64,000 nucleotides of DNA from Anaerococcus urinomassiliensis (GTDB lineage: Bacteria > Bacillota > Clostridia > Tissierellales > Peptoniphilaceae): contig NZ_LT635782.1 of NCBI RefSeq assembly GCF_900128425.1, positions 721,359-785,358 on the forward strand. Direction: 5' to 3'. Shown one piece after another: positions 1 through 64,000 of the stretch. Positions within the stretch are counted from its first letter, which is position 1, and each line of letters starts with the position of its first letter. The position numbers were made by a program, and so were the translations under genes. Under the pieces are notes generated by a model. It worked only from the letters and a program-made list of their open reading frames with translations, was not told the DNA's origin and searched no databases.

Positions 1-233
1 GCTGTCTTTACATTCTGGTTAAAGAATAATTCTTCAATAGCAAACTCATCTGGCTTATGCTCTCTTATAATTTCATTTAAATTGTTATACAAAATACTAA
101 GCCTTTCAGGAGTTTTTGTTTTGCTAGACGTTGTAACTACACCATTTTCTATTACTTTAACCTTATTTCCATCAAATTCAACCACGCCATAACCCATGAT
201 TGCAATTCCTGGATCTATTCCTAATATTTTCAT
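1..233 (-). CDS. ruvC: Holliday junction resolvase RuvC (N-terminal part, runs off the window)
   Basis: The translated N-terminus reads MKILGIDPGIAIMGYG, the RuvC opening in which the Asp of GIDPG is the first catalytic acid; EELFF, about 70 residues in, carries the second (Glu). RuvC is the dimeric endonuclease that cuts Holliday junctions after RuvAB branch migration. About 77 of some 160-170 residues are present; the rest lies beyond base 1. The start has no clear Shine-Dalgarno and sits 12 bases downstream of a strong terminator, so its expression is puzzling. Family assignment is secure from the start motif. Confidence 0.9.
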   Translation of the reverse strand, partial: MKILGIDPGIAIMGYGVVEFDGNKVKVIENGVVTTSSKTKTPERLSILYNNLNEIIREHKPDEFAIEELFFNQNVKT

Positions 234-245
234 AATTCTAATAAG

Positions 246-269
246 TAAAAAAGAGCTTATATAAGCTCT
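246..269 (-). terminator. Rho-independent terminator between the unknown gene and ruvC
   Basis: On the minus strand an 18-base perfect palindrome (AGAGCTTAT/ATAAGCTCT, 52-69 of the first line pair) is followed by a run of T. It overlaps the stop codon of the upstream gene and leaves only about 12 bases before the ruvC ATG, too few for a promoter. Confidence 0.8.
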
Positions 270-987
270 ATTGATACCTTTCTAATACTTCTCTTATAAG
301 TCCCCTAAAATAATATTCTGCATAAACGTCTACTATTGACTTATACAAATATGATAAGGACTTATCGTAAATCTTTCTTGTTTGATTTAATGTAATATCT
401 TCAGTATATATAAAATTACTTGTATCAAACCTAAGCTGCTTGTGAGTGCTTTGGTCAATATTTAATATACTGGATCTTATTTTTAAATCGCAAAACTTTC
501 CCATATTAGCCTTTAGGTTTGAAACCAAGCTTTTGTCAGCGTAAATATTGTCCATAAACTTTTCACCTATTTCTCTAACTTTTGGATCAGTTTTGCTAGA
601 ATAGTAGGAGAAATTACGCATCATATATGATACACCAAAACATTCGATAAGCTCATATTCCAAATTATCCACCATCTTTTTATCTCTAAATGCCCTGTAT
701 TGAGCCTTGATAGATATAAGATATTCATATCTATTAATATCACTCGTGATAGAAGCTTCAAGATAATCTATGATTTGATCGATGTTGGATAAATCCCAAA
801 AATATTTTTTAAGATTCTTCATAAAGTAATCTTTAACATAGTAGTCATTTTTGGAAAATTTTACGAAATTTTTATCATATAATAAAGACATAAGAGTGTT
901 CAATGAATATACATCTTCATTTATCAAAAAATTGTATTCAAGTTTTTCAATTATAGGATATTGTTCACTAAACTGTGCCTTCATCAT
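268..987 (-). CDS. hypothetical protein, 239 aa
   Basis: I do not recognise a family. The product is soluble-looking, rich in Tyr, Lys and Ile, with alternating predicted helices and no signal peptide, membrane segment, metal-binding Cys pattern or P-loop. The start may be the first or second of two adjacent ATGs (MMKAQF); a GAGG-type ribosome site precedes them. It is separated from the HAD phosphatase gene upstream by about 180 AT-rich bases and is followed directly by a terminator, so it is probably its own transcription unit. Base composition matches its neighbours. Confidence 0.6.
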   Translation of the reverse strand: MMKAQFSEQYPIIEKLEYNFLINEDVYSLNTLMSLLYDKNFVKFSKNDYYVKDYFMKNLKKYFWDLSNIDQIIDYLEASITSDINRYEYLISIKAQYRAFRDKKMVDNLEYELIECFGVSYMMRNFSYYSSKTDPKVREIGEKFMDNIYADKSLVSNLKANMGKFCDLKIRSSILNIDQSTHKQLRFDTSNFIYTEDITLNQTRKIYDKSLSYLYKSIVDVYAEYYFRGLIREVLERYQ

Positions 988-1168
988 TTTATTACCTCGT
1001 TATACTATTCTATCATAGATTAGCTTATATTTATTTAGATATATTTTCGACCAAAATAAATAAAGCTAAATTATTAGTAATAATATACGTTTAAATCTAA
1101 TTTTTGCATATAATACTAATGATTTAGCCTATAAGATTTTTAAAATAAAATTTTATTCATTATAAAAT

Positions 1169-1912
1169 TTAAAACTTTTTGAATATTACATTCAAATCAT
1201 AAAGATTAAAACTATAGTTAACATCTTTTCTTTCTATATCTATGACTGTCTTGGATCTTAATTCGTCGTCCATATATAATTTGTCAATAAGTTCATAAGA
1301 AGGATTTATAGCGTGTGGATTTCCAACTAACTGAAACATAGTTATATCGCCATTAGTATCACCATAGGCATAAGAACTTTCCAAGTCCAAATTATATCTT
1401 TTGGTTAGGTCCATCACAGCACCAAGCTTGCTTCTGCCATCCCACATTGGACTAACCTTTCCTGTAAATTTTTTTTCTGAATCAAATTCGTATTTGGTTG
1501 CTATAGATTCATCAGCACCGTAAATTTGAGCAAATTGGTTTACAAGAAATTCTGGCGATCCGGATATAAAAAAGATCTTATAGCCATTATTTTTGTGAAA
1601 GTCTACTGCCTTTTTTGTTGTCATATACACTTTGTTTTTATTTTTTTCTATAACTATGTCAGAATATTTGTTGATGGTATCTTTGTCTATGCCAATTAAT
1701 TTTTGTTGGTATACTAAGCTTGCCTTATCTAGGTAATCTTCATAGGCTCCTAGTCTATTTTGATATTTTTCAAAAAGCGGGCCTATCTCTTGGCTCCAAG
1801 CAGATTCAGGAATAATACCATCAGCTGTTAATAACAAAAAATGTTCTATCAACAGACTATTTCTGAACAAAGTACCATCAATATCAAAAAATGCAGCCTT
1901 ATCTCTTTTCAC
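1169..1912 (-). CDS. HAD-superfamily phosphatase, subfamily IB (SerB-like)
   Basis: All HAD motifs are visible: motif I FFDIDGTLF (nucleophile Asp and acid/base Asp near residues 10-12), motif II FISGSPEF (Ser near 117), a Lys in GRSKLGAV, and motif IV AYGDTNGDITMF (metal-binding Asp pair near 185). The helical cap between motifs I and II fits the IB subfamily of SerB-like small-molecule phosphatases. At 247 aa the length is normal. The substrate cannot be told from the sequence; phosphoserine is one candidate. The gene lies 11 bases after the preceding membrane-protein start region, in the same direction, and probably shares its transcript. Confidence 0.85.
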   Translation of the reverse strand: MKRDKAAFFDIDGTLFRNSLLIEHFLLLTADGIIPESAWSQEIGPLFEKYQNRLGAYEDYLDKASLVYQQKLIGIDKDTINKYSDIVIEKNKNKVYMTTKKAVDFHKNNGYKIFFISGSPEFLVNQFAQIYGADESIATKYEFDSEKKFTGKVSPMWDGRSKLGAVMDLTKRYNLDLESSYAYGDTNGDITMFQLVGNPHAINPSYELIDKLYMDDELRSKTVIDIERKDVNYSFNLYDLNVIFKKF

Positions 1913-1923
1913 AATAGCTCCTC

Positions 1924-2472
1924 TTATTTATCTTTAGCCTCAAAAGTTTGTTTTTTACTTTTTGAGGAATTATCTATTCTTTTAGCTTTTACATTATTTT
2001 TTGTATTTATCTTTTTTGTCAAATATTTACTTTCTTGTTCTTTGCCTTTTACTTTTGGTCTTTTTTTCTTAGCTACTCTAGTTTTGTTAGTTTTATTGGT
2101 TATAACTGGCTTATCTTCTTTGGATGATTTTTTATCTTTTTGATTTGATATTTCCATTTCAGATGTTTGTTTTCTTATGGATATTACCAAATCTATTATC
2201 AAGCAAGTGAAAAGTCCTACTAGGGCTGCTGTTCCCAAAAATACAGCTATCCATGATAAATCTAAGCCTCTAGCAGATGTAAATTGTCTTAAACCAATAA
2301 AAAGTATTATCAAAGAAGCGACTCCCAAGCACAATGATGGTATATATTTGATAATTTTTTTCTTATTTAGAAAATGTATAAGGATTGTAATTATTATATT
2401 CATCACTACTATTATTGGTAAAATATTTAGTTTTGATGAGTGTTGACTTATTAAATTGATTATACCTGACAT
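1924..2472 (-). CDS. small membrane protein with Lys-rich cytoplasmic tail
   Basis: Unrecognised protein of 182 residues. Three hydrophobic segments (about residues 15-32, 42-58 and 72-95) are followed by a basic, Ser/Lys/Asn-rich tail of about 80 residues with no predicted fold. I place the start at the ATG beginning MSGIINL rather than six codons upstream, because the upstream codons themselves contain the Shine-Dalgarno AAAGGAGA at ideal spacing. The tail is expected in the cytoplasm by the positive-inside rule and could contact nucleic acid or membrane; this is inference. It lies 10 bases from the phosphodiesterase gene upstream. Confidence 0.6.
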   Translation of the reverse strand: MSGIINLISQHSSKLNILPIIVVMNIIITILIHFLNKKKIIKYIPSLCLGVASLIILFIGLRQFTSARGLDLSWIAVFLGTAALVGLFTCLIIDLVISIRKQTSEMEISNQKDKKSSKEDKPVITNKTNKTRVAKKKRPKVKGKEQESKYLTKKINTKNNVKAKRIDNSSKSKKQTFEAKDK

Positions 2473-2482
2473 TGATTCTCCT

Positions 2483-2953
2483 TTATACATTTATTCTTTT
2501 TATATCTATATTGTCATCTTCTATATTCATTATCAAGAAACCTGGATTATTATCTCTCGGCAGAAAGATTGTACCTGGATTTATTATTAGCATATTACCT
2601 ATATACTTATTTACATATACATGGGTATGGCCATGGATTATAATGTTACACTTATTTTCTTTTGCTTTTTCTATAAGCTTATCATAAGTATAATCTACAC
2701 CATACTTATGGCCATGGCTTAAAAAAATCCTCTGATTTTCTATATCAATTATTTTATCATAAGATTCATTTGAGAAAAAATCATTATTTCCTTTTACTAC
2801 AAAATAGGATATGTCGGTTTCATAGTGGATATTTTCGACATCTTCTACGCCATCTCCGGCATGTATTAAAAGATCAATATCTTCATTTTCTAAAATATAA
2901 TCGCTAATTGGACCATAATTTCCGTGTGTGTCTGATGTTACTAATACTTTCAT
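2483..2953 (-). CDS. YfcE/MJ0936-family metallophosphodiesterase
   Basis: The 156-residue product has the calcineurin-like phosphoesterase motifs in order: SDTHGN near residue 7, HAGDG near 32, KGNNDF near 54, SHGHKYG near 80 and HGHTH near 108. These supply the two-metal centre. YfcE-family proteins hydrolyse phosphodiester bonds; the natural substrate here is unknown. The start codon overlaps the stop of rdgB by four bases (ATGA). A gene of this family directly after rdgB is a common Firmicute arrangement. Confidence 0.88.
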   Translation of the reverse strand: MKVLVTSDTHGNYGPISDYILENEDIDLLIHAGDGVEDVENIHYETDISYFVVKGNNDFFSNESYDKIIDIENQRIFLSHGHKYGVDYTYDKLIEKAKENKCNIIIHGHTHVYVNKYIGNMLIINPGTIFLPRDNNPGFLIMNIEDDNIDIKRINV

Positions 2954-3525
2954 ATGTGCTCTTTATAAAACTTAACAAAGCTTTCAATAGCTTTTGACCT
3001 ATGAGATATTTGGTTAATCTCTTTTTTTGTCATCTGACCTAAAGTTAAATCTGATTCCTTTGGTAAAAATATCTGATCGTAGCCAAATTCATATTGGCCA
3101 ATTTCTTCTTTAGTTATTGTTCCTTCAAGTATTCCCTCAAAGTAATAATCTTTGCCATCTGCACCAATATAGCATACGATTGTCTTAAAATATGCATTTC
3201 TATTATCTTTATCTTTAAGTTCTGAAAGCAGTTTATCCCTATTATCCTTATAGGTTGCATTTTCTCCTGCATACCTATGAGCATATATGCCAGGCCTATT
3301 CTCCAAGGCTTCTACAAATAGTCCTGTATCATCAGATATAGTTGGCACCTTTGTTAGATCAAAGTAGGTTTTTGCTTTTTTATAAGCGTTTTCTTTTAAA
3401 TTTTTTCCATCTTCCACTACATCTATATCTTCTAAATCAAAGTCTCTTGGTGACTTCAAATTATCAATCATAAGTTCTACTTGTTTTAATTTATCTATGT
3501 TTCCCGTTGCGAATAATAGGGTCAT
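2950..3525 (-). CDS. rdgB: RdgB/HAM1-family non-canonical purine NTP pyrophosphatase
   Basis: The protein opens with LLFATGNIDKLKQ, the substrate-binding motif of the ITPase family, followed by SDDTGLFVEAL (catalytic Asp) near residue 68 and the C-terminal SHRSKAI motif. It hydrolyses ITP, dITP and XTP to monophosphates, keeping deaminated purines out of DNA and RNA. I choose the ATG of MTLLFATG as start, because the five upstream codons form its ribosome-binding site (AAAGGAGC). At about 191 aa the length is typical. Confidence 0.92.
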   Translation of the reverse strand: MTLLFATGNIDKLKQVELMIDNLKSPRDFDLEDIDVVEDGKNLKENAYKKAKTYFDLTKVPTISDDTGLFVEALENRPGIYAHRYAGENATYKDNRDKLLSELKDKDNRNAYFKTIVCYIGADGKDYYFEGILEGTITKEEIGQYEFGYDQIFLPKESDLTLGQMTKKEINQISHRSKAIESFVKFYKEHI

Positions 3526-3572
3526 ATTTGCTCCTTTCATAATAACATTTTAGCTTATCTCTTTCAATGATT

Positions 3573-5048
3573 CTAATTACTTTCTATAATTTTGTTGTTG
3601 TTTACAAATGCCTGGTCTAGAGTATCGGCATTTTGGCCACTTTGCTGATCTATTGAGATAAATGCTGTTGAATTTGGTGTTGGTATAGAGAAAAGCGGTT
3701 CTTTTTCTATATTTCCATTATCAATCTTATGAATTAATATCTCATCTGCACTTTGAATTACTATGTAATTATCATTGTTTAATATATGATAATCGATAAA
3801 TTGATTATTTATATTTCTTACTTGGTCTCTGGTAATATTAGAATGTGTATCTTCTTCCACATAATTTCTCATTGGAATCTGAGTAGCTGCTTTTAGCAAG
3901 CTATTTTCAGTATATATAGATGTTTGGCTAACCCAAGATCCCGAATCTCTTACCAAGCCAAAGTTTGTGCTATCAATTTTAATATCAGATTGATCTATCT
4001 TAGAGTCCAGGTTAGTGGCTTCGTTTACTACCATATATTCGAACTGTTCATAGGCATCCTTATCACCGGTAAACTCATCTATAGTTATAAGCCTATTATC
4101 TTCCAATTCATTTGTAGCAACAAAACCATATTTGTTGATGGTGTTGTCAAACAACTGCCTTTGGTATGAGAATGATATATAGTTTTTGTCGACAAAGTTT
4201 AGCCTTATATTCATATCAAAATCTTTAAAGGAATATCTATCAAGATTAGTCTGATCATCCATTTTTTCTTCTAATCTTACAGGAAAGGCCTCTATATTAT
4301 CATATAGACCACTTAATGTACTTTTCTTGCTTCTGACTTTCCAAAACTCATCTTGACCACGCAAAAAGATATCATTAGCTTTAAGATATTTGATGTCCTT
4401 ATCTTTTGGTATTTTAATAAGATAAGTATAGTAGTTGTACTCTACTTGCTTGTTTGATAAGTCTGTTCTTTCCCTTACTCCAAGGAGTAAAGAAGTATCT
4501 TCCTTGATAGCTGAATCATAACTTTCTTTATCTCTATCATCTTTGGCAATTTCTTCGTAAGAATTTATTATATCTGAGTTGACATCATCAGAAACCTTAG
4601 ATAGGTAAACTAAATTATTATCAGCTATATAAAATATTTCTTCATCACTTCTTTTAACAAAATCTCTTGAAAAGAACTGACCCTCTGATGCATTGACCAC
4701 TACGACATTTTCATTTATGTCAATATTATCAAACGAATACCCTTTATTTTCTAGGTACTTATTGAGGTTTACATATTTTGAACTAAAGGATGGTGGATAG
4801 GCATATTCATTTTTTATGGCTACAAGGTCTTTGTTAATATAAAGCCTATCTCCAATTTCTGGGGGCTTAGTATTACTTACACCAGTAATTTCTTCGACTT
4901 TTGTAACTTGCCATGTTCCTTCAAGAATAGGAGAAGTAAGTTCAGGCGTTACTATCAAATCATTTAGCTCTTCTGGCGAATTCTTATTGCAGGCTGATAT
5001 AATTATTCCAATAACAAATAAACAAAAAATCTTAATTGTCTTTTTCAT
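3573..5048 (-). CDS. lipoprotein of unknown function, co-expressed with a two-component system
   Basis: A lipoprotein signal is clear: basic start, hydrophobic core and lipobox IISAC with the lipidated Cys at about residue 20, so the mature protein of about 470 residues sits on the outer face of the membrane. No known domain is recognised; the body is acidic and beta-rich. Its gene overlaps the 3' end of the histidine kinase gene by about 17 bases, which suggests translational coupling. Two ATGs are adjacent; the second is better spaced from GAGG. By analogy with lipoproteins next to WalK-like kinases it may modulate the sensor; that is inference. Confidence 0.7.
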   Translation of the reverse strand: MKKTIKIFCLFVIGIIISACNKNSPEELNDLIVTPELTSPILEGTWQVTKVEEITGVSNTKPPEIGDRLYINKDLVAIKNEYAYPPSFSSKYVNLNKYLENKGYSFDNIDINENVVVVNASEGQFFSRDFVKRSDEEIFYIADNNLVYLSKVSDDVNSDIINSYEEIAKDDRDKESYDSAIKEDTSLLLGVRERTDLSNKQVEYNYYTYLIKIPKDKDIKYLKANDIFLRGQDEFWKVRSKKSTLSGLYDNIEAFPVRLEEKMDDQTNLDRYSFKDFDMNIRLNFVDKNYISFSYQRQLFDNTINKYGFVATNELEDNRLITIDEFTGDKDAYEQFEYMVVNEATNLDSKIDQSDIKIDSTNFGLVRDSGSWVSQTSIYTENSLLKAATQIPMRNYVEEDTHSNITRDQVRNINNQFIDYHILNNDNYIVIQSADEILIHKIDNGNIEKEPLFSIPTPNSTAFISIDQQSGQNADTLDQAFVNNNKIIESN

Positions 5049-6474
5049 CATTTAACCTCGGAATTTCTACAATAACTGAAGTGCCAGATCCATACTTACT
5101 TTTTATAATCATATTACCATCATGAGCCTTAATAATCTCTTCACAAATAGAAAGACCAAGACCCGTTTGAGATTTGGAAGAAGAACCTTTATAGAACTTA
5201 CTAGCAACATATGCTATTTCGTCTTCTTTTATTCCTTCGCCATCATCAGTAATACTTATAGATATTTTGTCTTGATTAACTTCAATTAATATATCAATAT
5301 TGCCATCCTTGTCGGTAAATTTGATGGCATTGTCGATAATATTTATAAAGACTTCTTTCATTCTATTTTTATCTGCATATACCATAAGTGTTTTATAAAC
5401 AGTGGTGAAGGTAAAATTAATATCCTCATTATTGGCCCTAGGACTTAGCTGCGTGTGTACTTCTTTTACAAGTTCTACTATATCTATATTTTTCTTATCA
5501 TACTTAAATTTGCTTGATTGAAGTCTTGAAAAGTCCAGCAAATCTTCCACCATCATGGAAAGCCTATCGCCTTCACTTTCGATTATGCTTAGTCCTTGGT
5601 TAAGCATATCGCTATCGTTTTGAATTTCTTTTGATTGGAGAGTAATAGCCCATCCCTTAATAGATGTAAGTGGCGTTCTAAGTTCATGAGATACTGAAGA
5701 TATAAATTCATTTTTCATATCTTCTCTTCTAATTATATTTTCACTCATAAAATTAAGGGTTCGGCCTAGTTTCGAAAGCTCATCTTTGCCAGTAACTTCT
5801 GCCTTGGCATCAAAATCACCTTGTGCTAATTTTTCTGATACATCAATTAGCTTTAATATCGGTTCAACTAACTTTTTAGATGCAACAAGGGATAGAAAAT
5901 AAGCTCCTATAAGTACAAATATTCCAAATAAAAAATAAAAAAACATATCAGCTTTAACTTTTTTCTTTACCTTGTTTAATGATGAAGTTAGTCTTAGAAT
6001 ACAAGCCTGTTGGTCATTTACCATTAATGGATAGCTAATAGATAGTAGTTCTTCTTTAGTTTTCTCATTGTAGGACTTGTATATGCCTTGTTTTCCTTCT
6101 TTTGATGATAGTACATCAGCTTTCATTAACTGAGAGCCTACTTCATTAGAAGCTTGCGAATCAAACAAAACTATGCCAGAATTGTCTAGTATTTGAACTT
6201 GGCTTACATTGCCCCTATAAAAGGCGTTTTTGTCACCTATTATGATATCCGACAAATCATATTTATTTGTGTAATTGTCAAATATAAGCTGATTAATCTT
6301 TGCTTGGTTGAGCATAGAACCTACTAGGTTTTGCTTGTAATAATTTTGGATACTATTGTAGGCAAATATTTCAAAACCAATGACAACAGTCAGTACAAAA
6401 AACATTATAAATCTAATAATTGTTGACCTGTATGAATTATTAATATTTATATTATAATTATTTTTTATTTCCAT
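5032..6474 (-). CDS. membrane sensor histidine kinase (HAMP, HisKA, HATPase)
   Basis: A 480-residue sensor kinase. Transmembrane helices lie at about residues 18-40 and 177-197 and enclose an extracytoplasmic domain of about 135 residues. A HAMP segment follows (about 198-250), then the dimerisation box SSVSHELRTPLTS with phosphoacceptor His263, an N-box (NIIDNAIKF), a G1-box (DDGEGI) and a G2-box (GLGLSICEEI). The layout is that of WalK/PhoR/ResE kinases. The start overlaps the response regulator gene by 10 bases, so the two form a cognate pair; the lipoprotein gene overlaps its end. The signal is unknown. Confidence 0.92.
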   Translation of the reverse strand: MEIKNNYNININNSYRSTIIRFIMFFVLTVVIGFEIFAYNSIQNYYKQNLVGSMLNQAKINQLIFDNYTNKYDLSDIIIGDKNAFYRGNVSQVQILDNSGIVLFDSQASNEVGSQLMKADVLSSKEGKQGIYKSYNEKTKEELLSISYPLMVNDQQACILRLTSSLNKVKKKVKADMFFYFLFGIFVLIGAYFLSLVASKKLVEPILKLIDVSEKLAQGDFDAKAEVTGKDELSKLGRTLNFMSENIIRREDMKNEFISSVSHELRTPLTSIKGWAITLQSKEIQNDSDMLNQGLSIIESEGDRLSMMVEDLLDFSRLQSSKFKYDKKNIDIVELVKEVHTQLSPRANNEDINFTFTTVYKTLMVYADKNRMKEVFINIIDNAIKFTDKDGNIDILIEVNQDKISISITDDGEGIKEDEIAYVASKFYKGSSSKSQTGLGLSICEEIIKAHDGNMIIKSKYGSGTSVIVEIPRLNDEKDN

Positions 6475-7163
6475 CTATAACCTGTTCCCCATACAGTTTC
6501 AATATATTGAGGTTTTGCTGGGTCTTCTTCTATTTTTGATCTTATTCTTCTTATGTTTACATCAACTATTTTTGTATCATTGCTATAATTTTCACCCCAA
6601 GTTTGAGCCATAATTTCATCACGAGTCATAGCCTTGCCTTTTGATTCTATAAAATTCTTTAAAATCGTAAATTCCGTTGGAGTCACGTCAATTTCCTTGT
6701 CATTTTTATAAAAAGTTTTTGCATATATATCTAGGGTAAATGGTCCATCTGAAAGTGCATTCTTATCTTTTTTATCTTCTACTGATTCTGTTAAGTTAAC
6801 CCTTCTCATCAAGGACCTAACCCTTAATATTAACTCTTGTGGATTGAAGGGCTTGATTATATAATCATCTGCTCCTCTTTCTAGTCCCAATATTTTATCT
6901 ATGTCTTGGCTTTTTGCAGAAACCATAATTATGCCAACTTTTGGAGATTTTTCTCTTATAGCTTGGCAAACTTCATATCCTGATATACCTGGAAGCATAA
7001 CATCTAGTATAGCTACAGCTGGTTTTTCCTCTTCAAAAACCTTAATAGCTTCTTCACCTGTAGCCGCCTCACAAGTTTGATATCCTTGATACTCTAAATT
7101 TATTTTCATAAATTGTCTTATTGAACTTTCATCATCAAGGATTAAAACCTTATTATTTTCCAT
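6465..7163 (-). CDS. OmpR/PhoB-family response regulator
   Basis: The receiver domain shows the acidic pair in LILDDE, phosphorylation site Asp54 in ILDVMLPG and the conserved Lys in IIKPF. The C-terminal winged helix carries LTPTEF-like VTPTEFTIL and the terminal GTGYRW that marks the OmpR family. At 232 residues the length is usual. It is the partner of the downstream histidine kinase (10-base overlap) and overlaps the end of the glucokinase gene by 11 bases, so sugar kinase and signalling genes are co-transcribed. Target genes are unknown. Confidence 0.93.
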   Translation of the reverse strand: MENNKVLILDDESSIRQFMKINLEYQGYQTCEAATGEEAIKVFEEEKPAVAILDVMLPGISGYEVCQAIREKSPKVGIIMVSAKSQDIDKILGLERGADDYIIKPFNPQELILRVRSLMRRVNLTESVEDKKDKNALSDGPFTLDIYAKTFYKNDKEIDVTPTEFTILKNFIESKGKAMTRDEIMAQTWGENYSNDTKIVDVNIRRIRSKIEEDPAKPQYIETVWGTGYRWK

Positions 7164-8055
7164 TGCTCATCCTTTCAAAGGCAATTTTCCCTGCACCTAT
7201 TACTCCTGAATCATTCAAGAACCTAGCTGGTATAACACTTATATTTAGGGTGTTGTTACAATAATCATTGAATTTTTCAATCATTCCATCCCACCAAACT
7301 TCTTTGGAGTTTATTACTCCACCGCCTATTACGATTACTTCTGGATCAAAGATATTTCTTAGACTTGTCAAATAATAAGCTAAGTTAGTTTGATAAGTTT
7401 CAAGAACTTCCATTGCCTTTGGATCTTCATTAACTCTAGATAATATTTCTTCACCAGATAAATCTTCCCCAGTAAGTTTTTTGTAAGTTTTTCCTAGGGC
7501 TGTTCCAGCGCAGTATGCTTCTGCACATCCATGTTGGCCACATGTACAATAATCTCCACCTGGGTATAATATCATGTGTCCAAGCTCAGCACCTTGGAAA
7601 TGAGATCCTGCCAATAATCCACCCTTTTCGTTATATACTGCTCCACCTAAGCCTGTACCAAGAGTAATAATTACTATATCTTTGGCATTTTGTGCTGATC
7701 CAATCCATTTTTCAGCAACTAGGGCAATGTTTGCATCATTTTCTACGAATACTGGCACATCGACAAATTCTTCAACCGCTTCTTTCAAATTTAGGCCTGT
7801 CCAGCCGTCGATGTTTCCAGCGAAAGTTACAACCCCATTTTCTGAATCTATAAAGCCAGGGGTTCCTATACCAATTGCTTTTGCTTCTTTGAAATCAAGA
7901 CCGTAGATTGCCTTTCTAATATTTGATAAAACAACATCTCTACCTTTTTTAGCTTCTGTTTCTATGCTATTTCTCTCAACTATATTGCCGTCTTGGTCAA
8001 TAAGACATGCATTTATCTTAGTACCACCTAAGTCTATTCCTATTACTTTGTCCAT
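7153..8055 (-). CDS. glk: ROK-family glucokinase
   Basis: The N-terminus has the phosphate-binding loop GIDLGGTKI. ENDAN near residue 104 holds the catalytic Asp, and the ROK zinc motif CTCGQHGCAEAY lies near 172, after the His of GHMIL. The ROK signature region GTGLGGA is present. It phosphorylates glucose, probably including the glucose left when the cell degrades glycogen or oligosaccharides, to glucose 6-phosphate in the cytosol. At 300 aa it is somewhat shorter than the common ~320 aa. The gene is immediately upstream of the response regulator. Glucokinase is the likeliest substrate class; another hexose kinase is possible. Confidence 0.85.
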   Translation of the reverse strand: MDKVIGIDLGGTKINACLIDQDGNIVERNSIETEAKKGRDVVLSNIRKAIYGLDFKEAKAIGIGTPGFIDSENGVVTFAGNIDGWTGLNLKEAVEEFVDVPVFVENDANIALVAEKWIGSAQNAKDIVIITLGTGLGGAVYNEKGGLLAGSHFQGAELGHMILYPGGDYCTCGQHGCAEAYCAGTALGKTYKKLTGEDLSGEEILSRVNEDPKAMEVLETYQTNLAYYLTSLRNIFDPEVIVIGGGVINSKEVWWDGMIEKFNDYCNNTLNISVIPARFLNDSGVIGAGKIAFERMSNGK

Positions 8056-8064
8056 TAAATTCTC

Positions 8065-9021
8065 CTACATTTTAAATAGTTCATTTTTCAAATTTTCGAT
8101 ATCATCTATTCTTTTTGACTTGAAAGTTTTACCTCTAAGATAATCTAGCTGGTCGACATGGTCAAAACTAACTTTGTAAGCTAGTAAAACTTGATTGTTT
8201 AGATCAAATCTTTTCTTTACAATTTCGTTAGTTTGTCTATCCCCATATTTTCTATCACCTATGATTGGAGTTCCATTTTTCTTTAAAGAATATCTGATTT
8301 GATGAGTTTTGCCTGTTATTAGCTCACACTCTAACAAAGTGTACTTCTTATTTGTTTCTAAGGGTCTAAACTTTGTTACAATTCTAGAACCATCTTTAGA
8401 TGATTTGATCTTATTCTTGTTTTCATTTTTTGATATTCTAGTATCAATGGTAAAGGCTTCTTTGATTTCACCCTTTACTAAGGTTAGGTAATATTTTGAT
8501 ATTTTATTTTCCCTTATGGCTTTATTTAAGCTCCTTAAAGCGTTAGCATTTTTTGCGCCAATAACCAGACCTGCTGTATTTCTATCTAGCCTATTTACTA
8601 CGGCCGGATTAAAGGTCCTATCAGACTTGTCTACTTGATTGGTTTTATACAAATATGAAAGCATATAGTCAACTAAATTATGGCCGTAATCTTGCTTTTT
8701 TGAGGAGTGAGTCAAAAGACCAGACTCCTTATCCATAATTATAATGTTTTTATCTTCATATACTATATCTAAATTAAAATCACTATCCTTAAAATCAGTT
8801 TTTGTAAGCCATTTATTATAATTTTCATCAGATATATACATCTTTATCTTATCATTTTCGTAAACATAGTCATCTGCTTTGGCTCTCTTATCGTTAATTT
8901 TAAAATTCTTTTTTCTGATATTTTTCTGTATAACAGATAAGGGTGCATTTTCAAAATATTTTCTTAGAAAACGATCAAATCTTTGGTTTCCTTGGTTTTT
9001 GTTTAATGTTATTTCAATCAT
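8065..9021 (-). CDS. RluA-family pseudouridine synthase (RluC/D-like)
   Basis: An N-terminal S4 RNA-binding domain (about residues 1-65) is followed by the RluA catalytic domain with VNRLDRNTAGL, whose Asp is the nucleophile near residue 135, and the GKTHQIRYSL motif near 245. Such enzymes isomerise specific uridines in 23S rRNA. I set the start at the ATG of MIEITL. The longer reading needs a TTG and overlaps the upstream gene, whereas this ATG follows that gene's TAG stop by one base, so re-initiation is likely. It is one of two RluA paralogs in the window; the exact target uridines are unknown. Confidence 0.88.
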   Translation of the reverse strand: MIEITLNKNQGNQRFDRFLRKYFENAPLSVIQKNIRKKNFKINDKRAKADDYVYENDKIKMYISDENYNKWLTKTDFKDSDFNLDIVYEDKNIIIMDKESGLLTHSSKKQDYGHNLVDYMLSYLYKTNQVDKSDRTFNPAVVNRLDRNTAGLVIGAKNANALRSLNKAIRENKISKYYLTLVKGEIKEAFTIDTRISKNENKNKIKSSKDGSRIVTKFRPLETNKKYTLLECELITGKTHQIRYSLKKNGTPIIGDRKYGDRQTNEIVKKRFDLNNQVLLAYKVSFDHVDQLDYLRGKTFKSKRIDDIENLKNELFKM

Positions 9022-9022
9022 A

Positions 9023-9568
9023 CTAATAAGATTTATTGACGTAAGAATCAATAAGTGATGGTCTCAAACTTTCATCAAATACATTATTATCTCTAAGTTT
9101 TTTGAGTAAAACTTTGGATTTGGAATGTAGTATTACCTTGTCTATAGACTTAATATTTATCTCAAAAATTACACCTTTTAATCTTCTAGATTTTAGGTCA
9201 ATAAAATAGCTGTCAACATCCTCATAATTAATCATTTCTAATAGTCTCATGCTAGCTATATCTTTCAAATAATAATAATTTTCTCTTTGATTTATTAACC
9301 TAATATAATTCTTTTTCTTTTTCTCATTGTGACTAATCTTATTAGCCTCTATATTTACTTTCTTTGCCAAAAGATTGTAGTATTGGTAATTGTATAAGGA
9401 CTGGCTTATATTATCGATTGTGGAAAAAGGTTTTAAATCTAGTTTATTTATATAATTTAAGTTTGCATTTAAGAAAGATTGTTTATCAAGTTTTGATTCT
9501 TCCAATAAATCTATGCTTTCCTTTCTAAATGTCTCAAATGACTTTAGCTTTTCCTTTTCATTCATCAT
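9023..9568 (-). CDS. conserved hypothetical protein (possibly DUF6648-like)
   Basis: About 181 residues, highly charged and helical, without a signal peptide or membrane segment. The central stretch LKPFSTID...LYNYQYYNLLAKK reminds me of a clostridial family of unknown function (DUF6648), but this is memory rather than a search. The start is one of two adjacent ATGs that lie directly in the T-run side of an upstream terminator. The only SD-like sequence, GAGG, is inside that terminator's stem, so translation and termination may be linked. It ends one base before the pseudouridine synthase start. Confidence 0.6.
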   Translation of the reverse strand: MMNEKEKLKSFETFRKESIDLLEESKLDKQSFLNANLNYINKLDLKPFSTIDNISQSLYNYQYYNLLAKKVNIEANKISHNEKKKKNYIRLINQRENYYYLKDIASMRLLEMINYEDVDSYFIDLKSRRLKGVIFEINIKSIDKVILHSKSKVLLKKLRDNNVFDESLRPSLIDSYVNKSY

Positions 9569-9570
9569 AA

Positions 9571-9596
9571 TAAAAAACCGCCTCAATAGAGACGGT
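9571..9596 (-). terminator. terminator whose stem holds the next gene's SD-like GAGG
   Basis: Minus-strand stem ACCGTCTC/GAGGCGGT (8 bp with one G-U, loop TATT) followed by six T. It lies 13 bases after the stop of the P-loop gene, and the start codon of the next gene begins 3-8 bases beyond the T-run, so no promoter fits between them. Confidence 0.85.
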
Positions 9597-9608
9597 CATT
9601 TGTCAATA

Positions 9609-10031
9609 TTATTGATTAAGTTCAATTATTGTTGCTTTATCTGACTCAGGAATATCTTCTTTTGACCAGTCTAGACTAAGGTAAATATCTGCTTTTGCAT
9701 ATTCTGATAGTTCACTTAAACTGTCTGTAAGTTTTTCAAGTTTTTCTTTATCAAAATCTATAATATCGTAAATTCCATCTACATATACTTTTCCAATATC
9801 ATAGTCACGAGCCAAGATTCCTGCAATGAATCCTTTTAGTGCACAGTGGCAGTTAATATTGTAACTTTTTGCATTGATGAGTCTAACTTTGTGATCAGAT
9901 ATTCTAGTTCTATCCTTATCAGTTGTGATGAAAACTATATTGTTGACATTGTTTTCTTTTTCTTTGTTAGCCTCATCAACTAGATATTGTGTCTTACCTG
10001 TTCCTTCTTCTCCAATTACGTAATAAAGCAT
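9609..10031 (-). CDS. small P-loop NTPase-like protein, 140 aa
   Basis: The N-terminus has a clean Walker A motif, GEEGTGKT (residues 7-14), and a Walker-B-like hydrophobic strand ending in Asp (KVYVDGIYDI, near residue 83). The protein is much smaller than a usual ATPase and has no other recognisable domain, resembling a minimal RecA/KaiC-like or thymidine-kinase-like core. It starts one base after the stop of the radical SAM gene. I cannot assign a function. Confidence 0.6.
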   Translation of the reverse strand: MLYYVIGEEGTGKTQYLVDEANKEKENNVNNIVFITTDKDRTRISDHKVRLINAKSYNINCHCALKGFIAGILARDYDIGKVYVDGIYDIIDFDKEKLEKLTDSLSELSEYAKADIYLSLDWSKEDIPESDKATIIELNQ

Positions 10032-10979
10032 TTACATATCCCCCTTAATTTTATTAAACACTACTTTTTGAGACTTATCCCCTTGAACAAATCCATTTCT
10101 ATTCATTTTTTCTATTATTTCATCTCTAATTAACCACCATGATGTATCCCAATTACAAAAGGCTGTTTCTTCCTTTGGTGCTCTCCCTACAAGCCTTTGA
10201 ACGGCAACATCTTTTTTTATGATTCTTAGAAACTCGATAACATTTTCTATATACTCTTCCTTGCTCGGCATTGTAAATTCGTTATTTTGGTACATTTGGT
10301 ATAATTTTGTGCCTTTAATAACAAATAGTGAATGTATTTTAATTTCTTTAACATTGAGAGCGTTGATTATCAAAGCTGTTTGTCTGACATCTCTTATATC
10401 ATCCCAGGGTAGGGATAAGATAACATGGGTGCAAATACGAAAATCGTACTTATTAATCAAATTGCAAGCTTCGATAAATTCTGCTAAAGTTTCGCCCCTA
10501 TTTAATATATCTAGGGTCTTATAATTCGCAGTCTGTAAGCCTAGCTCAAAAGTTATATCCTTACCATACTCATCACTCCATTTTTTAAGAAACATAAGCT
10601 TATCTTCAGTCACACAATCAGACCTAGTTGATATTGATACACCAACTATATAGTCTTTTTCGCAAGCTCTGATGATTTCCTTAAATTCTTCTAAAGTCAT
10701 ATAAGTATTGGTAAAGTTTTGAAAGTAAGCAATAAATTTATTTGCTTTGTATCTTTTGCCAATATAATCTTTATTTTGGCTAAGCTGGGCATCGACACTT
10801 AAATATGATGGCAAATTTTCAAAAGAGCCACCACTATCACCGCAAAATATACATCCACCATAGCATTTGGCCCCATCTCTATTTGGACAGGTCAATGATA
10901 GCTTTACAGGAAGTTTATAGACTTTTTCACCATAGGTATCTTTGTAGTACTGACTGATAGAATAATACGGATTATTCAT
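10032..10979 (-). CDS. TIGR01212-type radical SAM protein (YhcC family)
   Basis: The cysteine pattern LTCPNRDGAKCYGGCIFC (residues about 29-46) is the [4Fe-4S] radical-SAM motif characteristic of the YhcC/TIGR01212 family, which sits close to the Elp3 group. GVSISTRSDC and ELGLQT are further core strands. At 315 residues the length fits. The reaction is not established for the family. I use the ATG rather than the preceding TTG; it overlaps the end of the DUF1292 gene by eight bases. The substrate is unknown. Confidence 0.85.
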   Translation of the reverse strand: MNNPYYSISQYYKDTYGEKVYKLPVKLSLTCPNRDGAKCYGGCIFCGDSGGSFENLPSYLSVDAQLSQNKDYIGKRYKANKFIAYFQNFTNTYMTLEEFKEIIRACEKDYIVGVSISTRSDCVTEDKLMFLKKWSDEYGKDITFELGLQTANYKTLDILNRGETLAEFIEACNLINKYDFRICTHVILSLPWDDIRDVRQTALIINALNVKEIKIHSLFVIKGTKLYQMYQNNEFTMPSKEEYIENVIEFLRIIKKDVAVQRLVGRAPKEETAFCNWDTSWWLIRDEIIEKMNRNGFVQGDKSQKVVFNKIKGDM

Positions 10980-11352
10980 CAAAATCTTCTACATCTTCCT
11001 CTTCTGATTCATCTTCAATTTCTAAGTCTGAATTGTAATCTTCTACAACTTGATCTATAGCTTCATCATCCCAATAGTGGGTGAATAAATGGAAAACTTC
11101 TTCTAATTCTTCCTCATCATCTATTAATCTTAGGTCAATTTCTTCTTCTTCGAATGAATCCTCATAGTAGAATAAATAAATTTCATAGCTTTCACTAGAA
11201 ATCAAAGCCACATAATCTGTGCCATCAACTGAAAATATATCCAGTAAATAACACTCATCGCTAGCATCACCTAAATCGATTTCAATTATAGCCTTTCCTT
11301 CATTTTTTAAAAACTCTACTTCATGATCATGCAATTCTAATTTTTCTGTCAT
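10972..11352 (-). CDS. DUF1292-family acidic protein
   Basis: A 126-residue, very acidic protein. The N-terminal 90 residues carry the DUF1292 pattern: beta strands around DYVALIS and the FYYEDSFEEEEIDL segment. A tail made almost only of Asp, Glu, Ser and Val follows. The family is widespread in Firmicutes, often near RuvX and alanyl-tRNA synthetase genes, and has no proven role. It sits between the PepD-like gene (10 bases upstream) and the radical SAM gene (overlapping), clearly within one operon. Confidence 0.8.
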   Translation of the reverse strand: MTEKLELHDHEVEFLKNEGKAIIEIDLGDASDECYLLDIFSVDGTDYVALISSESYEIYLFYYEDSFEEEEIDLRLIDDEEELEEVFHLFTHYWDDEAIDQVVEDYNSDLEIEDESEEEDVEDFDE

Positions 11353-11362
11353 AAGCTACTCC

Positions 11363-12730
11363 TTATAGTTTTGCTAAATGGGTTAGGGCAGTATCCACTA
11401 ATTTTATTACATCTGCGATATCTTCTAGTGGAGAAAAATAATTGCCACTCTCCCCTTGTTTATATTCTACCCCTAATGAAATCAAGTTAACATCTAAATT
11501 GTTAAAAATTATACTTGAATCTAGTGAATATTGTGTTTTTGCCACATCAAGTTCTTCTCCTGTTAAATCATTGAAAGCTTGTTTGAAGACTTCAGTTAAG
11601 TTATCTTTACTGTTTTTCCACCTTGGTATTATTAAACCACTTTCTATATTAGCCGAACTAATTTTTGCAGCCATTTTTGTTGTTTTGAGCATTTCTTTCA
11701 TTGATTCACTAGTCAAAGACCTATAAACTATGATGAAATTGAAAAATTCTTCACTGGTTCTAGATATAGATAAATTGATAGATGATATAAGTTCGTTATT
11801 CAAATTATCAACAGCATATGCGCCAGATGGAACAAGCTCTATAAAGGAAGACAAGTGTTCAAATGATACTTGAGTAATTGGGTTAAATTCACTTAGATTG
11901 ATTTCTTCCATAGTAAAATCCATATTAGGCTCATGCTTTAAATTCTTTTCCATATATTCATTTTTAATTAAATCAAAAATATCTTCTAGGTCACTAACAA
12001 AGTCAGATTTGATTACAAAATCTATATGGCCAAAACTTGGTATCCTATCGTACCTATCTCCTGCTTGAAGATTTATAATATTAAGGTCTACTTTAGCTTT
12101 CATTTTTCTAATAAAAGTGACTAGGGATTTTATAGAATTTATCCTAACCTTATCAAGGTCAGATCCACTATGTCCACCTATCAGATTAGATAGACTAATT
12201 CTAAAAATCTTATAGTCATAGTCTGGATAAAACCTTTCTACTGGAATATTTATTTTCGACAAAATCAAAGAACTAAATTCATTTGCTAAGCACCTTGATT
12301 GTCTAAGGTTAAGATTGATAATATTCTTACTCCTCAAAAGAAAATACAAAGCCTTGTAGTCTCTATTCTCTTTTTGAATATTATTTTTAGTAATCAAAAC
12401 ATCAAAATCATTAGAAGATTTTTGTAAAAGCTCATTAATCGCTAACAAGGAATTAACATAGTTTAAATCATTGCTAGAATACAGATAAAGACCATCTTCG
12501 CTCAATGATATTTGAGAATCTTTTATATTTGAATCAATATTTAGATGCAATACAGCTTTGGGATTGTCACCTTTTTTGATATAAATGGAGTCATCAAAGT
12601 AAGAAACATCATATTTAGATGAATGAATTATAAATTGATCGACATATGACTTTTCACTTGTCAAAACTCCTAAAGATTCAAATTGTCTTAAATTTTCTTG
12701 AAGATTACTTATCGTATTTGCATAATCCAT
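11363..12730 (-). CDS. PepD-like M20 peptidase homolog lacking metal ligands (predicted pseudoenzyme)
   Basis: The overall plan and length (455 aa) match PepD/Xaa-His dipeptidases, and the family signature GGHSGSDL is intact at about residues 185-192. The di-zinc site is not. The HxD motif reads HLN (residues 62-64), the DNG strand reads SSNDL (85-89), the EE catalytic pair is absent around 112-120, the NLD motif reads NLN (139-141), and the C-terminal HSP is FSP (near 428). Only one metal-binding His remains, so I infer no peptidase activity. It may bind peptides or pair with an active paralog. It lies in an operon between a parvulin and DUF1292. Confidence 0.7.
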   Translation of the reverse strand: MDYANTISNLQENLRQFESLGVLTSEKSYVDQFIIHSSKYDVSYFDDSIYIKKGDNPKAVLHLNIDSNIKDSQISLSEDGLYLYSSNDLNYVNSLLAINELLQKSSNDFDVLITKNNIQKENRDYKALYFLLRSKNIINLNLRQSRCLANEFSSLILSKINIPVERFYPDYDYKIFRISLSNLIGGHSGSDLDKVRINSIKSLVTFIRKMKAKVDLNIINLQAGDRYDRIPSFGHIDFVIKSDFVSDLEDIFDLIKNEYMEKNLKHEPNMDFTMEEINLSEFNPITQVSFEHLSSFIELVPSGAYAVDNLNNELISSINLSISRTSEEFFNFIIVYRSLTSESMKEMLKTTKMAAKISSANIESGLIIPRWKNSKDNLTEVFKQAFNDLTGEELDVAKTQYSLDSSIIFNNLDVNLISLGVEYKQGESGNYFSPLEDIADVIKLVDTALTHLAKL

Positions 12731-12739
12731 AACTTTTGC

Positions 12740-13480
12740 CTAATAGTATTTTTTGACCTCAGATTCTTTATAAAGATCATTTACTAGTTCTAAATATTTT
12801 TCCTGTCTTTTGATCATTTCGTAGGTTGATCTAACATTATCTTTAATGTCTTCAAAGTTTTGTTCATTTATATTTTTGTCATCAAGTTTTATCAAATGAT
12901 AGCCAAATTGAGATTTGACTGGTTTTGATACTTCTCCTATAGATAGCTTATCTAGTCCTTCTTGAAATTCAGCAACCATAACTCCTTTTGGAAATGTTCC
13001 TAGAGAGCCACCATTATCCTTTGATGGGTCAATGGAGTATTTTTTAGCAGCTTCAGCAAAATCCAGACCATTTGCTATCTCTTCTAGTATTTTATTAGCT
13101 TCCTTTTCATCTTCTACCAAGATATGGGAAGCTTTATATGTGGTCGGACTGAATAATGTATCCTTGTTCTTATTGTAATAATCAAGGACTTCATCATCGT
13201 TTATAGTTACTTCATTGAAAATCTTATGCATAGCATAGTTTTTTAGCATATCATTTTTGACTTCTTCGAGTCTGTCGATAAACTCTTCTTCTTGGTCAAA
13301 ATTATTTTCTTTGGCGTTTTGAAGTATAAGTTCCTGGTTAACAAGTTCATCAGACAATATATTAAAACCTTCTTTGGAATTAAATCTTTGCTTATCTTCT
13401 ATGCCAGCCAAAAGATGAAATACATCATCTTCGTATATTTTTTTGCCATTTACCTCTGCCAATAATTTATTTTCGCTCAT
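12740..13480 (-). CDS. parvulin-type peptidyl-prolyl isomerase without signal peptide
   Basis: The domain order is a SurA/PrsA-like N-terminal helical part (about 1-105), a rotamase (parvulin) domain with KASHILVEDEKEA, GGSLGTFPKG and FGYHLIKL (about 110-205), and a C-terminal helix. Unlike PrsA lipoproteins it has neither a signal peptide nor a lipobox, so a cytosolic foldase role is likely. At 246 residues it resembles the cytoplasmic parvulins seen in clostridia. The start follows GAGGAACC, and the gene overlaps the last four bases of cvfB. Confidence 0.85.
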   Translation of the reverse strand: MSENKLLAEVNGKKIYEDDVFHLLAGIEDKQRFNSKEGFNILSDELVNQELILQNAKENNFDQEEEFIDRLEEVKNDMLKNYAMHKIFNEVTINDDEVLDYYNKNKDTLFSPTTYKASHILVEDEKEANKILEEIANGLDFAEAAKKYSIDPSKDNGGSLGTFPKGVMVAEFQEGLDKLSIGEVSKPVKSQFGYHLIKLDDKNINEQNFEDIKDNVRSTYEMIKRQEKYLELVNDLYKESEVKKYY

Positions 13481-14289
13481 TGGTTCCTCTTTACTAGTTC
13501 AATTTTGTTGTTATATATCTTGATATCGTTATTTTTATAAAGTCTGCCTATGGCTCTTTTAAAGGATGATTTGCTTATGCCAAATATGGCATTAATTTTA
13601 TCTGGACTAGACTTATCAGATAGATTAAGTAATCCATCGTGGTCTATTAGATAATCCAAAATCATGTCACTGTCATTATCAATTTCTAGGTAAGCCCTTT
13701 GTCTTAAAGATAGTTCAATCTTTCCATCATCTTTGACTTCTTTAACCCTAGCTTCAATTAGTTCACCTTCAACGTGAACTCCCCTTAATTCGTCCATCCT
13801 TAGTAGGGAATCGTACTTATTATCTATTGCAACAAAAGCACCAATTGACTTATTTATAGAATAAATTCTGCCAGTAACTTCATCATTTTCATTAAATTCG
13901 TGATCAGTTGTAAGTAAATCACGGATTTTGCTAGTTAGATAAATAAAGCTGTTACTATCTAACTTGAAAGCAACAGGATAGGTCATATGCATGATAAGTC
14001 TATAAGTTCTTTCTGTAAAAGGCATAAAAACATGGTTTCCTCCTTCTATTTCAAAGTAGACACCCTTCTTATCAACTTTTACAGCTTCTAGATCATAAAT
14101 TTTATCAACTTCATAGGGAAAATCTCTACTAGCTCTTATTAAATTATCGTAGTCTCTATATAAATAAGCTTCTACTTTTTCCCCTTGATGAAAATCTTTG
14201 ACTTCTTTCTTATCTATTGCGGCATCTCCAAACTTAGTCTGTAAATATGCCTTATTTTTTGTAAATCTTTTTATCTTATATTCTTTGAT
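13477..14289 (-). CDS. cvfB: CvfB-family S1 RNA-binding protein, non-AUG start
   Basis: The product of about 270 residues has tandem S1-like domains and the C-terminal winged helix with DKSSPDKINAIFGISKSSFKRAIGRLY, the CvfB hallmark. The first ATG in frame (14025) would remove the entire first S1 domain (about 88 residues), yet the reading frame continues upstream without a stop as KRFTKNKAYLQTKFGDAAI and so on, matching CvfB N-termini. No ATG, GTG or TTG occurs in that stretch. The best start is ATC at 14287-14289, six bases after AGGAG, which overlaps the yitT stop. CvfB is a regulator of virulence and RNA metabolism in staphylococci. Confidence 0.8.
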   Translation of the reverse strand: MKEYKIKRFTKNKAYLQTKFGDAAIDKKEVKDFHQGEKVEAYLYRDYDNLIRASRDFPYEVDKIYDLEAVKVDKKGVYFEIEGGNHVFMPFTERTYRLIMHMTYPVAFKLDSNSFIYLTSKIRDLLTTDHEFNENDEVTGRIYSINKSIGAFVAIDNKYDSLLRMDELRGVHVEGELIEARVKEVKDDGKIELSLRQRAYLEIDNDSDMILDYLIDHDGLLNLSDKSSPDKINAIFGISKSSFKRAIGRLYKNNDIKIYNNKIELVKRNQ

Positions 14290-14298
14290 AACAAACTC

Positions 14299-15135
14299 CT
14301 AATTTAATTGTTTTAATGTGAATCCTTCTCCAAATACTTCAGATATAGTATTTGTGAATATAAATGCCCTGTCATCAACCTTTAATATATCATCTTTGAT
14401 AAGTGGATATCTCCTAAAGGTAGAAACAGTTAGAATAAGCTTTTTTTCTCTTCCTGTATAACCACCTTCGGCATGGAGGAGTGTTACCCCCCTATGGTAT
14501 TTTTTAATAAGTATATTATTGATTTCTTCATATTTATCGCTAATAACATATACAGCAATCTTCCTTCCAAGACCTTGCATAACATAATCTAGGGCAATGG
14601 ATTGGATAATTATTGCAAGTGAAGCATACATAGATTTTTCTATACCTATTACAAAAGCTGATAATATTACTACTGTAAAATCGGCAAAAAATAGAGAAAT
14701 GTGTATAGGAACACTTGTATATTTATTAATAATAGTTGCTATAACATCTGTTCCGCCTGAAGAACCACCATTGTAGAATATTAGGCCAAGACCAGCCGCA
14801 ATAACTATAGGTCCACACAAGGTATTTAATAGCGCATTACTAGAAAGGCTAAAATCAGGTAGAAATCTTTCAAATAAAATTATTTCTATTGATACAGTTA
14901 CAGCAGATAGAAGAGATTTTTTTGCAAAATCTATGCTTACAAATATGCCACCCAAAACCAATACCAAGGCATTTAAGATAAAGTTGATTATTCCTAGGTC
15001 AATATTGAACAGGTTTGAAAATACAAGCGATAGACCAGATACTCCACCAGCTGAAATATCATGGATTAACAAGAAAAAATAAAGGCCTGCACCTAAGATC
15101 AAAGATCCTACAAAAATCGATATATTCTTTTTCAT
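14299..15135 (-). CDS. YitT-family membrane protein (DUF161/DUF2179)
   Basis: Five to six hydrophobic segments span the first 170 residues, including the family motif ISAGGVSGL and the GGSSGGTDVIA repeat. A soluble C-terminal DUF2179 domain follows, with HRGVTLLHAEGGYTG and the TVSTFRRYPL segment. At 278 residues it is a standard YitT protein of the cytoplasmic membrane. Family function is uncertain; transport has been proposed. The stop codon TAG is part of the SD of cvfB downstream, so the two are translated in tandem. Confidence 0.9.
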   Translation of the reverse strand: MKKNISIFVGSLILGAGLYFFLLIHDISAGGVSGLSLVFSNLFNIDLGIINFILNALVLVLGGIFVSIDFAKKSLLSAVTVSIEIILFERFLPDFSLSSNALLNTLCGPIVIAAGLGLIFYNGGSSGGTDVIATIINKYTSVPIHISLFFADFTVVILSAFVIGIEKSMYASLAIIIQSIALDYVMQGLGRKIAVYVISDKYEEINNILIKKYHRGVTLLHAEGGYTGREKKLILTVSTFRRYPLIKDDILKVDDRAFIFTNTISEVFGEGFTLKQLN

Positions 15136-15198
15136 CCTCTACCTCCACTATCTTATAGTAAAAGCTTATCATAAAAATTTAATTTCGTAAATGAAAAT

Positions 15199-15222
15199 AA
15201 AAAAGAGAGCCAAAGACTCTCT
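15199..15222 (-). terminator. terminator after the kinase-fold gene
   Basis: Minus-strand stem AGAGAG/CTCTCT with a 7-base loop followed by six T. It overlaps the stop codon of the upstream gene and closes the ccpA-ptsH-ptsI-kinase-fold unit. The yitT gene begins about 65 bases further on. Confidence 0.8.
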
Positions 15223-16085
15223 CATATCCACTGAGGAATTTCTTGATTATAATTATCATACATCAAAAGTAATAATTTTTCCTCTTCCTTGCTAAATAAG
15301 CAAGGCTTTGATGATCTAGCATTTACAATATTTTCTAGTATCAAATAAGCCTGGTAGAGGGCGAGGAGTCTGAAAAATTTAATGGGGGCTTTTTTCCCGT
15401 CAAAATAACCATTAATAACTCCTCTAGAAAACTCTGGTTTTTTTATAGCAATTCTGTTTATACTTGTAAAATCAAATATAGGATCACCGACATCTTTAAA
15501 GTCTGTGGCTAGGATATTAAATTTGTCGTCAATAATAATATCATCAAGGCTAATGCCGCTTAGCAAATAGCTTGTTTTAACAGACCTGGTTATGTGCTGA
15601 TTGTGGCTAATGTAGTCTGCCAGTATATAATCATTATCTCCGATAATATCACAAAGACCATGCCTATAAAAAAGATAGTTGGATTTTGTCTTGCACAGTT
15701 TATACCAGTTGATATCAACACTTGTTGGTAGGCTATGAAATTCTTTTAAAAATTCACCAAACTTATGACCCATGTCATATTGATCTTTTTCATTAGATTT
15801 ATCTAAGTATTCTCTTAAAGATATAAAATTGTCAAAATCATAGATATAATAGTATTGATTTAATTCTTCCAAAAAATCTTCATCAATAGGCTTTGAAAAT
15901 TTATCAAATTTATTTATAGATTCACTATAATTTTTATGTGAATTATCATATAACTTCAGCAAATAAGACCTATTATCAGCCTTTATTTCATAATTATTCT
16001 TAGAAATATAGGTGATATCTTGATTGGATAATTCATAATCGAAAAATTCAATTTTTTTAAGTGTATCTATTATTTTTTTATCCAT
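15222..16085 (-). CDS. aminoglycoside-phosphotransferase-fold protein with degenerate catalytic loop
   Basis: The 287-residue protein shows the APH/choline-kinase-like plan: an N-lobe with a Lys in SYLLKLYD, GHKFGEFLKEFHSLP typical of the family near 110-125, and a C-terminal ATDFKDVGDPIFD matching the metal-binding Asp motif near 205. The catalytic loop, normally HGDxxxxN, reads SGISLDDI, so the catalytic Asp and His are missing. It lies one base after ptsI and may act in sugar regulation rather than phosphorylation; this is inference. Alternatively it could be a fast-evolving kinase using another residue. Confidence 0.6.
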   Translation of the reverse strand: MDKKIIDTLKKIEFFDYELSNQDITYISKNNYEIKADNRSYLLKLYDNSHKNYSESINKFDKFSKPIDEDFLEELNQYYYIYDFDNFISLREYLDKSNEKDQYDMGHKFGEFLKEFHSLPTSVDINWYKLCKTKSNYLFYRHGLCDIIGDNDYILADYISHNQHITRSVKTSYLLSGISLDDIIIDDKFNILATDFKDVGDPIFDFTSINRIAIKKPEFSRGVINGYFDGKKAPIKFFRLLALYQAYLILENIVNARSSKPCLFSKEEEKLLLLMYDNYNQEIPQWI

Positions 16086-16086
16086 T

Positions 16087-17790
16087 TTATTTATTTTTAT
16101 TAATTTCTTCTTCCACTTCTTCTGGGCCTTCTAAATCTAAGAGCCTATTAGAAAAGTCTTCGCATTCTTTAAAAGATGAGTTTATTATGATATCCTTAAT
16201 TTCTGCTACTTTTGCTGATGCTGATGAGAACTCATCTAAACCTAGGCCTAGTAATAGTTCTGTTGCAAATGTATCAGATGCGAACTGTCCACACATACCT
16301 GTCCATTTGCCAGCCTTGTGAGAAGTATCTATAACGTGTTTAATAGCTCTTAATACGGCAGGGTTATAGTTAGAATATAGCTCAGAAATAAATTCATTGC
16401 CTCTATCTACAGCTAGTGTGTATTGTGATAGGTCATTTGTTCCTATTGAAAAGAAATCGACATATTTTATTAGCTTGTCTGCCATAAATACTGAAGCAGG
16501 TGTTTCAACCATTATTCCAACATCAAGGTCTTTGTTATAAGCGATGCCCTCTTTGTCGAATTCTTCTTTGATTTGTTCAATTAATTCCAAACTCCTCTTA
16601 ATCTCAGATACACTAATTACCATAGGTATCATTATTTTTAGATTTCCAAAGGCAGACGCACGAACTAGAGCTTTTAATTGGGTTATAAATATATCTTCCC
16701 TATCTAAGCAAAGTCTTATTGCCCTATAACCTAAAAATGGGTTATCTTCTACAGGGAATTCAAAGTAATCTAATCCTTTATCTCCACCAATATCTAGAGT
16801 TCTGATTATAAGAGGCTTTTCACCTAGCATCTCTGTAGCTTCTTTGTATACGTCAAATTGCTCTTCTTCTGTTGGGAAGTGGTCATTTTCCATATATAAG
16901 AATTCTGTTCTAAATAGTCCTACTCCATCGCAGCCATTTTCAATAGCAATTTTTAGGTCTTCAATATTTCCAATATTTGCAGAAACTTCTACATGGCGAT
17001 TATCTTTTGTTACTGCTTCTTTATCTTTTATCGAAGAAAGTCTTTCTTTCTTTTCTTTTTGTTCTTTGATTTTAGATTCATATTCGGATATTAATTCATC
17101 AGATGGGTCTATAATTATAAAACCTTCATTTCCATCTATTATGGCTTTTTCTCCACCCTCAATCTTTGTTGAAATATCTTTCATACCAACTAAAGCCGGC
17201 ATATCTAATGTTTGGGCAATGATTGAAGTATGACTTGTTTTACCACCTAGATCTGTAGCAAATCCAACTACATTATCTTTGTTCATATTTGAAGTATCAG
17301 ATGGAGTTAATTCTTTAGAAATCACTATAGAATTTGGCTCAATTAAAGATAAATCTTTTGGCTTGATGCCCTTTAATTTAAACATCAATTGATATCCTAT
17401 ATCTTTGTAATCGCTTGCTCTCTCTTTTAGATATTCATCATCTATTTGACTCATTATTTCTACCATTTCATTGATGGTTTCATTTAGAGCAAGTTCAGAG
17501 TTCTTGAATTCATTGGAAATTTTACTTTCAATTGTGTCTGAGAAATATGGGTCTTGTAATAACTCTTTGTGAGCATTAGCAATATTAATTTGAGCTTCAT
17601 TTGCTCCATTTGTATCACTAAGTTCATCTAGATAAGAGTCTAGTGCATTATGAATTCTAGTTTTTTCTTCTTCGACCATATTCTCACTTATTTTATTTTG
17701 GTCTACAGCCACTTCTTGCCTATTAAAAAGGTAGATTGTACCTATAGCAAGTCCACTAGAAGCCTTGATTCCTTCATATTTGGTATTCAT
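16087..17790 (-). CDS. ptsI: PTS enzyme I (phosphoenolpyruvate-protein phosphotransferase)
   Basis: The 567-residue enzyme carries the phosphohistidine motif GGKTSHTSIIA (His187), the PEP-binding GVGLFRTEFLYM region, and the catalytic MCGQFASD (Cys near 499). It transfers the phosphate of PEP to HPr in the cytosol, feeding all PTS transporters including the sucrose EIIBCA encoded here. It follows ptsH by 64 bases, but a terminator hairpin lies between them, so ptsI probably receives only part of the ptsH transcripts. Length and motifs are normal. Confidence 0.97.
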   Translation of the reverse strand: MNTKYEGIKASSGLAIGTIYLFNRQEVAVDQNKISENMVEEEKTRIHNALDSYLDELSDTNGANEAQINIANAHKELLQDPYFSDTIESKISNEFKNSELALNETINEMVEIMSQIDDEYLKERASDYKDIGYQLMFKLKGIKPKDLSLIEPNSIVISKELTPSDTSNMNKDNVVGFATDLGGKTSHTSIIAQTLDMPALVGMKDISTKIEGGEKAIIDGNEGFIIIDPSDELISEYESKIKEQKEKKERLSSIKDKEAVTKDNRHVEVSANIGNIEDLKIAIENGCDGVGLFRTEFLYMENDHFPTEEEQFDVYKEATEMLGEKPLIIRTLDIGGDKGLDYFEFPVEDNPFLGYRAIRLCLDREDIFITQLKALVRASAFGNLKIMIPMVISVSEIKRSLELIEQIKEEFDKEGIAYNKDLDVGIMVETPASVFMADKLIKYVDFFSIGTNDLSQYTLAVDRGNEFISELYSNYNPAVLRAIKHVIDTSHKAGKWTGMCGQFASDTFATELLLGLGLDEFSSASAKVAEIKDIIINSSFKECEDFSNRLLDLEGPEEVEEEINKNK

Positions 17791-17814
17791 ATTCTTCCCT
17801 TCTAAACAAAGTAT

Positions 17815-17841
17815 AAAAAAAGGATACTTAATCAGTACCCT
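17815..17841 (-). terminator. intercistronic terminator between ptsH and ptsI
   Basis: Minus-strand stem AGGGTACT/AGTATCCT (8 bp, one G-U, loop GATTA) with a following run of T. It starts 14 bases after the ptsH stop. There is no recognisable promoter in the 24 bases left before ptsI, so it is likely a partial terminator that sets the HPr to enzyme I ratio. Confidence 0.75.
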
Positions 17842-17854
17842 CTTACTAGTTAAA

Positions 17855-18115
17855 TTATTCTGATAAGTTTTCTATAAAATCTACTAATTCGTCAACAAAT
17901 TTTTCTTCGTCTTCACCTTCTGCAATTAGAGTAATTTCTGTACCTTTTGCAATTCCAAGGCTCATAACGTTGAAGATTGATTTTGCATTAGCTTCTTTAC
18001 CGTCTTTTATAATTTTAACTTCACCAGGATAGTTTTTAACAAATTGAACTAAACTTGCTGCTGGTCTAGCGTGTAAACCTGTTTCATTGCTTACAACAAC
18101 TTTTCTTTCTGCCAT
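17855..18115 (-). CDS. ptsH: phosphocarrier protein HPr
   Basis: The 86-residue protein has active-site His15 in ETGLHARPA and regulatory Ser46 in NAKSIFNVMSLG, the Gram-positive HPr kinase site. HPr shuttles phosphate from enzyme I to EIIA domains. As Ser46-phosphate it is the corepressor of CcpA, whose likely gene is directly upstream. A strong SD (GGAGG) precedes the start, and a consensus promoter lies just upstream, overlapping the ccpA stop codon, so ptsH has its own high-level transcription. Confidence 0.97.
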   Translation of the reverse strand: MAERKVVVSNETGLHARPAASLVQFVKNYPGEVKIIKDGKEANAKSIFNVMSLGIAKGTEITLIAEGEDEEKFVDELVDFIENLSE

Positions 18116-18150
18116 AATAATAGCCTCCTATATTCTTTTTCTATGTTTAT

Positions 18151-18179
18151 ATTATAATTGAAATTGTTTATATTTTCAA
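18151..18179 (-). promoter_or_regulatory. sigma-A promoter for ptsH
   Basis: On the minus strand TTGAAA and TATAAT are separated by exactly 17 bases. The -35 box overlaps the ccpA TGA stop, and the -10 box is about 35 bases upstream of the ptsH start. Confidence 0.85.
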
Positions 18180-19186
18180 CTTAAAGACTTGCTTGATTCT
18201 CTTAATTTAAGGTTTGCATCTATTATCCAATCGTCAGTTAAGATGTCATCTTCTTGACGAATTCTCTTTATCAATGCTCTTATAGCTATTGCACCAATAT
18301 CATAGTATGGAATAGCCATAGTTGTAAGATTTGGCCTATAGATACTTGCTATTGATCCATCTCCAAATCCTGCTACAGATAGGTCATTTGGTACATTGAT
18401 TGCATTGTCAGTACAATAATCTATAAAACCTATAGCTAGCTCATCAGAACAACAAGCTACCGCACTGATATCATTTTCTTTGCAAAGAGCAATGGCCTCT
18501 TTTCCAATCTCGTATCCATCATTACTTGTCTTGCCATTACATTCTAAATAGTAGGAATTTTTGCCAAGCTCATTACAAGCTTTTTCATATCCAGATTTTT
18601 TGGCTTGTTTTAGGATATTGTCGGCACTATCGTTTAAAAACAATACATTTTCATGACCTGACTCAAAGAGATGCTTTACTAGCCTATATTGTTCTGTTTC
18701 ATAGTCGATTCTTACTGTATGTAGTGTTTTAAATGAATGATACTTATCTAATAGAATAAATGGAATTCTTGTTTCTCTAAGTTTTAGAAGTGTCTCATCG
18801 CTAACATCTTCTGCTATGATTACCAAGCCTTCTACTTGCTTAGTAGCAAGAAAATCAATAGAATTATTAATTTGCTCTTCTTGTCCATAAGAAGAAGTTA
18901 ATAGCATATCATACTTATAGAGCCTACCTATTTCTTCTATACCTCTTATAAGCTGTGCCATATATTCTATACCAATATCTTGAACTATAACACCAACTAA
19001 GTTTGACTTTCTCATTACAAGTGATCTTGCAAGTTCATTTGGCTTAAAATCAAGCTTATTAATGGCATCAAGTACTTTTTGTTTAGCTTCAGGGCTTACT
19101 GGTTTTGAATTATTCATTACCCTAGATACTGTAGATATAGATACTCCAGCCAATTTTGCTACATCTTTTATTGTTGGTTGACCCAT
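18176..19186 (-). CDS. ccpA: LacI-family regulator, probable CcpA
   Basis: The N-terminal DNA-binding helix-turn-helix DVAKLAGVSISTVSRVMN and hinge LDFKPNELARSL are classic LacI/GalR. The rest (about residues 60-330) is a periplasmic-binding-protein-like effector domain. At 336 residues and immediately upstream of ptsH and ptsI, it is best read as catabolite control protein A, which binds cre sites with HPr-Ser-P. The context is my main evidence for CcpA over a sugar-specific LacI member. A terminator sits just before its SD, with no room for a new promoter. Confidence 0.8.
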   Translation of the reverse strand: MGQPTIKDVAKLAGVSISTVSRVMNNSKPVSPEAKQKVLDAINKLDFKPNELARSLVMRKSNLVGVIVQDIGIEYMAQLIRGIEEIGRLYKYDMLLTSSYGQEEQINNSIDFLATKQVEGLVIIAEDVSDETLLKLRETRIPFILLDKYHSFKTLHTVRIDYETEQYRLVKHLFESGHENVLFLNDSADNILKQAKKSGYEKACNELGKNSYYLECNGKTSNDGYEIGKEAIALCKENDISAVACCSDELAIGFIDYCTDNAINVPNDLSVAGFGDGSIASIYRPNLTTMAIPYYDIGAIAIRALIKRIRQEDDILTDDWIIDANLKLRESSKSLS

Positions 19187-19201
19187 ATTTTCACCTTCCT
19201 A

Positions 19202-19231
19202 AGAAAAAGAGTCATCGTTTTGATGACTCTT
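19202..19231 (-). terminator. terminator just upstream of ccpA
   Basis: Perfect 10-bp minus-strand stem AAGAGTCATC/GATGACTCTT with loop AAAAC and five T. It lies seven bases after the stop of the upstream gene and about 16 bases before the ccpA start, again with no promoter between. Confidence 0.85.
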
Positions 19232-19237
19232 GATTCA

Positions 19238-19681
19238 TTATCTACCAGATATTACATTTCTTACTATATCTATTACATCCATAATCAATGATGAATAATC
19301 ACCAACAGATGCGATTCCAGCTCCTACAGTATCAATACTATCAACAGCTGTTTCACCGACATAGTTTACAGTGTCTCTGATGTCATCAGTTATACTATTG
19401 ACATTTGTCATAGTATCGTTAGCCTTTGCTATAGCCATTCTTAGATTTGGGTCTTGAACAACTGTGTTAACATTTGCTACTAACGAGTTTGCTTGATCAA
19501 CTACTCCAGGAAGTTTTTCAATAACATCATCTAAATTGTCTGCATTCTTATCTAAAACTTCTTGGACTGAGCCAACTAACTTGTTTACACTTGCTAAAGT
19601 TTTAATCAAAAACACTAGTGCAACTATACCTACTATAGTCAGTATTATATTTCCAAGAAGATTAAAATTAATAGTAACCAT
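19238..19681 (-). CDS. membrane-anchored DUF948-like protein
   Basis: One N-terminal transmembrane helix (about residues 8-27) is followed by about 115 residues of helical heptads with regularly spaced Asn, Asp and Val, in the manner of YtxG/DUF948 proteins. It probably sits in the membrane with its long helical part in the cytoplasm. It follows the YtxH-domain gene by 10 bases. Such pairs are common in Firmicutes and associated with envelope stress; the function is unproven. Confidence 0.75.
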   Translation of the reverse strand: MVTINFNLLGNIILTIVGIVALVFLIKTLASVNKLVGSVQEVLDKNADNLDDVIEKLPGVVDQANSLVANVNTVVQDPNLRMAIAKANDTMTNVNSITDDIRDTVNYVGETAVDSIDTVGAGIASVGDYSSLIMDVIDIVRNVISGR

Positions 19682-19691
19682 TTAAAACTCC

Positions 19692-20372
19692 CTAGTTCTT
19701 TTTATTTTTCTTATCAATCTCAATTTTTACTTTTTTATCAGCGCTTTTAGTTTCCTCAGCTTTATCTTTTGCAAGTTCTGCTGTTTTATCAGCGCTATCT
19801 TTTACTTCTTCCTTTGCATTGTTAGCTTCTTTTACGTTTTCTTCGTGTTTTTCACTAGTTACTTCAGCAGCTTCTTTAGCGCCTTCTTTGACATCACTTG
19901 CTACATCTGTTGCAGTATTAGAAATAATCTTTCCTAATTCTTCTGCACCTTCTGAAACGTTGTCTTTAACATTTCCAGCTGTTTCAGCTAATTGTTTACC
20001 AGTTTGTCTAGCAATTTCTTTGCCATGGTCAAATCCTTCTCTAACTGGTTCAAGGTCTGTATATGCTCTATATTTCATATCTTCATAAGAATCTTTAGCA
20101 TTGTCAACCATATCAGCTGCACTATCTACTAAATCATTTGTAGTATCTTTTACAGTTTTAACTGTTTCATCAAATGCATCACTGATATCTTCTCTAGTTT
20201 CTTTACCAGATTTTGGAGCTAATAGTATACCAGCGGTAACACCAACTAATGCTCCAAGTAGAGCACCTTGGGTTCTCATTCTACTGTCGTGATTTTTAGC
20301 TTTCCAAATCTCGTATTTGATTTCTCTTTGTTTAGCGCGTGCTTTGTCTTCAATATAATCTGTTATTGACAT
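19692..20372 (-). CDS. YtxH-domain protein
   Basis: The start at MSITDYIEDK is fixed by the SD AAAGGAGA; an upstream in-frame ATG would add 22 poorly conserved residues. Near residues 35-60 lies the YtxH glycine-rich membrane segment GALLGALVGVTAGILLAPKSGKE. The remaining 160 residues are an amphipathic, Lys/Glu/Ala-rich helix that looks like a coiled coil or LEA-like tail. This suggests a membrane-attached stress protein. It is co-transcribed with the DUF948-like gene. A TATAAT box lies about 30 bases upstream of the start. Confidence 0.8.
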   Translation of the reverse strand: MSITDYIEDKARAKQREIKYEIWKAKNHDSRMRTQGALLGALVGVTAGILLAPKSGKETREDISDAFDETVKTVKDTTNDLVDSAADMVDNAKDSYEDMKYRAYTDLEPVREGFDHGKEIARQTGKQLAETAGNVKDNVSEGAEELGKIISNTATDVASDVKEGAKEAAEVTSEKHEENVKEANNAKEEVKDSADKTAELAKDKAEETKSADKKVKIEIDKKNKKN

Positions 20373-20445
20373 ATATTTAATCTCTCCTTTTAAGTTTTGA
20401 TATCTATTATATACCCACAAACCATAGGTATATAACAATAATTAT

Positions 20446-20612
20446 AAAAAAATCCTAAGGTGGCCCTACATTATAACCTTCGCTTTTGTGAAGGTGGGCA
20501 AGCCGTCTAGAATTTCTGAAGTCCACTCTCTGGAGGCATTCCATCCAAACTAGAACAAAGCAATCCCTTATAATTGTTGTAGGTTTAAATTCGGACCTGT
20601 CTTCCTTAGGAT
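20446..20612 (-). ncRNA. ssrS: structured small RNA of about 167 nt, 6S-like candidate
   Basis: A consensus promoter (TTGAAA, 17 bases, TATAAT) drives a minus-strand transcript that begins at an 8-bp closing stem (TCCTAAGG/CCTTAGGA) and ends in seven T. Inside are pairing CCTACA/TGTAGG arms, a 6-bp hairpin CCTTC/GAAGG and asymmetric bulges, giving a rod-like fold. Size, closing stem and strong promoter fit 6S RNA, the RNA polymerase decoy. I do not see T-box, riboswitch, SRP, tmRNA or RNase P features. There is no open reading frame of note. The 6S call rests on shape rather than a matched consensus. Confidence 0.5.
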
Positions 20613-20618
20613 GTCTTA

Positions 20619-20647
20619 ATTATAATATATAGGGAAAAGTTTTTCAA
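20619..20647 (-). promoter_or_regulatory. consensus sigma-A promoter of the small RNA
   Basis: TTGAAA at 20642-20647 and TATAAT at 20619-20624 (minus strand) with a 17-base spacer. The -35 box overlaps the end of the RluA-family gene. The predicted start lies at about 20612, the first base of the closing stem region. Confidence 0.85.
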
Positions 20648-21486
20648 ATTAAATATTGACTAAAAGATGGCTTAGACTTTATATCTATAAACTTTCGGTC
20701 AATAAATCTTTTAAATTTTATCTCATAACAATGTAGCAAAAACCTATCCATTTCTATATTTGAACCATATAGCATATCGCCTATTATAGGATGACGCAAA
20801 TATGATAGTTGTGACCTGATTTGGTGGGTTTTGCCAGTCTTTATGTCTACTTTTATATAGCTAATATTATTTTTCTGATCGTATTCGATAGTTTTAAACT
20901 GACTTACTGCAAGTTTTCCATCTTCGCCCACTTCATATCTTTTCCTATCTTCATTGTAAGTAAGTTTAGTTTTAAGAGTCCTATTAATATTTACATTGCC
21001 ATTTACTACTGCCATATAATATTTATAAAAATCATTGTTCTCTATTTGCTTTTGATAGTAGGCAAAGGCGTAGGGATTCTTGGCAACCATCAATAAACCC
21101 GAGGTGTTCATATCAAGTCTATTTATAAACCTTACCTTGGACTTAATATCATTTTCTTTAAAATAATAGGCTATATGATTTGCCAGGGATTCTTGACCTT
21201 TGGAGTTTACAGTGAGATTTGCTGGCTTGTCTACTACTAATATATGAAAGTCTTCATAGACTATATCTAACTTAGCTTTAATAGGTTCGTAGTCCAAGTT
21301 TTCATCTTCTATGGGAATCTTTAATATATCACCACTTTTTAAATCCTGGTTATTACTAGTATTAATATCATCAATAATGTATCCTGCTTTTACTATGTCA
21401 GTAATTGCTCTTTTTGAGAAAGCATTTTTTTCTAAAAATTTTTTAACTTTTATGTCTTTGTTTATTTTAAAACTAATGTAATTCAT
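20644..21486 (-). CDS. RluA-family pseudouridine synthase, second paralog
   Basis: The S4-like N-terminus (about residues 1-60) precedes the catalytic motif RFINRLDMNTSGLL (nucleophile Asp near 143) and GKTHQIRSQL near 228. It is a 23S rRNA or tRNA uridine isomerase; which site is unknown. The start is the ATG of MNYISF, spaced five bases from AGAGG; an upstream in-frame GTG is inside that SD. It is divergent from nadK, with the two starts only 42 bases apart and the promoter of this gene overlapping the nadK start. Confidence 0.88.
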   Translation of the reverse strand: MNYISFKINKDIKVKKFLEKNAFSKRAITDIVKAGYIIDDINTSNNQDLKSGDILKIPIEDENLDYEPIKAKLDIVYEDFHILVVDKPANLTVNSKGQESLANHIAYYFKENDIKSKVRFINRLDMNTSGLLMVAKNPYAFAYYQKQIENNDFYKYYMAVVNGNVNINRTLKTKLTYNEDRKRYEVGEDGKLAVSQFKTIEYDQKNNISYIKVDIKTGKTHQIRSQLSYLRHPIIGDMLYGSNIEMDRFLLHCYEIKFKRFIDRKFIDIKSKPSFSQYLI

Positions 21487-21506
21487 TTTCACCTCTATGT
21501 TATAAT

Positions 21507-21535
21507 ACTATAAGAGAGGATTTTTGATATGACAA
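21507..21535 (-). promoter_or_regulatory. promoter of the second RluA paralog, overlapping nadK
   Basis: Minus strand TTGTCA at 21530-21535 and TATAGT at 21507-21512, spacer 17 bases. The -35 box lies over the nadK start codon. On the plus strand a TATAAT at 21501-21506 could serve nadK, but without a good -35, so the two transcription starts may interfere. Confidence 0.6.
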
Positions 21536-22314
21536 ATTTTATTAATATTTTTAGAAATAAATCAAAATTTAGCAAAAGTATATTTTTTAAAACCAAGGAT
21601 ATCTTAGAAGATTATGGATTTGAAGTTTCTAGTAGCTTTAATAGTGATGCTATTTTAAATCTTGTTATTGGTGGTGATGGCACTTTCTTAAAGGCAGTTC
21701 ATGATACAAACTTTACCAATATTCCATTTATAGGGATAAATACTGGGCACTTGGGATTTTACCAGGAAGTTGAAGTTGGTGAGATTGAAAACTTTGTGAA
21801 AGCTTTTAAAGATGGCAATTACAATGTAGAAGAGCTTACTATTCTAGAATCTCAGGTTAATAAGAAACACATGGATTCTCTTAATGAAGTAGTAGTTAAG
21901 AGTAATAAAAATCAAATAGTTAGGCTTAAGGTTTTTATAGATGGCAATTTTGTAGAAAATTTCCAAGGAGATGGCCTGATTATTGCTACCCCACATGGTT
22001 CTACTGCCTACAACTTATCTTGTGGTGGATCTATCTTGCACCAATCTTTGAAGGGCTATTCACTAACTCCTATTGCGCCTATTTTTTCAAATTTGAATAA
22101 TGCAATTATTTCGCCAGTTGTCTTGCCTGAAGATGCTACTATCGACATCTTAGTTTCAAAAAGAGACAATTACCACACTGTCTTTATCTTTGATGGCAAG
22201 GAATACAATACTAAGGACTACAAAATCAGTATAAAAGTTTCAAATAAGACAATAAAAAAACTTATTCTCGATAAAAATCACTATTGGACTAATATCAAGA
22301 ATAAGCTTCTATAA
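21529..22314 (+). CDS. nadK: NAD kinase
   Basis: The 261-residue enzyme has the NAD kinase signature VIGGDGTFLKA (Asp50 of GGDG), the LNEVVVK motif near 120 and the glycine-rich ATPHGSTAYNLSCGG near 150. It uses ATP to phosphorylate NAD to NADP in the cytosol. It is one of only two protein genes on the plus strand. An AGAGGA SD lies eight bases before the ATG. Its TAA abuts, with no gap, the stop codon of the convergent PBP gene. Confidence 0.95.
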   Translation: MTNFINIFRNKSKFSKSIFFKTKDILEDYGFEVSSSFNSDAILNLVIGGDGTFLKAVHDTNFTNIPFIGINTGHLGFYQEVEVGEIENFVKAFKDGNYNVEELTILESQVNKKHMDSLNEVVVKSNKNQIVRLKVFIDGNFVENFQGDGLIIATPHGSTAYNLSCGGSILHQSLKGYSLTPIAPIFSNLNNAIISPVVLPEDATIDILVSKRDNYHTVFIFDGKEYNTKDYKISIKVSNKTIKKLILDKNHYWTNIKNKLL

Positions 22315-23844
22315 TTAATCTAGATTAACTTGGTTAAATATATCTCTAATAAGATTTCCTGCAATAGGGGCAACTGTCACACCACCTGTGTCAGCTGAAT
22401 TTTCTACAACTATTGCTACTGCTATCTTTGGATCATAAGCTGGAGCAAAACCAACAAACCATGCATCTATAAATCCGTTGGCCTTATCTGCTGTTCCAGT
22501 TTTACCTGCAACTTGTATGCCATCAACATATGCACCTTTTGCAGTTCCCTCATTTACTACATCCACCATCAAGTCACGAATGGTATTTGCATTAGTCATA
22601 TTCGTAACCTTTGATAAGATTTCCTTTTTGTTTTCATAAATTACATTCTCGTCTTTATCTGTGATAGTTGAGACCAAGCGAGGCTTCATCATAACACCAC
22701 CATTTGCTATAGTTGATGTAATCATCGCCATATGGAGAGGTGTCACTTGAGTTTTACCATAGCCAAAACCTGTCATAGCTAGGTCTGCTTGATTTAGTTC
22801 CTTGTATGGAATAACAGAATCATATTTTTCCAAATCAAATTCATAAGGTTTGTTAAACATATACTTATCAGTCATATTCATCAAACTTTCTTTGCCCATA
22901 TCGTTAGTTTTTTTTGCAAAGTAAGTATTAACAGAATATATGAAGGCATGTCTTAAGTCTAGTGCTCCAAAGACTTGATTGTCAAAGTTTGTAATCTCAA
23001 AGTTTTGTATCACTTCTGATCCTGTATCTTCGTATGACTGGTCAATATTTGAATCTAGTATAGCATTGGTTGTTACAATCTTAAATGTCGATCCCGGCCT
23101 ATAAAGTCCAGCAGACGCCCTATTAACTAAGGGTCCGTTGTTATTTGCTATAAGATTCTCCCAATCTGCATCTACAGAATTTGGATTAAATGTCGGTAGA
23201 GAAACCATAGCAAGTATTTCTCCTGTCTTTGGATTCATAACAACTGCCGCTCCAGTGTATTGGCTCATATAATTATAGGTTAAATTTTGTATATTTTGAT
23301 TTAAGGTAAGGTGCAAATCGTTGCCCTTATCATTATTTACAATCATCTTCCTAAACTGACTTAAATTATCATCGTGAAGATTTAATAACCACTTGTTGTA
23401 GGTCTTTTCAAGACCAGTCTTGCCATAAGTCTTGGAATTATAACCTGTTATAGTAGAACTTATAGCTCCATAATTATAAATACGAGTTTTTGAACCGTCG
23501 GAATTTTCCTCATCATAGGCCAAAAGATTGCCTAAGCTATCATAAATATCTCCCCTGTCTATGGCATCTTCATTTATCCAAAGTCTTCTATTATTCTCAT
23601 TTTTTGCTATTTCGCTTGATTTAAAAAGCTGGAAATATACCAAATAGATGGCAAGACCCATAAATAGGACGACAAAAAATATCATAACAAAAAGAAGCCT
23701 TTTATTTAGGGTAGATTTTGATAGGACTTTTAGCTCTTTGCTATCTTTGATCCTATACTCTTCTTCTTTTTTTATTATCTTTTTTAGAAAAGTTTCATCT
23801 GTCTTTCTTTTTTTACTAGCTCGGTATTTTTTATCTTCACTCAT
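22315..23844 (-). CDS. class B penicillin-binding protein (PbpA/FtsI-type transpeptidase)
   Basis: A 509-residue bitopic protein: basic cytoplasmic N-terminus, one membrane helix (about 50-72), a PBP dimerisation-type region, then the transpeptidase domain with SxxK at STFK (252-255), SxN at SVN (304-306) and KTG (448-450). It cross-links peptidoglycan outside the membrane. The gene overlaps the end of the FtsW/RodA-type gene by eight bases, and FHA-SEDS-PBP is a known clostridial/actinobacterial cassette, so it is the transpeptidase partner of that SEDS polymerase. All catalytic motifs are intact. Confidence 0.92.
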   Translation of the reverse strand: MSEDKKYRASKKRKTDETFLKKIIKKEEEYRIKDSKELKVLSKSTLNKRLLFVMIFFVVLFMGLAIYLVYFQLFKSSEIAKNENNRRLWINEDAIDRGDIYDSLGNLLAYDEENSDGSKTRIYNYGAISSTITGYNSKTYGKTGLEKTYNKWLLNLHDDNLSQFRKMIVNNDKGNDLHLTLNQNIQNLTYNYMSQYTGAAVVMNPKTGEILAMVSLPTFNPNSVDADWENLIANNNGPLVNRASAGLYRPGSTFKIVTTNAILDSNIDQSYEDTGSEVIQNFEITNFDNQVFGALDLRHAFIYSVNTYFAKKTNDMGKESLMNMTDKYMFNKPYEFDLEKYDSVIPYKELNQADLAMTGFGYGKTQVTPLHMAMITSTIANGGVMMKPRLVSTITDKDENVIYENKKEILSKVTNMTNANTIRDLMVDVVNEGTAKGAYVDGIQVAGKTGTADKANGFIDAWFVGFAPAYDPKIAVAIVVENSADTGGVTVAPIAGNLIRDIFNQVNLD

Positions 23845-25099
23845 CTATTTCATCTCCATATTTAATGTCAGATGCACAATATTGCAGACATCCAAGTAGG
23901 ATAAAACCAGATAACATGGATGATCCACCTTGGGATATAAATGGCAAAGTTACACCTGTAAGTGGGATAAGTTTTAAAACTCCACCAAGTATTATAAATG
24001 TCTGTATGGCAAATAATACTCCTATACAAAAGGCAAGAGTAGAAAAGAACTTGTCCTGTTGTATCAGGGAAATTTTAAAGGCCCTATATACCAAAATCAT
24101 AAATAAAAGTATTACAGCAATTCCCATAAAGACTCCCATTTCTTCAGATATGGCTGAGAAAATAAAGTCAGATTCTGCAACTGGTATATAGTCTGGATGG
24201 CCAAGACCAATGCCTGTGCCAAAAAGTCCACCACTTGCCAAAGCAAATAGAGCTTGGGTAATCTGGTAGCCTGTCCTATTTATATCAGACCATGGGTCAA
24301 GCCAGGTTGCAACTCTTATTCTAACGTGACCAAACATAAAATAAGCCAAAATAGAACCTAAGATCATGGCTATTATATTAAAGGTAATTAAAAATCTATC
24401 CTTTTCGAAGACAAATTGGCTTAGAATCATTAGGCCAAAAAATATCAGGGCCGTTCCCAAGTCTTTTTGCAAGAATAGGAATCCAATGTATACAAGGATT
24501 ACAAATTCCATGTAAAATCTTCCAAAAGGTTTGCTAACGATTTGGTTGTAATTGCTATAGAAACTTGCAATAAAAAATGCTAGTGGCACTTTTATAAACT
24601 CAGAGGGTTGGATAGTAATTATATTTTTAATGACAATCCAGTTTTTTGCCCCACCAATGTAAGTACCAAATACAAGGGTCGCCATAAATAGTCCTATTGA
24701 AACTACTACATAGAATATAGAAATCTTGGACCAAAACTTAAAGGCTTTCAAAATAAAAAATGTAAGGAAAAATAGGACCATACCTACTAGGTAAAATTGC
24801 AATTGTCTTTTGCCATAGGCAGGATCAAGCCTATAAATCATAGATACACCTATTGAAAAGAGCATATTTACAATCATTAGCAAAATATTGTCAGCCTTGG
24901 TAATCTTGCTTACCAAACTAGTCGATAAGATAACGACAAATAAGATAGCAAGATAAGTATATAAATCAGTCTCCCCTATGTTTTGAATGTTATATATCAA
25001 AGATAGGGACAAAGACAAAAATGTAAATATAAGCAACAACACCGCTGATTTTCTGGTGTATTTTTTTTCATTTTCTACTAATGCTATGTCCTTATTCAT
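23837..25099 (-). CDS. FtsW/RodA/SpoVE-family SEDS glycosyltransferase
   Basis: About ten hydrophobic helices. Family motifs include GAKNWI, IQPSEFIKVPLA, LQKDLGTALIFF and GVTLPFISQGGSSML near the C-terminus. SEDS proteins polymerise peptidoglycan glycan strands and act with a class B PBP, here encoded immediately downstream. The start MNKDIAL is preceded by AAGGAGAGG; a longer reading would begin inside the FHA gene. The true gene overlaps the FHA gene end by eight bases. Whether it serves elongation or division cannot be told. Confidence 0.92.
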   Translation of the reverse strand: MNKDIALVENEKKYTRKSAVLLLIFTFLSLSLSLIYNIQNIGETDLYTYLAILFVVILSTSLVSKITKADNILLMIVNMLFSIGVSMIYRLDPAYGKRQLQFYLVGMVLFFLTFFILKAFKFWSKISIFYVVVSIGLFMATLVFGTYIGGAKNWIVIKNIITIQPSEFIKVPLAFFIASFYSNYNQIVSKPFGRFYMEFVILVYIGFLFLQKDLGTALIFFGLMILSQFVFEKDRFLITFNIIAMILGSILAYFMFGHVRIRVATWLDPWSDINRTGYQITQALFALASGGLFGTGIGLGHPDYIPVAESDFIFSAISEEMGVFMGIAVILLFMILVYRAFKISLIQQDKFFSTLAFCIGVLFAIQTFIILGGVLKLIPLTGVTLPFISQGGSSMLSGFILLGCLQYCASDIKYGDEIDE

Positions 25100-25595
25100 T
25101 TTCCTCTCCTTGGATAAATAAGAACTGCAACTGGCCAATATGAATTATGTCATTTGATTTTAGCTCAATTGCGTCATAAATTCTCTCATCGTTAAGATAG
25201 GTTCCATTGGCTGATTTTAAATCCTCCAAGAAATATATATCCTCATCTTGGATAATCCTAGCGTGGAATTTCGATAGATATTTGTCCTTAATGCAAATAG
25301 TATTTCTCTCATCTCTACCAATTGTATCTTCTTCTCCTATGAAATAATACTCTTGGACTATAAATCTAAAGCCATCTTCTCTATTTAATAATTTAAGATA
25401 TGTATCGGATTCCTTTTCTTTTTTAAGAGTTGTCCTCACATCATAATATATTATTCTAATGATTGAATATATGAAGTAAAATACAACTACGACAAATACG
25501 TATTTAAGTATTGTTGAAATCAATTGATATAAAGTTAAGTTTCCAAATACATTTATTGAAAAAAATTTATCTATAAAATTAAAAAAACTTTCCAT
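25092..25595 (-). CDS. membrane-anchored FHA-domain protein
   Basis: One transmembrane helix lies near residues 25-45, followed by an FHA domain with TIGRDERNTICIKDKYLSKFHARI and LEDLKSANGTYLNDERI (about residues 90-150). FHA domains bind phosphothreonine, so this protein likely recruits a Ser/Thr-phosphorylated partner to the membrane. It is the first gene of the FHA-SEDS-PBP cassette, consistent with kinase-controlled peptidoglycan synthesis. Confidence 0.9.
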   Translation of the reverse strand: MESFFNFIDKFFSINVFGNLTLYQLISTILKYVFVVVVFYFIYSIIRIIYYDVRTTLKKEKESDTYLKLLNREDGFRFIVQEYYFIGEEDTIGRDERNTICIKDKYLSKFHARIIQDEDIYFLEDLKSANGTYLNDERIYDAIELKSNDIIHIGQLQFLFIQGEENE

Positions 25596-25651
25596 AATAT
25601 CTTCCTTTTCTTTAGTACCTATATTTTACCACATAAAAATCTTTTTAAAAC

Positions 25652-25676
25652 AAAAAAACTAGGGCAAAAGCCCTAG
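25652..25676 (-). terminator. terminator of the glycogen operon
   Basis: Perfect 7-bp minus-strand stem CTAGGGC/GCCCTAG, loop TTTT, then seven T, six bases after the phosphoglucomutase stop. Confidence 0.92.
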
Positions 25677-25681
25677 AAATT

Positions 25682-27373
25682 TTATTCTACACTATCAATT
25701 ACTTCTTTCATAGCCTTGATCATTTCATCTTTCTTTGTATCAGAACCATCTTTGCTATCACTTATTGCATTGACATAAATCTTGATTTTTGGTTCTGTTC
25801 CAGATGGTCTAAGTGCAAGCCATGAGTCATCTTCAAAGTAATATTTCAAAACATTTGATTTTGGAAGGCCAGTATCATCAAATTTGTAGTCAATAATCTT
25901 AGCTGTTTTTAGGCCAGCAAGTTCATCTATAGGATTGTTTCTAACTTCTTCCATAATTCTTCCGATTCTTGCTTGTCCATCAAGGCCGGTTAGGGTGATT
26001 GATACAACTTCGTTGGCATAGAATCCGTGTTCTTGATAGATATCTTCAAGTACATCTAGCAAGGATTTGCCTTGTTTTTTGTAGTATCCTGCCATCTCAG
26101 ATATCATCATTGCAGAGTTTACAGCATCCTTGTCCCTTACAAAATCCTTGTAGTTATAACCTATAGATTCTTCAAAACCAAATACGAACTTACCTTCACC
26201 AGTTCTTTCTAGTTCATTTGCTACTGCATAAATGTTTTTAAATCCTGTTAGAACGTCATATTTTTGAACTCCGTATTTTTCACAAATAGGACTAATCAAA
26301 TCTGTTGATACAAGAGATTTTACTACAGCTGGATTTTCAGGAAGTTCTCCATTTTCCTTTAAGGCTGATAGGATATAGTTGGTTAAAAGTGATCCAATCT
26401 TATTGCCTGTTAAGAATACATACTCTCCATTCTCATCTTTTATTTCTACAGCACATCTATCTGAATCAGGGTCTGTTGCTAGTAATAAATCTGCATCTAG
26501 TTCTTTGCCAAGTTTTTCTGAATACTTGAAAGCAGCTGGGTCTTCTGGGTTTGGATATCCTACTGTTGTAAAGTTTGGATCTGGATTTTCTTGTTCTGCG
26601 ACAACGTATATATTTTTAAATCCACGTTCGTCTAATATTCTTCTAACTAGTTTGTTACCAGCTCCATTTAGTGGAGTATAAACAATTTTGATATCTTTAT
26701 CTATATCTTCATTAATTGTACAATCAAGTACTTCTTTTACATAGTCTTCTATCAAGTCATCACTAACCCATTCGATTATGCCATCTTCAATCCCCTTTTC
26801 AAAGTCTATACGTGGAATTTCGAAAAAGTCAGGGTGCTCAGCAATGTGGCCTAAAATTTTGTCTGCAGTTTCATCTAGGATTTGGCTGCCTTCGCTGTTG
26901 TATGCCTTGTATCCATTGTATTCCATTGGGTTGTGGCTTGCTGTAATCATTACTCCGGCAGCTGTTTTAAGGTGTCTAACTGTGTATGATAAAACTGGAG
27001 TTGGTTGAATTTCCTTGTGAATGTAAACCTTGATGCCATTAGCAGCAAAAACTTCTGCTGTTACGCGAGCGAATTCTTCTGATTTGTGACGTACGTCATA
27101 TGAGATTGCAACTCCTGCTTTTTTAGCATCCTCGCCCATTTCAGCAACTGTATCGGCAAATCCCTGGCTTGCTTGAGCAACCATGTATTCGTTCATACGG
27201 TTGGTTCCTGCACCTAGTTTGCCACGAAGACCTGCTGTACCAAATTCTAAGGAAGAATAAAACCTATCCTTGATTTCTTCGTCATTGTCTTTGATCTCTT
27301 CTAGTTCTTTTTTTGTCTGATCGTCAAATTTGTCATTGTTGTACCACAAATTAAAAGATTCTTTATAGTCCAT
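25682..27373 (-). CDS. pgcA: phospho-sugar mutase (phosphoglucomutase/phosphomannomutase)
   Basis: At 563 residues it fits the PgcA-type alpha-phosphoglucomutases. The phosphoserine loop is TASHNPMEYNG (Ser146), the metal-binding loop ATDPDSDR lies near 300, the sugar-specificity motif FGFEESIGY near 405 and the phosphate-binding RPSGTEPKIK near 525. It interconverts glucose 1- and 6-phosphate, joining glycogen turnover to glycolysis. It is the last gene of the glycogen operon and overlaps the pullulanase end by 11 bases. Confidence 0.92.
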   Translation of the reverse strand: MDYKESFNLWYNNDKFDDQTKKELEEIKDNDEEIKDRFYSSLEFGTAGLRGKLGAGTNRMNEYMVAQASQGFADTVAEMGEDAKKAGVAISYDVRHKSEEFARVTAEVFAANGIKVYIHKEIQPTPVLSYTVRHLKTAAGVMITASHNPMEYNGYKAYNSEGSQILDETADKILGHIAEHPDFFEIPRIDFEKGIEDGIIEWVSDDLIEDYVKEVLDCTINEDIDKDIKIVYTPLNGAGNKLVRRILDERGFKNIYVVAEQENPDPNFTTVGYPNPEDPAAFKYSEKLGKELDADLLLATDPDSDRCAVEIKDENGEYVFLTGNKIGSLLTNYILSALKENGELPENPAVVKSLVSTDLISPICEKYGVQKYDVLTGFKNIYAVANELERTGEGKFVFGFEESIGYNYKDFVRDKDAVNSAMMISEMAGYYKKQGKSLLDVLEDIYQEHGFYANEVVSITLTGLDGQARIGRIMEEVRNNPIDELAGLKTAKIIDYKFDDTGLPKSNVLKYYFEDDSWLALRPSGTEPKIKIYVNAISDSKDGSDTKKDEMIKAMKEVIDSVE

Positions 27374-29258
27374 TTTTTCCTCCTAAATGGTAAACATTTA
27401 TTGATAGACCATCTACATATAGGTCTGCTTCTATCTTCTTACTTGTATTTTTACCCTCTTTGTTAAAGATATTGTCAATTCTAAGTTTTTTATCTCCTAT
27501 AAAACTTTCTATTGATCTTCTTGGGATTATTTCTCCATCTTGGCCGACATTTATTACAACGAGATTCTTTAAACCTTCATATTCCAAACTATAAATTATC
27601 ATAGAATCCTTTAATCCATCCATAAACTTTAGATTGCTGCGAATAAATGTTGGATCAGTTTTTGTAAAGGCCTTCAATGATTTTCTTAGTTCTATCAAAT
27701 CTTTGGTGTAGTTGAAGATATTCAGGTGGTCTTCTTTTTCCTTCCAATTAATAGCATTTACAAAAAGTGGTGAATTGTAAGAATTCCTGTCATTTTTCTT
27801 AGTATGGTTAAATTCATTTCCCTCATATAAAAACACCTTGCCAAATGATAGGAAAATCATTCCTATTGCAAGCTTCACATAATCATCTATTTGATCCAAG
27901 TTTTTAAGAGAAATCTGCAATTTGTCATATAAAATCAAATTGTCGTGGCAATTAAAATAATTTATTGACTCGCTTGCATCATCTGCAAAACCACTCCTTA
28001 GGTCATCATAGGCGATAGAGCCAGCTATGGATTGTTCTATAATAGGCTTTAAATAATAGTCCCCCTGGATGTAGCCTGTCCCATAGGAATCAGTATCGCC
28101 CTTTATTGCATCTCGAAAAATGTCATTAAAGACTCCAAAACCATTAGATCTTTGTGAACCTTTAATAGTGTGAAGATCATATGGAAGGGTTGTTTCAAGA
28201 GCCATCCATGGTTCTCCATAGATAATTATGTTGGGATTAATCTTTCTAAGTTCTTTAACAGCAAGTTTTATGGTATCAAGGTCTATTACGGCCATAAGGT
28301 CAAACCTAAAGCCATCAATCTTATACTCCTTAACCCAATATTTCAAAGAGTCAATTATTAGTTTCCTTACAAAGGGTCTCTCGCTTGCTAGTTCATTACC
28401 CACTCCAGTAGCATTGGAAAAATTCCCATCATCAGTCATCCTATAATAATAATTTTTACCAAGTGTATTTAGATTTGAATCATAAGACTTAAATGTGTGG
28501 TTAAATACGACATCCATTACAAGGGCTATATTTTTTTCATGAAACTTTTGAATCATTTCTTTAATTTCAAATATCCTATTTGTAGGATCATCAGGATCTG
28601 TAGCATAAGATCCTTCTGGGTTAAAATATAGCTCAGGGTCATAGCCCCAGTTGTAGTTATCATCATCAAAAAATCTATCATTTGATTCATCAACACTTAT
28701 AAAGTCATATATAGGCAAAAGCTGAACATGGCTTATGCCAAGGTCAACTAAATTATCAATGCCTGTGGCAAGTCCCTTATAGGCAGTTCCCTCCTGGCAT
28801 AGGCCAAGATACTTGCCTTTGTACTTTACTCCACTAGTATCATCAGCTGTATAATTTTTGACATTAAGTTCATATATTATAGCTTCATTTTCTGGTATTT
28901 GTGGTACTTGCGTCTCTAGAAATCCATCAGGATTTGTTTTTTCCATATCACAAACTACAGAATACATAGAATTTATAGAAGAAGCAAAGGAGTAGGGGTC
29001 AGTCACCATGTATTTGTCATCCACAAAATACGAATAATAATATCCTTCATAATCTCCTGATAAAGTAACTTGGTAGATATCATACTGAGATTTTTCCATC
29101 TTTATAAAATCTTTTCTTGGATTTCTATAGTCTTTTGATATGGCCAGATATATTTGGTCGACTGATGGCGCAAAAACTCTAAAAGTAGTTTCATCTTTAC
29201 TATATATGGCTCCAAGTTTTATATCTTTAATTTGTTCATAGCTAATATTATTTATCAA
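27363..29258 (-). CDS. pulA: type I pullulanase (alpha-1,6 debranching enzyme), TTG start
   Basis: An N-terminal CBM48-like domain (about residues 15-100) leads into a GH13 catalytic barrel with the pullulanase motif YNWGYDP (about 202-208), DVVFNHT, nucleophile FRFD (Asp320), acid GEPW (Glu349) and HDN (Asp439). So, unlike its neighbours, all three catalytic acids are kept. It hydrolyses alpha-1,6 branches of glycogen or limit dextrins in the cytosol; there is no signal peptide. The start is a TTG nine bases after AAGGA, overlapping the phosphorylase-like gene by 11 bases. The next ATG would cut the CBM48. Confidence 0.9.
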   Translation of the reverse strand: MINNISYEQIKDIKLGAIYSKDETTFRVFAPSVDQIYLAISKDYRNPRKDFIKMEKSQYDIYQVTLSGDYEGYYYSYFVDDKYMVTDPYSFASSINSMYSVVCDMEKTNPDGFLETQVPQIPENEAIIYELNVKNYTADDTSGVKYKGKYLGLCQEGTAYKGLATGIDNLVDLGISHVQLLPIYDFISVDESNDRFFDDDNYNWGYDPELYFNPEGSYATDPDDPTNRIFEIKEMIQKFHEKNIALVMDVVFNHTFKSYDSNLNTLGKNYYYRMTDDGNFSNATGVGNELASERPFVRKLIIDSLKYWVKEYKIDGFRFDLMAVIDLDTIKLAVKELRKINPNIIIYGEPWMALETTLPYDLHTIKGSQRSNGFGVFNDIFRDAIKGDTDSYGTGYIQGDYYLKPIIEQSIAGSIAYDDLRSGFADDASESINYFNCHDNLILYDKLQISLKNLDQIDDYVKLAIGMIFLSFGKVFLYEGNEFNHTKKNDRNSYNSPLFVNAINWKEKEDHLNIFNYTKDLIELRKSLKAFTKTDPTFIRSNLKFMDGLKDSMIIYSLEYEGLKNLVVINVGQDGEIIPRRSIESFIGDKKLRIDNIFNKEGKNTSKKIEADLYVDGLSINVYHLGGKNGL

Positions 29259-31494
29259 AACTTCTTTTCCTTTTTAATAAGTCATCTAGGTTAAATTTGC
29301 TAGCCCATATGAAATTTTGCATACTATTTTGTGTCCATTTTTCCTTGTCTATATAGTCTTTTTGCATATCTTTTCTTAGGTTCACAAGATTTTCTAGGTC
29401 TAGGAATACATTAAATGAATCATTGTATAGTAGTATTTCGTCATATAAGTTTTTAAAATCATATGGGAAAGCTTCCTTAGGCTCATTTAATAGCCTGTCA
29501 ATAGTATATTTTACTATTTTGTTTTGATAAATGATATCATTAGCAATATATTTTCTTTCTTTTCTTATTGCCTCATAAGTTTTATAATCATCATCTAATA
29601 GATAAAATTCATTAGCAATATCCAAATTTTCAACAATTCCTGCCTTAGTTGAAATCACATTTGACATATTGTATAGACAGTTTATTATATCAAAGTTTTG
29701 ATTATCCATTAATGGATGGGCTAGGTTAGAATATACATCTGCCGCTGGATAAAGTATTCTCAGGTCTTTAACCCCAGTATTTTCTACAAAAATAATCTTG
29801 ATTTTCTTACTTATAATCTTATCTGCTTCTATAAGTTTTTTAAGGGCTAGAATAAACTTTATGGTTTCCTTTGCCACATAGTAACCCTCATTGGCCTTGC
29901 CAGAAAAAATATAAGTTTTTGGTACAAAATAAGCATTTGTATTATCTCTTAGATAAAAATATTCATAGGCAATTTCTAGGGCATTTAGTATTTGCCTTTT
30001 GCTTTCGTGAATTATAGATAGCTGCAAATCAAATATTGAATAAGGATTTATGGATGGATCTTTCAAATATTTGCTTAGCTTTACTTTATTATAGAATTTA
30101 ATTTCATCTAGGCTATCGATAAAGTCTTTGTTCTCTTTTAGATAAATAAGCTTCTTGCTATCATTTCTATAATCATTGATATTATATTCTCTAAGAAGAT
30201 CATAAAGCTTAAGGTTTGCAGATTGACCGTACATTTGCCTATCGCTTCCCATGTTCATATAGGAAGTATTGTTTGATATTGACTTGTTTTCAAAAAGCAC
30301 CTTAGATAAGAAGATATATTCCCTGGATAGGACTATATTAATATTTTTAAAAATCATCTGTCCATTTTCTATTAAAGGCAAATAGCTTTCTGATTTTCCT
30401 AGTTCTGTTTGTATGTCGATAATAGTACTATAAAGTTCTGGATTCAGCTTTCTTATTTCATCGGCTGGATAGTTTTCTAGTGAATCATCTGTTATAGAAA
30501 ACACTAGGTGGTAGAATATTTCCCTTGTATAAGCTATAGCTTTTCTCATAGTGAATTTATGTTCTCTTGTAAGGATTCTGATAAATTCGACTAAGGCTAG
30601 GGTCGGATGAATGTCGTTTATAATAACTTTAGTTTGTTTATTGATATTATTTATATCCTCATAATACAAGATGTATCTTCTTACAAAGTCTCTCATAGCT
30701 GATGCTGCAAAGAAATATTCTTGTTTTAACCTTAAAATCTTGCCCTCATATGAAGAATCGTCTACATAAAGAAACTGAGTAATTGAAAGGTTATTAATAT
30801 AATCCCCATAGGCATTGATTATATCCCCATTAGAAAACTCGTTAACATCTATTACTGAAGTTGGCTCAGATTTAAAAAGTCTAAGTGTATTTACAAATTT
30901 AGCATCAGATGAAAGTATGGGCATGTCGTAGGTTACAGTCTTGTGGTTTTTCCCATATATTTCTATTAGATTTGTAAAAGATTTTTGGTGTTCCCAATTT
31001 GACCCGTGTTCTAACCATGAATCTGACCTTACTTCTTGCTTACCGTTGGCTATAACCTGCTTAAAATCACCTGATTCATAGCGAAGTGCGTAGGCTGTGG
31101 CCTTTATCTTTTGATCTGTTAGAGCATTTATAAGGTAGGAAGAACCCATGCCCATATCACCAATGCCGAGGGCTGGGTCTAGGTCATAAGCCATGATAGA
31201 ATCATAATCAAAGCCAATTTCACCAATGGCTGCCTTAATCTCATCTTCAATATCAAGTTTATATATTATGTTTGATAGGAAAGACCCAGGCAGATACTCA
31301 AAACTTAATATATAGACTTCGTAACCCTCTTTTATTTTCTTGGAAGAGACCCAAGTCTTGCCTACACTTTCCATAATATAACGGCATAGGCAATCATAGA
31401 TTTCCCTTTCTCTTGCTGTGTTTAGGTCTTTAGCATAAAAAGAATACAAATAATTTTGTATTCTTTCTATGATAGTATTCTTATTAATTTTCAT
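29248..31494 (-). CDS. glycogen phosphorylase-like protein lacking the PLP lysine (predicted pseudoenzyme)
   Basis: Similarity to GT35 phosphorylases runs the full length (748 aa): LRLKQEYFFAAS, VIINDIHPTLAL, SIFDLQLSIIHESKRQ, KANEGYYVAK, IIFVENTGV and LYPAADV all align. Active-site residues are changed. The GNGGLGRLAAC loop reads GIGDMGMGSSY, the NGV/TNG-ITPRRW segments are missing, KRIHEYKRQ reads SIIHESKRQ (phosphate-binding Lys and Arg lost), and EASGTGNMKF is replaced by a segment with NMS, losing the Schiff-base Lys (about residue 611). I infer no phosphorolysis; glycogen or enzyme binding may remain. The start is the ATG one base after the glgA TAG. Confidence 0.8.
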   Translation of the reverse strand: MKINKNTIIERIQNYLYSFYAKDLNTAREREIYDCLCRYIMESVGKTWVSSKKIKEGYEVYILSFEYLPGSFLSNIIYKLDIEDEIKAAIGEIGFDYDSIMAYDLDPALGIGDMGMGSSYLINALTDQKIKATAYALRYESGDFKQVIANGKQEVRSDSWLEHGSNWEHQKSFTNLIEIYGKNHKTVTYDMPILSSDAKFVNTLRLFKSEPTSVIDVNEFSNGDIINAYGDYINNLSITQFLYVDDSSYEGKILRLKQEYFFAASAMRDFVRRYILYYEDINNINKQTKVIINDIHPTLALVEFIRILTREHKFTMRKAIAYTREIFYHLVFSITDDSLENYPADEIRKLNPELYSTIIDIQTELGKSESYLPLIENGQMIFKNINIVLSREYIFLSKVLFENKSISNNTSYMNMGSDRQMYGQSANLKLYDLLREYNINDYRNDSKKLIYLKENKDFIDSLDEIKFYNKVKLSKYLKDPSINPYSIFDLQLSIIHESKRQILNALEIAYEYFYLRDNTNAYFVPKTYIFSGKANEGYYVAKETIKFILALKKLIEADKIISKKIKIIFVENTGVKDLRILYPAADVYSNLAHPLMDNQNFDIINCLYNMSNVISTKAGIVENLDIANEFYLLDDDYKTYEAIRKERKYIANDIIYQNKIVKYTIDRLLNEPKEAFPYDFKNLYDEILLYNDSFNVFLDLENLVNLRKDMQKDYIDKEKWTQNSMQNFIWASKFNLDDLLKRKRSFDK

Positions 31495-31495
31495 A

Positions 31496-32926
31496 CTAGG
31501 CTCTTGTTTCATCATATAAATCTTTATATTTTTTAGCTGACATTTGCCAGTCTATATCGCTTTTCATTGCATTATTAACAAGTCTATTATGTGCTTCTTT
31601 ATTATTTTTATAAATATTTATAGCGTTTTTGATTGTAAATAATAACTCATGGGCATTGATATTTGAGAAAGAATATCCTGTACCCTCACCTGTGTATTCA
31701 TTGTAAGGAATAACCGTATCCTTAAGGCCACCTGCCTCACGAACTATAGGCAAAGCTCCATAGCGCATAGCAATTAGCTGGCTGATTCCACAAGGTTCTG
31801 AGATTGAAGGCATAAGGTAAAAGTCACTAGATGCATATATTTGGTGAGCTTCTTGGCCACCAAAATAAATTCTTGCTGAAAGTTTTTCTGGATATTTCCA
31901 AGCAAAATATTTTAGCATTTCTTCATAAGTATAGTCACCAGTACCTAGGGCTACAATCTGGATATCTTCTTCCAATAGCTCATCTAATATGTACCTTACA
32001 AGGTCCATACCCTTCATTTCGTTTAACCTTGTTACCATACCAATCATTGGTACATCTTCTCTTTGTGGTAGACCGTATTGTTTTTGTAAGGCTAATTTAT
32101 TGTTAACTTTTTTGTCTATACTATCTATGTCAAAATTTTGATTTATAAGTTTATCCGTTGCAGGATTCCATTCATTATAGTCTATACCGTTTACAATGCC
32201 TGATAATTTGTAATCATATTCACGAATAACCCCATCCAGACTCTCTCCATAGAATGGGTAGTGGATTTCACGAGCATAATTTTCTGAAACAGTATTGACA
32301 GCAGTAGCATGGATTATTCCAGCTTTCATAAAGTTAATTGCATCATAATATTTCAAATCATTTTCGTTAAAATATCCACCATCAAGACCAGCCAGTCTCA
32401 TTATATCTGGGTTAAATACGCCTTGGTATTTCAAATTGTGGATGGTAAATAATGTTCTTATATCGTTATAGTAGCTATCCCCATGCCTAAAATCATTTAC
32501 AAATACATTGACCATAGCCGTATGCCAGTCATTAGAGTGGATAATGTTTGGTTTAAAGTCTATTTCTTTTGGAAGTAGGGTACAAGCTTTTGAGAAGAAA
32601 ATGAATCTTTCTGCATCGTCATCAAAGCCATAAGGATATCCCCTATCAAAGTATTCTTGATTATCAATGAAATAATAGCAGACTCCATCATAATCGAGTC
32701 TATAAACTCCTGCGTATTGGTGTTTCCAATCTAGGTCTACATAAAACTCAGTGACCTTTTCCATTTTTGAAAGATATTTTTCGTCGATAGAACCATACAT
32801 AGGGATTACAGCTCTGACATCAACGCCGATCTTTTTAAGTTCTTTTGGTAGAGATCCAGCAACATCGGCTAGACCTCCTGTCTTGATAAAAGGTACTGCT
32901 TCACTAGCTAGAAAAAGTACATTCAT
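31496..32926 (-). CDS. glgA: glycogen synthase (ADP-glucose-dependent)
   Basis: The GT5 N-terminal motif KTGGLADVAGSLPKEL, which binds ADP-glucose, the HNLKYQGVF segment near 165 and the C-terminal SISEPCGISQLIAMRYG (catalytic Glu) are intact. The enzyme adds glucose from ADP-glucose to the non-reducing end of alpha-1,4 glucan. The start MNVLFLAS is fixed by GGAG at ideal spacing and lies two bases after the glgD stop. At 476 aa the length is standard. Confidence 0.96.
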   Translation of the reverse strand: MNVLFLASEAVPFIKTGGLADVAGSLPKELKKIGVDVRAVIPMYGSIDEKYLSKMEKVTEFYVDLDWKHQYAGVYRLDYDGVCYYFIDNQEYFDRGYPYGFDDDAERFIFFSKACTLLPKEIDFKPNIIHSNDWHTAMVNVFVNDFRHGDSYYNDIRTLFTIHNLKYQGVFNPDIMRLAGLDGGYFNENDLKYYDAINFMKAGIIHATAVNTVSENYAREIHYPFYGESLDGVIREYDYKLSGIVNGIDYNEWNPATDKLINQNFDIDSIDKKVNNKLALQKQYGLPQREDVPMIGMVTRLNEMKGMDLVRYILDELLEEDIQIVALGTGDYTYEEMLKYFAWKYPEKLSARIYFGGQEAHQIYASSDFYLMPSISEPCGISQLIAMRYGALPIVREAGGLKDTVIPYNEYTGEGTGYSFSNINAHELLFTIKNAINIYKNNKEAHNRLVNNAMKSDIDWQMSAKKYKDLYDETRA

Positions 32927-32928
32927 TT

Positions 32929-34050
32929 TTAGCTCCATTCTTCCATTACTTCATTTTTTGATGATACAAATGGGTGAACCCTGTTACCAAATAATTTCAC
33001 GTTGTTTCCTATCTTTGTTCCCTTATCAGTTATAACAAAGTTAAGTATTGCGTCATTACCAATAACTGTATCTTGGAAGATAACTGAATTTTTGATAACA
33101 GCACCCTTTTTAACTGTAACTCCCCTAAAGACTATTGAATTTTCAATCTCACCTTCTATAATAGCACCATTTGCAACAAGAGAGTTTTTAACCTTACTAT
33201 CTTTTGTATATGATGTTGAAGGTTCATCCTTAGACTTGGTATAAACTAGACCATCTTGGTAAAATAAGGAGTCGTATAATTCTTCGTCTAAAAGCTTCAT
33301 ATTTGCTTCAAAGAATGAAAATGTATCCATAATAATCTCAATATGCTTCTCAGTCCTATAAAAATCAATGTTTAAATCTTCTGGTAGAGAAAATATTGCT
33401 GTAAGAAGTGATGAAATAGTATTTCTCTCAACCGCATATCTTAATACCTTGATTAGAACATCTCTTTTTATTAGTATTGAACCTGCGAAAAGATCGAATT
33501 CATCCGATAAACCTAGGTTAGTACCAAGGCTTACTGGATTATTATTTTCATCAGAATTTATAATCTTTCTATTTAGATAAAAACCATCGTCATCGCGCAT
33601 TCTTTGTGTAAATATCAATACATCACTATCATTTGATTTTATATATTCTTTTGCATCGCTTATATCAACCTTTGAAATGTACATTGGATTGGTAATAAAA
33701 ACATATTCTGCATTAGAATCCTCAATACCTCTAATAGTGTCATAATATGTTTCAACTTCGCTAGGATTTGCAATACCGTAATTTGGAGGAATTATTGTAA
33801 GACCACCACGTCTGCGGTTAAGTTCCCAACTTCTACCATTTCCTATGTGATCTAAGGTTGATCTCATCTTCCTACCTGCAAATAGTATCACATTGGTAAT
33901 ATCATAATTTGTCAGATTTGACAAAGTAAAGTCAATAATCCTATACCTTCCACCAAATGGTAGCATATAATCTGGTCTAACCTTGCACAATTCATCATAA
34001 TTTCCAGAATCAAACTCTGAACTATACACTAAAGCTAAAATGCTATCCAT
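32929..34050 (-). CDS. glgD: GlgD, non-catalytic subunit of ADP-glucose pyrophosphorylase
   Basis: The 373-residue protein has the nucleotidyltransferase fold with LPFGGRYRIIDFTLSN but lacks the GlgC substrate loop GGQGSRL; the equivalent reads YSSEFDSGNYDEL. The C-terminal left-handed beta helix is present (SIVFRGVTVKKGAVI). In Firmicutes GlgD is inactive alone and boosts GlgC in a GlgC/GlgD heterotetramer. It is immediately downstream of glgC, with one base between the genes. Confidence 0.93.
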   Translation of the reverse strand: MDSILALVYSSEFDSGNYDELCKVRPDYMLPFGGRYRIIDFTLSNLTNYDITNVILFAGRKMRSTLDHIGNGRSWELNRRRGGLTIIPPNYGIANPSEVETYYDTIRGIEDSNAEYVFITNPMYISKVDISDAKEYIKSNDSDVLIFTQRMRDDDGFYLNRKIINSDENNNPVSLGTNLGLSDEFDLFAGSILIKRDVLIKVLRYAVERNTISSLLTAIFSLPEDLNIDFYRTEKHIEIIMDTFSFFEANMKLLDEELYDSLFYQDGLVYTKSKDEPSTSYTKDSKVKNSLVANGAIIEGEIENSIVFRGVTVKKGAVIKNSVIFQDTVIGNDAILNFVITDKGTKIGNNVKLFGNRVHPFVSSKNEVMEEWS

Positions 34051-34051
34051 C

Positions 34052-35185
34052 TTATTCCTCCTCGATTCCTTCTGAACTTACAAGATAAACCTTATCATCG
34101 CCTTCTTTGCCTATATTTTCTGTAATCTCAATATCTTCAGCAACTACACAGTTGTAAATCTTAACCCCTGCCTTAACCGTAGATCCATTTAATAAGACAC
34201 TGTCACAAACTTCAGCACCTTCTTCAACTTTAACATTTGAGAATAAAACTGAATTCTTAACTTTGCCATTAATCACACAAGCTTCATTAACTAGAGCATC
34301 TTCAAGTATACCTTCTTTGCCAATCCTGTGTGGTGGCAAGTTTAGGCTTGTAGTATATATTTTCCAATCTTCGTCATAAATCCTTAGCTCATTATTAGGA
34401 TCGATAAGGTCGAGGTTAGCTTGCCAGAAACTCCTTACAGTTCCAACATCTTTCCAATATCCATCAAACTTATAGACGTAAAGAGGTTTGCCATCATTAA
34501 GCATTTTAGGGATAATATCTTTACCAAAGTCATTTGAAGAATCAGGATTATCATTATCTTCTATTAGGGCCTTACGTAGCACTTTCCAATTAAATACATA
34601 AATTCCCATAGATGCAAGATTAGATTTTGGATCTTCTGGTTTTTCTTCAAACTCAGTGATTTTGCCATCTTCATCAGTATTCATAATACCAAATCTGCTA
34701 GCTTCATCCCAATCAACTTCCATTACCGCTATAGTAGCATCAGCACCCTTTTCTTTATGTATATCAAGGAGTTTCCTATAATCCATCTTGTAAATATGGT
34801 CACCTGATAATATCAAAACATATTCTGGATTGACGCTATCAAGATATTTAATATTTTCATAAATAGCAGATGCGGTACCTTCGAACCACTTACCCCCATC
34901 TTCAGTATAATATGGTGATAATATTCTTAATCCACCGTTATTTCTATCATAATCCCAAGCAGAACCAATACCTAGGTGACGGTTTAAAAGCTGTGGCTTA
35001 TATTGAGTCAAAACACCAATATCCCTAATCTCTGAATTGGTAGAATTACTTAAAGCAAAATCTATAATTCTGTATTTTCCACCAAAAGGAACTACAGGTT
35101 TTGCCATATCTTTAGTCAAGGCCTTAAGACGTGAACCTTGACCACCAGCCAATAGCATAGCTACTGTCTTATTTGAGTTTCTCAT
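34052..35185 (-). CDS. glgC: glucose-1-phosphate adenylyltransferase, catalytic subunit
   Basis: The ATP loop [14 protein letters not shown] (about residues 11-24), [19 protein letters not shown] and the catalytic Asp region [10 protein letters not shown] are all intact, and a C-terminal beta-helix follows. It makes ADP-glucose and PPi from ATP and glucose 1-phosphate, the committed step of glycogen synthesis. The start is the ATG five bases after GGAGG; an earlier ATG would overlap that SD. It is the first gene of the operon glgC-glgD-glgA-glgP-like-pulA-pgm, divergent from ssrA. The 5' leader contains a small CCCAG/CTGGG hairpin. Confidence 0.96.
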
Positions 35186-35295
35186 TGCATCCTCCATTGC
35201 GCATAATTATTTTCTTATTATATTAATACCCAGTAAAGCTGGGCGTAATTAGAAAAACCTTTTCTTATTATATATTTTACAAAATATCTCAATTT

Positions 35296-35324
35296 TTGAC
35301 AATAAGGTTTTTTCCTAGTATAAT
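35296..35324 (+). promoter_or_regulatory. consensus sigma-A promoter of ssrA
   Basis: TTGACA at 35296-35301, 17-base spacer, TATAAT at 35319-35324. This is a perfect consensus promoter, as expected for an abundant RNA. Confidence 0.95.
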
Positions 35325-35335
35325 TTATGCTACTT

Positions 35336-35690
35336 GGGGATGCCATGGTTTCGACGTGGTCGAATAATCATTGGTAGCAGGTCGTTTGCTGATCGTAAAT
35401 CAGTGTTTAAATATAAACGCAAACAACAATAGCGAAGCAAACTTCGCACTAGCTGCCTAAGAAACTGGTAGCAATGAATTGTAGGTTAGTCGCAAACTTA
35501 CAATTTGTTTCATAATTTTAGCGACAACTCTTCTAGCAAAGCTTTGAGCTAGTTGCAGTATGATGAAGCTAGCATATAACTTATTTGTAAGTTTATAAAG
35601 TTTTATGCGAAAACTTTAAACTTAATAAACCTGTAGAAGCCTCTGAGGACACTTCCACGGACATGGGTTCGACTCCCATCATCTCCACCA
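35336..35690 (+). ncRNA. ssrA: transfer-messenger RNA (tmRNA)
   Basis: The 5' end GGGGATGCCATGGTTTCGACG and 3' end TTCGACTCCCATCATCTCCACCA form the tRNA-like domain, with CCA encoded. The resume codon GCA at 35419 begins the tag ANNNSEANFALAA, ending in TAA at 35460. With the Ala charged on the tmRNA, the tag added to stalled proteins is AANNNSEANFALAA, ending in the ALAA degron read by ClpXP. Length is about 355 nt. It acts with SmpB to rescue stalled ribosomes. Confidence 0.97.
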
Positions 35691-35693
35691 AAC

Positions 35694-35730
35694 ACCTTGA
35701 AAGCATTGCAATTTCAAGGTTTTATTTTTT
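35694..35730 (+). terminator. terminator of ssrA
   Basis: Plus-strand stem ACCTTGAAA/TTTCAAGGT followed by TTTATTTTTT, four bases after the encoded CCA. Confidence 0.9.
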
Positions 35731-35947
35731 ATAAAGACCATTTTAGTATTAATAATTTTTAAACTAATATAAGTATTATTAATATCTTTTTAAAAGCTTT
35801 ATCTTTTCTTACTTGTTTTGCTTTTAATCTACCAATCTTTGCTAAGTTACTTTCCTCCTAGATATATCTTATTTAATAATCTAGCAATTAGCTTTGCAAA
35901 TAAGGCTAGTAGGCTGGTCAAAAGTTTACTGATTAAGCGCATTATTA
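35731..35947. other. AT-rich intergenic stretch, no gene seen
   Basis: About 215 bases between the tmRNA terminator and a large hairpin. On the minus strand there is a GGAGG followed by a 24-codon frame (LAKIGRLKAKQVRKDKAFKK and a hydrophobic end), but it has no ATG, GTG or TTG start. I see no promoter, RNA gene or repeat in it. Confidence 0.4.
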
Positions 35948-36033
35948 GAATAAAAATGGAGCCTATCATGAGCTGAAAAACCGTAATCCTATAATGGATT
36001 GAGCTTTTCAGATCATAATGGCTCCTTTATTCT
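35948..36033. repeat. large imperfect inverted repeat / bidirectional terminator
   Basis: An 86-base hairpin: GAATAAA/TTTATTC, GGAGCC/GGCTCC, ATGA/TCAT, CTGAAAA/TTTTCAG and an inner AATCC/GGATT hairpin, with a few mismatches and bulges. On the minus strand it is followed by ATTTTTATTC and lies 36 bases after the sucrose hydrolase stop, so it can end the sucrose operon. It is longer and more complex than any other terminator in the window. Confidence 0.7.
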
Positions 36034-36069
36034 TTAATTATAATAATTTTTTGATGTTATTCTCTTTGC

Positions 36070-37461
36070 TTATAAATTCCACTTTATAGCATCCATTTCA
36101 TAAAGAGTTCCTATAATGTCTGATTTAAATAGATTTTTCTCACCATACACTCTACTTGTCATTACATATTGCCCATTATTAATAAAGATTTCGACCGAAG
36201 ATGTATCTGAATATATACTAATATCATCTATTTTTTCGATCCTTATTTTTCTCTCGCATCTTCCATATCCACATTCGCCTAGTTTTAGGCTTAGGATTTG
36301 ATCCTTGTAGGTTAATTTTGCATCAGATCTTAGGTATATTTCAAATTCTCCATCAATATCTTCAGAAATAAATTCAAATGTTTGGTAGAAATAATTTTCG
36401 TTCTTTCTTATTTCTATTTTTTTATTTATTAAATTTTCTATTTCTTTTATTGGTTTTTGCAATAGTTTATTGTCTGACACTTTTAGCTCTCTAGGAAGAG
36501 TCAATGCGTGTTGCCAGTTATTTTTAACTGTCGGATTTGTATAAGAGGCATCTGGCATGCCCATCCATCCTATTAGAATTCTTCTGCCTTTTTCATCTTC
36601 AAATGTTTGTGGAGCGTAAAAATCAAAACCATAGTCTAGTTCTACGAATTCTCCAAAGCTATAGGTCTTTGCTTTTAAGTCTACATCTATTGGAAAATAG
36701 CCAGATTGATATATGTTTTGGTATTTGAATTCTTCACTTTCCAAGCCTTGGGGAGATACCATAAGGAATTTCTTTCCATCTAGTTCAAAGAAATCTGGAC
36801 ATTCCCACATATATCCAAAGTCGTAGTTTGTAGTGATTTCCATATGATAGGCAAATTTTTCTAAGTCATTTGATCTATATACTATGACCTTACCCTTATT
36901 GTTTTTATCTCTGGCGCCCAAGAAAAGATAGTAATTTCCATCTTCTTCATAAATCTTTGGATCTCTAACATGTCTAGTCAAATCCTTTGGATAGTCATCA
37001 TTGGATAAAATCAATTCTTTTTTATGGTAAGTAAATCCATCTTCTGATACGATTTTGATTGTGTTGTGGTCACGCCCATCGTTGATATAATCGTAATTAC
37101 CAGGATATTTGACATTGCCAGTATAAAAAAAGTTTATTTTATTATCTTTTATAAAGGCAGAGCCAGAATAGGCTCCAACTTTATCAATATTTGTATCTGC
37201 AAATATAAACGGTTCATGGTACTTATAATTTATAAAGTCTTTTGTTGTAACATGGCCCCAAATAATATTTTTTCTAATGGCATGAAGTGGGTCAGCCTGA
37301 TAATAAATATGATATGTCCCATCAAGATGACATAGTCCATTGGGATCATTGAGCCAGCCTGTAATAGGGCTTATATGGTATTTAAGATTAAATGGATCAT
37401 TAATCTTTTCTTCTATTTTATTTTTTTCAAATTCTTTATTAAAATATTCTTTGCTATACAT
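36070..37461 (-). CDS. scrB: sucrose-6-phosphate hydrolase (GH32)
   Basis: The GH32 motifs are all present: GWLNDPNG with nucleophile Asp39, RDPKIY (transition-state Asp), and ECPDFF with the acid Glu. A C-terminal beta-sandwich follows. The 463-residue cytosolic enzyme splits sucrose 6-phosphate into glucose 6-phosphate and fructose. Its ATG overlaps the stop codon of the PTS gene by one base (TAATG), a tight translational coupling, and this pairing is the main evidence for sucrose specificity. Confidence 0.92.
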   Translation of the reverse strand: MYSKEYFNKEFEKNKIEEKINDPFNLKYHISPITGWLNDPNGLCHLDGTYHIYYQADPLHAIRKNIIWGHVTTKDFINYKYHEPFIFADTNIDKVGAYSGSAFIKDNKINFFYTGNVKYPGNYDYINDGRDHNTIKIVSEDGFTYHKKELILSNDDYPKDLTRHVRDPKIYEEDGNYYLFLGARDKNNKGKVIVYRSNDLEKFAYHMEITTNYDFGYMWECPDFFELDGKKFLMVSPQGLESEEFKYQNIYQSGYFPIDVDLKAKTYSFGEFVELDYGFDFYAPQTFEDEKGRRILIGWMGMPDASYTNPTVKNNWQHALTLPRELKVSDNKLLQKPIKEIENLINKKIEIRKNENYFYQTFEFISEDIDGEFEIYLRSDAKLTYKDQILSLKLGECGYGRCERKIRIEKIDDISIYSDTSSVEIFINNGQYVMTSRVYGEKNLFKSDIIGTLYEMDAIKWNL

Positions 37462-39392
37462 TAACTAATCCTAATTATATGGTCTCCTACTTCTTTTTGG
37501 CCTTGGTCTACATTTATTGTTTTTGATTCGTCCACATCCATCAAGACTAGCATGGTTTGTGTTGAGTATCCTGCCTCTTTGATTACTTGAGGATCCATTT
37601 CCATAAGCAAGTCCCCTTTTTTAACAGCATCCCCCTCACTAACAAAAGATTTGAATCCCTTGCCTTCTAAGTTTACTGTATCAATTCCTGCATGAATTAG
37701 GATATTGATACCATTTGATGTTGAAAGTCCAATAGCATGTCCTGTAGGAAATACTGTTTCTACCTTGGCATCACAAGGAGCGAAAATTTGATTAGAGCTT
37801 ATGTCAATTGCTACGCCATCTCCAAGGGCCTTTGAAGCAAATGCACCATCTTCTGATTCACTTATTGGTTTTACTAGACCTTTCATAGGTGAAAATAGCT
37901 CCAATTCTCCAATTTCGTCATTTGTAGCAATTAATTCTTTATTAGTTGGTCCGTTTTTTACTTTACTTTCATCATCTTTGTCAACTTGACGAAGCATACC
38001 TGACTTATCAAAGAAAATTGTTAGGCCAAATGAAACTCCAAAGGCAAGAATCATTCCTATGCCAAAGTCTAGCCAACTTTCTGGTCTTATGGATATAAAT
38101 CCTGGTATACCTGCAGCTCCTAGGGCTATGGCTAATACATGACGAAAGGCAAGCCAAGCACTTCCTACTGCTGAACCAATAATAGCAGCTATAAATGGAT
38201 AGCGCAATCTTAAGTTAATACCAAACATAGCAGGTTCTGTGATACCTAGTAGGGCAGAAACCCCAGATGCTGCCGCAGTTGATTTCATTTTTTCATTTTT
38301 TGTTGTCATAAGAACCGCTAAAACAGCCGCTCCTTGAGCAACGTTATTCATTGAAGCAGTTGGGAATATGAATGATCCACCTGCGCTAGTTGTAGCCTTA
38401 GCTATAAGTTGGGTTTCTATTGGAATGAAGCTGTGATGCATGCCAGTCATTGTAATTGGTGCATAGAACAATCCAAACAAAGCTCCGCCCAAAAATCCTA
38501 AGGTATTATACATTGATGTAATACCTACAGTTAACAAGTCACCTGCTGTTCTTAATAGTGGACCAACAAAGGCAAATGTAATAAATCCTGTAATCAGTGT
38601 TGCAAGCAAAGGCGTTGTTAAGTTGTCTAGCCATGTAGGTGTTACCTTGTGAAGTCTAGTCTCGATTTTTGCTAAGATCCAAGCTACAGCAAGTACTGGC
38701 AATACTGTTCCTTGGTAACCTACTGCTGGTATATCCCAACCAAATATATTCCACAAAGGAATATCTCCAGCAGGAGTTGCCGCCAAACTGTAAGCATTTA
38801 ATAAGTCTGGATGGACCATTATCATGCCCATTGCAGCACCTAGGTAAGGATTACCTCCAAATTTTTTGGTAGCTGAAAATCCTATTAGTACAGGTAAAAA
38901 TGCAAAGGCAGCTGATGAAAAAGTATTTATCATCTGTGCAAGACCTGCAATGCCAGGATAAAGACTTATGATTGAGTCACTTCGGCCATTAAAAAATGGC
39001 GCTGTCAATATGTTATTTAGTCCCATCAAAAGACCGCCAGCTACTATTGCAGGTATTATTGGCACAAAAATATCTGAAAGAGTTTTTACTGCTCTTTGTA
39101 ACCAATTACCTTCTTTTTCCACTGGTGCATCGCTTATCTTCTCATCCCCAATAATTTTTAGCACTTCATCAGTAACTAAATTTACTTTTCCAGATCCTAA
39201 GATGATTTGATACTGATTGTTTGATAGGTTAGTTCCCTTCACATCATCTAGGTCCATAATAGCTTCATCATTCCTTTTTGAAAAATCTTTTAGATGAAAT
39301 CTAAGCCTTGTGGCACAATGTTCTGCTGATATAATGTTATCTTTTTCGCCGACATTTTTTATAATTTCTTCGGCTAATTTCCTATTATCCAT
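37461..39392 (-). CDS. scrA: sucrose-specific PTS transporter EIIBCA
   Basis: Domain order: EIIB (about 1-85, phosphocysteine in SAEHCATRLRF, Cys26), EIIC with about ten membrane helices (about 105-460), and glucose-type EIIA at the C-terminus (about 500-640, catalytic His in ILIHAGIDTV). HPr phosphorylates EIIA, then EIIB, then the incoming sugar. The linked scrB supports sucrose; a trehalose or beta-glucoside transporter would have a similar sequence. No regulator gene is adjacent, so CcpA or a distant ScrR may control it. A TATAAT lies about 20 bases before the SD. Confidence 0.9.
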   Translation of the reverse strand: MDNRKLAEEIIKNVGEKDNIISAEHCATRLRFHLKDFSKRNDEAIMDLDDVKGTNLSNNQYQIILGSGKVNLVTDEVLKIIGDEKISDAPVEKEGNWLQRAVKTLSDIFVPIIPAIVAGGLLMGLNNILTAPFFNGRSDSIISLYPGIAGLAQMINTFSSAAFAFLPVLIGFSATKKFGGNPYLGAAMGMIMVHPDLLNAYSLAATPAGDIPLWNIFGWDIPAVGYQGTVLPVLAVAWILAKIETRLHKVTPTWLDNLTTPLLATLITGFITFAFVGPLLRTAGDLLTVGITSMYNTLGFLGGALFGLFYAPITMTGMHHSFIPIETQLIAKATTSAGGSFIFPTASMNNVAQGAAVLAVLMTTKNEKMKSTAAASGVSALLGITEPAMFGINLRLRYPFIAAIIGSAVGSAWLAFRHVLAIALGAAGIPGFISIRPESWLDFGIGMILAFGVSFGLTIFFDKSGMLRQVDKDDESKVKNGPTNKELIATNDEIGELELFSPMKGLVKPISESEDGAFASKALGDGVAIDISSNQIFAPCDAKVETVFPTGHAIGLSTSNGINILIHAGIDTVNLEGKGFKSFVSEGDAVKKGDLLMEMDPQVIKEAGYSTQTMLVLMDVDESKTINVDQGQKEVGDHIIRIS

Positions 39393-39432
39393 ACATATTC
39401 CCTCCTTTACTTTATTATATCAAATTTCCCAA

Positions 39433-39454
39433 ATAAAAAAGAGCCTAAGCTCTT
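39433..39454 (-). terminator. terminator after the lipoprotein gene
   Basis: Minus-strand stem AAGAGC/GCTCTT (loop TTAG) followed by TTTTATTT. It overlaps the stop codon of the upstream lipoprotein gene and lies about 40 bases before the scrA start. Confidence 0.8.
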
Positions 39455-40409
39455 AATTATAATAAAAATCATCGTCTGGTTTTTCACCAGCAAAGATATT
39501 TTTGTCAAATTGGTACAATTTGTCAATGAAATTATTAAATATATCTTTCATTGATTGGCCGCTTACATAGGTGATATTCATCCTATCTAGGGCCTTTTTT
39601 GCTTCATCTTCTGTGATATCATAAGTGGATAATAGGTCATTGGATACTTTTGTGTCTTTTCCTATTTTATCAGAAGCTTCTTTGTAAGATTCTAGGAAAT
39701 CTTTGAAGCTTTCTTCGTTATTTTCCAAGTAACTATTATTTACTATTATAACCTCGCTGATAAAATCTCCCTCACCCATTTGCAGCAAGTCATCAACACT
39801 AGATACGTATTGGGTATTTCTTAAGGATCTTGTGTAGTAGGGATCTGCTAGTATTGCAAGATAGTTTGATGAATTCTCCATTTTTTCTACTATTTCACCT
39901 AGGTTTTTATAGTATTCTACATTAATCCTTAGGACAAAGTTTAATGGACCTAGCTTATTTTCTACAATTTTGCCAAGGTTATTGGCTAAGTCTGCTATAT
40001 ATAAGTTTTTGCCCTTGTAGTCCATTTGATTGTTTATTTTTTGATCACTTACTAAGTACAAATTTCCTGTCGATGTGATAGCCGCTATCTTTATACTCCC
40101 ATTTGTTTTGTTGTAGTAATAAGGAGCTAGGTAGCCAGGTACTACTGCAACGTCAAAGTCATTTTGCTCTATTTCGCTATAATTATTAGTCTTATCGATA
40201 TTAAAATCAAACGTATCATCTGCCATATTCTCTAGAATAACTTTGGATGCAAATGTTCCTGGTTTTATATTGATTTGACTTGTTTCTTCTTTTATTTCTT
40301 CTTTAATAGCTGGCTTTTCCACTTGGACTTGTGGATCTTCCTTTTTCCTGCATGATGACACAAGAAATATAAGGGCTAATGATAAAATTATTTTTTTAGA
40401 TTTATTCAA
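39453..40409 (-). CDS. lipoprotein, ABC-transporter substrate-binding-like
   Basis: The signal sequence ends in the lipobox LVSSC (lipid Cys at about residue 20). A Glu/Lys-rich linker of about 30 residues precedes a domain resembling SsuA/ThiY/NMT1-type binding proteins (DFDVAVVPGYLAPYYY, AAITSTGNLYLVSD, YLAILADPYYT). No ABC permease or ATPase gene is adjacent: the gene overlaps the end of recR by eight bases instead. The ligand is unknown, and the lack of partners makes the transport role uncertain. Confidence 0.7.
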   Translation of the reverse strand: MNKSKKIILSLALIFLVSSCRKKEDPQVQVEKPAIKEEIKEETSQINIKPGTFASKVILENMADDTFDFNIDKTNNYSEIEQNDFDVAVVPGYLAPYYYNKTNGSIKIAAITSTGNLYLVSDQKINNQMDYKGKNLYIADLANNLGKIVENKLGPLNFVLRINVEYYKNLGEIVEKMENSSNYLAILADPYYTRSLRNTQYVSSVDDLLQMGEGDFISEVIIVNNSYLENNEESFKDFLESYKEASDKIGKDTKVSNDLLSTYDITEDEAKKALDRMNITYVSGQSMKDIFNNFIDKLYQFDKNIFAGEKPDDDFYYN

Positions 40410-41007
40410 TAACTTCTCTCCTATCTTCTATTGCCCTTTCTAAGGTAAGTTGATCAAAATATTCTAAGTTTGAGCCAACTGGTATACCCTGGGCAATCTT
40501 TGATAGTCTTACACCTTTTTTGGCTAATAAACTTGATAAAAATAGGCTAGTTGTTTCTCCTTCTATAGTGGAAGAAATTGCAAGTATTATCTCCTTTACC
40601 CCATCTTCATCAATTCTTTTGATAAGTTTATCTATGTTTAACTCTTCAGGGCCAATTCCATCTGAAGGAGATATCAAACCACCTAGGACATGGTATTTGC
40701 CATGATAGGCGTGAGATTTTTCTATTGCTATGAGATCAGTTACATCTTCGATAACGCAAATAAAGTCATCTTCACGGGTGATGTCCTTACAAATATCACA
40801 TATGTCATTTTCTGTAAGATTTCCACAGATATCGCAATGCTTTATCTTTTCTTTGACCTCTATAAGCGCCTTAGAAAAATCCTCTACACTATCCCTATCT
40901 CTACTAACTATGCTCATTGCTAGTCTTTCAGCAGATTTTTTGCCTATAGTAGGAAGTTTTTGAAATTGTTCTATTAGATTATCTAAACTTTCTGGATAGA
41001 TTGCCAT
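40402..41007 (-). CDS. recR: recombination protein RecR
   Basis: The 201-residue protein has the RecR helix-hairpin-helix (LPTIGKKSAERLA), a four-Cys zinc finger (CDICGNLTENDICDIC, residues about 57-72), the Toprim domain with VIEDVTD, and the C-terminal ARGIPVGS-like motif AQGIPVGSNLEY. It acts with RecO and RecF in loading RecA at gaps. It is in the standard order dnaX-ybaB-recR and overlaps ybaB by one base. Confidence 0.96.
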   Translation of the reverse strand: MAIYPESLDNLIEQFQKLPTIGKKSAERLAMSIVSRDRDSVEDFSKALIEVKEKIKHCDICGNLTENDICDICKDITREDDFICVIEDVTDLIAIEKSHAYHGKYHVLGGLISPSDGIGPEELNIDKLIKRIDEDGVKEIILAISSTIEGETTSLFLSSLLAKKGVRLSKIAQGIPVGSNLEYFDQLTLERAIEDRREVIE

Positions 41008-41342
41008 TACATAAGACCTGGTATGTTTAGTCCACCTGTTAATTTGCCCATTGTTTCTCCGCTATATTCGTCTGCCTTTTTCATTGCATCATTTATAGCT
41101 GCAATGATTAAATCTTCTAGCATTTCGACATCTTCTGGGTCGATTACATCTGGGTCAATTTTGATAGCTATGACTTCTTTCTTGCCATTTACAGTTGCAG
41201 ATACAACTCCGCCACCTGATGTTGACTCAAATTCTTTTTCTTCTATATCTTGTTGAGCCTTTTCCATTTGCTCTTGCATCTTTTTAACTTGTTTCATCAT
41301 ATTGTTCATATTTGCTCCGCCTGGGAATCCGCCTCTTGCCAT
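41007..41342 (-). CDS. ybaB: YbaB/EbfC-family nucleoid-associated protein
   Basis: The 111-residue protein has the family motif [19 protein letters not shown], the [11 protein letters not shown] strand and the C-terminal [12 protein letters not shown]. The family binds DNA as a dimer. It lies between dnaX and recR, 11 bases after dnaX, as in most Firmicutes. Confidence 0.95.
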
Positions 41343-41353
41343 ATTTATCTCTC

Positions 41354-43030
41354 CTATTCTATGACTAAATCTTCACCAAAAACATCTAATAGTCTTTGGG
41401 AATTGTCAGTTTTTTTTTCTATTTTTGTATCCTTCTTATTATCATTATGGTTTAAATCTTCGCTTGTGGCAATAGTAAATATATATGCCCCATTTAAGAT
41501 TTCCATAAGATTTCTTTCTATATCGTCAGTTTTCTTTTCTAAAATGAACCTATAAAATTCCTTATCTGCTGCCAAGATAAACTTATTGCCGTCGATTTTG
41601 TATTGCAAACCCTGGTCACGGAAGAATTCATGGAAAATCCCTCCGGCAGTTTTTATAATCATATCCTGGACTTGCAACTCTTGTGATTTTGAAAGCTTAA
41701 CTACTTTAGTATCTTCAAAATCTTCAAAGCTAGCTTCTTCTGGTGGAATCTCAGATTTTTCTTCTGATACAGATTTTTCGGGCTCATTTACTTCGATTGC
41801 TAGCTCATCTTGTCCACTAGTATTATTAGGTCTTTGTGGTAAATTGCCTAGATTTGCTAGTCTACTATCAAGAATCTTATTTACCAAATCGTCGATATCA
41901 GATGGACTAGCCATCTCCAAGGCTTTGATTCTCGATTCTATACTCTTGGTATTTTTAAGTTTTACTAGCCTTAGTACACAAAGTTCTGTCAAGACATCAG
42001 TATTGTCAACTTGCTTTAGCCTTGTCCCATAGTCAATCAATATATCAAGATAATCGCCAATGTCAAAAAGATCTATGTCATTGGCCAATTCCTTGATAAA
42101 AGCTAGTCTTTCTTCATTTTCGAAAAATTTATCATTTTCACTCATCTTATAAATCATAATATCATTGAAATAGCTTATTAATGAATCTATGATATCTTTG
42201 TTGGTCTTATTATTTTCTCTAAGCCTAAATACTAAGTCCAAAGATTTAGATGAGTCCTTACGAACTATTGCCCTAGCAAGTTTATCTATATCGTAAAAGT
42301 CTACTACTCCAAGTAAGTTTTCAACTTCACTTAGTTTATAGGAATCTTTTTCCAAAGATAATACTTGATCTAAGATGGAAAGAGCATCACGCATGGCACC
42401 ATTGGCTTTTTTAATAATTAGCCTTATGGCTTCATTTTCCATTGTTATTGATTTATCTTCTAAGATATAGTCTATTTGCTCTTTTATTTTATTTTCATCA
42501 ATCTTATTAAATTCATATTTTTGGACTCTTGAAAGAATTGTTGATGGGATTTTTTCAATTTCTGTTGTTGCAAGTATAAATACCAAATGACTTGGTGGCT
42601 CTTCCATAATTTTTAAAAGTGCATTGAAGGCCTCCCTTGTTATCATGTGGGCCTCGTCTATGATGTAGACCTTGTATTTGAGCTTGTTGGGTGGGTAGAT
42701 TACATTGTCTTTTAGGTTTCTAATATCATCTATCCTACGGTTGCTTGCAGCATCCATTTCCACTACATCAATGGTGGTTTCTTCTTCTATAGCCTTGCAA
42801 TTTTCACATTCCATACAGGGAGATCCGTCTTTGGGATTAAGACAATTGATTGCTTTTGCAAAGATTTTTGCACAAGTTGTCTTTCCTGTACCACGCTCTC
42901 CAGAAAATAGGTAGGCATGGCTGATATTGCCGGATTTGACCTGGTTTTTGAGTACATTTACAACCCTATCTTGGCCTAGTACACTATCAAAAGTCTTTGG
43001 CCTATACTGTCTATATAAAGCTTTTGCCAT
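41354..43030 (-). CDS. dnaX: DNA polymerase III subunits gamma and tau
   Basis: The AAA+ clamp-loader ATPase has Walker A GERGTGKT near residue 45, a four-Cys zinc module ([16 protein letters not shown]), Walker B IIDEAH and the SRC-like LSRVQKYEF arginine-finger region. The C-terminal 180 residues are a lower-complexity tau-like tail. It loads the sliding clamp during replication. At 558 aa the length is normal. A promoter with an extended -10 (TGGTATAAT) lies 24 bases upstream, back to back with the tRNA-Ser promoter. Confidence 0.96.
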
Positions 43031-43053
43031 AATCTTCCTTTCTAATCTTATTC

Positions 43054-43082
43054 ATTATACCATAAGAAATTTTGCATATGAA
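43054..43082 (-). promoter_or_regulatory. promoter of dnaX-ybaB-recR
   Basis: Minus strand TTCATA, 17-base spacer and TATAAT at 43054-43059, with TG one base before the -10 (extended -10). It overlaps the -35 region of the divergent tRNA-Ser promoter. Confidence 0.6.
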
Positions 43083-43099
43083 TAATCTTAGGGTATAAT
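43072..43099 (+). promoter_or_regulatory. promoter of tRNA-Ser and SRP RNA
   Basis: TTGCAT at 43072-43077, 16-base spacer, TATAAT at 43094-43099, placed about 18 bases upstream of the mature tRNA. Confidence 0.7.
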
Positions 43100-43117
43100 T
43101 TTATATGTTAATCATAA

Positions 43118-43210
43118 GGAGAGCTGTCCGAGTGGTTGAAGGAGCACGATTGGAAATCGTGTATACGTGTTTTAAGCGTATCATGGGTTCAAATCCCATG
43201 CTCTCCGCCA
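43118..43210 (+). tRNA. tRNA-Ser (anticodon GGA)
   Basis: The acceptor stem GGAGAGC/GCTCTCC closes a class II tRNA with a long variable arm (TATACGTGTTTTAAGCGTATC region), anticodon arm CACGATTGGAAATCGTG giving anticodon GGA, and T-arm GGGTTCAAATCCC. CCA is encoded (43208-43210). It reads UCC and UCU codons. The SRP RNA begins directly after it. Confidence 0.96.
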
Positions 43211-43480
43211 CGCACTAGACGGGGAACTAGCGATGCCTTGTAACCTGCGATTCGCTACAGCAGGGTTGAATTCCCAGTTTAGGGATATAATTTTATTATA
43301 AGCCTAGTAAGACTCGTGTTGATTGATGGGTCTTGCGCAACAGGAAACTATGAACCATGTCAGGACGGGAACGTAGCAGCATTAAGTAGATCTTTCTGTG
43401 TGCCGCAAGGTCACCTATCATGAGCGAAGCTTATTAGAAACTACAATGGATTTATATTTCGAAGCTGGGTGTGCTTACAT
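43211..43480 (+). ncRNA. ffs: signal recognition particle RNA (long Firmicute scRNA type)
   Basis: The helix-8 core GTCAGGACGGGAACGTAGCAGCA (SRP54/Ffh-binding, GGAA tetraloop) lies at about 43358-43381, and the 5' Alu-type region CACGCACTAGACGGGGAACTAGCG resembles the B. subtilis scRNA, so it is the long form of about 270 nt. The 5' end abuts the tRNA-Ser CCA, and the ends pair (GCGCAC-like with GTGTGC). It works with Ffh in co-translational membrane targeting. The exact ends are approximate. Confidence 0.92.
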
Positions 43481-43485
43481 ATTTT

Positions 43486-43555
43486 GGTTGTTGCAAGAGA
43501 AGTAAACTATTCTAATATTATTGAGAATATTTATTTCTTGTAACAACCTTTTTTT
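43486..43555 (+). terminator. terminator of the tRNA-Ser/SRP RNA transcript
   Basis: A 63-base hairpin with arms GGTTGTT/AACAACC, CAAGA/TCTTG and an inner TATTCT/GAGAATA helix, followed by seven T. Confidence 0.9.
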
Positions 43556-43559
43556 AAAC

Positions 43560-43588
43560 TTTAAATAAATATCTAAATAGTTTATAAT
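43560..43588 (+). promoter_or_regulatory. promoter of the CBS-domain gene
   Basis: TTTAAA at 43560-43565, 17-base spacer, TATAAT at 43583-43588, 21 bases before the ATG with GAGGAG as SD. Confidence 0.65.
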
Positions 43589-43609
43589 ATTAGATATGAG
43601 GAGTTAGTA

Positions 43610-44074
43610 ATGATAGGAAAAATTGTAGAAGAAATGTTCAAACAACCTACAGAAAATATAATGATTCCAGCTAGTGATGTTGCTACAGTTCACGAAGACG
43701 ATAACCTAGTCCATGCTATCTTGGTCTTGTCATCCTCTGGCTATCAAACTATTCCAGTCCTTGATAATAAAAATAGGGTTAGAGGTCTTATATCTATATC
43801 AAATATAGTCACTTCAGCCCACGAACTTTCCATTTTTGATGAGGACCAACTGGCTGATTTTAAAATTTCTGAGGTTATGAATCAGATGGTTCCAATGCTT
43901 TTTGATAATTATAATCTTGAAGACGTACTAAGGCTTTTGGTAAATAATAACTTTATATGTATCACTCACAAAAACGGCTATTTCTTGGGGATTATACCTA
44001 GAAAGATAGTGCTAGAAAGATTTACCTACATAGCCCACACTATAGAAAATGAATATAAGCTTACAAAAAAATGA
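43610..44074 (+). CDS. cbpB: CBS-domain protein, likely c-di-AMP-binding CbpB/DarB
   Basis: The 154-residue protein has two CBS motifs (about residues 15-70 and 85-145). It matches B. subtilis DarB (YkuL) in layout: IMIPASDVATV, LVHAILVLSSSGYQTIPVLD, and NNNFICITHKNGYFLGIIPRKIVLE. In its relatives this protein binds cyclic di-AMP and, when free, activates the stringent-response synthetase Rel and pyruvate carboxylase. The ligand here is inferred from homology. It stands alone on the plus strand and shares a bidirectional terminator with the GlgB-like gene. Confidence 0.85.
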   Translation: MIGKIVEEMFKQPTENIMIPASDVATVHEDDNLVHAILVLSSSGYQTIPVLDNKNRVRGLISISNIVTSAHELSIFDEDQLADFKISEVMNQMVPMLFDNYNLEDVLRLLVNNNFICITHKNGYFLGIIPRKIVLERFTYIAHTIENEYKLTKK

Positions 44075-44100
44075 TGAGTTTTGACACCCATCATTTTTTT
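44069..44100. terminator. bidirectional terminator shared by cbpB and the GlgB-like gene
   Basis: Stem AAATGATG/CATCATTT with a 12-base loop, with A-run on one side and T-run on the other, so it can stop transcription from both strands. It overlaps the cbpB stop. Confidence 0.88.
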
Positions 44101-45731
44101 ATTTCAAATACACACGCTCCAAAGTCTTCTATAAATATTGTCTCGTTTTTATTAATCTTTCCATTAATATTACCTTTTCCCCCATATTTAAGGTCAGAAG
44201 AATTGATAAGTTCCACTAAGTCGTATGGAGATTTTATCTCATAGTCTATATCAGTAAAGTTTATTATTACAAGCAATTTCTTATCTTTAAATTCTCTAAT
44301 ATAAGCGTAGAGACTGTATCCTTCAACATCTAGAAGTTTGGTAGTTGAACTTATATTAGATAGCTCATCTCTTTTAAGGTAAAGTTTAGAAATATCTTTA
44401 TAATAATCATTAAGATGAACTTGCTCTTCGCTTAGTTTATCCAAATCTATGTGATCATAAACTGAAAAAGTTAAAGCAGAACCTATTTCATCTCCATTAA
44501 AGAGTAATTTTTTGGAATTTAAACTATATAATAAAGTAAGCATGGCCTTGTATTGTTTAAACTTATCATTGCTTCCATTTATTTTCATAAATAAGCTAGC
44601 CTCATCAAGGAAGCTGTCAATATAATTAAAGCCTAAGATTTTCTTGCTATTATCTGAAGTAATCAAAGAATTTATCTCTTTTTTGTAAGAATCGCGTTTG
44701 TATGGCAAATCTTGCATGGATCTTACTATAGGTCTTAAGCTATAATCTAAGCAATAGTCAAAGTCGAAGTTATATTGGTAGATGCCATTAAAACTTGCGA
44801 GGGCCAGAGACTTATTTTGGTGAATTTCTTCTATCAAGTCTTCTAATAGCTCTATCCACTTATCATTTTCTCCCCTAGACTCATCGCCCTGCCAATAGAT
44901 AATGTTTTCAATATTTGTAAGCATTATTCCATCAAGGTTATATTCCTTAAGCCAAAAATTAACTGCTGATTTTAGATAAGACTTTGTAAAATCTTTACTT
45001 GGGTCAAAGTTCATATCCCCGTAGTAAGAATACTTGATATCATCGTAATCGTAAGCAAAATACTCTTCTAAACTTTTTATAAAATATGGATCACAATCAA
45101 AGTGCGCTAAGTCCAAATCTATTAAAACTCCAAGCTTTTCCTTGTGGCATTTGTCGATAAATTTCTTAAAATCAAGGGCAGATCCATATCGTTTGCTATA
45201 GGCAAATAAGCCTGAGCTTGTAAAGCCCATAGACTTATAGTTAATGTATTCACTTACTGGCATAAATTTAATGTGGGTGAAGTTTTGCTCTTTGGCGTAT
45301 TTGATTAGATCATCAAGGGAGCTTTCATCATCTAGGAATGATCCAATATATACTTCATAAATGTTTAATTTATCTGTTTTAATTTTTTTATTTTTGAATT
45401 TGTAGGAATCATCTGAAATTATCGAACATTTTTCTTCAAGATTAATCTCTTTGGCAAAGGGATCTACTATCTTTCTCACTTCATTGTTAGAATCAGTAAT
45501 TAGAAATTGGTACCTATCTCCTTTTTTGGCTTCTTTAACTGTTACAGTATAGATACCTGAGGCATATCCACGCATTTTATTAGGCTGCCAATCGTTAAAA
45601 TCACCTATGATTTCAACTTTCTTTGCATTTGGATGGCATAATCTAAACATAAATCCCTTATTCTTTTTTACTGGTCCAAAGTAGCTATAGGCATCATTTG
45701 ACTTACCATTTAAATATTCTTTTGTATCCAT
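44091..45731 (-). CDS. branching enzyme (GlgB)-like protein without catalytic residues (predicted pseudoenzyme)
   Basis: CBM48 (about residues 12-95: KKVEIIGDFNDWQ) is followed by a GH13 barrel. The layout is that of GlgB: IYEVYIGSF, FTHIKFMPVSEY, GFTSSGLFAYSKRYG, DFKKFIDKCHKEKLGVLIDL, KKLLFNGDEIG. The nucleophile motif GLRVDAV reads GIMLTNI (Asp to Thr at 272), the acid Glu region reads LALASFNG (Ser at 313) and the HDE motif reads NYID (Ile at 371). All three catalytic acids are gone. At 546 aa it is shorter than GlgB (about 620-730). I infer glycogen binding without branching activity. It is monocistronic, away from the glg operon. Confidence 0.8.
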   Translation of the reverse strand: MDTKEYLNGKSNDAYSYFGPVKKNKGFMFRLCHPNAKKVEIIGDFNDWQPNKMRGYASGIYTVTVKEAKKGDRYQFLITDSNNEVRKIVDPFAKEINLEEKCSIISDDSYKFKNKKIKTDKLNIYEVYIGSFLDDESSLDDLIKYAKEQNFTHIKFMPVSEYINYKSMGFTSSGLFAYSKRYGSALDFKKFIDKCHKEKLGVLIDLDLAHFDCDPYFIKSLEEYFAYDYDDIKYSYYGDMNFDPSKDFTKSYLKSAVNFWLKEYNLDGIMLTNIENIIYWQGDESRGENDKWIELLEDLIEEIHQNKSLALASFNGIYQYNFDFDYCLDYSLRPIVRSMQDLPYKRDSYKKEINSLITSDNSKKILGFNYIDSFLDEASLFMKINGSNDKFKQYKAMLTLLYSLNSKKLLFNGDEIGSALTFSVYDHIDLDKLSEEQVHLNDYYKDISKLYLKRDELSNISSTTKLLDVEGYSLYAYIREFKDKKLLVIINFTDIDYEIKSPYDLVELINSSDLKYGGKGNINGKINKNETIFIEDFGACVFEIKK

Positions 45732-45754
45732 TATTAAGTCCTTTCTTATCTTAC

Positions 45755-45781
45755 AAAAAAAGACAGACTAATAGCCTGCCT
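45755..45781 (-). terminator. terminator after the GH73 gene
   Basis: Minus-strand stem AGGCAGGC/GTCTGTCT (8 bp, two G-U pairs, loop TATTA) followed by seven T. It overlaps the stop codon of the GH73 gene. Confidence 0.8.
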
Positions 45782-46469
45782 CCTCATTAAATGAATCTAT
45801 CATATTCTGACTTACTTCTATCATCATCCAATTAACCTTACTTGCCCAATCAGGGTCTGTGGCATAGGATATGCCAATGCCATCGGTTGATACACCATTA
45901 TAATATGAACCCTTAGGATCAAGGTAATTTTCTTTTAAGTGCTTGGCTAGGGTGTTTATAGAATCAGCTGGACTTTCAAAGTGACTGGCCTTATTGTAGG
46001 GATCATCGTCCACTGCATTAAAGCCGAATAGATTGTTTTTATCATTAAAAAGCTCACTTGTTCCATTGCCTGTCTCATGCTTTGCCATGGCCATAAGTAG
46101 GATTGCATTTACCCCATACTTTTCTTCAGCTGCCTTGAAATCTTTGCCAAGACCAGCAAGTCCTGTATCTTTTATAGCATTTTCTAGTTCATCAGCACTA
46201 AACTGACCTGTCTTAAGTAGGTATAGCATATTTGATGAATCAATTCCACTAGACCCTTTTTCTTTGAAATCTTCTAAGTCTCTAGCAAGATTTTCGTACT
46301 TGATTGCCCTAGACTGTCTAAGTAAAGTCGTCTGATAATTTATTTCATTAATACCAGACTTTAATGACTTTGAAGTATCAACTTTACTAGCTTTTGCTAT
46401 TGACATGGTAAATATTAAGGCAAATATACAAATGCCATTTATTATGTTTATAGTTTTTGTCTTTTTCAT
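45768..46469 (-). CDS. GH73-type N-acetylglucosaminidase (exported)
   Basis: The basic, hydrophobic N-terminus (about residues 1-27) is a signal peptide or membrane anchor. A helical spacer precedes the LytD/FlgJ-like glucosaminidase domain (about 115-225) with MAKHETGNGTS (putative catalytic Glu), NNLFGFNAVDDDP and a final ATDPDWASKVNWMM. It would cut peptidoglycan between GlcNAc and MurNAc in the wall. The gene stands alone between pyrE and the GlgB-like gene. The fold is clear; the exact bond cleaved is inferred. Confidence 0.85.
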   Translation of the reverse strand: MKKTKTINIINGICIFALIFTMSIAKASKVDTSKSLKSGINEINYQTTLLRQSRAIKYENLARDLEDFKEKGSSGIDSSNMLYLLKTGQFSADELENAIKDTGLAGLGKDFKAAEEKYGVNAILLMAMAKHETGNGTSELFNDKNNLFGFNAVDDDPYNKASHFESPADSINTLAKHLKENYLDPKGSYYNGVSTDGIGISYATDPDWASKVNWMMIEVSQNMIDSFNEEAGY

Positions 46470-46524
46470 AAGCTACCTTTTATTTTCTTTAGACCATTAT
46501 ACCTTATTTATAATAGTATAAAAA

Positions 46525-46561
46525 GAAAAAACGAAGCCTTGGAAATTTCCTCAAGCTTCGT
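46525..46561 (-). terminator. terminator of the pyr operon
   Basis: Minus-strand stem ACGAAGC/GCTTCGT with inner CTTG.GGAAATTTCC.AAG pairing, followed by six T, seven bases after the pyrE stop. Confidence 0.92.
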
Positions 46562-46567
46562 CTTAGA

Positions 46568-47149
46568 TTATTTATTTTCCATCTTCCTGCTACCTGGCTT
46601 TATTGCAGGTGTATCTTTTAAATGTTCTGGCAACTTATCAGCATCCCAGCTCTTAACGTCTATTTTTGTTGCAGAGATAATTGGCAAGCCATTTATTTCA
46701 TCAAGACCAGACCTATTAACTATTGATGTTAAGGCAACAACTTCTGCCCCGTATGATTTTACTACTTCAACGCTTTCGAAGGAAGATTTGCCTGTTGTGA
46801 TTACATCTTCTACTATAATCACCTTTGCTCCCTTTGGGATTTCAAAGCCACGGCGAAGGGTCATGATGTTATCTACTCTTTCTGTAAAGATAGCATTTAG
46901 ACCAAGGGCCCTAGCTACTTCATAGGATATGATAACTCCACCCAAAGCAGGTCCTAGACAAAGATCTACATCGATATTTTTATCTTTAAGTTTTTTGGCT
47001 ATGATTTCTGCTACTTCTTCGCAGTATTTTGGATGTTCGATTAGTTTGGCACATTGGATGTACCTATCAGAGTGTTTGCCAGATGACAATAAGAAATGAC
47101 CTTCCAAAAGAGCGTTCGATTTTTTTAGTAATTCTAAAGTTCTATCCAT
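46568..47149 (-). CDS. pyrE: orotate phosphoribosyltransferase
   Basis: The PRPP-binding motif VIIVEDVITTGKS is present near residue 115, with GPALGGV and the catalytic-loop RVDNIMTLRRGF. It joins orotate and PRPP to give OMP. At 193 residues it fits the bacterial family. It is the last gene of the pyr operon, eight bases after pyrD. Confidence 0.96.
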   Translation of the reverse strand: MDRTLELLKKSNALLEGHFLLSSGKHSDRYIQCAKLIEHPKYCEEVAEIIAKKLKDKNIDVDLCLGPALGGVIISYEVARALGLNAIFTERVDNIMTLRRGFEIPKGAKVIIVEDVITTGKSSFESVEVVKSYGAEVVALTSIVNRSGLDEINGLPIISATKIDVKSWDADKLPEHLKDTPAIKPGSRKMENK

Positions 47150-47157
47150 AGTATCTC

Positions 47158-48057
47158 CTATATTATTCCTATAATCTCACTTATTGATGAGATATTTTCT
47201 TCTTCTAAATATTTTCCTATGCCTGTATTAATATCTATCATGGTGTTGTAGTCAATGAAATTTGCAGTTCCTACTTGGATGGCACTTGCTCCTGCCATCA
47301 TGAATTCAAGAGCGTCTTTATAATTCATTATCCCACCCATGCCTATTACTGGAATATCTACTGAGTGGGCTGCTTCATAGACCATCCTTAGGGCTATTGG
47401 CTTTATGGCAGGCCCTGACAATCCAGCTGTTTTGTTTACAAAAACTGGTGCCTTTGTTCTTATATCAATAGCCATGGCATTAAATGTATTTACCAAAGAA
47501 ATGGCATCGGCTCCACAATCTTCGGAAAGCTTGGCAAAAAGTGGAATTGACCCAACATTTGGTGAAAGTTTAACTATAAGGGGTTTTTTTGTGACATTCC
47601 TTACCTTAGTTATTACTTCCTTAGCTTTTTCCGGGACAGTTCCAAAGGCCATGCCACCTTCTTTGACATTGGGACATGATATGTTTAACTCTATCATAGG
47701 AACATCAGTTTTTTCCAGAATCTCTGCCCCGAGCACATATTCTTCTACTGAATGTCCCCCAAGATTTGCTATTGCTACAGTATCTTGTTCTAATAAATAT
47801 GGAAGTTCAATATCTACAAAGTATTCTATGCCTGGGTTTTGTAGGCCTATAGAGTTCATAATCCCTGCTGGGGTTTCATATATCCTTATCCCTTTGTTTC
47901 CAAGGTTTTTGTGGAGAGTAAGGCCCTTGGAGCATATGCCACCTAGTTTTCCTAGGTCTATGTATTCTCCAAACTCTCTACCAAATCCAAAGGTCCCACT
48001 TGCTGCTATAACTGGGTTCTTAAATTTTATACCGGCTATTTCTACGGATAAATTCAC
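47158..48057 (-). CDS. pyrD: dihydroorotate dehydrogenase B, catalytic subunit
   Basis: The class 1B FMN enzyme has ASGTFGFGREF near the N-terminus, NLGGHS, ELNISCPNVKEGG (catalytic Cys near 129), KLSPNV, GLSGPAIKPIALRMV and the phosphate-binding GMGGIMNYKDALEFM and QVGTANF. With PyrK it oxidises dihydroorotate using NAD. At 299 residues it is normal. It overlaps pyrK by four bases. Confidence 0.96.
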   Translation of the reverse strand: MNLSVEIAGIKFKNPVIAASGTFGFGREFGEYIDLGKLGGICSKGLTLHKNLGNKGIRIYETPAGIMNSIGLQNPGIEYFVDIELPYLLEQDTVAIANLGGHSVEEYVLGAEILEKTDVPMIELNISCPNVKEGGMAFGTVPEKAKEVITKVRNVTKKPLIVKLSPNVGSIPLFAKLSEDCGADAISLVNTFNAMAIDIRTKAPVFVNKTAGLSGPAIKPIALRMVYEAAHSVDIPVIGMGGIMNYKDALEFMMAGASAIQVGTANFIDYNTMIDINTGIGKYLEEENISSISEIIGII

Positions 48058-48779
48058 TCAAATACCTCCCTAGAATCAAATACTGGACCATCCTTGCAAA
48101 CTCTGATAAATTCACCATCTACTGATTCTACTGTACATCCTAGACAAACTCCAATACCGCAGGCCATGTGGGCTTCCATGGATATTTGTATCTCGGCTGT
48201 ATCGTTCATATCGTGGATGGCCTTAAGCATTGGATTTGGACCACAAGCATATATTATATCGTAATCATTTGGATCAAAAGCTTGTGTAATGAATTTCCCG
48301 TCCTTTTCAAAAGATGTGTAAGTTATAGACTTGACATAAGGTTTAAATTCTTCGGTGAAATATGGTTCTTTTGTAAAACCAGCATAAAAATCAGCCTTAG
48401 TATCTAGATTTTTCACTAAATATAAAAGTGGAGCTATACCGATTCCACCAGCTACTACGGCTATCTTCTTATCTTTTGTATCATCAATCCTAAATCCATT
48501 TCCAAGAGGACCCAATAGCTTTACTTCAGCATCTTTTGTAAGTCCAGCCATAATATCTGTCCCCTCACCTACAACTTGGTACAAAAGTGTCAGACTTTTA
48601 TCATCTTGATCACAGATACCAAAGGGACGAGATAGCAAGGGTTCGTTTCTAAAGGAATCACATCTTAGCATAAAAAACTGACCTGGCTTTCCACCAAGAC
48701 TTATATCTAGGGTCATCTTGTATATATTTGGGGAGATTTCGATATTTTCTAGGACTTTGCCTTTTTTATAAGTCTTCAT
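48054..48779 (-). CDS. pyrK: dihydroorotate dehydrogenase B, electron-transfer subunit
   Basis: The FAD-binding SRPFGICD, the NAD-binding [13 protein letters not shown] and the C-terminal [2Fe-2S] ligands CGIGVCLGC and a later Cys (VCKDG) mark PyrK. It carries electrons from PyrD FMN to NAD. The 241 residues are usual. It overlaps pyrF upstream by 14 bases. Confidence 0.96.
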
Positions 48780-49629
48780 TGATAGATATATCCCTTAAAG
48801 TTTTCTCTACTGCAAGTCTTGCGTATTTGCCAACATTTTCCTCGCCATCATCGTAGTTTAAATATGCTTTTAGGACCCCACGAGAATTGTTTACAACTCC
48901 ACCATTCTTGTCATTTAGAAGTTTGTAAACATTCAATGCATCTGCACCTTGGGCACCAAAGCCAGGGATTAAGAAAAATTCCTTGTCATATCTTTTCCTA
49001 ATCTCTTCTACTTCCTCGGTGTGAGTTGCTCCAACTACAAGTCCTAATGGACCGTAGCCAGATTCACCGAGGTAGTTCTCGTTTAAGGCTTTTATCTTAT
49101 CTCCTATTTGATAGAATAATTCCTTGCCATTTACATCTAGAGTTTCAAAATCGCTTGCTCCAGGGTTGGAAGTGCGTAGGAGGACAAATACTCCTTTTTC
49201 TCCACTTTCTATGTATGGCAAATATGGAGATATAGAATCCATTCCCATATATGGATTAAGGGTTATGAAATCAGCCTCAAAGTCGCCTTCAAAGTGGGCC
49301 TTGGCATATTGGCTGGCAGATACAGCAATATCTGATCTTTTGATATCTCCTATAGAAAGAAGATTTTTTTCTCTTAAATATGCTAATGTGTCACGATAGG
49401 CCATCATTCCTTCGATGCCATAGGATTCGTAATAGGCGATTTGTAGCTTATAAATTGCTGTGATATCCGCTGTAGCATCTATAATCTCCCTGTTAAAATC
49501 AAATATGCCTTGGCTTATGCTTTTACCTTCTTTGTAAGAAGCTGGCAAATAATCCATAGAAGTATCAAGACCCACACATACAAAGCCTTTTTTGCTAATT
49601 TCTTGGTAAAGTCTATCTATAATCTTCAT
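48766..49629 (-). CDS. pyrF: orotidine 5'-phosphate decarboxylase (type 2)
   Basis: The catalytic Lys lies in [13 protein letters not shown] (near residue 91), with [13 protein letters not shown] at the start, [10 protein letters not shown] and [14 protein letters not shown] at the phosphate loop. At 287 residues this is the longer type 2 family. It decarboxylates OMP to UMP. It overlaps pyrC by 17 bases. Confidence 0.95.
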
Positions 49630-50806
49630 ATTTTAAAACACCTTTCTTGTAAACTTTCTTCACCCTTGCAGAAAGTTCTTTTCCTATTAAGAGTGAATTT
49701 TTGGATTTGGATAAGATTTCTTCTTCTGTGTAAGTATAGCTTTCATCCAGATCTATTAAAGTGAAGTCTGCCTCATAACCTATATCAAGTTTGCCCTTAT
49801 TTAGGCCAAGTAAGTTTGCTGGATTGGTAGACATAAGTTTTATAAGATGATTGAGGGAAATCTCTCCAGTTTTGACTAAGACTTCGTAGCATGTTGAAAA
49901 GCTTGTTTCAAGACCTAGAAATCCTGGAGCTCCATTTTCCTTTTCCTTAGCAGAATGTGGAGCATGGTCTGTTGAAATACAATCAACTGTGCCATTTTTG
50001 ATCATTTCAATAAGGCATAGTCTATCAATCTCACTTCTTATAGGTGGGTTGACCCTCATCTCATCGCGAGACTTGTCAGCAAAATGCAAGTGATGTGGAG
50101 TAACCTCACAAGTGATCGGTGCACCTAAGTCCTTGAAGTATTTGATGGCGGTGATAGCGCCTTTAGTTGATACGTGGGAGAAATGCACTGGACAATTTAG
50201 CTTATAGGCATAATAGCAATCCCTAAGAGTCATGGCATCTTCGGCTATTTCATAGTCTATGGCAGAAACTTTTGCGACTTCCTCGTGCAAAGTCATAGTT
50301 ACACCCTTATCCATGGCAGCAATCATTGCCTTATACATGGTCATATCATCATTTACTCCGTGGCCATCGTCTGAGATGAATTTGACAGAATCAGGCATAA
50401 ATTCTAGGTGGTCCAGGGTCTTGCCGTCAAAGTTATCTGTTATAGTGTATACTTGGTTTATATCTATCAAATCTAGGTCTTTACCACGTTTTTTGATGTC
50501 ATTGTAAACTTCTGGACTTGATACTGTTGGTTTGGTATTTCCCATCAAAAGCACAGAAGTAAAGCCACCCTTTAAGGCAGCTTTGGATCCACTTTCTAAA
50601 TCTTCTTTGTAGGTAAAACCAGGATCTCTGAAATGCACATGTAGGTCTGTAAATGCAGGGACAAGTGCTAGATTGTCACAGTCTATTACTTCTACATCTT
50701 CATCTATTTCAAAAGCTTCGCTTATGATTCCATCTTCTACATAGATAGGTTTTTTAGAAATTTTGACATCATCAAATGAATAATGATTGGTAAATACTTG
50801 TTTCAT
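49613..50806 (-). CDS. pyrC: dihydroorotase
   Basis: The zinc-binding [24 protein letters not shown], metal ligand regions HEE and HFSHVST, and the catalytic Asp of [10 protein letters not shown] are intact, placing it in the type I dihydroorotase group. It closes carbamoyl aspartate to dihydroorotate. At 397 residues it is slightly shorter than usual. It follows pyrI by one base. Confidence 0.95.
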
Positions 50807-50807
50807 A

Positions 50808-51236
50808 TTATTCTTCTACATCGTAAATGTGACCGCAATAGGCACATTTGTAAGATTTTTCCCCTTTGTTAATTAGGATAAATTTGCTTTCAACTGATCT
50901 TTCGCTTGTTGAAACGCATTTTGGGTTTTGGCAAGTTAGGATATCTGTGATTATTTGTGGATATTCTAGGGATTTCTTATCAACAACCTCTTCATTTTTT
51001 ATGATGTTTACGGTTGCAGAAGGATCTACCAAAGCTACTGCATCAAGATTAATATCTGTGTGATCTTCTATCTTTATGATGTCCTTTTTGTCCATAGTTT
51101 GACTGCTTGCATTTAGGATAAGTGCAACTTCTTCTTCTAATTTTTCAAGGCCTAGAAGGTTAAATATTTTTAGGCCGTTGCCTGCTTTTATGTGGTCAAT
51201 TACTACACCATTTTTTAAACTTGTAATCTCAAGCAT
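50808..51236 (-). CDS. pyrI: aspartate carbamoyltransferase regulatory chain
   Basis: The allosteric N-terminal domain ([16 protein letters not shown]) and the C-terminal zinc domain with four Cys in CQNPKCV and YKCAYCGH identify PyrI. In the dodecameric enzyme it binds ATP, CTP or UTP. Many Firmicutes lack it, so its presence means enzyme-level feedback on top of any gene control. It overlaps pyrB by eight bases. Confidence 0.95.
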
Positions 51237-52155
51237 TGTTTGCCTCCAATAATTTTAAGATAAGTGCCATTCTGACATACATTCCATATTTGACTTGTTT
51301 AAAGTAAACTGCCCTAGGGTCCTTGTCTACCTCTGTTGCAATTTCGTTTACCCTTGGTAGTGGATGAAGGATTATCATATCTTCTCTAGCATCTTTCATC
51401 TTTTCATTATCAAGGACATAGGAATCTTTAAGTCTTGTGTATTGACTAGTTGAGAAAAATCTTTCCTTTTGAATCCTTGTCATATATAATATGTCACATT
51501 CTCCTATGACTTGTTCTAGGTTTCTTACTTCTTCGTATTGAGAATTCTCATCAAATACTTCTTCTTTGACATATTGTGGCAACTTTAGCTCATCTGGTGA
51601 AATAAGGATGAATTTATTGTTATCAAACATATTCATAACCTTGATAAGGGAATGAACTGTTCTACCATATTTCAAATCCCCAACAATACCTATGACATGA
51701 TTATCCAAGCTTTCCTTGTATTGGCAGATGGTTAGGATATCAGTAAGGGTTTGGGTTGGGTGTTGGTGGCCTCCATCTCCTGCATTTATGATTGGACAAT
51801 CTGCTGTAAGGCTTGCAAGATATGCAGCCCCTTCTTGTGGGTGACGCATAGCTATAATATCCGCATATTGGCTAACTGTCCTTACTGTATCTTGTAGGCT
51901 TTCTCCCTTGGTGGTTGATGAGCTGTTAGCTTCAGAAAAGCCTACCACGCTTCCACCAAGTCTGTTCATAGCTGATTCAAATGATAGTCTAGTCCTGGTT
52001 GAAGGCTCAAAAAAAAGAGTCCCTAATAACTTCCCATCACATACGTGAGAAAAGTCACTGGGACTCTTAACTATTTCATTTGCTAAATCAACTATTTCGT
52101 ATAAATCTTCTTTTGTTAAATCTTCTGAGTTTAATAAATTTTTTATTTTAATCAT
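51229..52155 (-). CDS. pyrB: aspartate carbamoyltransferase catalytic chain
   Basis: The carbamoyl-phosphate motif [13 protein letters not shown] is at residues 48-60, with [11 protein letters not shown] and [12 protein letters not shown] further on. It joins carbamoyl phosphate and aspartate, the first committed step. At 308 residues it is normal. It is the first gene of the operon; a promoter lies about 24 bases upstream, leaving a leader of about 17 bases with no room for a PyrR-type attenuator. Codons 30-49 encode a terminator-like hairpin in the mRNA. Confidence 0.96.
52009..52068 (-). promoter_or_regulatory. intragenic terminator-like hairpin within pyrB (candidate attenuator)
   Basis: In the pyrB coding sequence a 9-bp stem AAGAGTCCC (52060-52068) / GGGACTCTT (52015-52023) is followed by six more T. 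Further pairing inside the loop (ACTT/AAGT, TCAC/GTGA) extends it. It starts about 87 bases after the ATG. The T-run encodes Phe-Phe of the conserved FFEPST, so the run alone could be chance, but the complementary arm is not required by the protein. Confidence 0.65.
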
Positions 52156-52178
52156 TTAGCACTCCTTAATTTTTTTCA

Positions 52179-52207
52179 ATTTTACACGAAATAATTTGAA
52201 CTGTCAA
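52179..52207 (-). promoter_or_regulatory. promoter of the pyr operon
   Basis: Minus strand TTGACA at 52202-52207, 17-base spacer, TAAAAT at 52179-52184. The predicted start falls in a run of seven A, about 17 bases before the pyrB ATG. Confidence 0.85.
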
Positions 52208-52213
52208 CTATTT

Positions 52214-52747
52214 TTATGAATTTTTTAAATTTTCTCTAAGTTCACTGATAGATTGAGTAGTGACATTTGCCCTATCGATGGCCAAATCATCTAGAACTTC
52301 GTCTACCTTATCTTTGTTGGTAAATTCAATCTCCATGTATGGTTCTGGATAGGTATTCTTATCCCAAATATCTATGTCAAATCTTTGGCCCTTGTAGGTG
52401 TATGACCTTCTTTCCTTTTCCCCTTTAAATTGCAGAGAAACTCCCAATTGATTTAAGATCTTTGTCATCATAGAAATAGAATCAATATTTACAGTGTATT
52501 CTTTGTTGACCCTAAAGTCATCTACATTTTCTACTTCCTTAAAGGTTAGCTCGATTTTTTTTCTACCATCAGTAAATTTACTCTCACGAATTCTTAAGTA
52601 TCCATTGGAAAATGCTCCTTCTTCTGGAGCAAAGGTATAGTTGGTTTGATATTCATAGCTTACCTCTTTGCCACCCAAGGCTAACAATTTTTCTTCCATA
52701 TCGTCTACATCTATATTTAAAACTTTAACTTCAATCTCTCTTTGCAT
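52214..52747 (-). CDS. CYTH-domain protein (CyaB / thiamine-triphosphatase superfamily)
   Basis: The N-terminal EIEVKVL is the ExExK motif of CYTH triphosphate-tunnel enzymes; YLRIRESK, IELTFK and MEIEF supply further basic and acidic strands of the tunnel. It likely hydrolyses or cyclises a triphosphate such as inorganic triphosphate, in the presence of metal. The substrate is unknown. At 177 aa the length is typical. Its ATG shares a base with the stop of the phosphoesterase gene. Confidence 0.85.
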   Translation of the reverse strand: MQREIEVKVLNIDVDDMEEKLLALGGKEVSYEYQTNYTFAPEEGAFSNGYLRIRESKFTDGRKKIELTFKEVENVDDFRVNKEYTVNIDSISMMTKILNQLGVSLQFKGEKERRSYTYKGQRFDIDIWDKNTYPEPYMEIEFTNKDKVDEVLDDLAIDRANVTTQSISELRENLKNS

Positions 52748-53424
52748 TATACTATCCTCACTGCTTCAAAATTTATATAATCGCCTGCTATACATTTTAC
52801 ATCTATACCGTCAAAAACACCCTCTTTGATGAGCCTGTGACCTATGCCGTGCAGATGGCCATAGATAAGGTGTTTGACCTTATAATCCTTACAGATATCA
52901 AAAAACTCATTAAAAGTCCTATCTACATTGATTGGTGGGTAGTGGAGCATTACTATCTTTTCTTTATCAGAGGCATTTTTTAGGGAATTTTCAAGCCTCA
53001 TAAGCTCCCTATTAAAGACCTTCTCATCATGATCTGTAAAGTCCTTGCTATCCCTGCTCATCCATCCCCTAGTCCCACAAATCTCATAGCCTTCTACAGT
53101 ATATGAATTGTTTTGTAGGTAATCTATGGTCGAAAGGCCCAAATTGTTAATCTTATTAAGCGAAGTCCACCAATAATCGTGGTTGCCCTTAAGTATAATC
53201 TTTTTGCCATTTTTCTCATCAATCTTTTTAAGATCAATGTAAGCAGCATCCAAATCCATAGCCCACGATATATCTCCTGCCAATAAAACTGTATCATCTG
53301 GACTAATGATGTCATTCCAATTGGCAAATATTCTGTTTTGATAATCCTTCCAGCCATCACCGAAGACTTCCATGGATTTTTCCCCAGTATAATCTAGATG
53401 CAAGTCAGCTAGTCCGTAGATCAT
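52747..53424 (-). CDS. metallophosphoesterase, 225 aa
   Basis: The calcineurin-like motifs are ADLHLDY, LAGDISW, ILKGNHDYWW and GHLHGIGHR, which together form a two-metal site. It is cytosolic, with no signal peptide. It lies in a run of four overlapping genes with the SbcCD/YhaNO-like pair and the CYTH gene. The substrate is not predictable; the context suggests nucleic-acid or nucleotide turnover. Confidence 0.85.
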   Translation of the reverse strand: MIYGLADLHLDYTGEKSMEVFGDGWKDYQNRIFANWNDIISPDDTVLLAGDISWAMDLDAAYIDLKKIDEKNGKKIILKGNHDYWWTSLNKINNLGLSTIDYLQNNSYTVEGYEICGTRGWMSRDSKDFTDHDEKVFNRELMRLENSLKNASDKEKIVMLHYPPINVDRTFNEFFDICKDYKVKHLIYGHLHGIGHRLIKEGVFDGIDVKCIAGDYINFEAVRIV

Positions 53425-55211
53425 ATATCCTCCAAATCAATTATATGGTAGCAAATCTCCTCGCTATTTAAAATATCTTCCTCACGATTATGACAGGTAA
53501 AATATATTATCTGCCTAATATCTCCTAGGTCTAATAGGTAAAATAGGGCGATTCTTAGTCTATCAAGGTCATAATTTATAAAGGCATCGTCAAAAACCAT
53601 AAAAGTATCCAGATTTTGCTCATTTATAGAAAATTTAAAGGCAAAATTCATCTGGTCATAAAATCCTGTAGAAAGCCTAGTCAAATCCAAATAAGTGCCA
53701 TCATTTTGTAAAATGCTTGGCAGAAGATTTTCATCATAGGTAATTTTCTCATACTTACCCCTGGAAAGCTGAAAGATTATATCAGAAACCTCCTTGCTAT
53801 GCTTAAAAAGATTTGACTTATTATCTTTGCTTATCTTATCAATTGTTTTTATAGCAAGCTTTATTGCTTCTATTTCTTTTTCCATTTGGCAAAGTTTGTC
53901 TTTTTGAAAGTTAAGTTCATCTTCCAGATCAACTTCCTTTGAAAGTTTATCTTCAACAGCTGCCAAGTTTTTCTCCAAGGCTAGGTTTTCATCATTTAGC
54001 TTTTGCAAATCTTGGTCAGCTTTACTTATTCTATCGTAAATCTCATTGATATCGACATTCTTGATGGCCAAATAATCTTCTAGATTAGAGTTCTGCATTT
54101 CTAGAACTCTTATAAGCTCTATTAATCTTTCCTTATCTTTGATAAGTCCCTTATAAATTATATAATTTTCATCTAGATTATACTTCTTATCCGTATTTTT
54201 TCCCTTTTTGTATTTTTCTATAAAATAAATCACTAGGGGCAATATAAGGGCAAGGGCTAAAAGATATGGCAATTTGCTTTGTAACCATAACATGACAAAA
54301 AATAATGAAGTAAGGGCGTAGATAAGGAAATTTCTCCAATCAAAATTATTATGGGAATCTTCCATATCATAATCTTGGTATTCTTCGTATTTTACAAGCT
54401 CTTTTTCTATGAAATTAAGCTCGTTTTGGTATTTGATTTGCTCTTCCAAGCTCTTATACGAGGGGTTGTTCCTATAGTCATCCCTAATCTTTATTAATTC
54501 TTTTAGTTTCTTTTTTTGTCGGTCTAATTTGTCCCTATTTTTGTAAAGTTTTTGCAAGTCATTATTGTAGTTTTTCCTCAAAGTTTTAAGGTAAGCTAGG
54601 TCATTTTCTAGATTTTCTATCCTATTATTGGTCTTAGCATAGGCTTTGGTATAGGCCCTAGCTGTGCCAATATCTGCCAATCTCTCTTTTAGATTTTCTA
54701 TGGCAAGGGATGGAGAAAAGTAATAATCATCGCCAGAACTTAGCATTTCACTAATCTTATCCTTTAGGTCAGACAAGGATTCCTGGCTTTGGTAACTTGC
54801 TATGAGATTTTTATATAAATCATAATCTATGCCAAGAAGAAATTCTCCAGGGTAGTTGAGATTGCTAGATTTTGACTCAATTATTTCATTAGTGTCTAGA
54901 TTATAAATCTCATATGTACCATCAAAGAAATTGCGGCTTATCCTATAATTTGTTCCATTCTTATTAAAAATCCCATATCCTGCATACTTGTAGGAATGAA
55001 TGGGTTTATAGATTTCCTGTTTTTTGTTAAAGTGGCGGACCTTTTTACCATCGTCAAAGCCATAAAGTAGGCCTTCTATAAAACTTACTATGGTAGACTT
55101 GCCGGACTCGTTTTTGCCATAGATTAGGTTAAAGTCAGGAGATAATTCTATTTCTATATTTTCAAATTGGCCAAAGGAGATTATGTATAATTTCTTAATA
55201 TAAAGACTCAT
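53421..55211 (-). CDS. YhaN/SbcC-like ATPase with a membrane hairpin
   Basis: The Walker A motif GKNESGKST is at residues 32-40. Two coiled-coil arms follow (about 190-285 and 340-470), separated by two hydrophobic helices (about 294-311 and 315-331) where SbcC and Rad50 have the zinc hook. The C-terminal part has LSTGFYDQMNFAF (ABC signature) and MVFDDAF (Walker B). At 596 residues it is short for YhaN (about 960). It overlaps the nuclease partner gene by four bases. I infer a membrane-tethered DNA repair ATPase. Confidence 0.8.
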   Translation of the reverse strand: MSLYIKKLYIISFGQFENIEIELSPDFNLIYGKNESGKSTIVSFIEGLLYGFDDGKKVRHFNKKQEIYKPIHSYKYAGYGIFNKNGTNYRISRNFFDGTYEIYNLDTNEIIESKSSNLNYPGEFLLGIDYDLYKNLIASYQSQESLSDLKDKISEMLSSGDDYYFSPSLAIENLKERLADIGTARAYTKAYAKTNNRIENLENDLAYLKTLRKNYNNDLQKLYKNRDKLDRQKKKLKELIKIRDDYRNNPSYKSLEEQIKYQNELNFIEKELVKYEEYQDYDMEDSHNNFDWRNFLIYALTSLFFVMLWLQSKLPYLLALALILPLVIYFIEKYKKGKNTDKKYNLDENYIIYKGLIKDKERLIELIRVLEMQNSNLEDYLAIKNVDINEIYDRISKADQDLQKLNDENLALEKNLAAVEDKLSKEVDLEDELNFQKDKLCQMEKEIEAIKLAIKTIDKISKDNKSNLFKHSKEVSDIIFQLSRGKYEKITYDENLLPSILQNDGTYLDLTRLSTGFYDQMNFAFKFSINEQNLDTFMVFDDAFINYDLDRLRIALFYLLDLGDIRQIIYFTCHNREEDILNSEEICYHIIDLEDI

Positions 55212-56212
55212 TTTTTGCTCCTTAAAATGGCATCTCGACCTAGCTTTAGGGCAAGTTTTGATATTTCATCATCCTTATCCACTAAGCTTTCTTCAAATTT
55301 GCTCAAAAGAGTATTAGGATAAAGCATAGATAGATTATCCAGACCTTGATCTATTTCTACATAAGAAAAATCTGCCCTAAGATGATTTTGGATACTCTTG
55401 CTATTTATAGGATCTCTTGACCTAATATTAAGTCTTACAATGTTTTTCTTATCCGTAAGCTTTCTATTAACATATTCTATCAAAGCCTTTTCATCGGCAA
55501 AATCATCATAAGATAGGTCAAAAGTCTGAAATTCTATTAGATTTGAATTAATGTGACTATGTTTACCATCATCATATAGGATATAACCAAAATTTTCTGT
55601 ATCTGCAAAAGAGCGCGGTTCTATGCTTGATGGATAGTGGATATTTTTGTAGGACCTAGCCTTGTGTATATGTCCTAGGGCCACATAGTCAAAGCCTATT
55701 TTACTAATCCTATCCTTATCTAAGTTTAGGTAATTTGTAGGGCTATCAGATATATCAGCATGGGCCAATAAGATGTTAAAATAACCTTTATCCAAACTAA
55801 TGTCGTAAGGAAAATCCCTGTCATAAATCCTATCTTTGTATGAGAGTCCATAAACCCTAATCTTTTCATTTTCAAACATAGATAGGCTTTCACTTGTGAA
55901 AATGTGGAGATTGTTTGGTTTTTGATTAAGAAAAATCTTATTGTAGGAATCAAAATAATCATGATTGCCAGTCACGTAATAAATGTCCTTAGAAAAATCC
56001 TCAAATATAGCAAAAAGCCTAGCAAAATCTTTGGATGAAAAGTAAGACCTCTCAAAGAGGTCTCCAGCTATAAGGGCAAAGTCTACATCCTTGTTTTTAG
56101 CAAAGATATTTTCAAAAGACTGCCAGGTATTTTTCCTAATGAAAGAACCAAGGTCATCGTTAAAAGTCGAATTATCCGCCAAATGAGCATCTGCCAGGTG
56201 GATAAATCTCAT
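55208..56212 (-). CDS. DNA repair exonuclease, SbcD/YhaO-like
   Basis: The Mre11-type metallophosphoesterase motifs are in order: HLADAHLAD, IAGDLFER, VTGNHDYF, LLAHADI and ALGHIHKA (within the first 185 residues), with a capping domain after. It would act as the nuclease half of the complex with the downstream ATPase, cutting DNA ends or hairpins. At 334 residues it is close to YhaO. It overlaps the histidine phosphatase gene by four bases. Confidence 0.88.
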   Translation of the reverse strand: MRFIHLADAHLADNSTFNDDLGSFIRKNTWQSFENIFAKNKDVDFALIAGDLFERSYFSSKDFARLFAIFEDFSKDIYYVTGNHDYFDSYNKIFLNQKPNNLHIFTSESLSMFENEKIRVYGLSYKDRIYDRDFPYDISLDKGYFNILLAHADISDSPTNYLNLDKDRISKIGFDYVALGHIHKARSYKNIHYPSSIEPRSFADTENFGYILYDDGKHSHINSNLIEFQTFDLSYDDFADEKALIEYVNRKLTDKKNIVRLNIRSRDPINSKSIQNHLRADFSYVEIDQGLDNLSMLYPNTLLSKFEESLVDKDDEISKLALKLGRDAILRSKK

Positions 56213-56778
56213 ATATTGTTTACCTTTTCTATTAATTTAATGTTGCTTTTGACGTCAAAAACTGTAATTGCACCATTTTCAATCCAAAAACTATCCCAGT
56301 CGCTTAGATCTTTAAGGATCCAAAATAGGCAGGACTTGATGGCAATGCCGTGGCTAACGCAAAGGGCATTTTCGTTTTTCTTTGAAATCTCATCCAAAAA
56401 TTCGCTAGTCCTATTGATTAGATCCATCCTAGATTCACCATTAGGATATCTGGTATTGAAGGGATCTTCTGCTTGAGTTTTGAAAAAATCCTTGTAATTG
56501 GTTCTTACTTCTACAAAAGATTGGCCCTTAAAATCTCCAAAGTCTAGCTCATTGATGCGGGCATCTGGGGTAGATTCCGAAAAGCCAAGCATCTTGGCTG
56601 TTTGTTGGCTCCTAAGCAAGGCTGATGTATATACAGTATCTATTTTGTATTTCTCAAGGGCACGTCTAGTGTTTACCAAAACATTAAAACCGCTCTTACT
56701 AAGTTTGGTACTATCAAGTGAATATAGACTTGACATATTTGCTTCAGTCAAGCCATGTCTTACTAAAATAATTTTCAT
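56209..56778 (-). CDS. histidine phosphatase family protein (phosphoglycerate mutase-like)
   Basis: The catalytic RHG is in ILVRHGLTEAN (His8). ELDFGDFKGQSF and the second catalytic His in CVSHGIAIKSC follow. At 189 residues it is of the small, cofactor-independent-looking phosphatase branch (CobC/PhoE-like), more likely a phosphatase than a glycolytic mutase. It is the first gene of the chain leading to the CYTH gene. The substrate is unknown. Confidence 0.85.
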   Translation of the reverse strand: MKIILVRHGLTEANMSSLYSLDSTKLSKSGFNVLVNTRRALEKYKIDTVYTSALLRSQQTAKMLGFSESTPDARINELDFGDFKGQSFVEVRTNYKDFFKTQAEDPFNTRYPNGESRMDLINRTSEFLDEISKKNENALCVSHGIAIKSCLFWILKDLSDWDSFWIENGAITVFDVKSNIKLIEKVNNI

Positions 56779-56818
56779 TATTACTCCTTTATCTTATTAT
56801 ACTAAACTATTCCCATAC

Positions 56819-56841
56819 AAAAACAAGGCCAAGGACCTTGT
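56819..56841 (-). terminator. terminator of the ABC transporter operon
   Basis: Minus-strand stem ACAAGG/CCTTGT (loop TCCTTGG) followed by five T, about 90 bases after the permease stop and 40 bases before the phosphatase gene. Confidence 0.75.
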
Positions 56842-56929
56842 CTTTATTGGGCGAAAAAACTCACATTAAGAATATCCTAATATTACTTAATTGCTGAAGT
56901 TTCTCCTACTATAAAATTAGATACCCTTT

Positions 56930-59900
56930 TTATTCCCCGCTACTCATAGCTTCAGCCATATCTATCTTCTTTAGCTTATTGTGAACTATCAATAGTAAGG
57001 CTATAGAGATTGCTATGGTGATAAGTCCACTATATAAAAACGGTATAAAATGGACTCTGTAGGCTAGGAGTATGTCTCTTGGTGCAACGACAGATATTAT
57101 ATATCTAAACATTGCAATTCCAAGGAAATATCCAACTATTATACCTAGTACGGTTAGGATAAATATTTCTCTAAATATATATGAGGTCACTTCTCTAGGG
57201 TAAAATCCTAAGACCTTTATGGTAGCTAGTTCCCTCTTTCGCTCGCTCACATTTATATTTATCAAATTGTAAAGAACGACTAGGGCAAGCATTACAGAAA
57301 TTAGAGTTATGACTCCTATAACTAGGTTAAGATTTGCCATTAGCACATCAATAGATGCGTAGATTACAGTTGAATTGACGATGGCGTTTACTGCTGATTC
57401 ATCTTCTATCTCTTCTATAATCTGGTCAGCATCTCCTATAAGGTAGGAGGCGTTTGTTGTAAGTTTACCTCCTGTAATAGCTTCAAATTTCGCCTTATCC
57501 ATGTAAATATAGTTACCCGTGTAATTTTCTGCAATATTACTTATAGTGAAATCATAAGCCTTGTCCTTGTAGGAAAGCTTTATAGTATCACCAGGCTTAA
57601 GCTTAAGTGCATTTGCAATTTTTTCAGTCATAACTGCTTCTTCACCCTCTAGCTTGATAGGGTTTCTCTTTAAGTCATAGAGACTTATGAATGAATCAAA
57701 ATCATCTGTTGAATTTGCCACAACTAGGGAAGCTTCACGAGTCTTATCAGCTGCCTTAAGCTTTATATCTTCCATTCTGATTGGGTGGGACTTGTATGGT
57801 TTAATCTTCTCATTAAAGCTTTTTATATCGCTATCTTTGGCCTTTTCGTCTACCATTGCTATCACATCGTAGTGGTTAATCATATCCTTTTGAAGGTTTA
57901 TGGTATCTTTGATTGAATCAATCATGGCAAATCCAAAGAAGGTAAGAGCTGTACATCCACCTACTCCAAATAGGGTCATAAACATCCTTGACTTGTACCT
58001 AAATAAGTTCCTGGATGTTATCTTTTGCAAAAATGATAGGCGTTTCCAGATTGGCTTAATCTTTTCTAAGAGTATCTTCTTGCCAGGATCTGGTGCCTTT
58101 GGAAGTAAGAGTGCAGCCGGAGTTTCCTTGACAGTTTCTTTTGATGATAAGAAGACTGTAAGGGCAACTAGTAGCGATGATAAAACTACTGCAAAGACCA
58201 TGTAAGGCAATGGATTGACATAGTCTATTCCTAGGTTGGCAAAGCCTGATGAATAGGCCTTTATAATAACTTCTGCCACTACAAATCGTCCTATAATAGC
58301 GCCAATAATTGAACCAATAAATGTTGGAATTATCCCATATAGGTAAAATCTTTGGCTAATTTGCTTATTTGAGTAGCCCAAGGCCTTCAAAGTTCCATTT
58401 ATGGTTCTTTGCTCATCTATGAAACGCTTCATGGTTGTAAGGGTTACAAGCATTGCAACCAGGTAGAAAAATGTAGGAAATACCTTGGTAAGCTCGTCCA
58501 TATTTAGGGAGTTTTGATAATAGGTATTGATTCCCTCGTTATCTCTGATAGTTTGGATATCATATTCTGGATCTACAAGCCTTGCTAGTGTATCTTTAGC
58601 ATCAGATATTTGATCTTCTCCATCAGATATGTCCTTTTGGGCGTCCTTTTTCTCATTTTCAAACTTGGAAAGATTCTTCTTATACTCTTCTTCTCCGTCC
58701 AAGATCTCCTGGTAGGCATCTTCCAATTCTATTTGGCCCTTGGTCCTCTCGTCGGCAAGCTTGTTTAGCCCAGCCTTATAGTCAGTCCAACCCTTATCAA
58801 TCTTAGCTTGGTTTTGATCTATTTGTGCTTTGGCAGAATCTAGAGCCCTTTGGCCAGAAGCTCTGTTATTAGTTAACTCTTCCTTGCCAGCAGTAAGTTT
58901 TGCAAAGCCTTGGTCGATTTCCTTTTGCTTAGCATCTAATTCAGTCTTAGCAGAGTCAAGCTTTGATTTTTCGTCATTATAGCGATTGTCTAGCTCATTT
59001 TTCTTAAGTTCATAGTCTGCCAGGCCCTTTTCATATTCTTGATAAGCTCTTTCTAGCTGGGCCTTCATAGCAGCTATTTCTTCTAGGCTAGGCTTGGAAG
59101 CTTGCCCTTCTTGATTTTCTCCTGGTATATTTTCTGTACCATCAGGAGATTCATTTGAGGATTCCAAAAGGTCGATTTGAGCTTTCTTGGCATCTAGCTC
59201 AGCCTTACTCGCTTGTAGTTTTTCCAAAGCTTTTGCTAGTTCACTTTTAGGACCTGCAAATTCCCCATCTAGCTTTGTATAAGCCACTTCAAGGTCTTTT
59301 TTGCCTTGGTCAATCTCAGCTTGTCCATTTACTAGTTTTTCTTCATTAGCCTTAAGCTTATCTTCTGCTGCTCTAATCCTATCCTTGAAGGCTCTAAGGT
59401 TTTTCTGGTAACTAGCTTTGCCAGACTCAATTTCGTTTTGACCATTTATGAGCTCAGTTTTTGAATCTTCTAGTTTTTTCTCAGCATCAGCAATCTCTTT
59501 GGCAAAATCTTTTTTACCTTTTTGGTAGTCAATATTTGCCTGGTCTAGGTCTTTGCGACCGTCTTGCAATTTTTTGTCTGCATCTGAGATTTGTTCTTTG
59601 GCATCATCTATTTCTTTTTGGGCATCATCTAGGTCTTTTTTACTGTCTTTTCTGATATCAGCCAAAACCTCTCTTGGACGATTGGCAAAGGCATCTTCGA
59701 TTTCTTCTTGCTTTTTGTCCACATAAGCTAAGTATTCGTCACTGGTCCTATCCATATCACGGCTTTTTTTGTAGTTAATATTAATTTCGCCATATTTGTC
59801 CGTATCAAAATCATCTTCCATGACAAAGCCATAGCCATCTATTTCCTTTTTGGCAGTAAAAGAAAGCTCTCTCATATCTTCCATAAAATAATCAGAAGAT

Positions 59901-60406
59901 TTGAAAAAACCTACGACTTCATAGCTGAGATTTTTCATCACTTCTTCGTCAACCCTGGCATTTTCTATATAGGAAAAACTTAGTTTATCGCCTATTTTCC
60001 TATCTTTGCTAAGTCCAATATCAAGGGCTATCTCACCAGCTTTCTCTGGCATACGTCCTTTTACAAGATGAGACTTTTTGATATCTTTGTGATAGGATTT
60101 AAGTCTTATTAAATTTTCCCCTTCCATGAGGTCGGCTGTTTTGACCATGGTCATCTTTTCTATATCAGGATCTCTTTTTAATATAAGCTCATCTTCGTAA
60201 TCTAGACCGTAGGTAGAGGTTACTATCATATCCGCGTGATCGTAGGTCTTTAAGGACTTATCAAGAGTATTTCTCATAGATGGTCCAGTAAGGGTAAGTG
60301 CTACCACCACTAGGGTGGCAAGGCCTACCATTATAGCAATAGATGCCACCTTGCCCTTAGTGTTTTTAATATCTTTAAGGATATTTTTAAAGTAAGTTTT
60401 GTTCAT
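56930..60406 (-). CDS. ABC transporter permease (FtsX/MacB-like) with a very long coiled coil
   Basis: About 1158 residues. One membrane helix near 20-42 and three near 650-760 come with FtsX domains, and three more lie near the C-terminus (about 1040-1140), with a second FtsX repeat from about 800. Between helix 1 and helix 2 lies an external region whose residues about 225-640 form repeating Lys/Asp/Glu/Ala heptads of a coiled coil, broken by one Gly/Ser/Pro-rich linker near 430. It would stretch out from the cell surface. Partner ATPase gene is directly upstream. I place the start at the ATG of MNKTYF. Confidence 0.88.
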   Translation of the reverse strand: MNKTYFKNILKDIKNTKGKVASIAIMVGLATLVVVALTLTGPSMRNTLDKSLKTYDHADMIVTSTYGLDYEDELILKRDPDIEKMTMVKTADLMEGENLIRLKSYHKDIKKSHLVKGRMPEKAGEIALDIGLSKDRKIGDKLSFSYIENARVDEEVMKNLSYEVVGFFKSSDYFMEDMRELSFTAKKEIDGYGFVMEDDFDTDKYGEININYKKSRDMDRTSDEYLAYVDKKQEEIEDAFANRPREVLADIRKDSKKDLDDAQKEIDDAKEQISDADKKLQDGRKDLDQANIDYQKGKKDFAKEIADAEKKLEDSKTELINGQNEIESGKASYQKNLRAFKDRIRAAEDKLKANEEKLVNGQAEIDQGKKDLEVAYTKLDGEFAGPKSELAKALEKLQASKAELDAKKAQIDLLESSNESPDGTENIPGENQEGQASKPSLEEIAAMKAQLERAYQEYEKGLADYELKKNELDNRYNDEKSKLDSAKTELDAKQKEIDQGFAKLTAGKEELTNNRASGQRALDSAKAQIDQNQAKIDKGWTDYKAGLNKLADERTKGQIELEDAYQEILDGEEEYKKNLSKFENEKKDAQKDISDGEDQISDAKDTLARLVDPEYDIQTIRDNEGINTYYQNSLNMDELTKVFPTFFYLVAMLVTLTTMKRFIDEQRTINGTLKALGYSNKQISQRFYLYGIIPTFIGSIIGAIIGRFVVAEVIIKAYSSGFANLGIDYVNPLPYMVFAVVLSSLLVALTVFLSSKETVKETPAALLLPKAPDPGKKILLEKIKPIWKRLSFLQKITSRNLFRYKSRMFMTLFGVGGCTALTFFGFAMIDSIKDTINLQKDMINHYDVIAMVDEKAKDSDIKSFNEKIKPYKSHPIRMEDIKLKAADKTREASLVVANSTDDFDSFISLYDLKRNPIKLEGEEAVMTEKIANALKLKPGDTIKLSYKDKAYDFTISNIAENYTGNYIYMDKAKFEAITGGKLTTNASYLIGDADQIIEEIEDESAVNAIVNSTVIYASIDVLMANLNLVIGVITLISVMLALVVLYNLININVSERKRELATIKVLGFYPREVTSYIFREIFILTVLGIIVGYFLGIAMFRYIISVVAPRDILLAYRVHFIPFLYSGLITIAISIALLLIVHNKLKKIDMAEAMSSGE

Positions 60407-60408
60407 AA

Positions 60409-61110
60409 TTACCACTCGATTTCATCAATTGGTTTTGGATTGTCATTTACATAATTTTCCACAATCCTACCATCACGTAGCTCTATGACATTATCTGCCA
60501 TAGGCTTAATCAGTGAGTTGTGGGTTATAATTATTACCGTTGCTCCAAGTGATCTAGACGCATCTTGGAGAAGTTTTAGGATATTTTTGCCTGTTTCATA
60601 GTCTAGGGCTCCTGTAGGTTCATCACAGAGCAATAGCTTAGGATTTTTGGCAAGAGCTCTTGCTATGGCAACTCTCTGCTGCTCACCACCTGATAATTGT
60701 GATGGGAAGTTTCCTGACCTTTGGCCTAGACCTACTTCCTCTAGGACTTGATTTGCATCTAAAGGATCTTCGGCAATTTCTGAGGATAGCTCCACGTTTT
60801 CAAGAGCTGTAAGATTTGCCACGAGGTTGTAGTGTTGGAATACAAAGCCTACGTCATTTCTCCTGTAGGTCGTTAGGTCCATATCAGAAAGTTCTGCTAG
60901 ATTCTTGCCATCGATTAGGACATCTCCACTAGTGGCCTTTTCCATGCCTCCAAGAATATTTAAAAGTGTAGTCTTTCCTGCTCCTGAGGCACCAACTATT
61001 ACTAGTAGCCTGCCCTTTTCTAGGTCAAAAGATATATCATCATTAGCAAGTATGGTCGAATCACCAGACTTGTATTCTTTTTTTAGATTGTTTAATTCAA
61101 TATATGCCAT
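60409..61110 (-). CDS. ABC transporter ATP-binding protein (MacB/LolD-type)
   Basis: Walker A is GASGAGKTT (near residue 41), Q-loop VFQHYNLV, signature [15 protein letters not shown] and Walker [13 protein letters not shown] are complete. At 233 residues it is a standard MacB-class ATPase, which uses ATP to drive conformational change in FtsX-type permeases rather than pump a simple solute. Its partner permease begins two bases after its stop. Confidence 0.95.
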
Positions 61111-61174
61111 AATAGCCTTTCTATTTTTTTATTATTATCATATTTATACCAATTATCGGCAAATAGTAATCAAT

Positions 61175-61831
61175 TTAATTCTTATAAAGCTTTTTGAAGT
61201 TGTCTCTTTTCAAAAACCAGGCAAAGTCTACTTGAAAAGGTCTTGCGTATGAAGAAGCCTTCATAGACCTTATAGTTTCAAGGACTTTTTCTTCAGAATA
61301 ATCGAGTATTAGCATTCTTAGATCATAAGTAAGCTTAAAATCTTTTAGAATGTCATTTATTTTTACTACCATAGGTCCAAGATCATTCCAAGCATCTTGG
61401 AATTGGTATAAATATTTTAAACTCTCTAAGTACTTACTCCCATAAGTCATTTGTCTATTAGTACTTATTAGTCTATCATTATCAAGATTAACATTTGCTT
61501 GATCTTCTATATCTACTTTAACATTTTGCTCATCTGGATTATATTTCTTTTCGTAAACTTCAGTTTCCCAACGAACAATGACCCCATTTTCACGGATGGG
61601 GTAGCGTCTTATGTATCCTTCGTTGATAAGCTCGTCAATCCCAGACCTAAAAGATCTAATCCCGTCCTTGGAATGGGTGATGATTTCATCAAAATATATG
61701 ACCCAGTCACCAGGCAAAGACAAGAAATAAGTCAAGATCCCCTTGGCTTTGAAGGATAAGTTTTCATCTTTAAGATATTCATTATCAACTATGGTAAAAT
61801 TTTCATTTTTTTGTATCTTCTTTGCAATCAT
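61175..61831 (-). CDS. helix-turn-helix protein related to replication initiators / DnaD-like
   Basis: The first 95 residues (FTIVDNEYLKDENLSFKAKGILTYFLSLP, IRSFRSGIDELINEGYIRR) form the winged-helix domain found in plasmid, phage and conjugative-element replication proteins. The C-terminal 70 residues look like a DnaD/replisome-organiser tail, with PFQVDFAWFLKRDNFKKLY at the end. No other mobile-element gene is nearby, so it may be a domesticated or ancestral copy. Family is plausible; role is unknown. Confidence 0.65.
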   Translation of the reverse strand: MIAKKIQKNENFTIVDNEYLKDENLSFKAKGILTYFLSLPGDWVIYFDEIITHSKDGIRSFRSGIDELINEGYIRRYPIRENGVIVRWETEVYEKKYNPDEQNVKVDIEDQANVNLDNDRLISTNRQMTYGSKYLESLKYLYQFQDAWNDLGPMVVKINDILKDFKLTYDLRMLILDYSEEKVLETIRSMKASSYARPFQVDFAWFLKRDNFKKLYKN

Positions 61832-61910
61832 AACCTACTCCTTTTACCTATATATAGCTAAGGAAAGGAAAAATTCCCGATATGATCATATAAGTTATGA
61901 TAATTTAAAT

Positions 61911-61943
61911 AAAAAAAACCTTCCAAGGACATTATTGGAAGGT
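61911..61943 (-). terminator. terminator after the Fur-family gene
   Basis: Minus-strand stem ACCTTCCAA/TTGGAAGGT (loop about 8 bases) followed by seven or eight T, six bases after the Fur-family stop. Confidence 0.93.
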
Positions 61944-61948
61944 AATTA

Positions 61949-62392
61949 TTATTTGCAATCAGGGCATAGACCCCTATATGTAATGTCGACACTTTCGATT
62001 TCATAGTCAGCTAGCTCTTCTATCTTGTAATCATTTGTATCTTTCAAATCTATGATTTTACCACAATTTTCGCATATAAAGTGGCTGTGACGATCTTTGG
62101 CAAATTCATATCTTTTGCTTGTTAAGTTGAAATCTAGTTCTTTTACTATGTTTTTTCCTGTAAAGATCTTTAGTGTATTATAAACTGTAGCTTGAGATAT
62201 GACTGGATCTATCTTTTTTAGATCAGTAAATATTGTCTCAGCTGAAGGGTGCTTGTGATTTTTTAATAGATAATCAAGGATTAAAAGTCGCTGGTGAGAA
62301 ACTCTTATACCATTATCTTGCAATAATTGTTTTTCTGATTCTATTCTTTCTTCTGGCTTCAAGTATTCTAAGTTTTGTATCTTCTCTTCCAT
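61949..62392 (-). CDS. perR: Fur-family regulator, PerR-like
   Basis: The winged helix includes IRVSHQRLLILDYL and SQATVYNTLKIF. The structural zinc is held by CENCG and CPDCK. The sensing site has HP (as PerR His37) and RHSHFIC (as His91/His93), but the position of PerR Asp85 reads Glu (KRYEF), so metal choice is uncertain and a Fur-like iron sensor is possible. At 147 residues it is usual. Upstream AT-rich sequence could hold an operator but none is clear enough to call. Confidence 0.8.
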   Translation of the reverse strand: MEEKIQNLEYLKPEERIESEKQLLQDNGIRVSHQRLLILDYLLKNHKHPSAETIFTDLKKIDPVISQATVYNTLKIFTGKNIVKELDFNLTSKRYEFAKDRHSHFICENCGKIIDLKDTNDYKIEELADYEIESVDITYRGLCPDCK

Positions 62393-62464
62393 CCAATCTC
62401 TCCTTTACCCTAGTATATAATTATACAATTATATTATTATATTACAAGATTTGAAAAAACACAA

Positions 62465-62488
62465 TAAAAAAAGCCCTCATTGAGAGCT
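62465..62488 (-). terminator. terminator after rplL
   Basis: Minus-strand stem AGCTCTC/GAGGGCT (7 bp, one G-U, loop AAT) followed by seven T, about 18 bases after the rplL stop. Confidence 0.9.
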
Positions 62489-62506
62489 TTTTAATGTTAA
62501 AGTTAA

Positions 62507-62890
62507 TTAAGCAATTTCTACTTCTGCGCCAGCTTCTTCTAATTTAGCTTTTAGTGCTTCAGCTTCGTCTTTAGAAACTTTTTCAGCTACTGGTGCTGGA
62601 GCGCCATCAACTAGAGCTTTAGCTTCTTTTAGTCCAAGTCCAGCTGCGTCTTTAACAACTTTGATTACGTTGATTTTAGCTTGTCCAGCTGATTTTAATA
62701 CAACGTCAAATTCTGTTTTTTCAGCTGCTGCTGCTTCGCCTGCACCACCTGCTGCTGGAGCTGCTGCTACTACTGCTGCTTGAGCTGTTACGTCAAATTC
62801 TTCTTCGATTGCGTGTACTAGGTCGCTTAGTTCAAGTACTGTAAGAGTTTTGATATCTTCTAATATTTGTGTTACTTTTTCACTTGCCAT
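62507..62890 (-). CDS. rplL: 50S ribosomal protein L7/L12
   Basis: The N-terminal dimerisation helix is followed by an Ala/Gly-rich hinge ([20 protein letters not shown]) and the C-terminal factor-binding domain [21 protein letters not shown] and [15 protein letters not shown]. It forms the ribosomal stalk with L10. At 127 residues it is slightly longer than usual in the hinge. It follows rplJ by 31 bases. Confidence 0.97.
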
Positions 62891-62921
62891 TTTAAATTCT
62901 CCTTAAATATTTTATCTTAAA

Positions 62922-63494
62922 TTATTCTTCTGTTGTTTCTTCTGCTACTTCTCCTGCTTCTTCTTTTTTAACACGTACTGCATCAACTGCAAGAGCAATT
63001 TTTGCGATTGTGTTATTAAGATCGCCAGCAAGATGTTGAATTGGTGCTTGTAATACATTTGCAAGCATTGAGTATAGAACTTCTTTGTTTGGTAATGATG
63101 CAATTGCAATCATTTGTTCGCCAGTTTGGATACTTCCATCCAATAGACCTGCTTTTATAAGTAGCTTTTCTTTTTGTTCGTCGCCTTCTTTTCTGTAATC
63201 AACTGCAACCTTTGGTCCTGTTACAGAATCTTCGTTTGAAAATATAAGAGCGTTTGAACCCTTTAGTTCACTTGTTAGATCACCATAACCAAGTTCTTCG
63301 AAAGCAAATCTCATCATAGTGTTTTTGTAAACTTTGTATTCTGAGTTACCTTCTCTGAATTTGCTACGTAGGTCTGTGATCTCTTGTACGTCCATTTTAT
63401 CAAAACTTACAAGAGTTGTTGATTTTGCGTTTTCAATCTTTTCTTTGATTTCATTTACAACTACTTGTTTAGCTGCTATAGCTTTTTCGCTCAC
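62922..63494 (-). CDS. rplJ: 50S ribosomal protein L10
   Basis: The 190-residue protein has the L10 core (KIENAKSTTLVSFDKMDVQEIT, EYKVYKNTMMRFA, LKGSNALIFSN) and an extended, acidic C-terminal tail (EEAGEVAEETTEE) that carries the L7/L12 dimers. It is preceded by an L10-type leader RNA, the binding site for L10 itself, which controls rplJ-rplL expression. SD is AGGAGG. Confidence 0.97.
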   Translation of the reverse strand: MSEKAIAAKQVVVNEIKEKIENAKSTTLVSFDKMDVQEITDLRSKFREGNSEYKVYKNTMMRFAFEELGYGDLTSELKGSNALIFSNEDSVTGPKVAVDYRKEGDEQKEKLLIKAGLLDGSIQTGEQMIAIASLPNKEVLYSMLANVLQAPIQHLAGDLNNTIAKIALAVDAVRVKKEEAGEVAEETTEE

Positions 63495-63525
63495 TTTTTC
63501 ACCTCCTAAAGGCTAACTTGTGGTA

Positions 63526-63661
63526 AATATAAAAATCCCCAACAAAGCTAAGCATGACTTACCATGCTTACATCGGTGGGGATGTAAGTTTTCTCTTCCC
63601 ACCTATACGCAATTATTAAACCTTACAGTCTGCGTAGTCTTTGGTAGCCTGTTTATTTGAC
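63526..63661 (-). promoter_or_regulatory. L10 leader RNA with attenuator
   Basis: The minus-strand leader contains the L10-binding core (AGACTACGCAGACTG and TTGCGTATAGGTGGGAAG), as in other Firmicutes, followed by a terminator-like hairpin (ATCCCC/GGGGAT near 63535-63583 with an inner AGCATG/CATGCT) and a T-run. Excess L10 (with L7/L12) binds here and favours termination or blocks translation. Confidence 0.85.
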
Positions 63662-63667
63662 TATGAT

Positions 63668-63695
63668 ATTATATCACAGTTTTTAAATTTTGCAA
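63668..63695 (-). promoter_or_regulatory. promoter of rplJ-rplL
   Basis: Minus strand TTGCAA at 63690-63695, 16-base spacer, TATAAT at 63668-63673, just upstream of the L10 leader and close to the rplA stop. Confidence 0.7.
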
Positions 63696-63704
63696 ATATT
63701 TTTA

Positions 63705-64000
63705 TTATCTTTCTACTAGATCCATTACTCTTTGTGGAGATAGTTTTACACCAGGTCCCATTGTAGATGTAACTGTTACTGATCTGATGTATCTACCCTT
63801 AGCTGCTGCTGGTTTATCTTTTACAACTGCAGTAAGTAGTGCACGAATATTTTCAGCTAATTTTTCATTACCAAATGAAACTTTTCCTGTTGGAACGTGG
63901 ATTAGGTTTGCTTTGTCTGTTCTGTATTCTACCTTACCAGCTTTTACTTCTTCGATAGCTTGTTTAACATCCATTGTTACTGTTCCAGTTTTTGGGTTTG
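63705..64000 (-). CDS. rplA: 50S ribosomal protein L1 (C-terminal part, runs off the window)
   Basis: The visible 98 residues include [28 protein letters not shown] and [19 protein letters not shown], all from the C-terminal half of L1. The reading frame continues beyond base 64000. L1 contacts the L1 stalk of 23S rRNA. It is the last gene of the upstream L11-L1 unit, with the L10 promoter next. Confidence 0.95.

Follow-up and report, generated by a model that had tools for sequence, protein, structure and literature searches.

The window analysed here is a stretch of 64,000 nucleotides of Anaerococcus urinomassiliensis (contig NZ_LT635782.1, positions 721,359 to 785,358 of the forward strand). 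It contains a gene for a homolog of the branching enzyme GlgB, which we call psGlgB. As the earlier note had claimed, this gene lies outside the glg operon and is convergent with the gene of a c-di-AMP-binding protein, CbpB; the two convergent genes are separated by 16 bases, and the operon, which lies in the same window, contains no glgB. The features are given below in coordinates of the window, apart from the last two entries (on stretches L011 and L012), which are two further branching enzymes of the 2.19-Mb genome with intact motifs.

27363..35197, minus strand: glg operon with pulA, psglgP, glgA, glgD and glgC, without glgB (glgA and glgC named by eye)
29248..31515, minus strand: psGlgP, a glycogen-phosphorylase homolog without the PLP lysine (TIGR02093, 369.2 bits, below the cutoff of 552.9)
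32929..34050, minus strand: GlgD (TIGR02092, 302.7 bits, above the cutoff of 236.6)
43610..44074, plus strand: CbpB, a c-di-AMP-binding CBS protein, convergent with psGlgB (NF041630, 161.2 bits against a cutoff of 125)
44063..44102, both strands: hairpin with flanking A/T runs between cbpB and psGlgB (folding compared with shuffled sequences)
44091..45731, minus strand: psGlgB, a GH13_9-type branching-enzyme homolog without catalytic residues (ORF, Pfam, NCBIfam, fold model)
44619..44621, minus strand: codon of Ile371 of psGlgB, position of the third Asp, the stabiliser (alignment)
44793..44795, minus strand: codon of Ser313 of psGlgB, position of the acid/base Glu (alignment)
44916..44918, minus strand: codon of Thr272 of psGlgB, position of the nucleophile Asp (alignment)
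45453..45677, minus strand: CBM48 domain of psGlgB, residues 19-93 (Pfam PF02922, 2.3e-11)
L011:9626-11440: intact second GlgB, 604 amino acids, adjoining a uridine-kinase-like gene (named by eye)
L012:7906-9900, plus strand: GBE-type branching enzyme, 664 amino acids, after an EF-G-like gene (named by eye)

The psGlgB reading frame starts with ATG and encodes 546 amino acids, 58 fewer than the intact GlgB of the same genome. The Pfam families CBM_48 (44.3 bits) and GlgB_N (27.3 bits) are both found above their cutoffs, which bears out the GlgB layout with a CBM48 domain that had been read from the sequence before; the Alpha-amylase and Alpha-amylase_C families barely exceed theirs. Among the NCBIfam models GlgB is the nearest, yet psGlgB reaches only 228.2 bits against a cutoff of 577 for NF008967 and 182.8 against 463.95 for TIGR01515. 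The intact GlgB of the genome passes both equivalog cutoffs (604.4 and 506.2). The low score of psGlgB is by itself no proof of inactivity because the GBE-type enzyme of the same genome, whose motifs are intact, passes neither GlgB cutoff (270.8 against 577). According to Pfam and to a structure model whose input alignment included five canonical GlgB sequences, the CBM48 domain, the barrel and the C-terminal beta domain have the order and the fold of GlgB. The model is a confident one and predicts an intact, GlgB-like fold.

The chemistry of GH13 enzymes depends on an Asp nucleophile, a Glu acid/base and an Asp stabiliser. When psGlgB is aligned with the intact GlgB of the same genome, Thr272, Ser313 and Ile371 stand at the nucleophile Asp, the acid Glu and the third Asp, respectively. 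In the predicted structure, T272 follows the strand 268-271, S313 ends the strand 309-313 and I371 follows the strand 364-368, sites that we take to be the beta-4, beta-5 and beta-7 positions of GH13. Alignment and strand positions thus agree with the replacement of all three catalytic acids, the central claim of the earlier note. When phmmer aligns psGlgB to enzymes of solved structure, gaps fall in region III. However, no Glu is present in psGlgB between residues 303 and 351, so that the loss of the acid is independent of the gapped alignment. Compared with the GH13_9 enzymes of known structure (PDB 21jh, 8zqa, 1m7x), psGlgB lacks the triad, the Arg of region II and nearly all of the active-site His residues. 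A shifted active site using D372, one residue past the stabiliser, was considered and rejected because D372 corresponds to a Glu found without exception in 24 intact paralogs. Moreover, the nucleophile and the acid are without any replacement, and a slip of the register would not restore activity. From these residues we infer that psGlgB would be unable to branch glucan.

A survey of orthologs for shared losses, which the earlier note had proposed, gave a uniform answer. The nucleophile Asp, the acid Glu and the third Asp are each missing from their columns in all of 30 genus loci, and the loss is common to all 31 psGlgB rows of the tree described below. Among the matches listed in protein searches, 114 relatives (P0001-P0114) rank above the canonical GlgB rows, and none of the 114 has the catalytic residue at any of the three columns. 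The nucleophile column of these listed relatives contains S in 34, A in 32, P in 22, T in 8, V in 8, E in 8 and G in 2 proteins; besides the Glu that eight of them have here, the acid and the stabiliser are present in none. The Arg of region II is kept in 0/114, the His of region IV in 3/114 and the His of region I in 4/114. As a control, the second GlgB retains all seven active-site residues checked in 24/24 copies, of which 21 are from the genus. A sequencing error or an isolated mutant was rejected as an explanation because the loss is common to the 30 open genus copies and to all 114 listed relatives. The psGlgB of a sister genus (genome G069, L091) has kept the Arg of region II; its nucleophile Asp is replaced by Asn, its acid Glu by Asp and its stabiliser by Ile, so that, judged by its sequence, it resembles an early step towards inactivation. 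The comparison of all these sequences shows that psGlgB had lost the nucleophile, the acid/base and the stabiliser by the time the genus radiated; in the genus lineage, the Arg of region II had gone by then as well.

The psGlgB gene was found in all 31 genus genomes examined. In 30 of them the frame is open, at identities down to 38%; the sole interrupted copy, in G002 (L113), is split and holds stop codons. Among 130 genomes of the family, G069 is the one carrier besides the genus. The gene was not found in G065 and G068, which represent near genera; both genomes are only 81% complete and its absence there is therefore not firm. When a psGlgB profile was run over 249 genomes of the order, the 31 genus genomes and G069 scored at least 551 bits and the best other match 363. 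From this run and the searches that follow, a wide distribution was rejected. A scan of genome contigs yielded 24 loci, all titled Anaerococcus. Two protein searches, for each of which 8000 candidates were scored, gave 130 and 129 matches, of which the best 120 were used. The listed matches below P0001-P0114 are GlgB-like proteins of 594-652 amino acids with the Pfam Alpha-amylase domain, and the triad is present in the five that were checked (P0115, P0116 and P0118-P0120).

The second GlgB and the GBE-type enzyme were each matched in 31/31 genus genomes; their active-site residues were checked in 21/31 genomes for the former and in the copy of A. urinomassiliensis for the latter. In the four genomes whose locus was examined, the second GlgB lies beside a uridine-kinase-like gene. 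The idea that psGlgB replaces a lost branching enzyme was rejected because an intact-looking GlgB and a GBE-type enzyme are present in its own genome. Since both enzymes occur throughout the genus, branching is unlikely to be the trait that selection keeps in psGlgB, and another function must be what is maintained.

A tree of 69 proteins unites the 31 psGlgB rows in a single clade with full support (100/100). This clade groups with the second GlgB of the genera g1, g14 and g17 (98/93), apart from the operonic GlgB of other genera. The stem of the clade measures 1.59 changes per column and the tree program flagged a number of its rows as long or as unusual in composition; the exact sister relation is therefore less sure than the unity of the clade. 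The dN/dS of psGlgB ranges from 0.056 to 0.178 in 11 pairs, which were chosen by hand and are not mutually independent. For instance, it is 0.070 in the G000-G025 pair, in which 16 neighbouring genes have values of 0.018-0.145. psGlgB evolves about 2.2 times faster than the intact GlgB (median over 207 of the 210 pairs of 21 genomes). Thus, psGlgB is one clade that stands beside the intact GlgB and is kept by purifying selection. The higher rate and the interrupted copy of G002 are what one would expect from a decaying or dispensable duplicate. However, only one of 31 genus copies is broken, the other 30 are open despite the low identity among them, and dN/dS stays at or below 0.178 in the 11 pairs; psGlgB does not look like a pseudogene, and decay is very improbable. 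A loss common to the whole clade, together with purifying selection, strongly supports the reading as a pseudoenzyme that the earlier note had put forward.

Which parts of the protein are kept was assessed with 217 columns that are conserved to at least 95% in 24 intact GlgB paralogs and were compared with the 30 genus psGlgB copies. Of these columns, psGlgB keeps 32 at 95% or more, and in a further 61 the residue is still present in half or more of the copies; the remaining 124 are kept by fewer than half, including 73 in which the residue is gone from every copy. With domain limits set by us, the N-terminal CBM48 part has 20/27 columns that half or more of the orthologs retain, compared with 69/172 in the barrel (Fisher p 0.0014); the C-terminal domain has 4/18. 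In the barrel, 103/172 columns are thus kept by less than half of the orthologs, and glucan binding by the old cleft may have been lost. In 19 columns, including those of D372 and S373, one conserved residue has been exchanged for a different conserved one, some of the swaps being conservative, which makes psGlgB look remodelled more than decayed. The switched columns could also be taken as signs of neofunctionalisation, with the old barrel carrying out a different activity by means of new conserved acids. Indeed, D372 and S373 are present in 30/30 genus orthologs, and acidic positions follow beta-3 (E or D at 205, D207 in 28/30, E210 in 19/30, that is, in most, and D212 in 26/30) and beta-4 (E275 in 25/30). 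However, D372 corresponds to the already conserved Glu of the canonical SHDEV motif and not to the stabiliser. D372 follows beta-7, a strand located across the GH13 barrel from beta-3, so that these acids need not form one site. Moreover, the sister-genus copy of G069 has L372 and N207, and residue 210 of the protein encoded in the window is His. We therefore regard a new activity as rather unlikely.

Alternatively, psGlgB could be a soluble sensor or decoy, which binds maltodextrin or glycogen non-productively and either competes with enzymes or reports the glucan level, all without a protein partner. Such a role would be in line with the retained CBM48 domain and the intact modelled fold. 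Furthermore, the stretch WQGDxxRGxN is near-invariant in psGlgB (Q281, R286, G287 and N289 in 30/30) and is shared with FdBE2, for which a complex with maltohexaose has been deposited as a structure. However, contacts to the sugar have been lost with the region II Arg (all 114 listed relatives) and the region IV His (111 of them), and only four retain the region I His. We consider a role as sensor or decoy without a partner to be unlikely.

The glg operon of the window contains a second degenerate relative of a glycogen enzyme, which the earlier note had not mentioned. psGlgP was matched in 31/31 genus genomes. The positions of its PLP lysine and its catalytic His are those that we take to be equivalent to the positions of active phosphorylases. 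The lysine is present in 0/30 loci (29 genus loci and that of G069) and in none of the best 120 of 638 relatives, 114 of which have Asn in this column; the column of the catalytic His is likewise without His in the best 120 of 638. The psGlgP copy of g14 (G065) has a Lys in the PLP column. In the G000-G025 pair the dN/dS of psGlgP is 0.060, and a canonical phosphorylase of 799 amino acids with the PLP lysine is encoded elsewhere in the same genome. Stops occur in six psGlgP matches, five of which still have an open frame of about 750 amino acids; the sixth, in G029 (G029:C1:56531-58249), has two TAA stops and a frame of 571 amino acids. Two TAA stops are also found in the second GlgB of G029 (G029:C5:138462-140141), and psGlgB of this genome is open. 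In other genera of the family (L078-L089, L093), the order of the operon is glgB-glgC-glgD-glgA-glgP-pulA. The operon phosphorylase homologs of other genera lack the GTGNMKF motif in 13/13 cases but keep the lysine in 8/13; degeneration of the phosphorylase thus looks graded and appears to predate the genus. Between the glg operon and recR, GH32-sucrase-like and sucrose-PTS-like genes (named by eye) lie at 36070-39392 on the minus strand; in the stretches examined, the sucrase-like gene was seen in 5/19 and the PTS-like gene in 1/19 other genus loci.

The hairpin between psGlgB and cbpB has a folding energy of -19.0 kcal/mol on the minus strand (z -7.55) and of -11.1 kcal/mol on the plus strand (z -4.26). 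It was not listed by a consensus scan; by its folding and flanking A/T runs it is terminator-like on both strands. The hairpin between psGlgB and the glucosaminidase gene upstream of it is weak (z -1.79, with 10/200 shuffles as good), and promoter-like sites are about as frequent as expected by chance (19 against a shuffle mean of 15.7, sd 4.2). The glucosaminidase gene is found upstream of psGlgB in 12/19 other genus loci, and as it is not general it was rejected as an operon partner.

CbpB faces psGlgB in all 19 other genus loci examined (of 30 other genus genomes), compared with the 12/19 of the glucosaminidase gene. The gap between the two genes is 19-241 bases in 17 loci; in G021 an ORF of 409 amino acids lies in between, and in G025 the genes are on adjoining stretches. 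In Synechocystis, SbtB has been found to bind GlgB in a c-di-AMP-dependent manner (PMC10117731), and DarB/CbpB act on Rel and on pyruvate carboxylase (PMC7900238, PMC8549634, PMC8822347). The action of CbpB on partner enzymes depends on c-di-AMP in other Bacillota; here it could bind psGlgB and thereby link glycogen to this messenger. However, cbpB and psGlgB are convergent and not co-transcribed, and two ORFs intervene between them in G069. Moreover, DnaX and RecR lie on the same side as CbpB in 19/19 loci each (YbaB was called in 16/19) and are as constant as CbpB itself, so that the synteny may be passive. When 24 other family genomes were searched, five, from the four genera g7, g8, g14 and g16, yielded a relative of CbpB (E at most 1.3e-17), and no DnaX was found within 1.5 kb on either side of these five. 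Taken together, the neighbourhood makes a link of psGlgB to c-di-AMP suggestive only, and binding by CbpB seems quite improbable to us.

Having weighed these alternatives, we hold it to be probable, with reservations, that psGlgB is a branching-enzyme pseudoenzyme that serves as a non-catalytic subunit and binds both alpha-glucan and an active glycogen enzyme. It would bind alpha-glucan via the CBM48 domain and possibly via the old cleft; the glycogen binding proposed in the earlier note may apply. The active glycogen enzyme to which it would bind is most likely its paralog GlgB, and psGlgB would set where or how strongly this partner acts, similar to ISA2 for ISA1 and GlgD for GlgC. Against a role as subunit stand the faster evolution of psGlgB relative to the intact GlgB, the position of its gene outside the glg operon, the loss of most of the conserved barrel columns and the Glu that eight of the 114 listed relatives have at the nucleophile column.

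Several comparable proteins have been described. One parallel is the plant protein ISA2 (GH13_11), in which at least four of five conserved catalytic residues vary in every protein examined, whose evolutionary rate is elevated and which is bound by ISA1 as its non-catalytic paralog (PMC12510319). Like ISA2, psGlgB is a duplicate of a CBM48-containing GH13 enzyme that has lost the nucleophile and other catalytic residues in all members examined, evolves at a raised rate and coexists with an active paralog (PMC12510319). In contrast to psGlgB, which derives from a bacterial branching enzyme, ISA2 goes back to a debranching enzyme of green plants; it also possesses an additional N-terminal domain, which psGlgB lacks (PMC12510319). 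Moreover, the partner of ISA2 has been demonstrated, whereas that of psGlgB is putative. GlgD, which is described as the regulatory subunit of GlgC, resembles psGlgB in being the relative of a glycogen enzyme (PMC10395257). However, GlgD is encoded in the operon next to GlgC and has another fold and another step in the pathway, and psGlgB is not encoded beside GlgB. The ectodomains of 4F2hc and rBAT, which belong to the alpha-amylase family, have been called fake or orphan alpha-glucosidases (PMC8537225) and are similar to psGlgB in this respect; unlike psGlgB, they are subunits of animal amino-acid transporters and unconnected with glycogen. Inactive forms are also on record in prokaryotes. 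The branching domain of a chlamydial glgA-glgB fusion has been rendered inactive, and a GH13 column in a table on archaea marks "one inactive isoform" (PMC11046441). The inactive chlamydial domain arose by gene fusion (PMC11046441), whereas psGlgB is a free-standing duplicate beside intact copies. In the literature searched, which was judged by titles and the openings of abstracts and covered few subscription journals, no free-standing dead GlgB of a bacterium was found. GH13 pseudoenzymes are thus already known; what we did not find in that literature is a free-standing one that derives from a bacterial branching enzyme and occurs genus-wide beside intact copies.

The two degenerate proteins of the window also allow a broader and more speculative model. 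GlgD, psGlgP and psGlgB of Anaerococcus could be the non-catalytic partners of GlgC, GlgP and GlgB, respectively, and together form a glucan-bound regulatory scaffold that positions and gates the active enzymes, with psGlgB tied to c-di-AMP through CbpB. We consider it unlikely that this model is correct as a whole.

Irrespective of this model, psGlgB probably helps to control glycogen storage without any chemistry of its own. In plants, ISA2 shows that a non-catalytic GH13 subunit can shape alpha-glucan. If the same is true here, psGlgB would be a genus-wide bacterial counterpart of ISA2, and in bacteria, too, the architecture of glycogen could be set by a protein without chemistry. Moreover, psGlgB and the degenerate phosphorylase that occurs alongside it would offer a compact system for studying why pathways retain dead duplicates. 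The finding also corrects records such as P0077 and P0096, in which proteins of this kind bear the name 1,4-alpha-glucan branching protein; such names would inflate the counts of branching enzymes in the genus.
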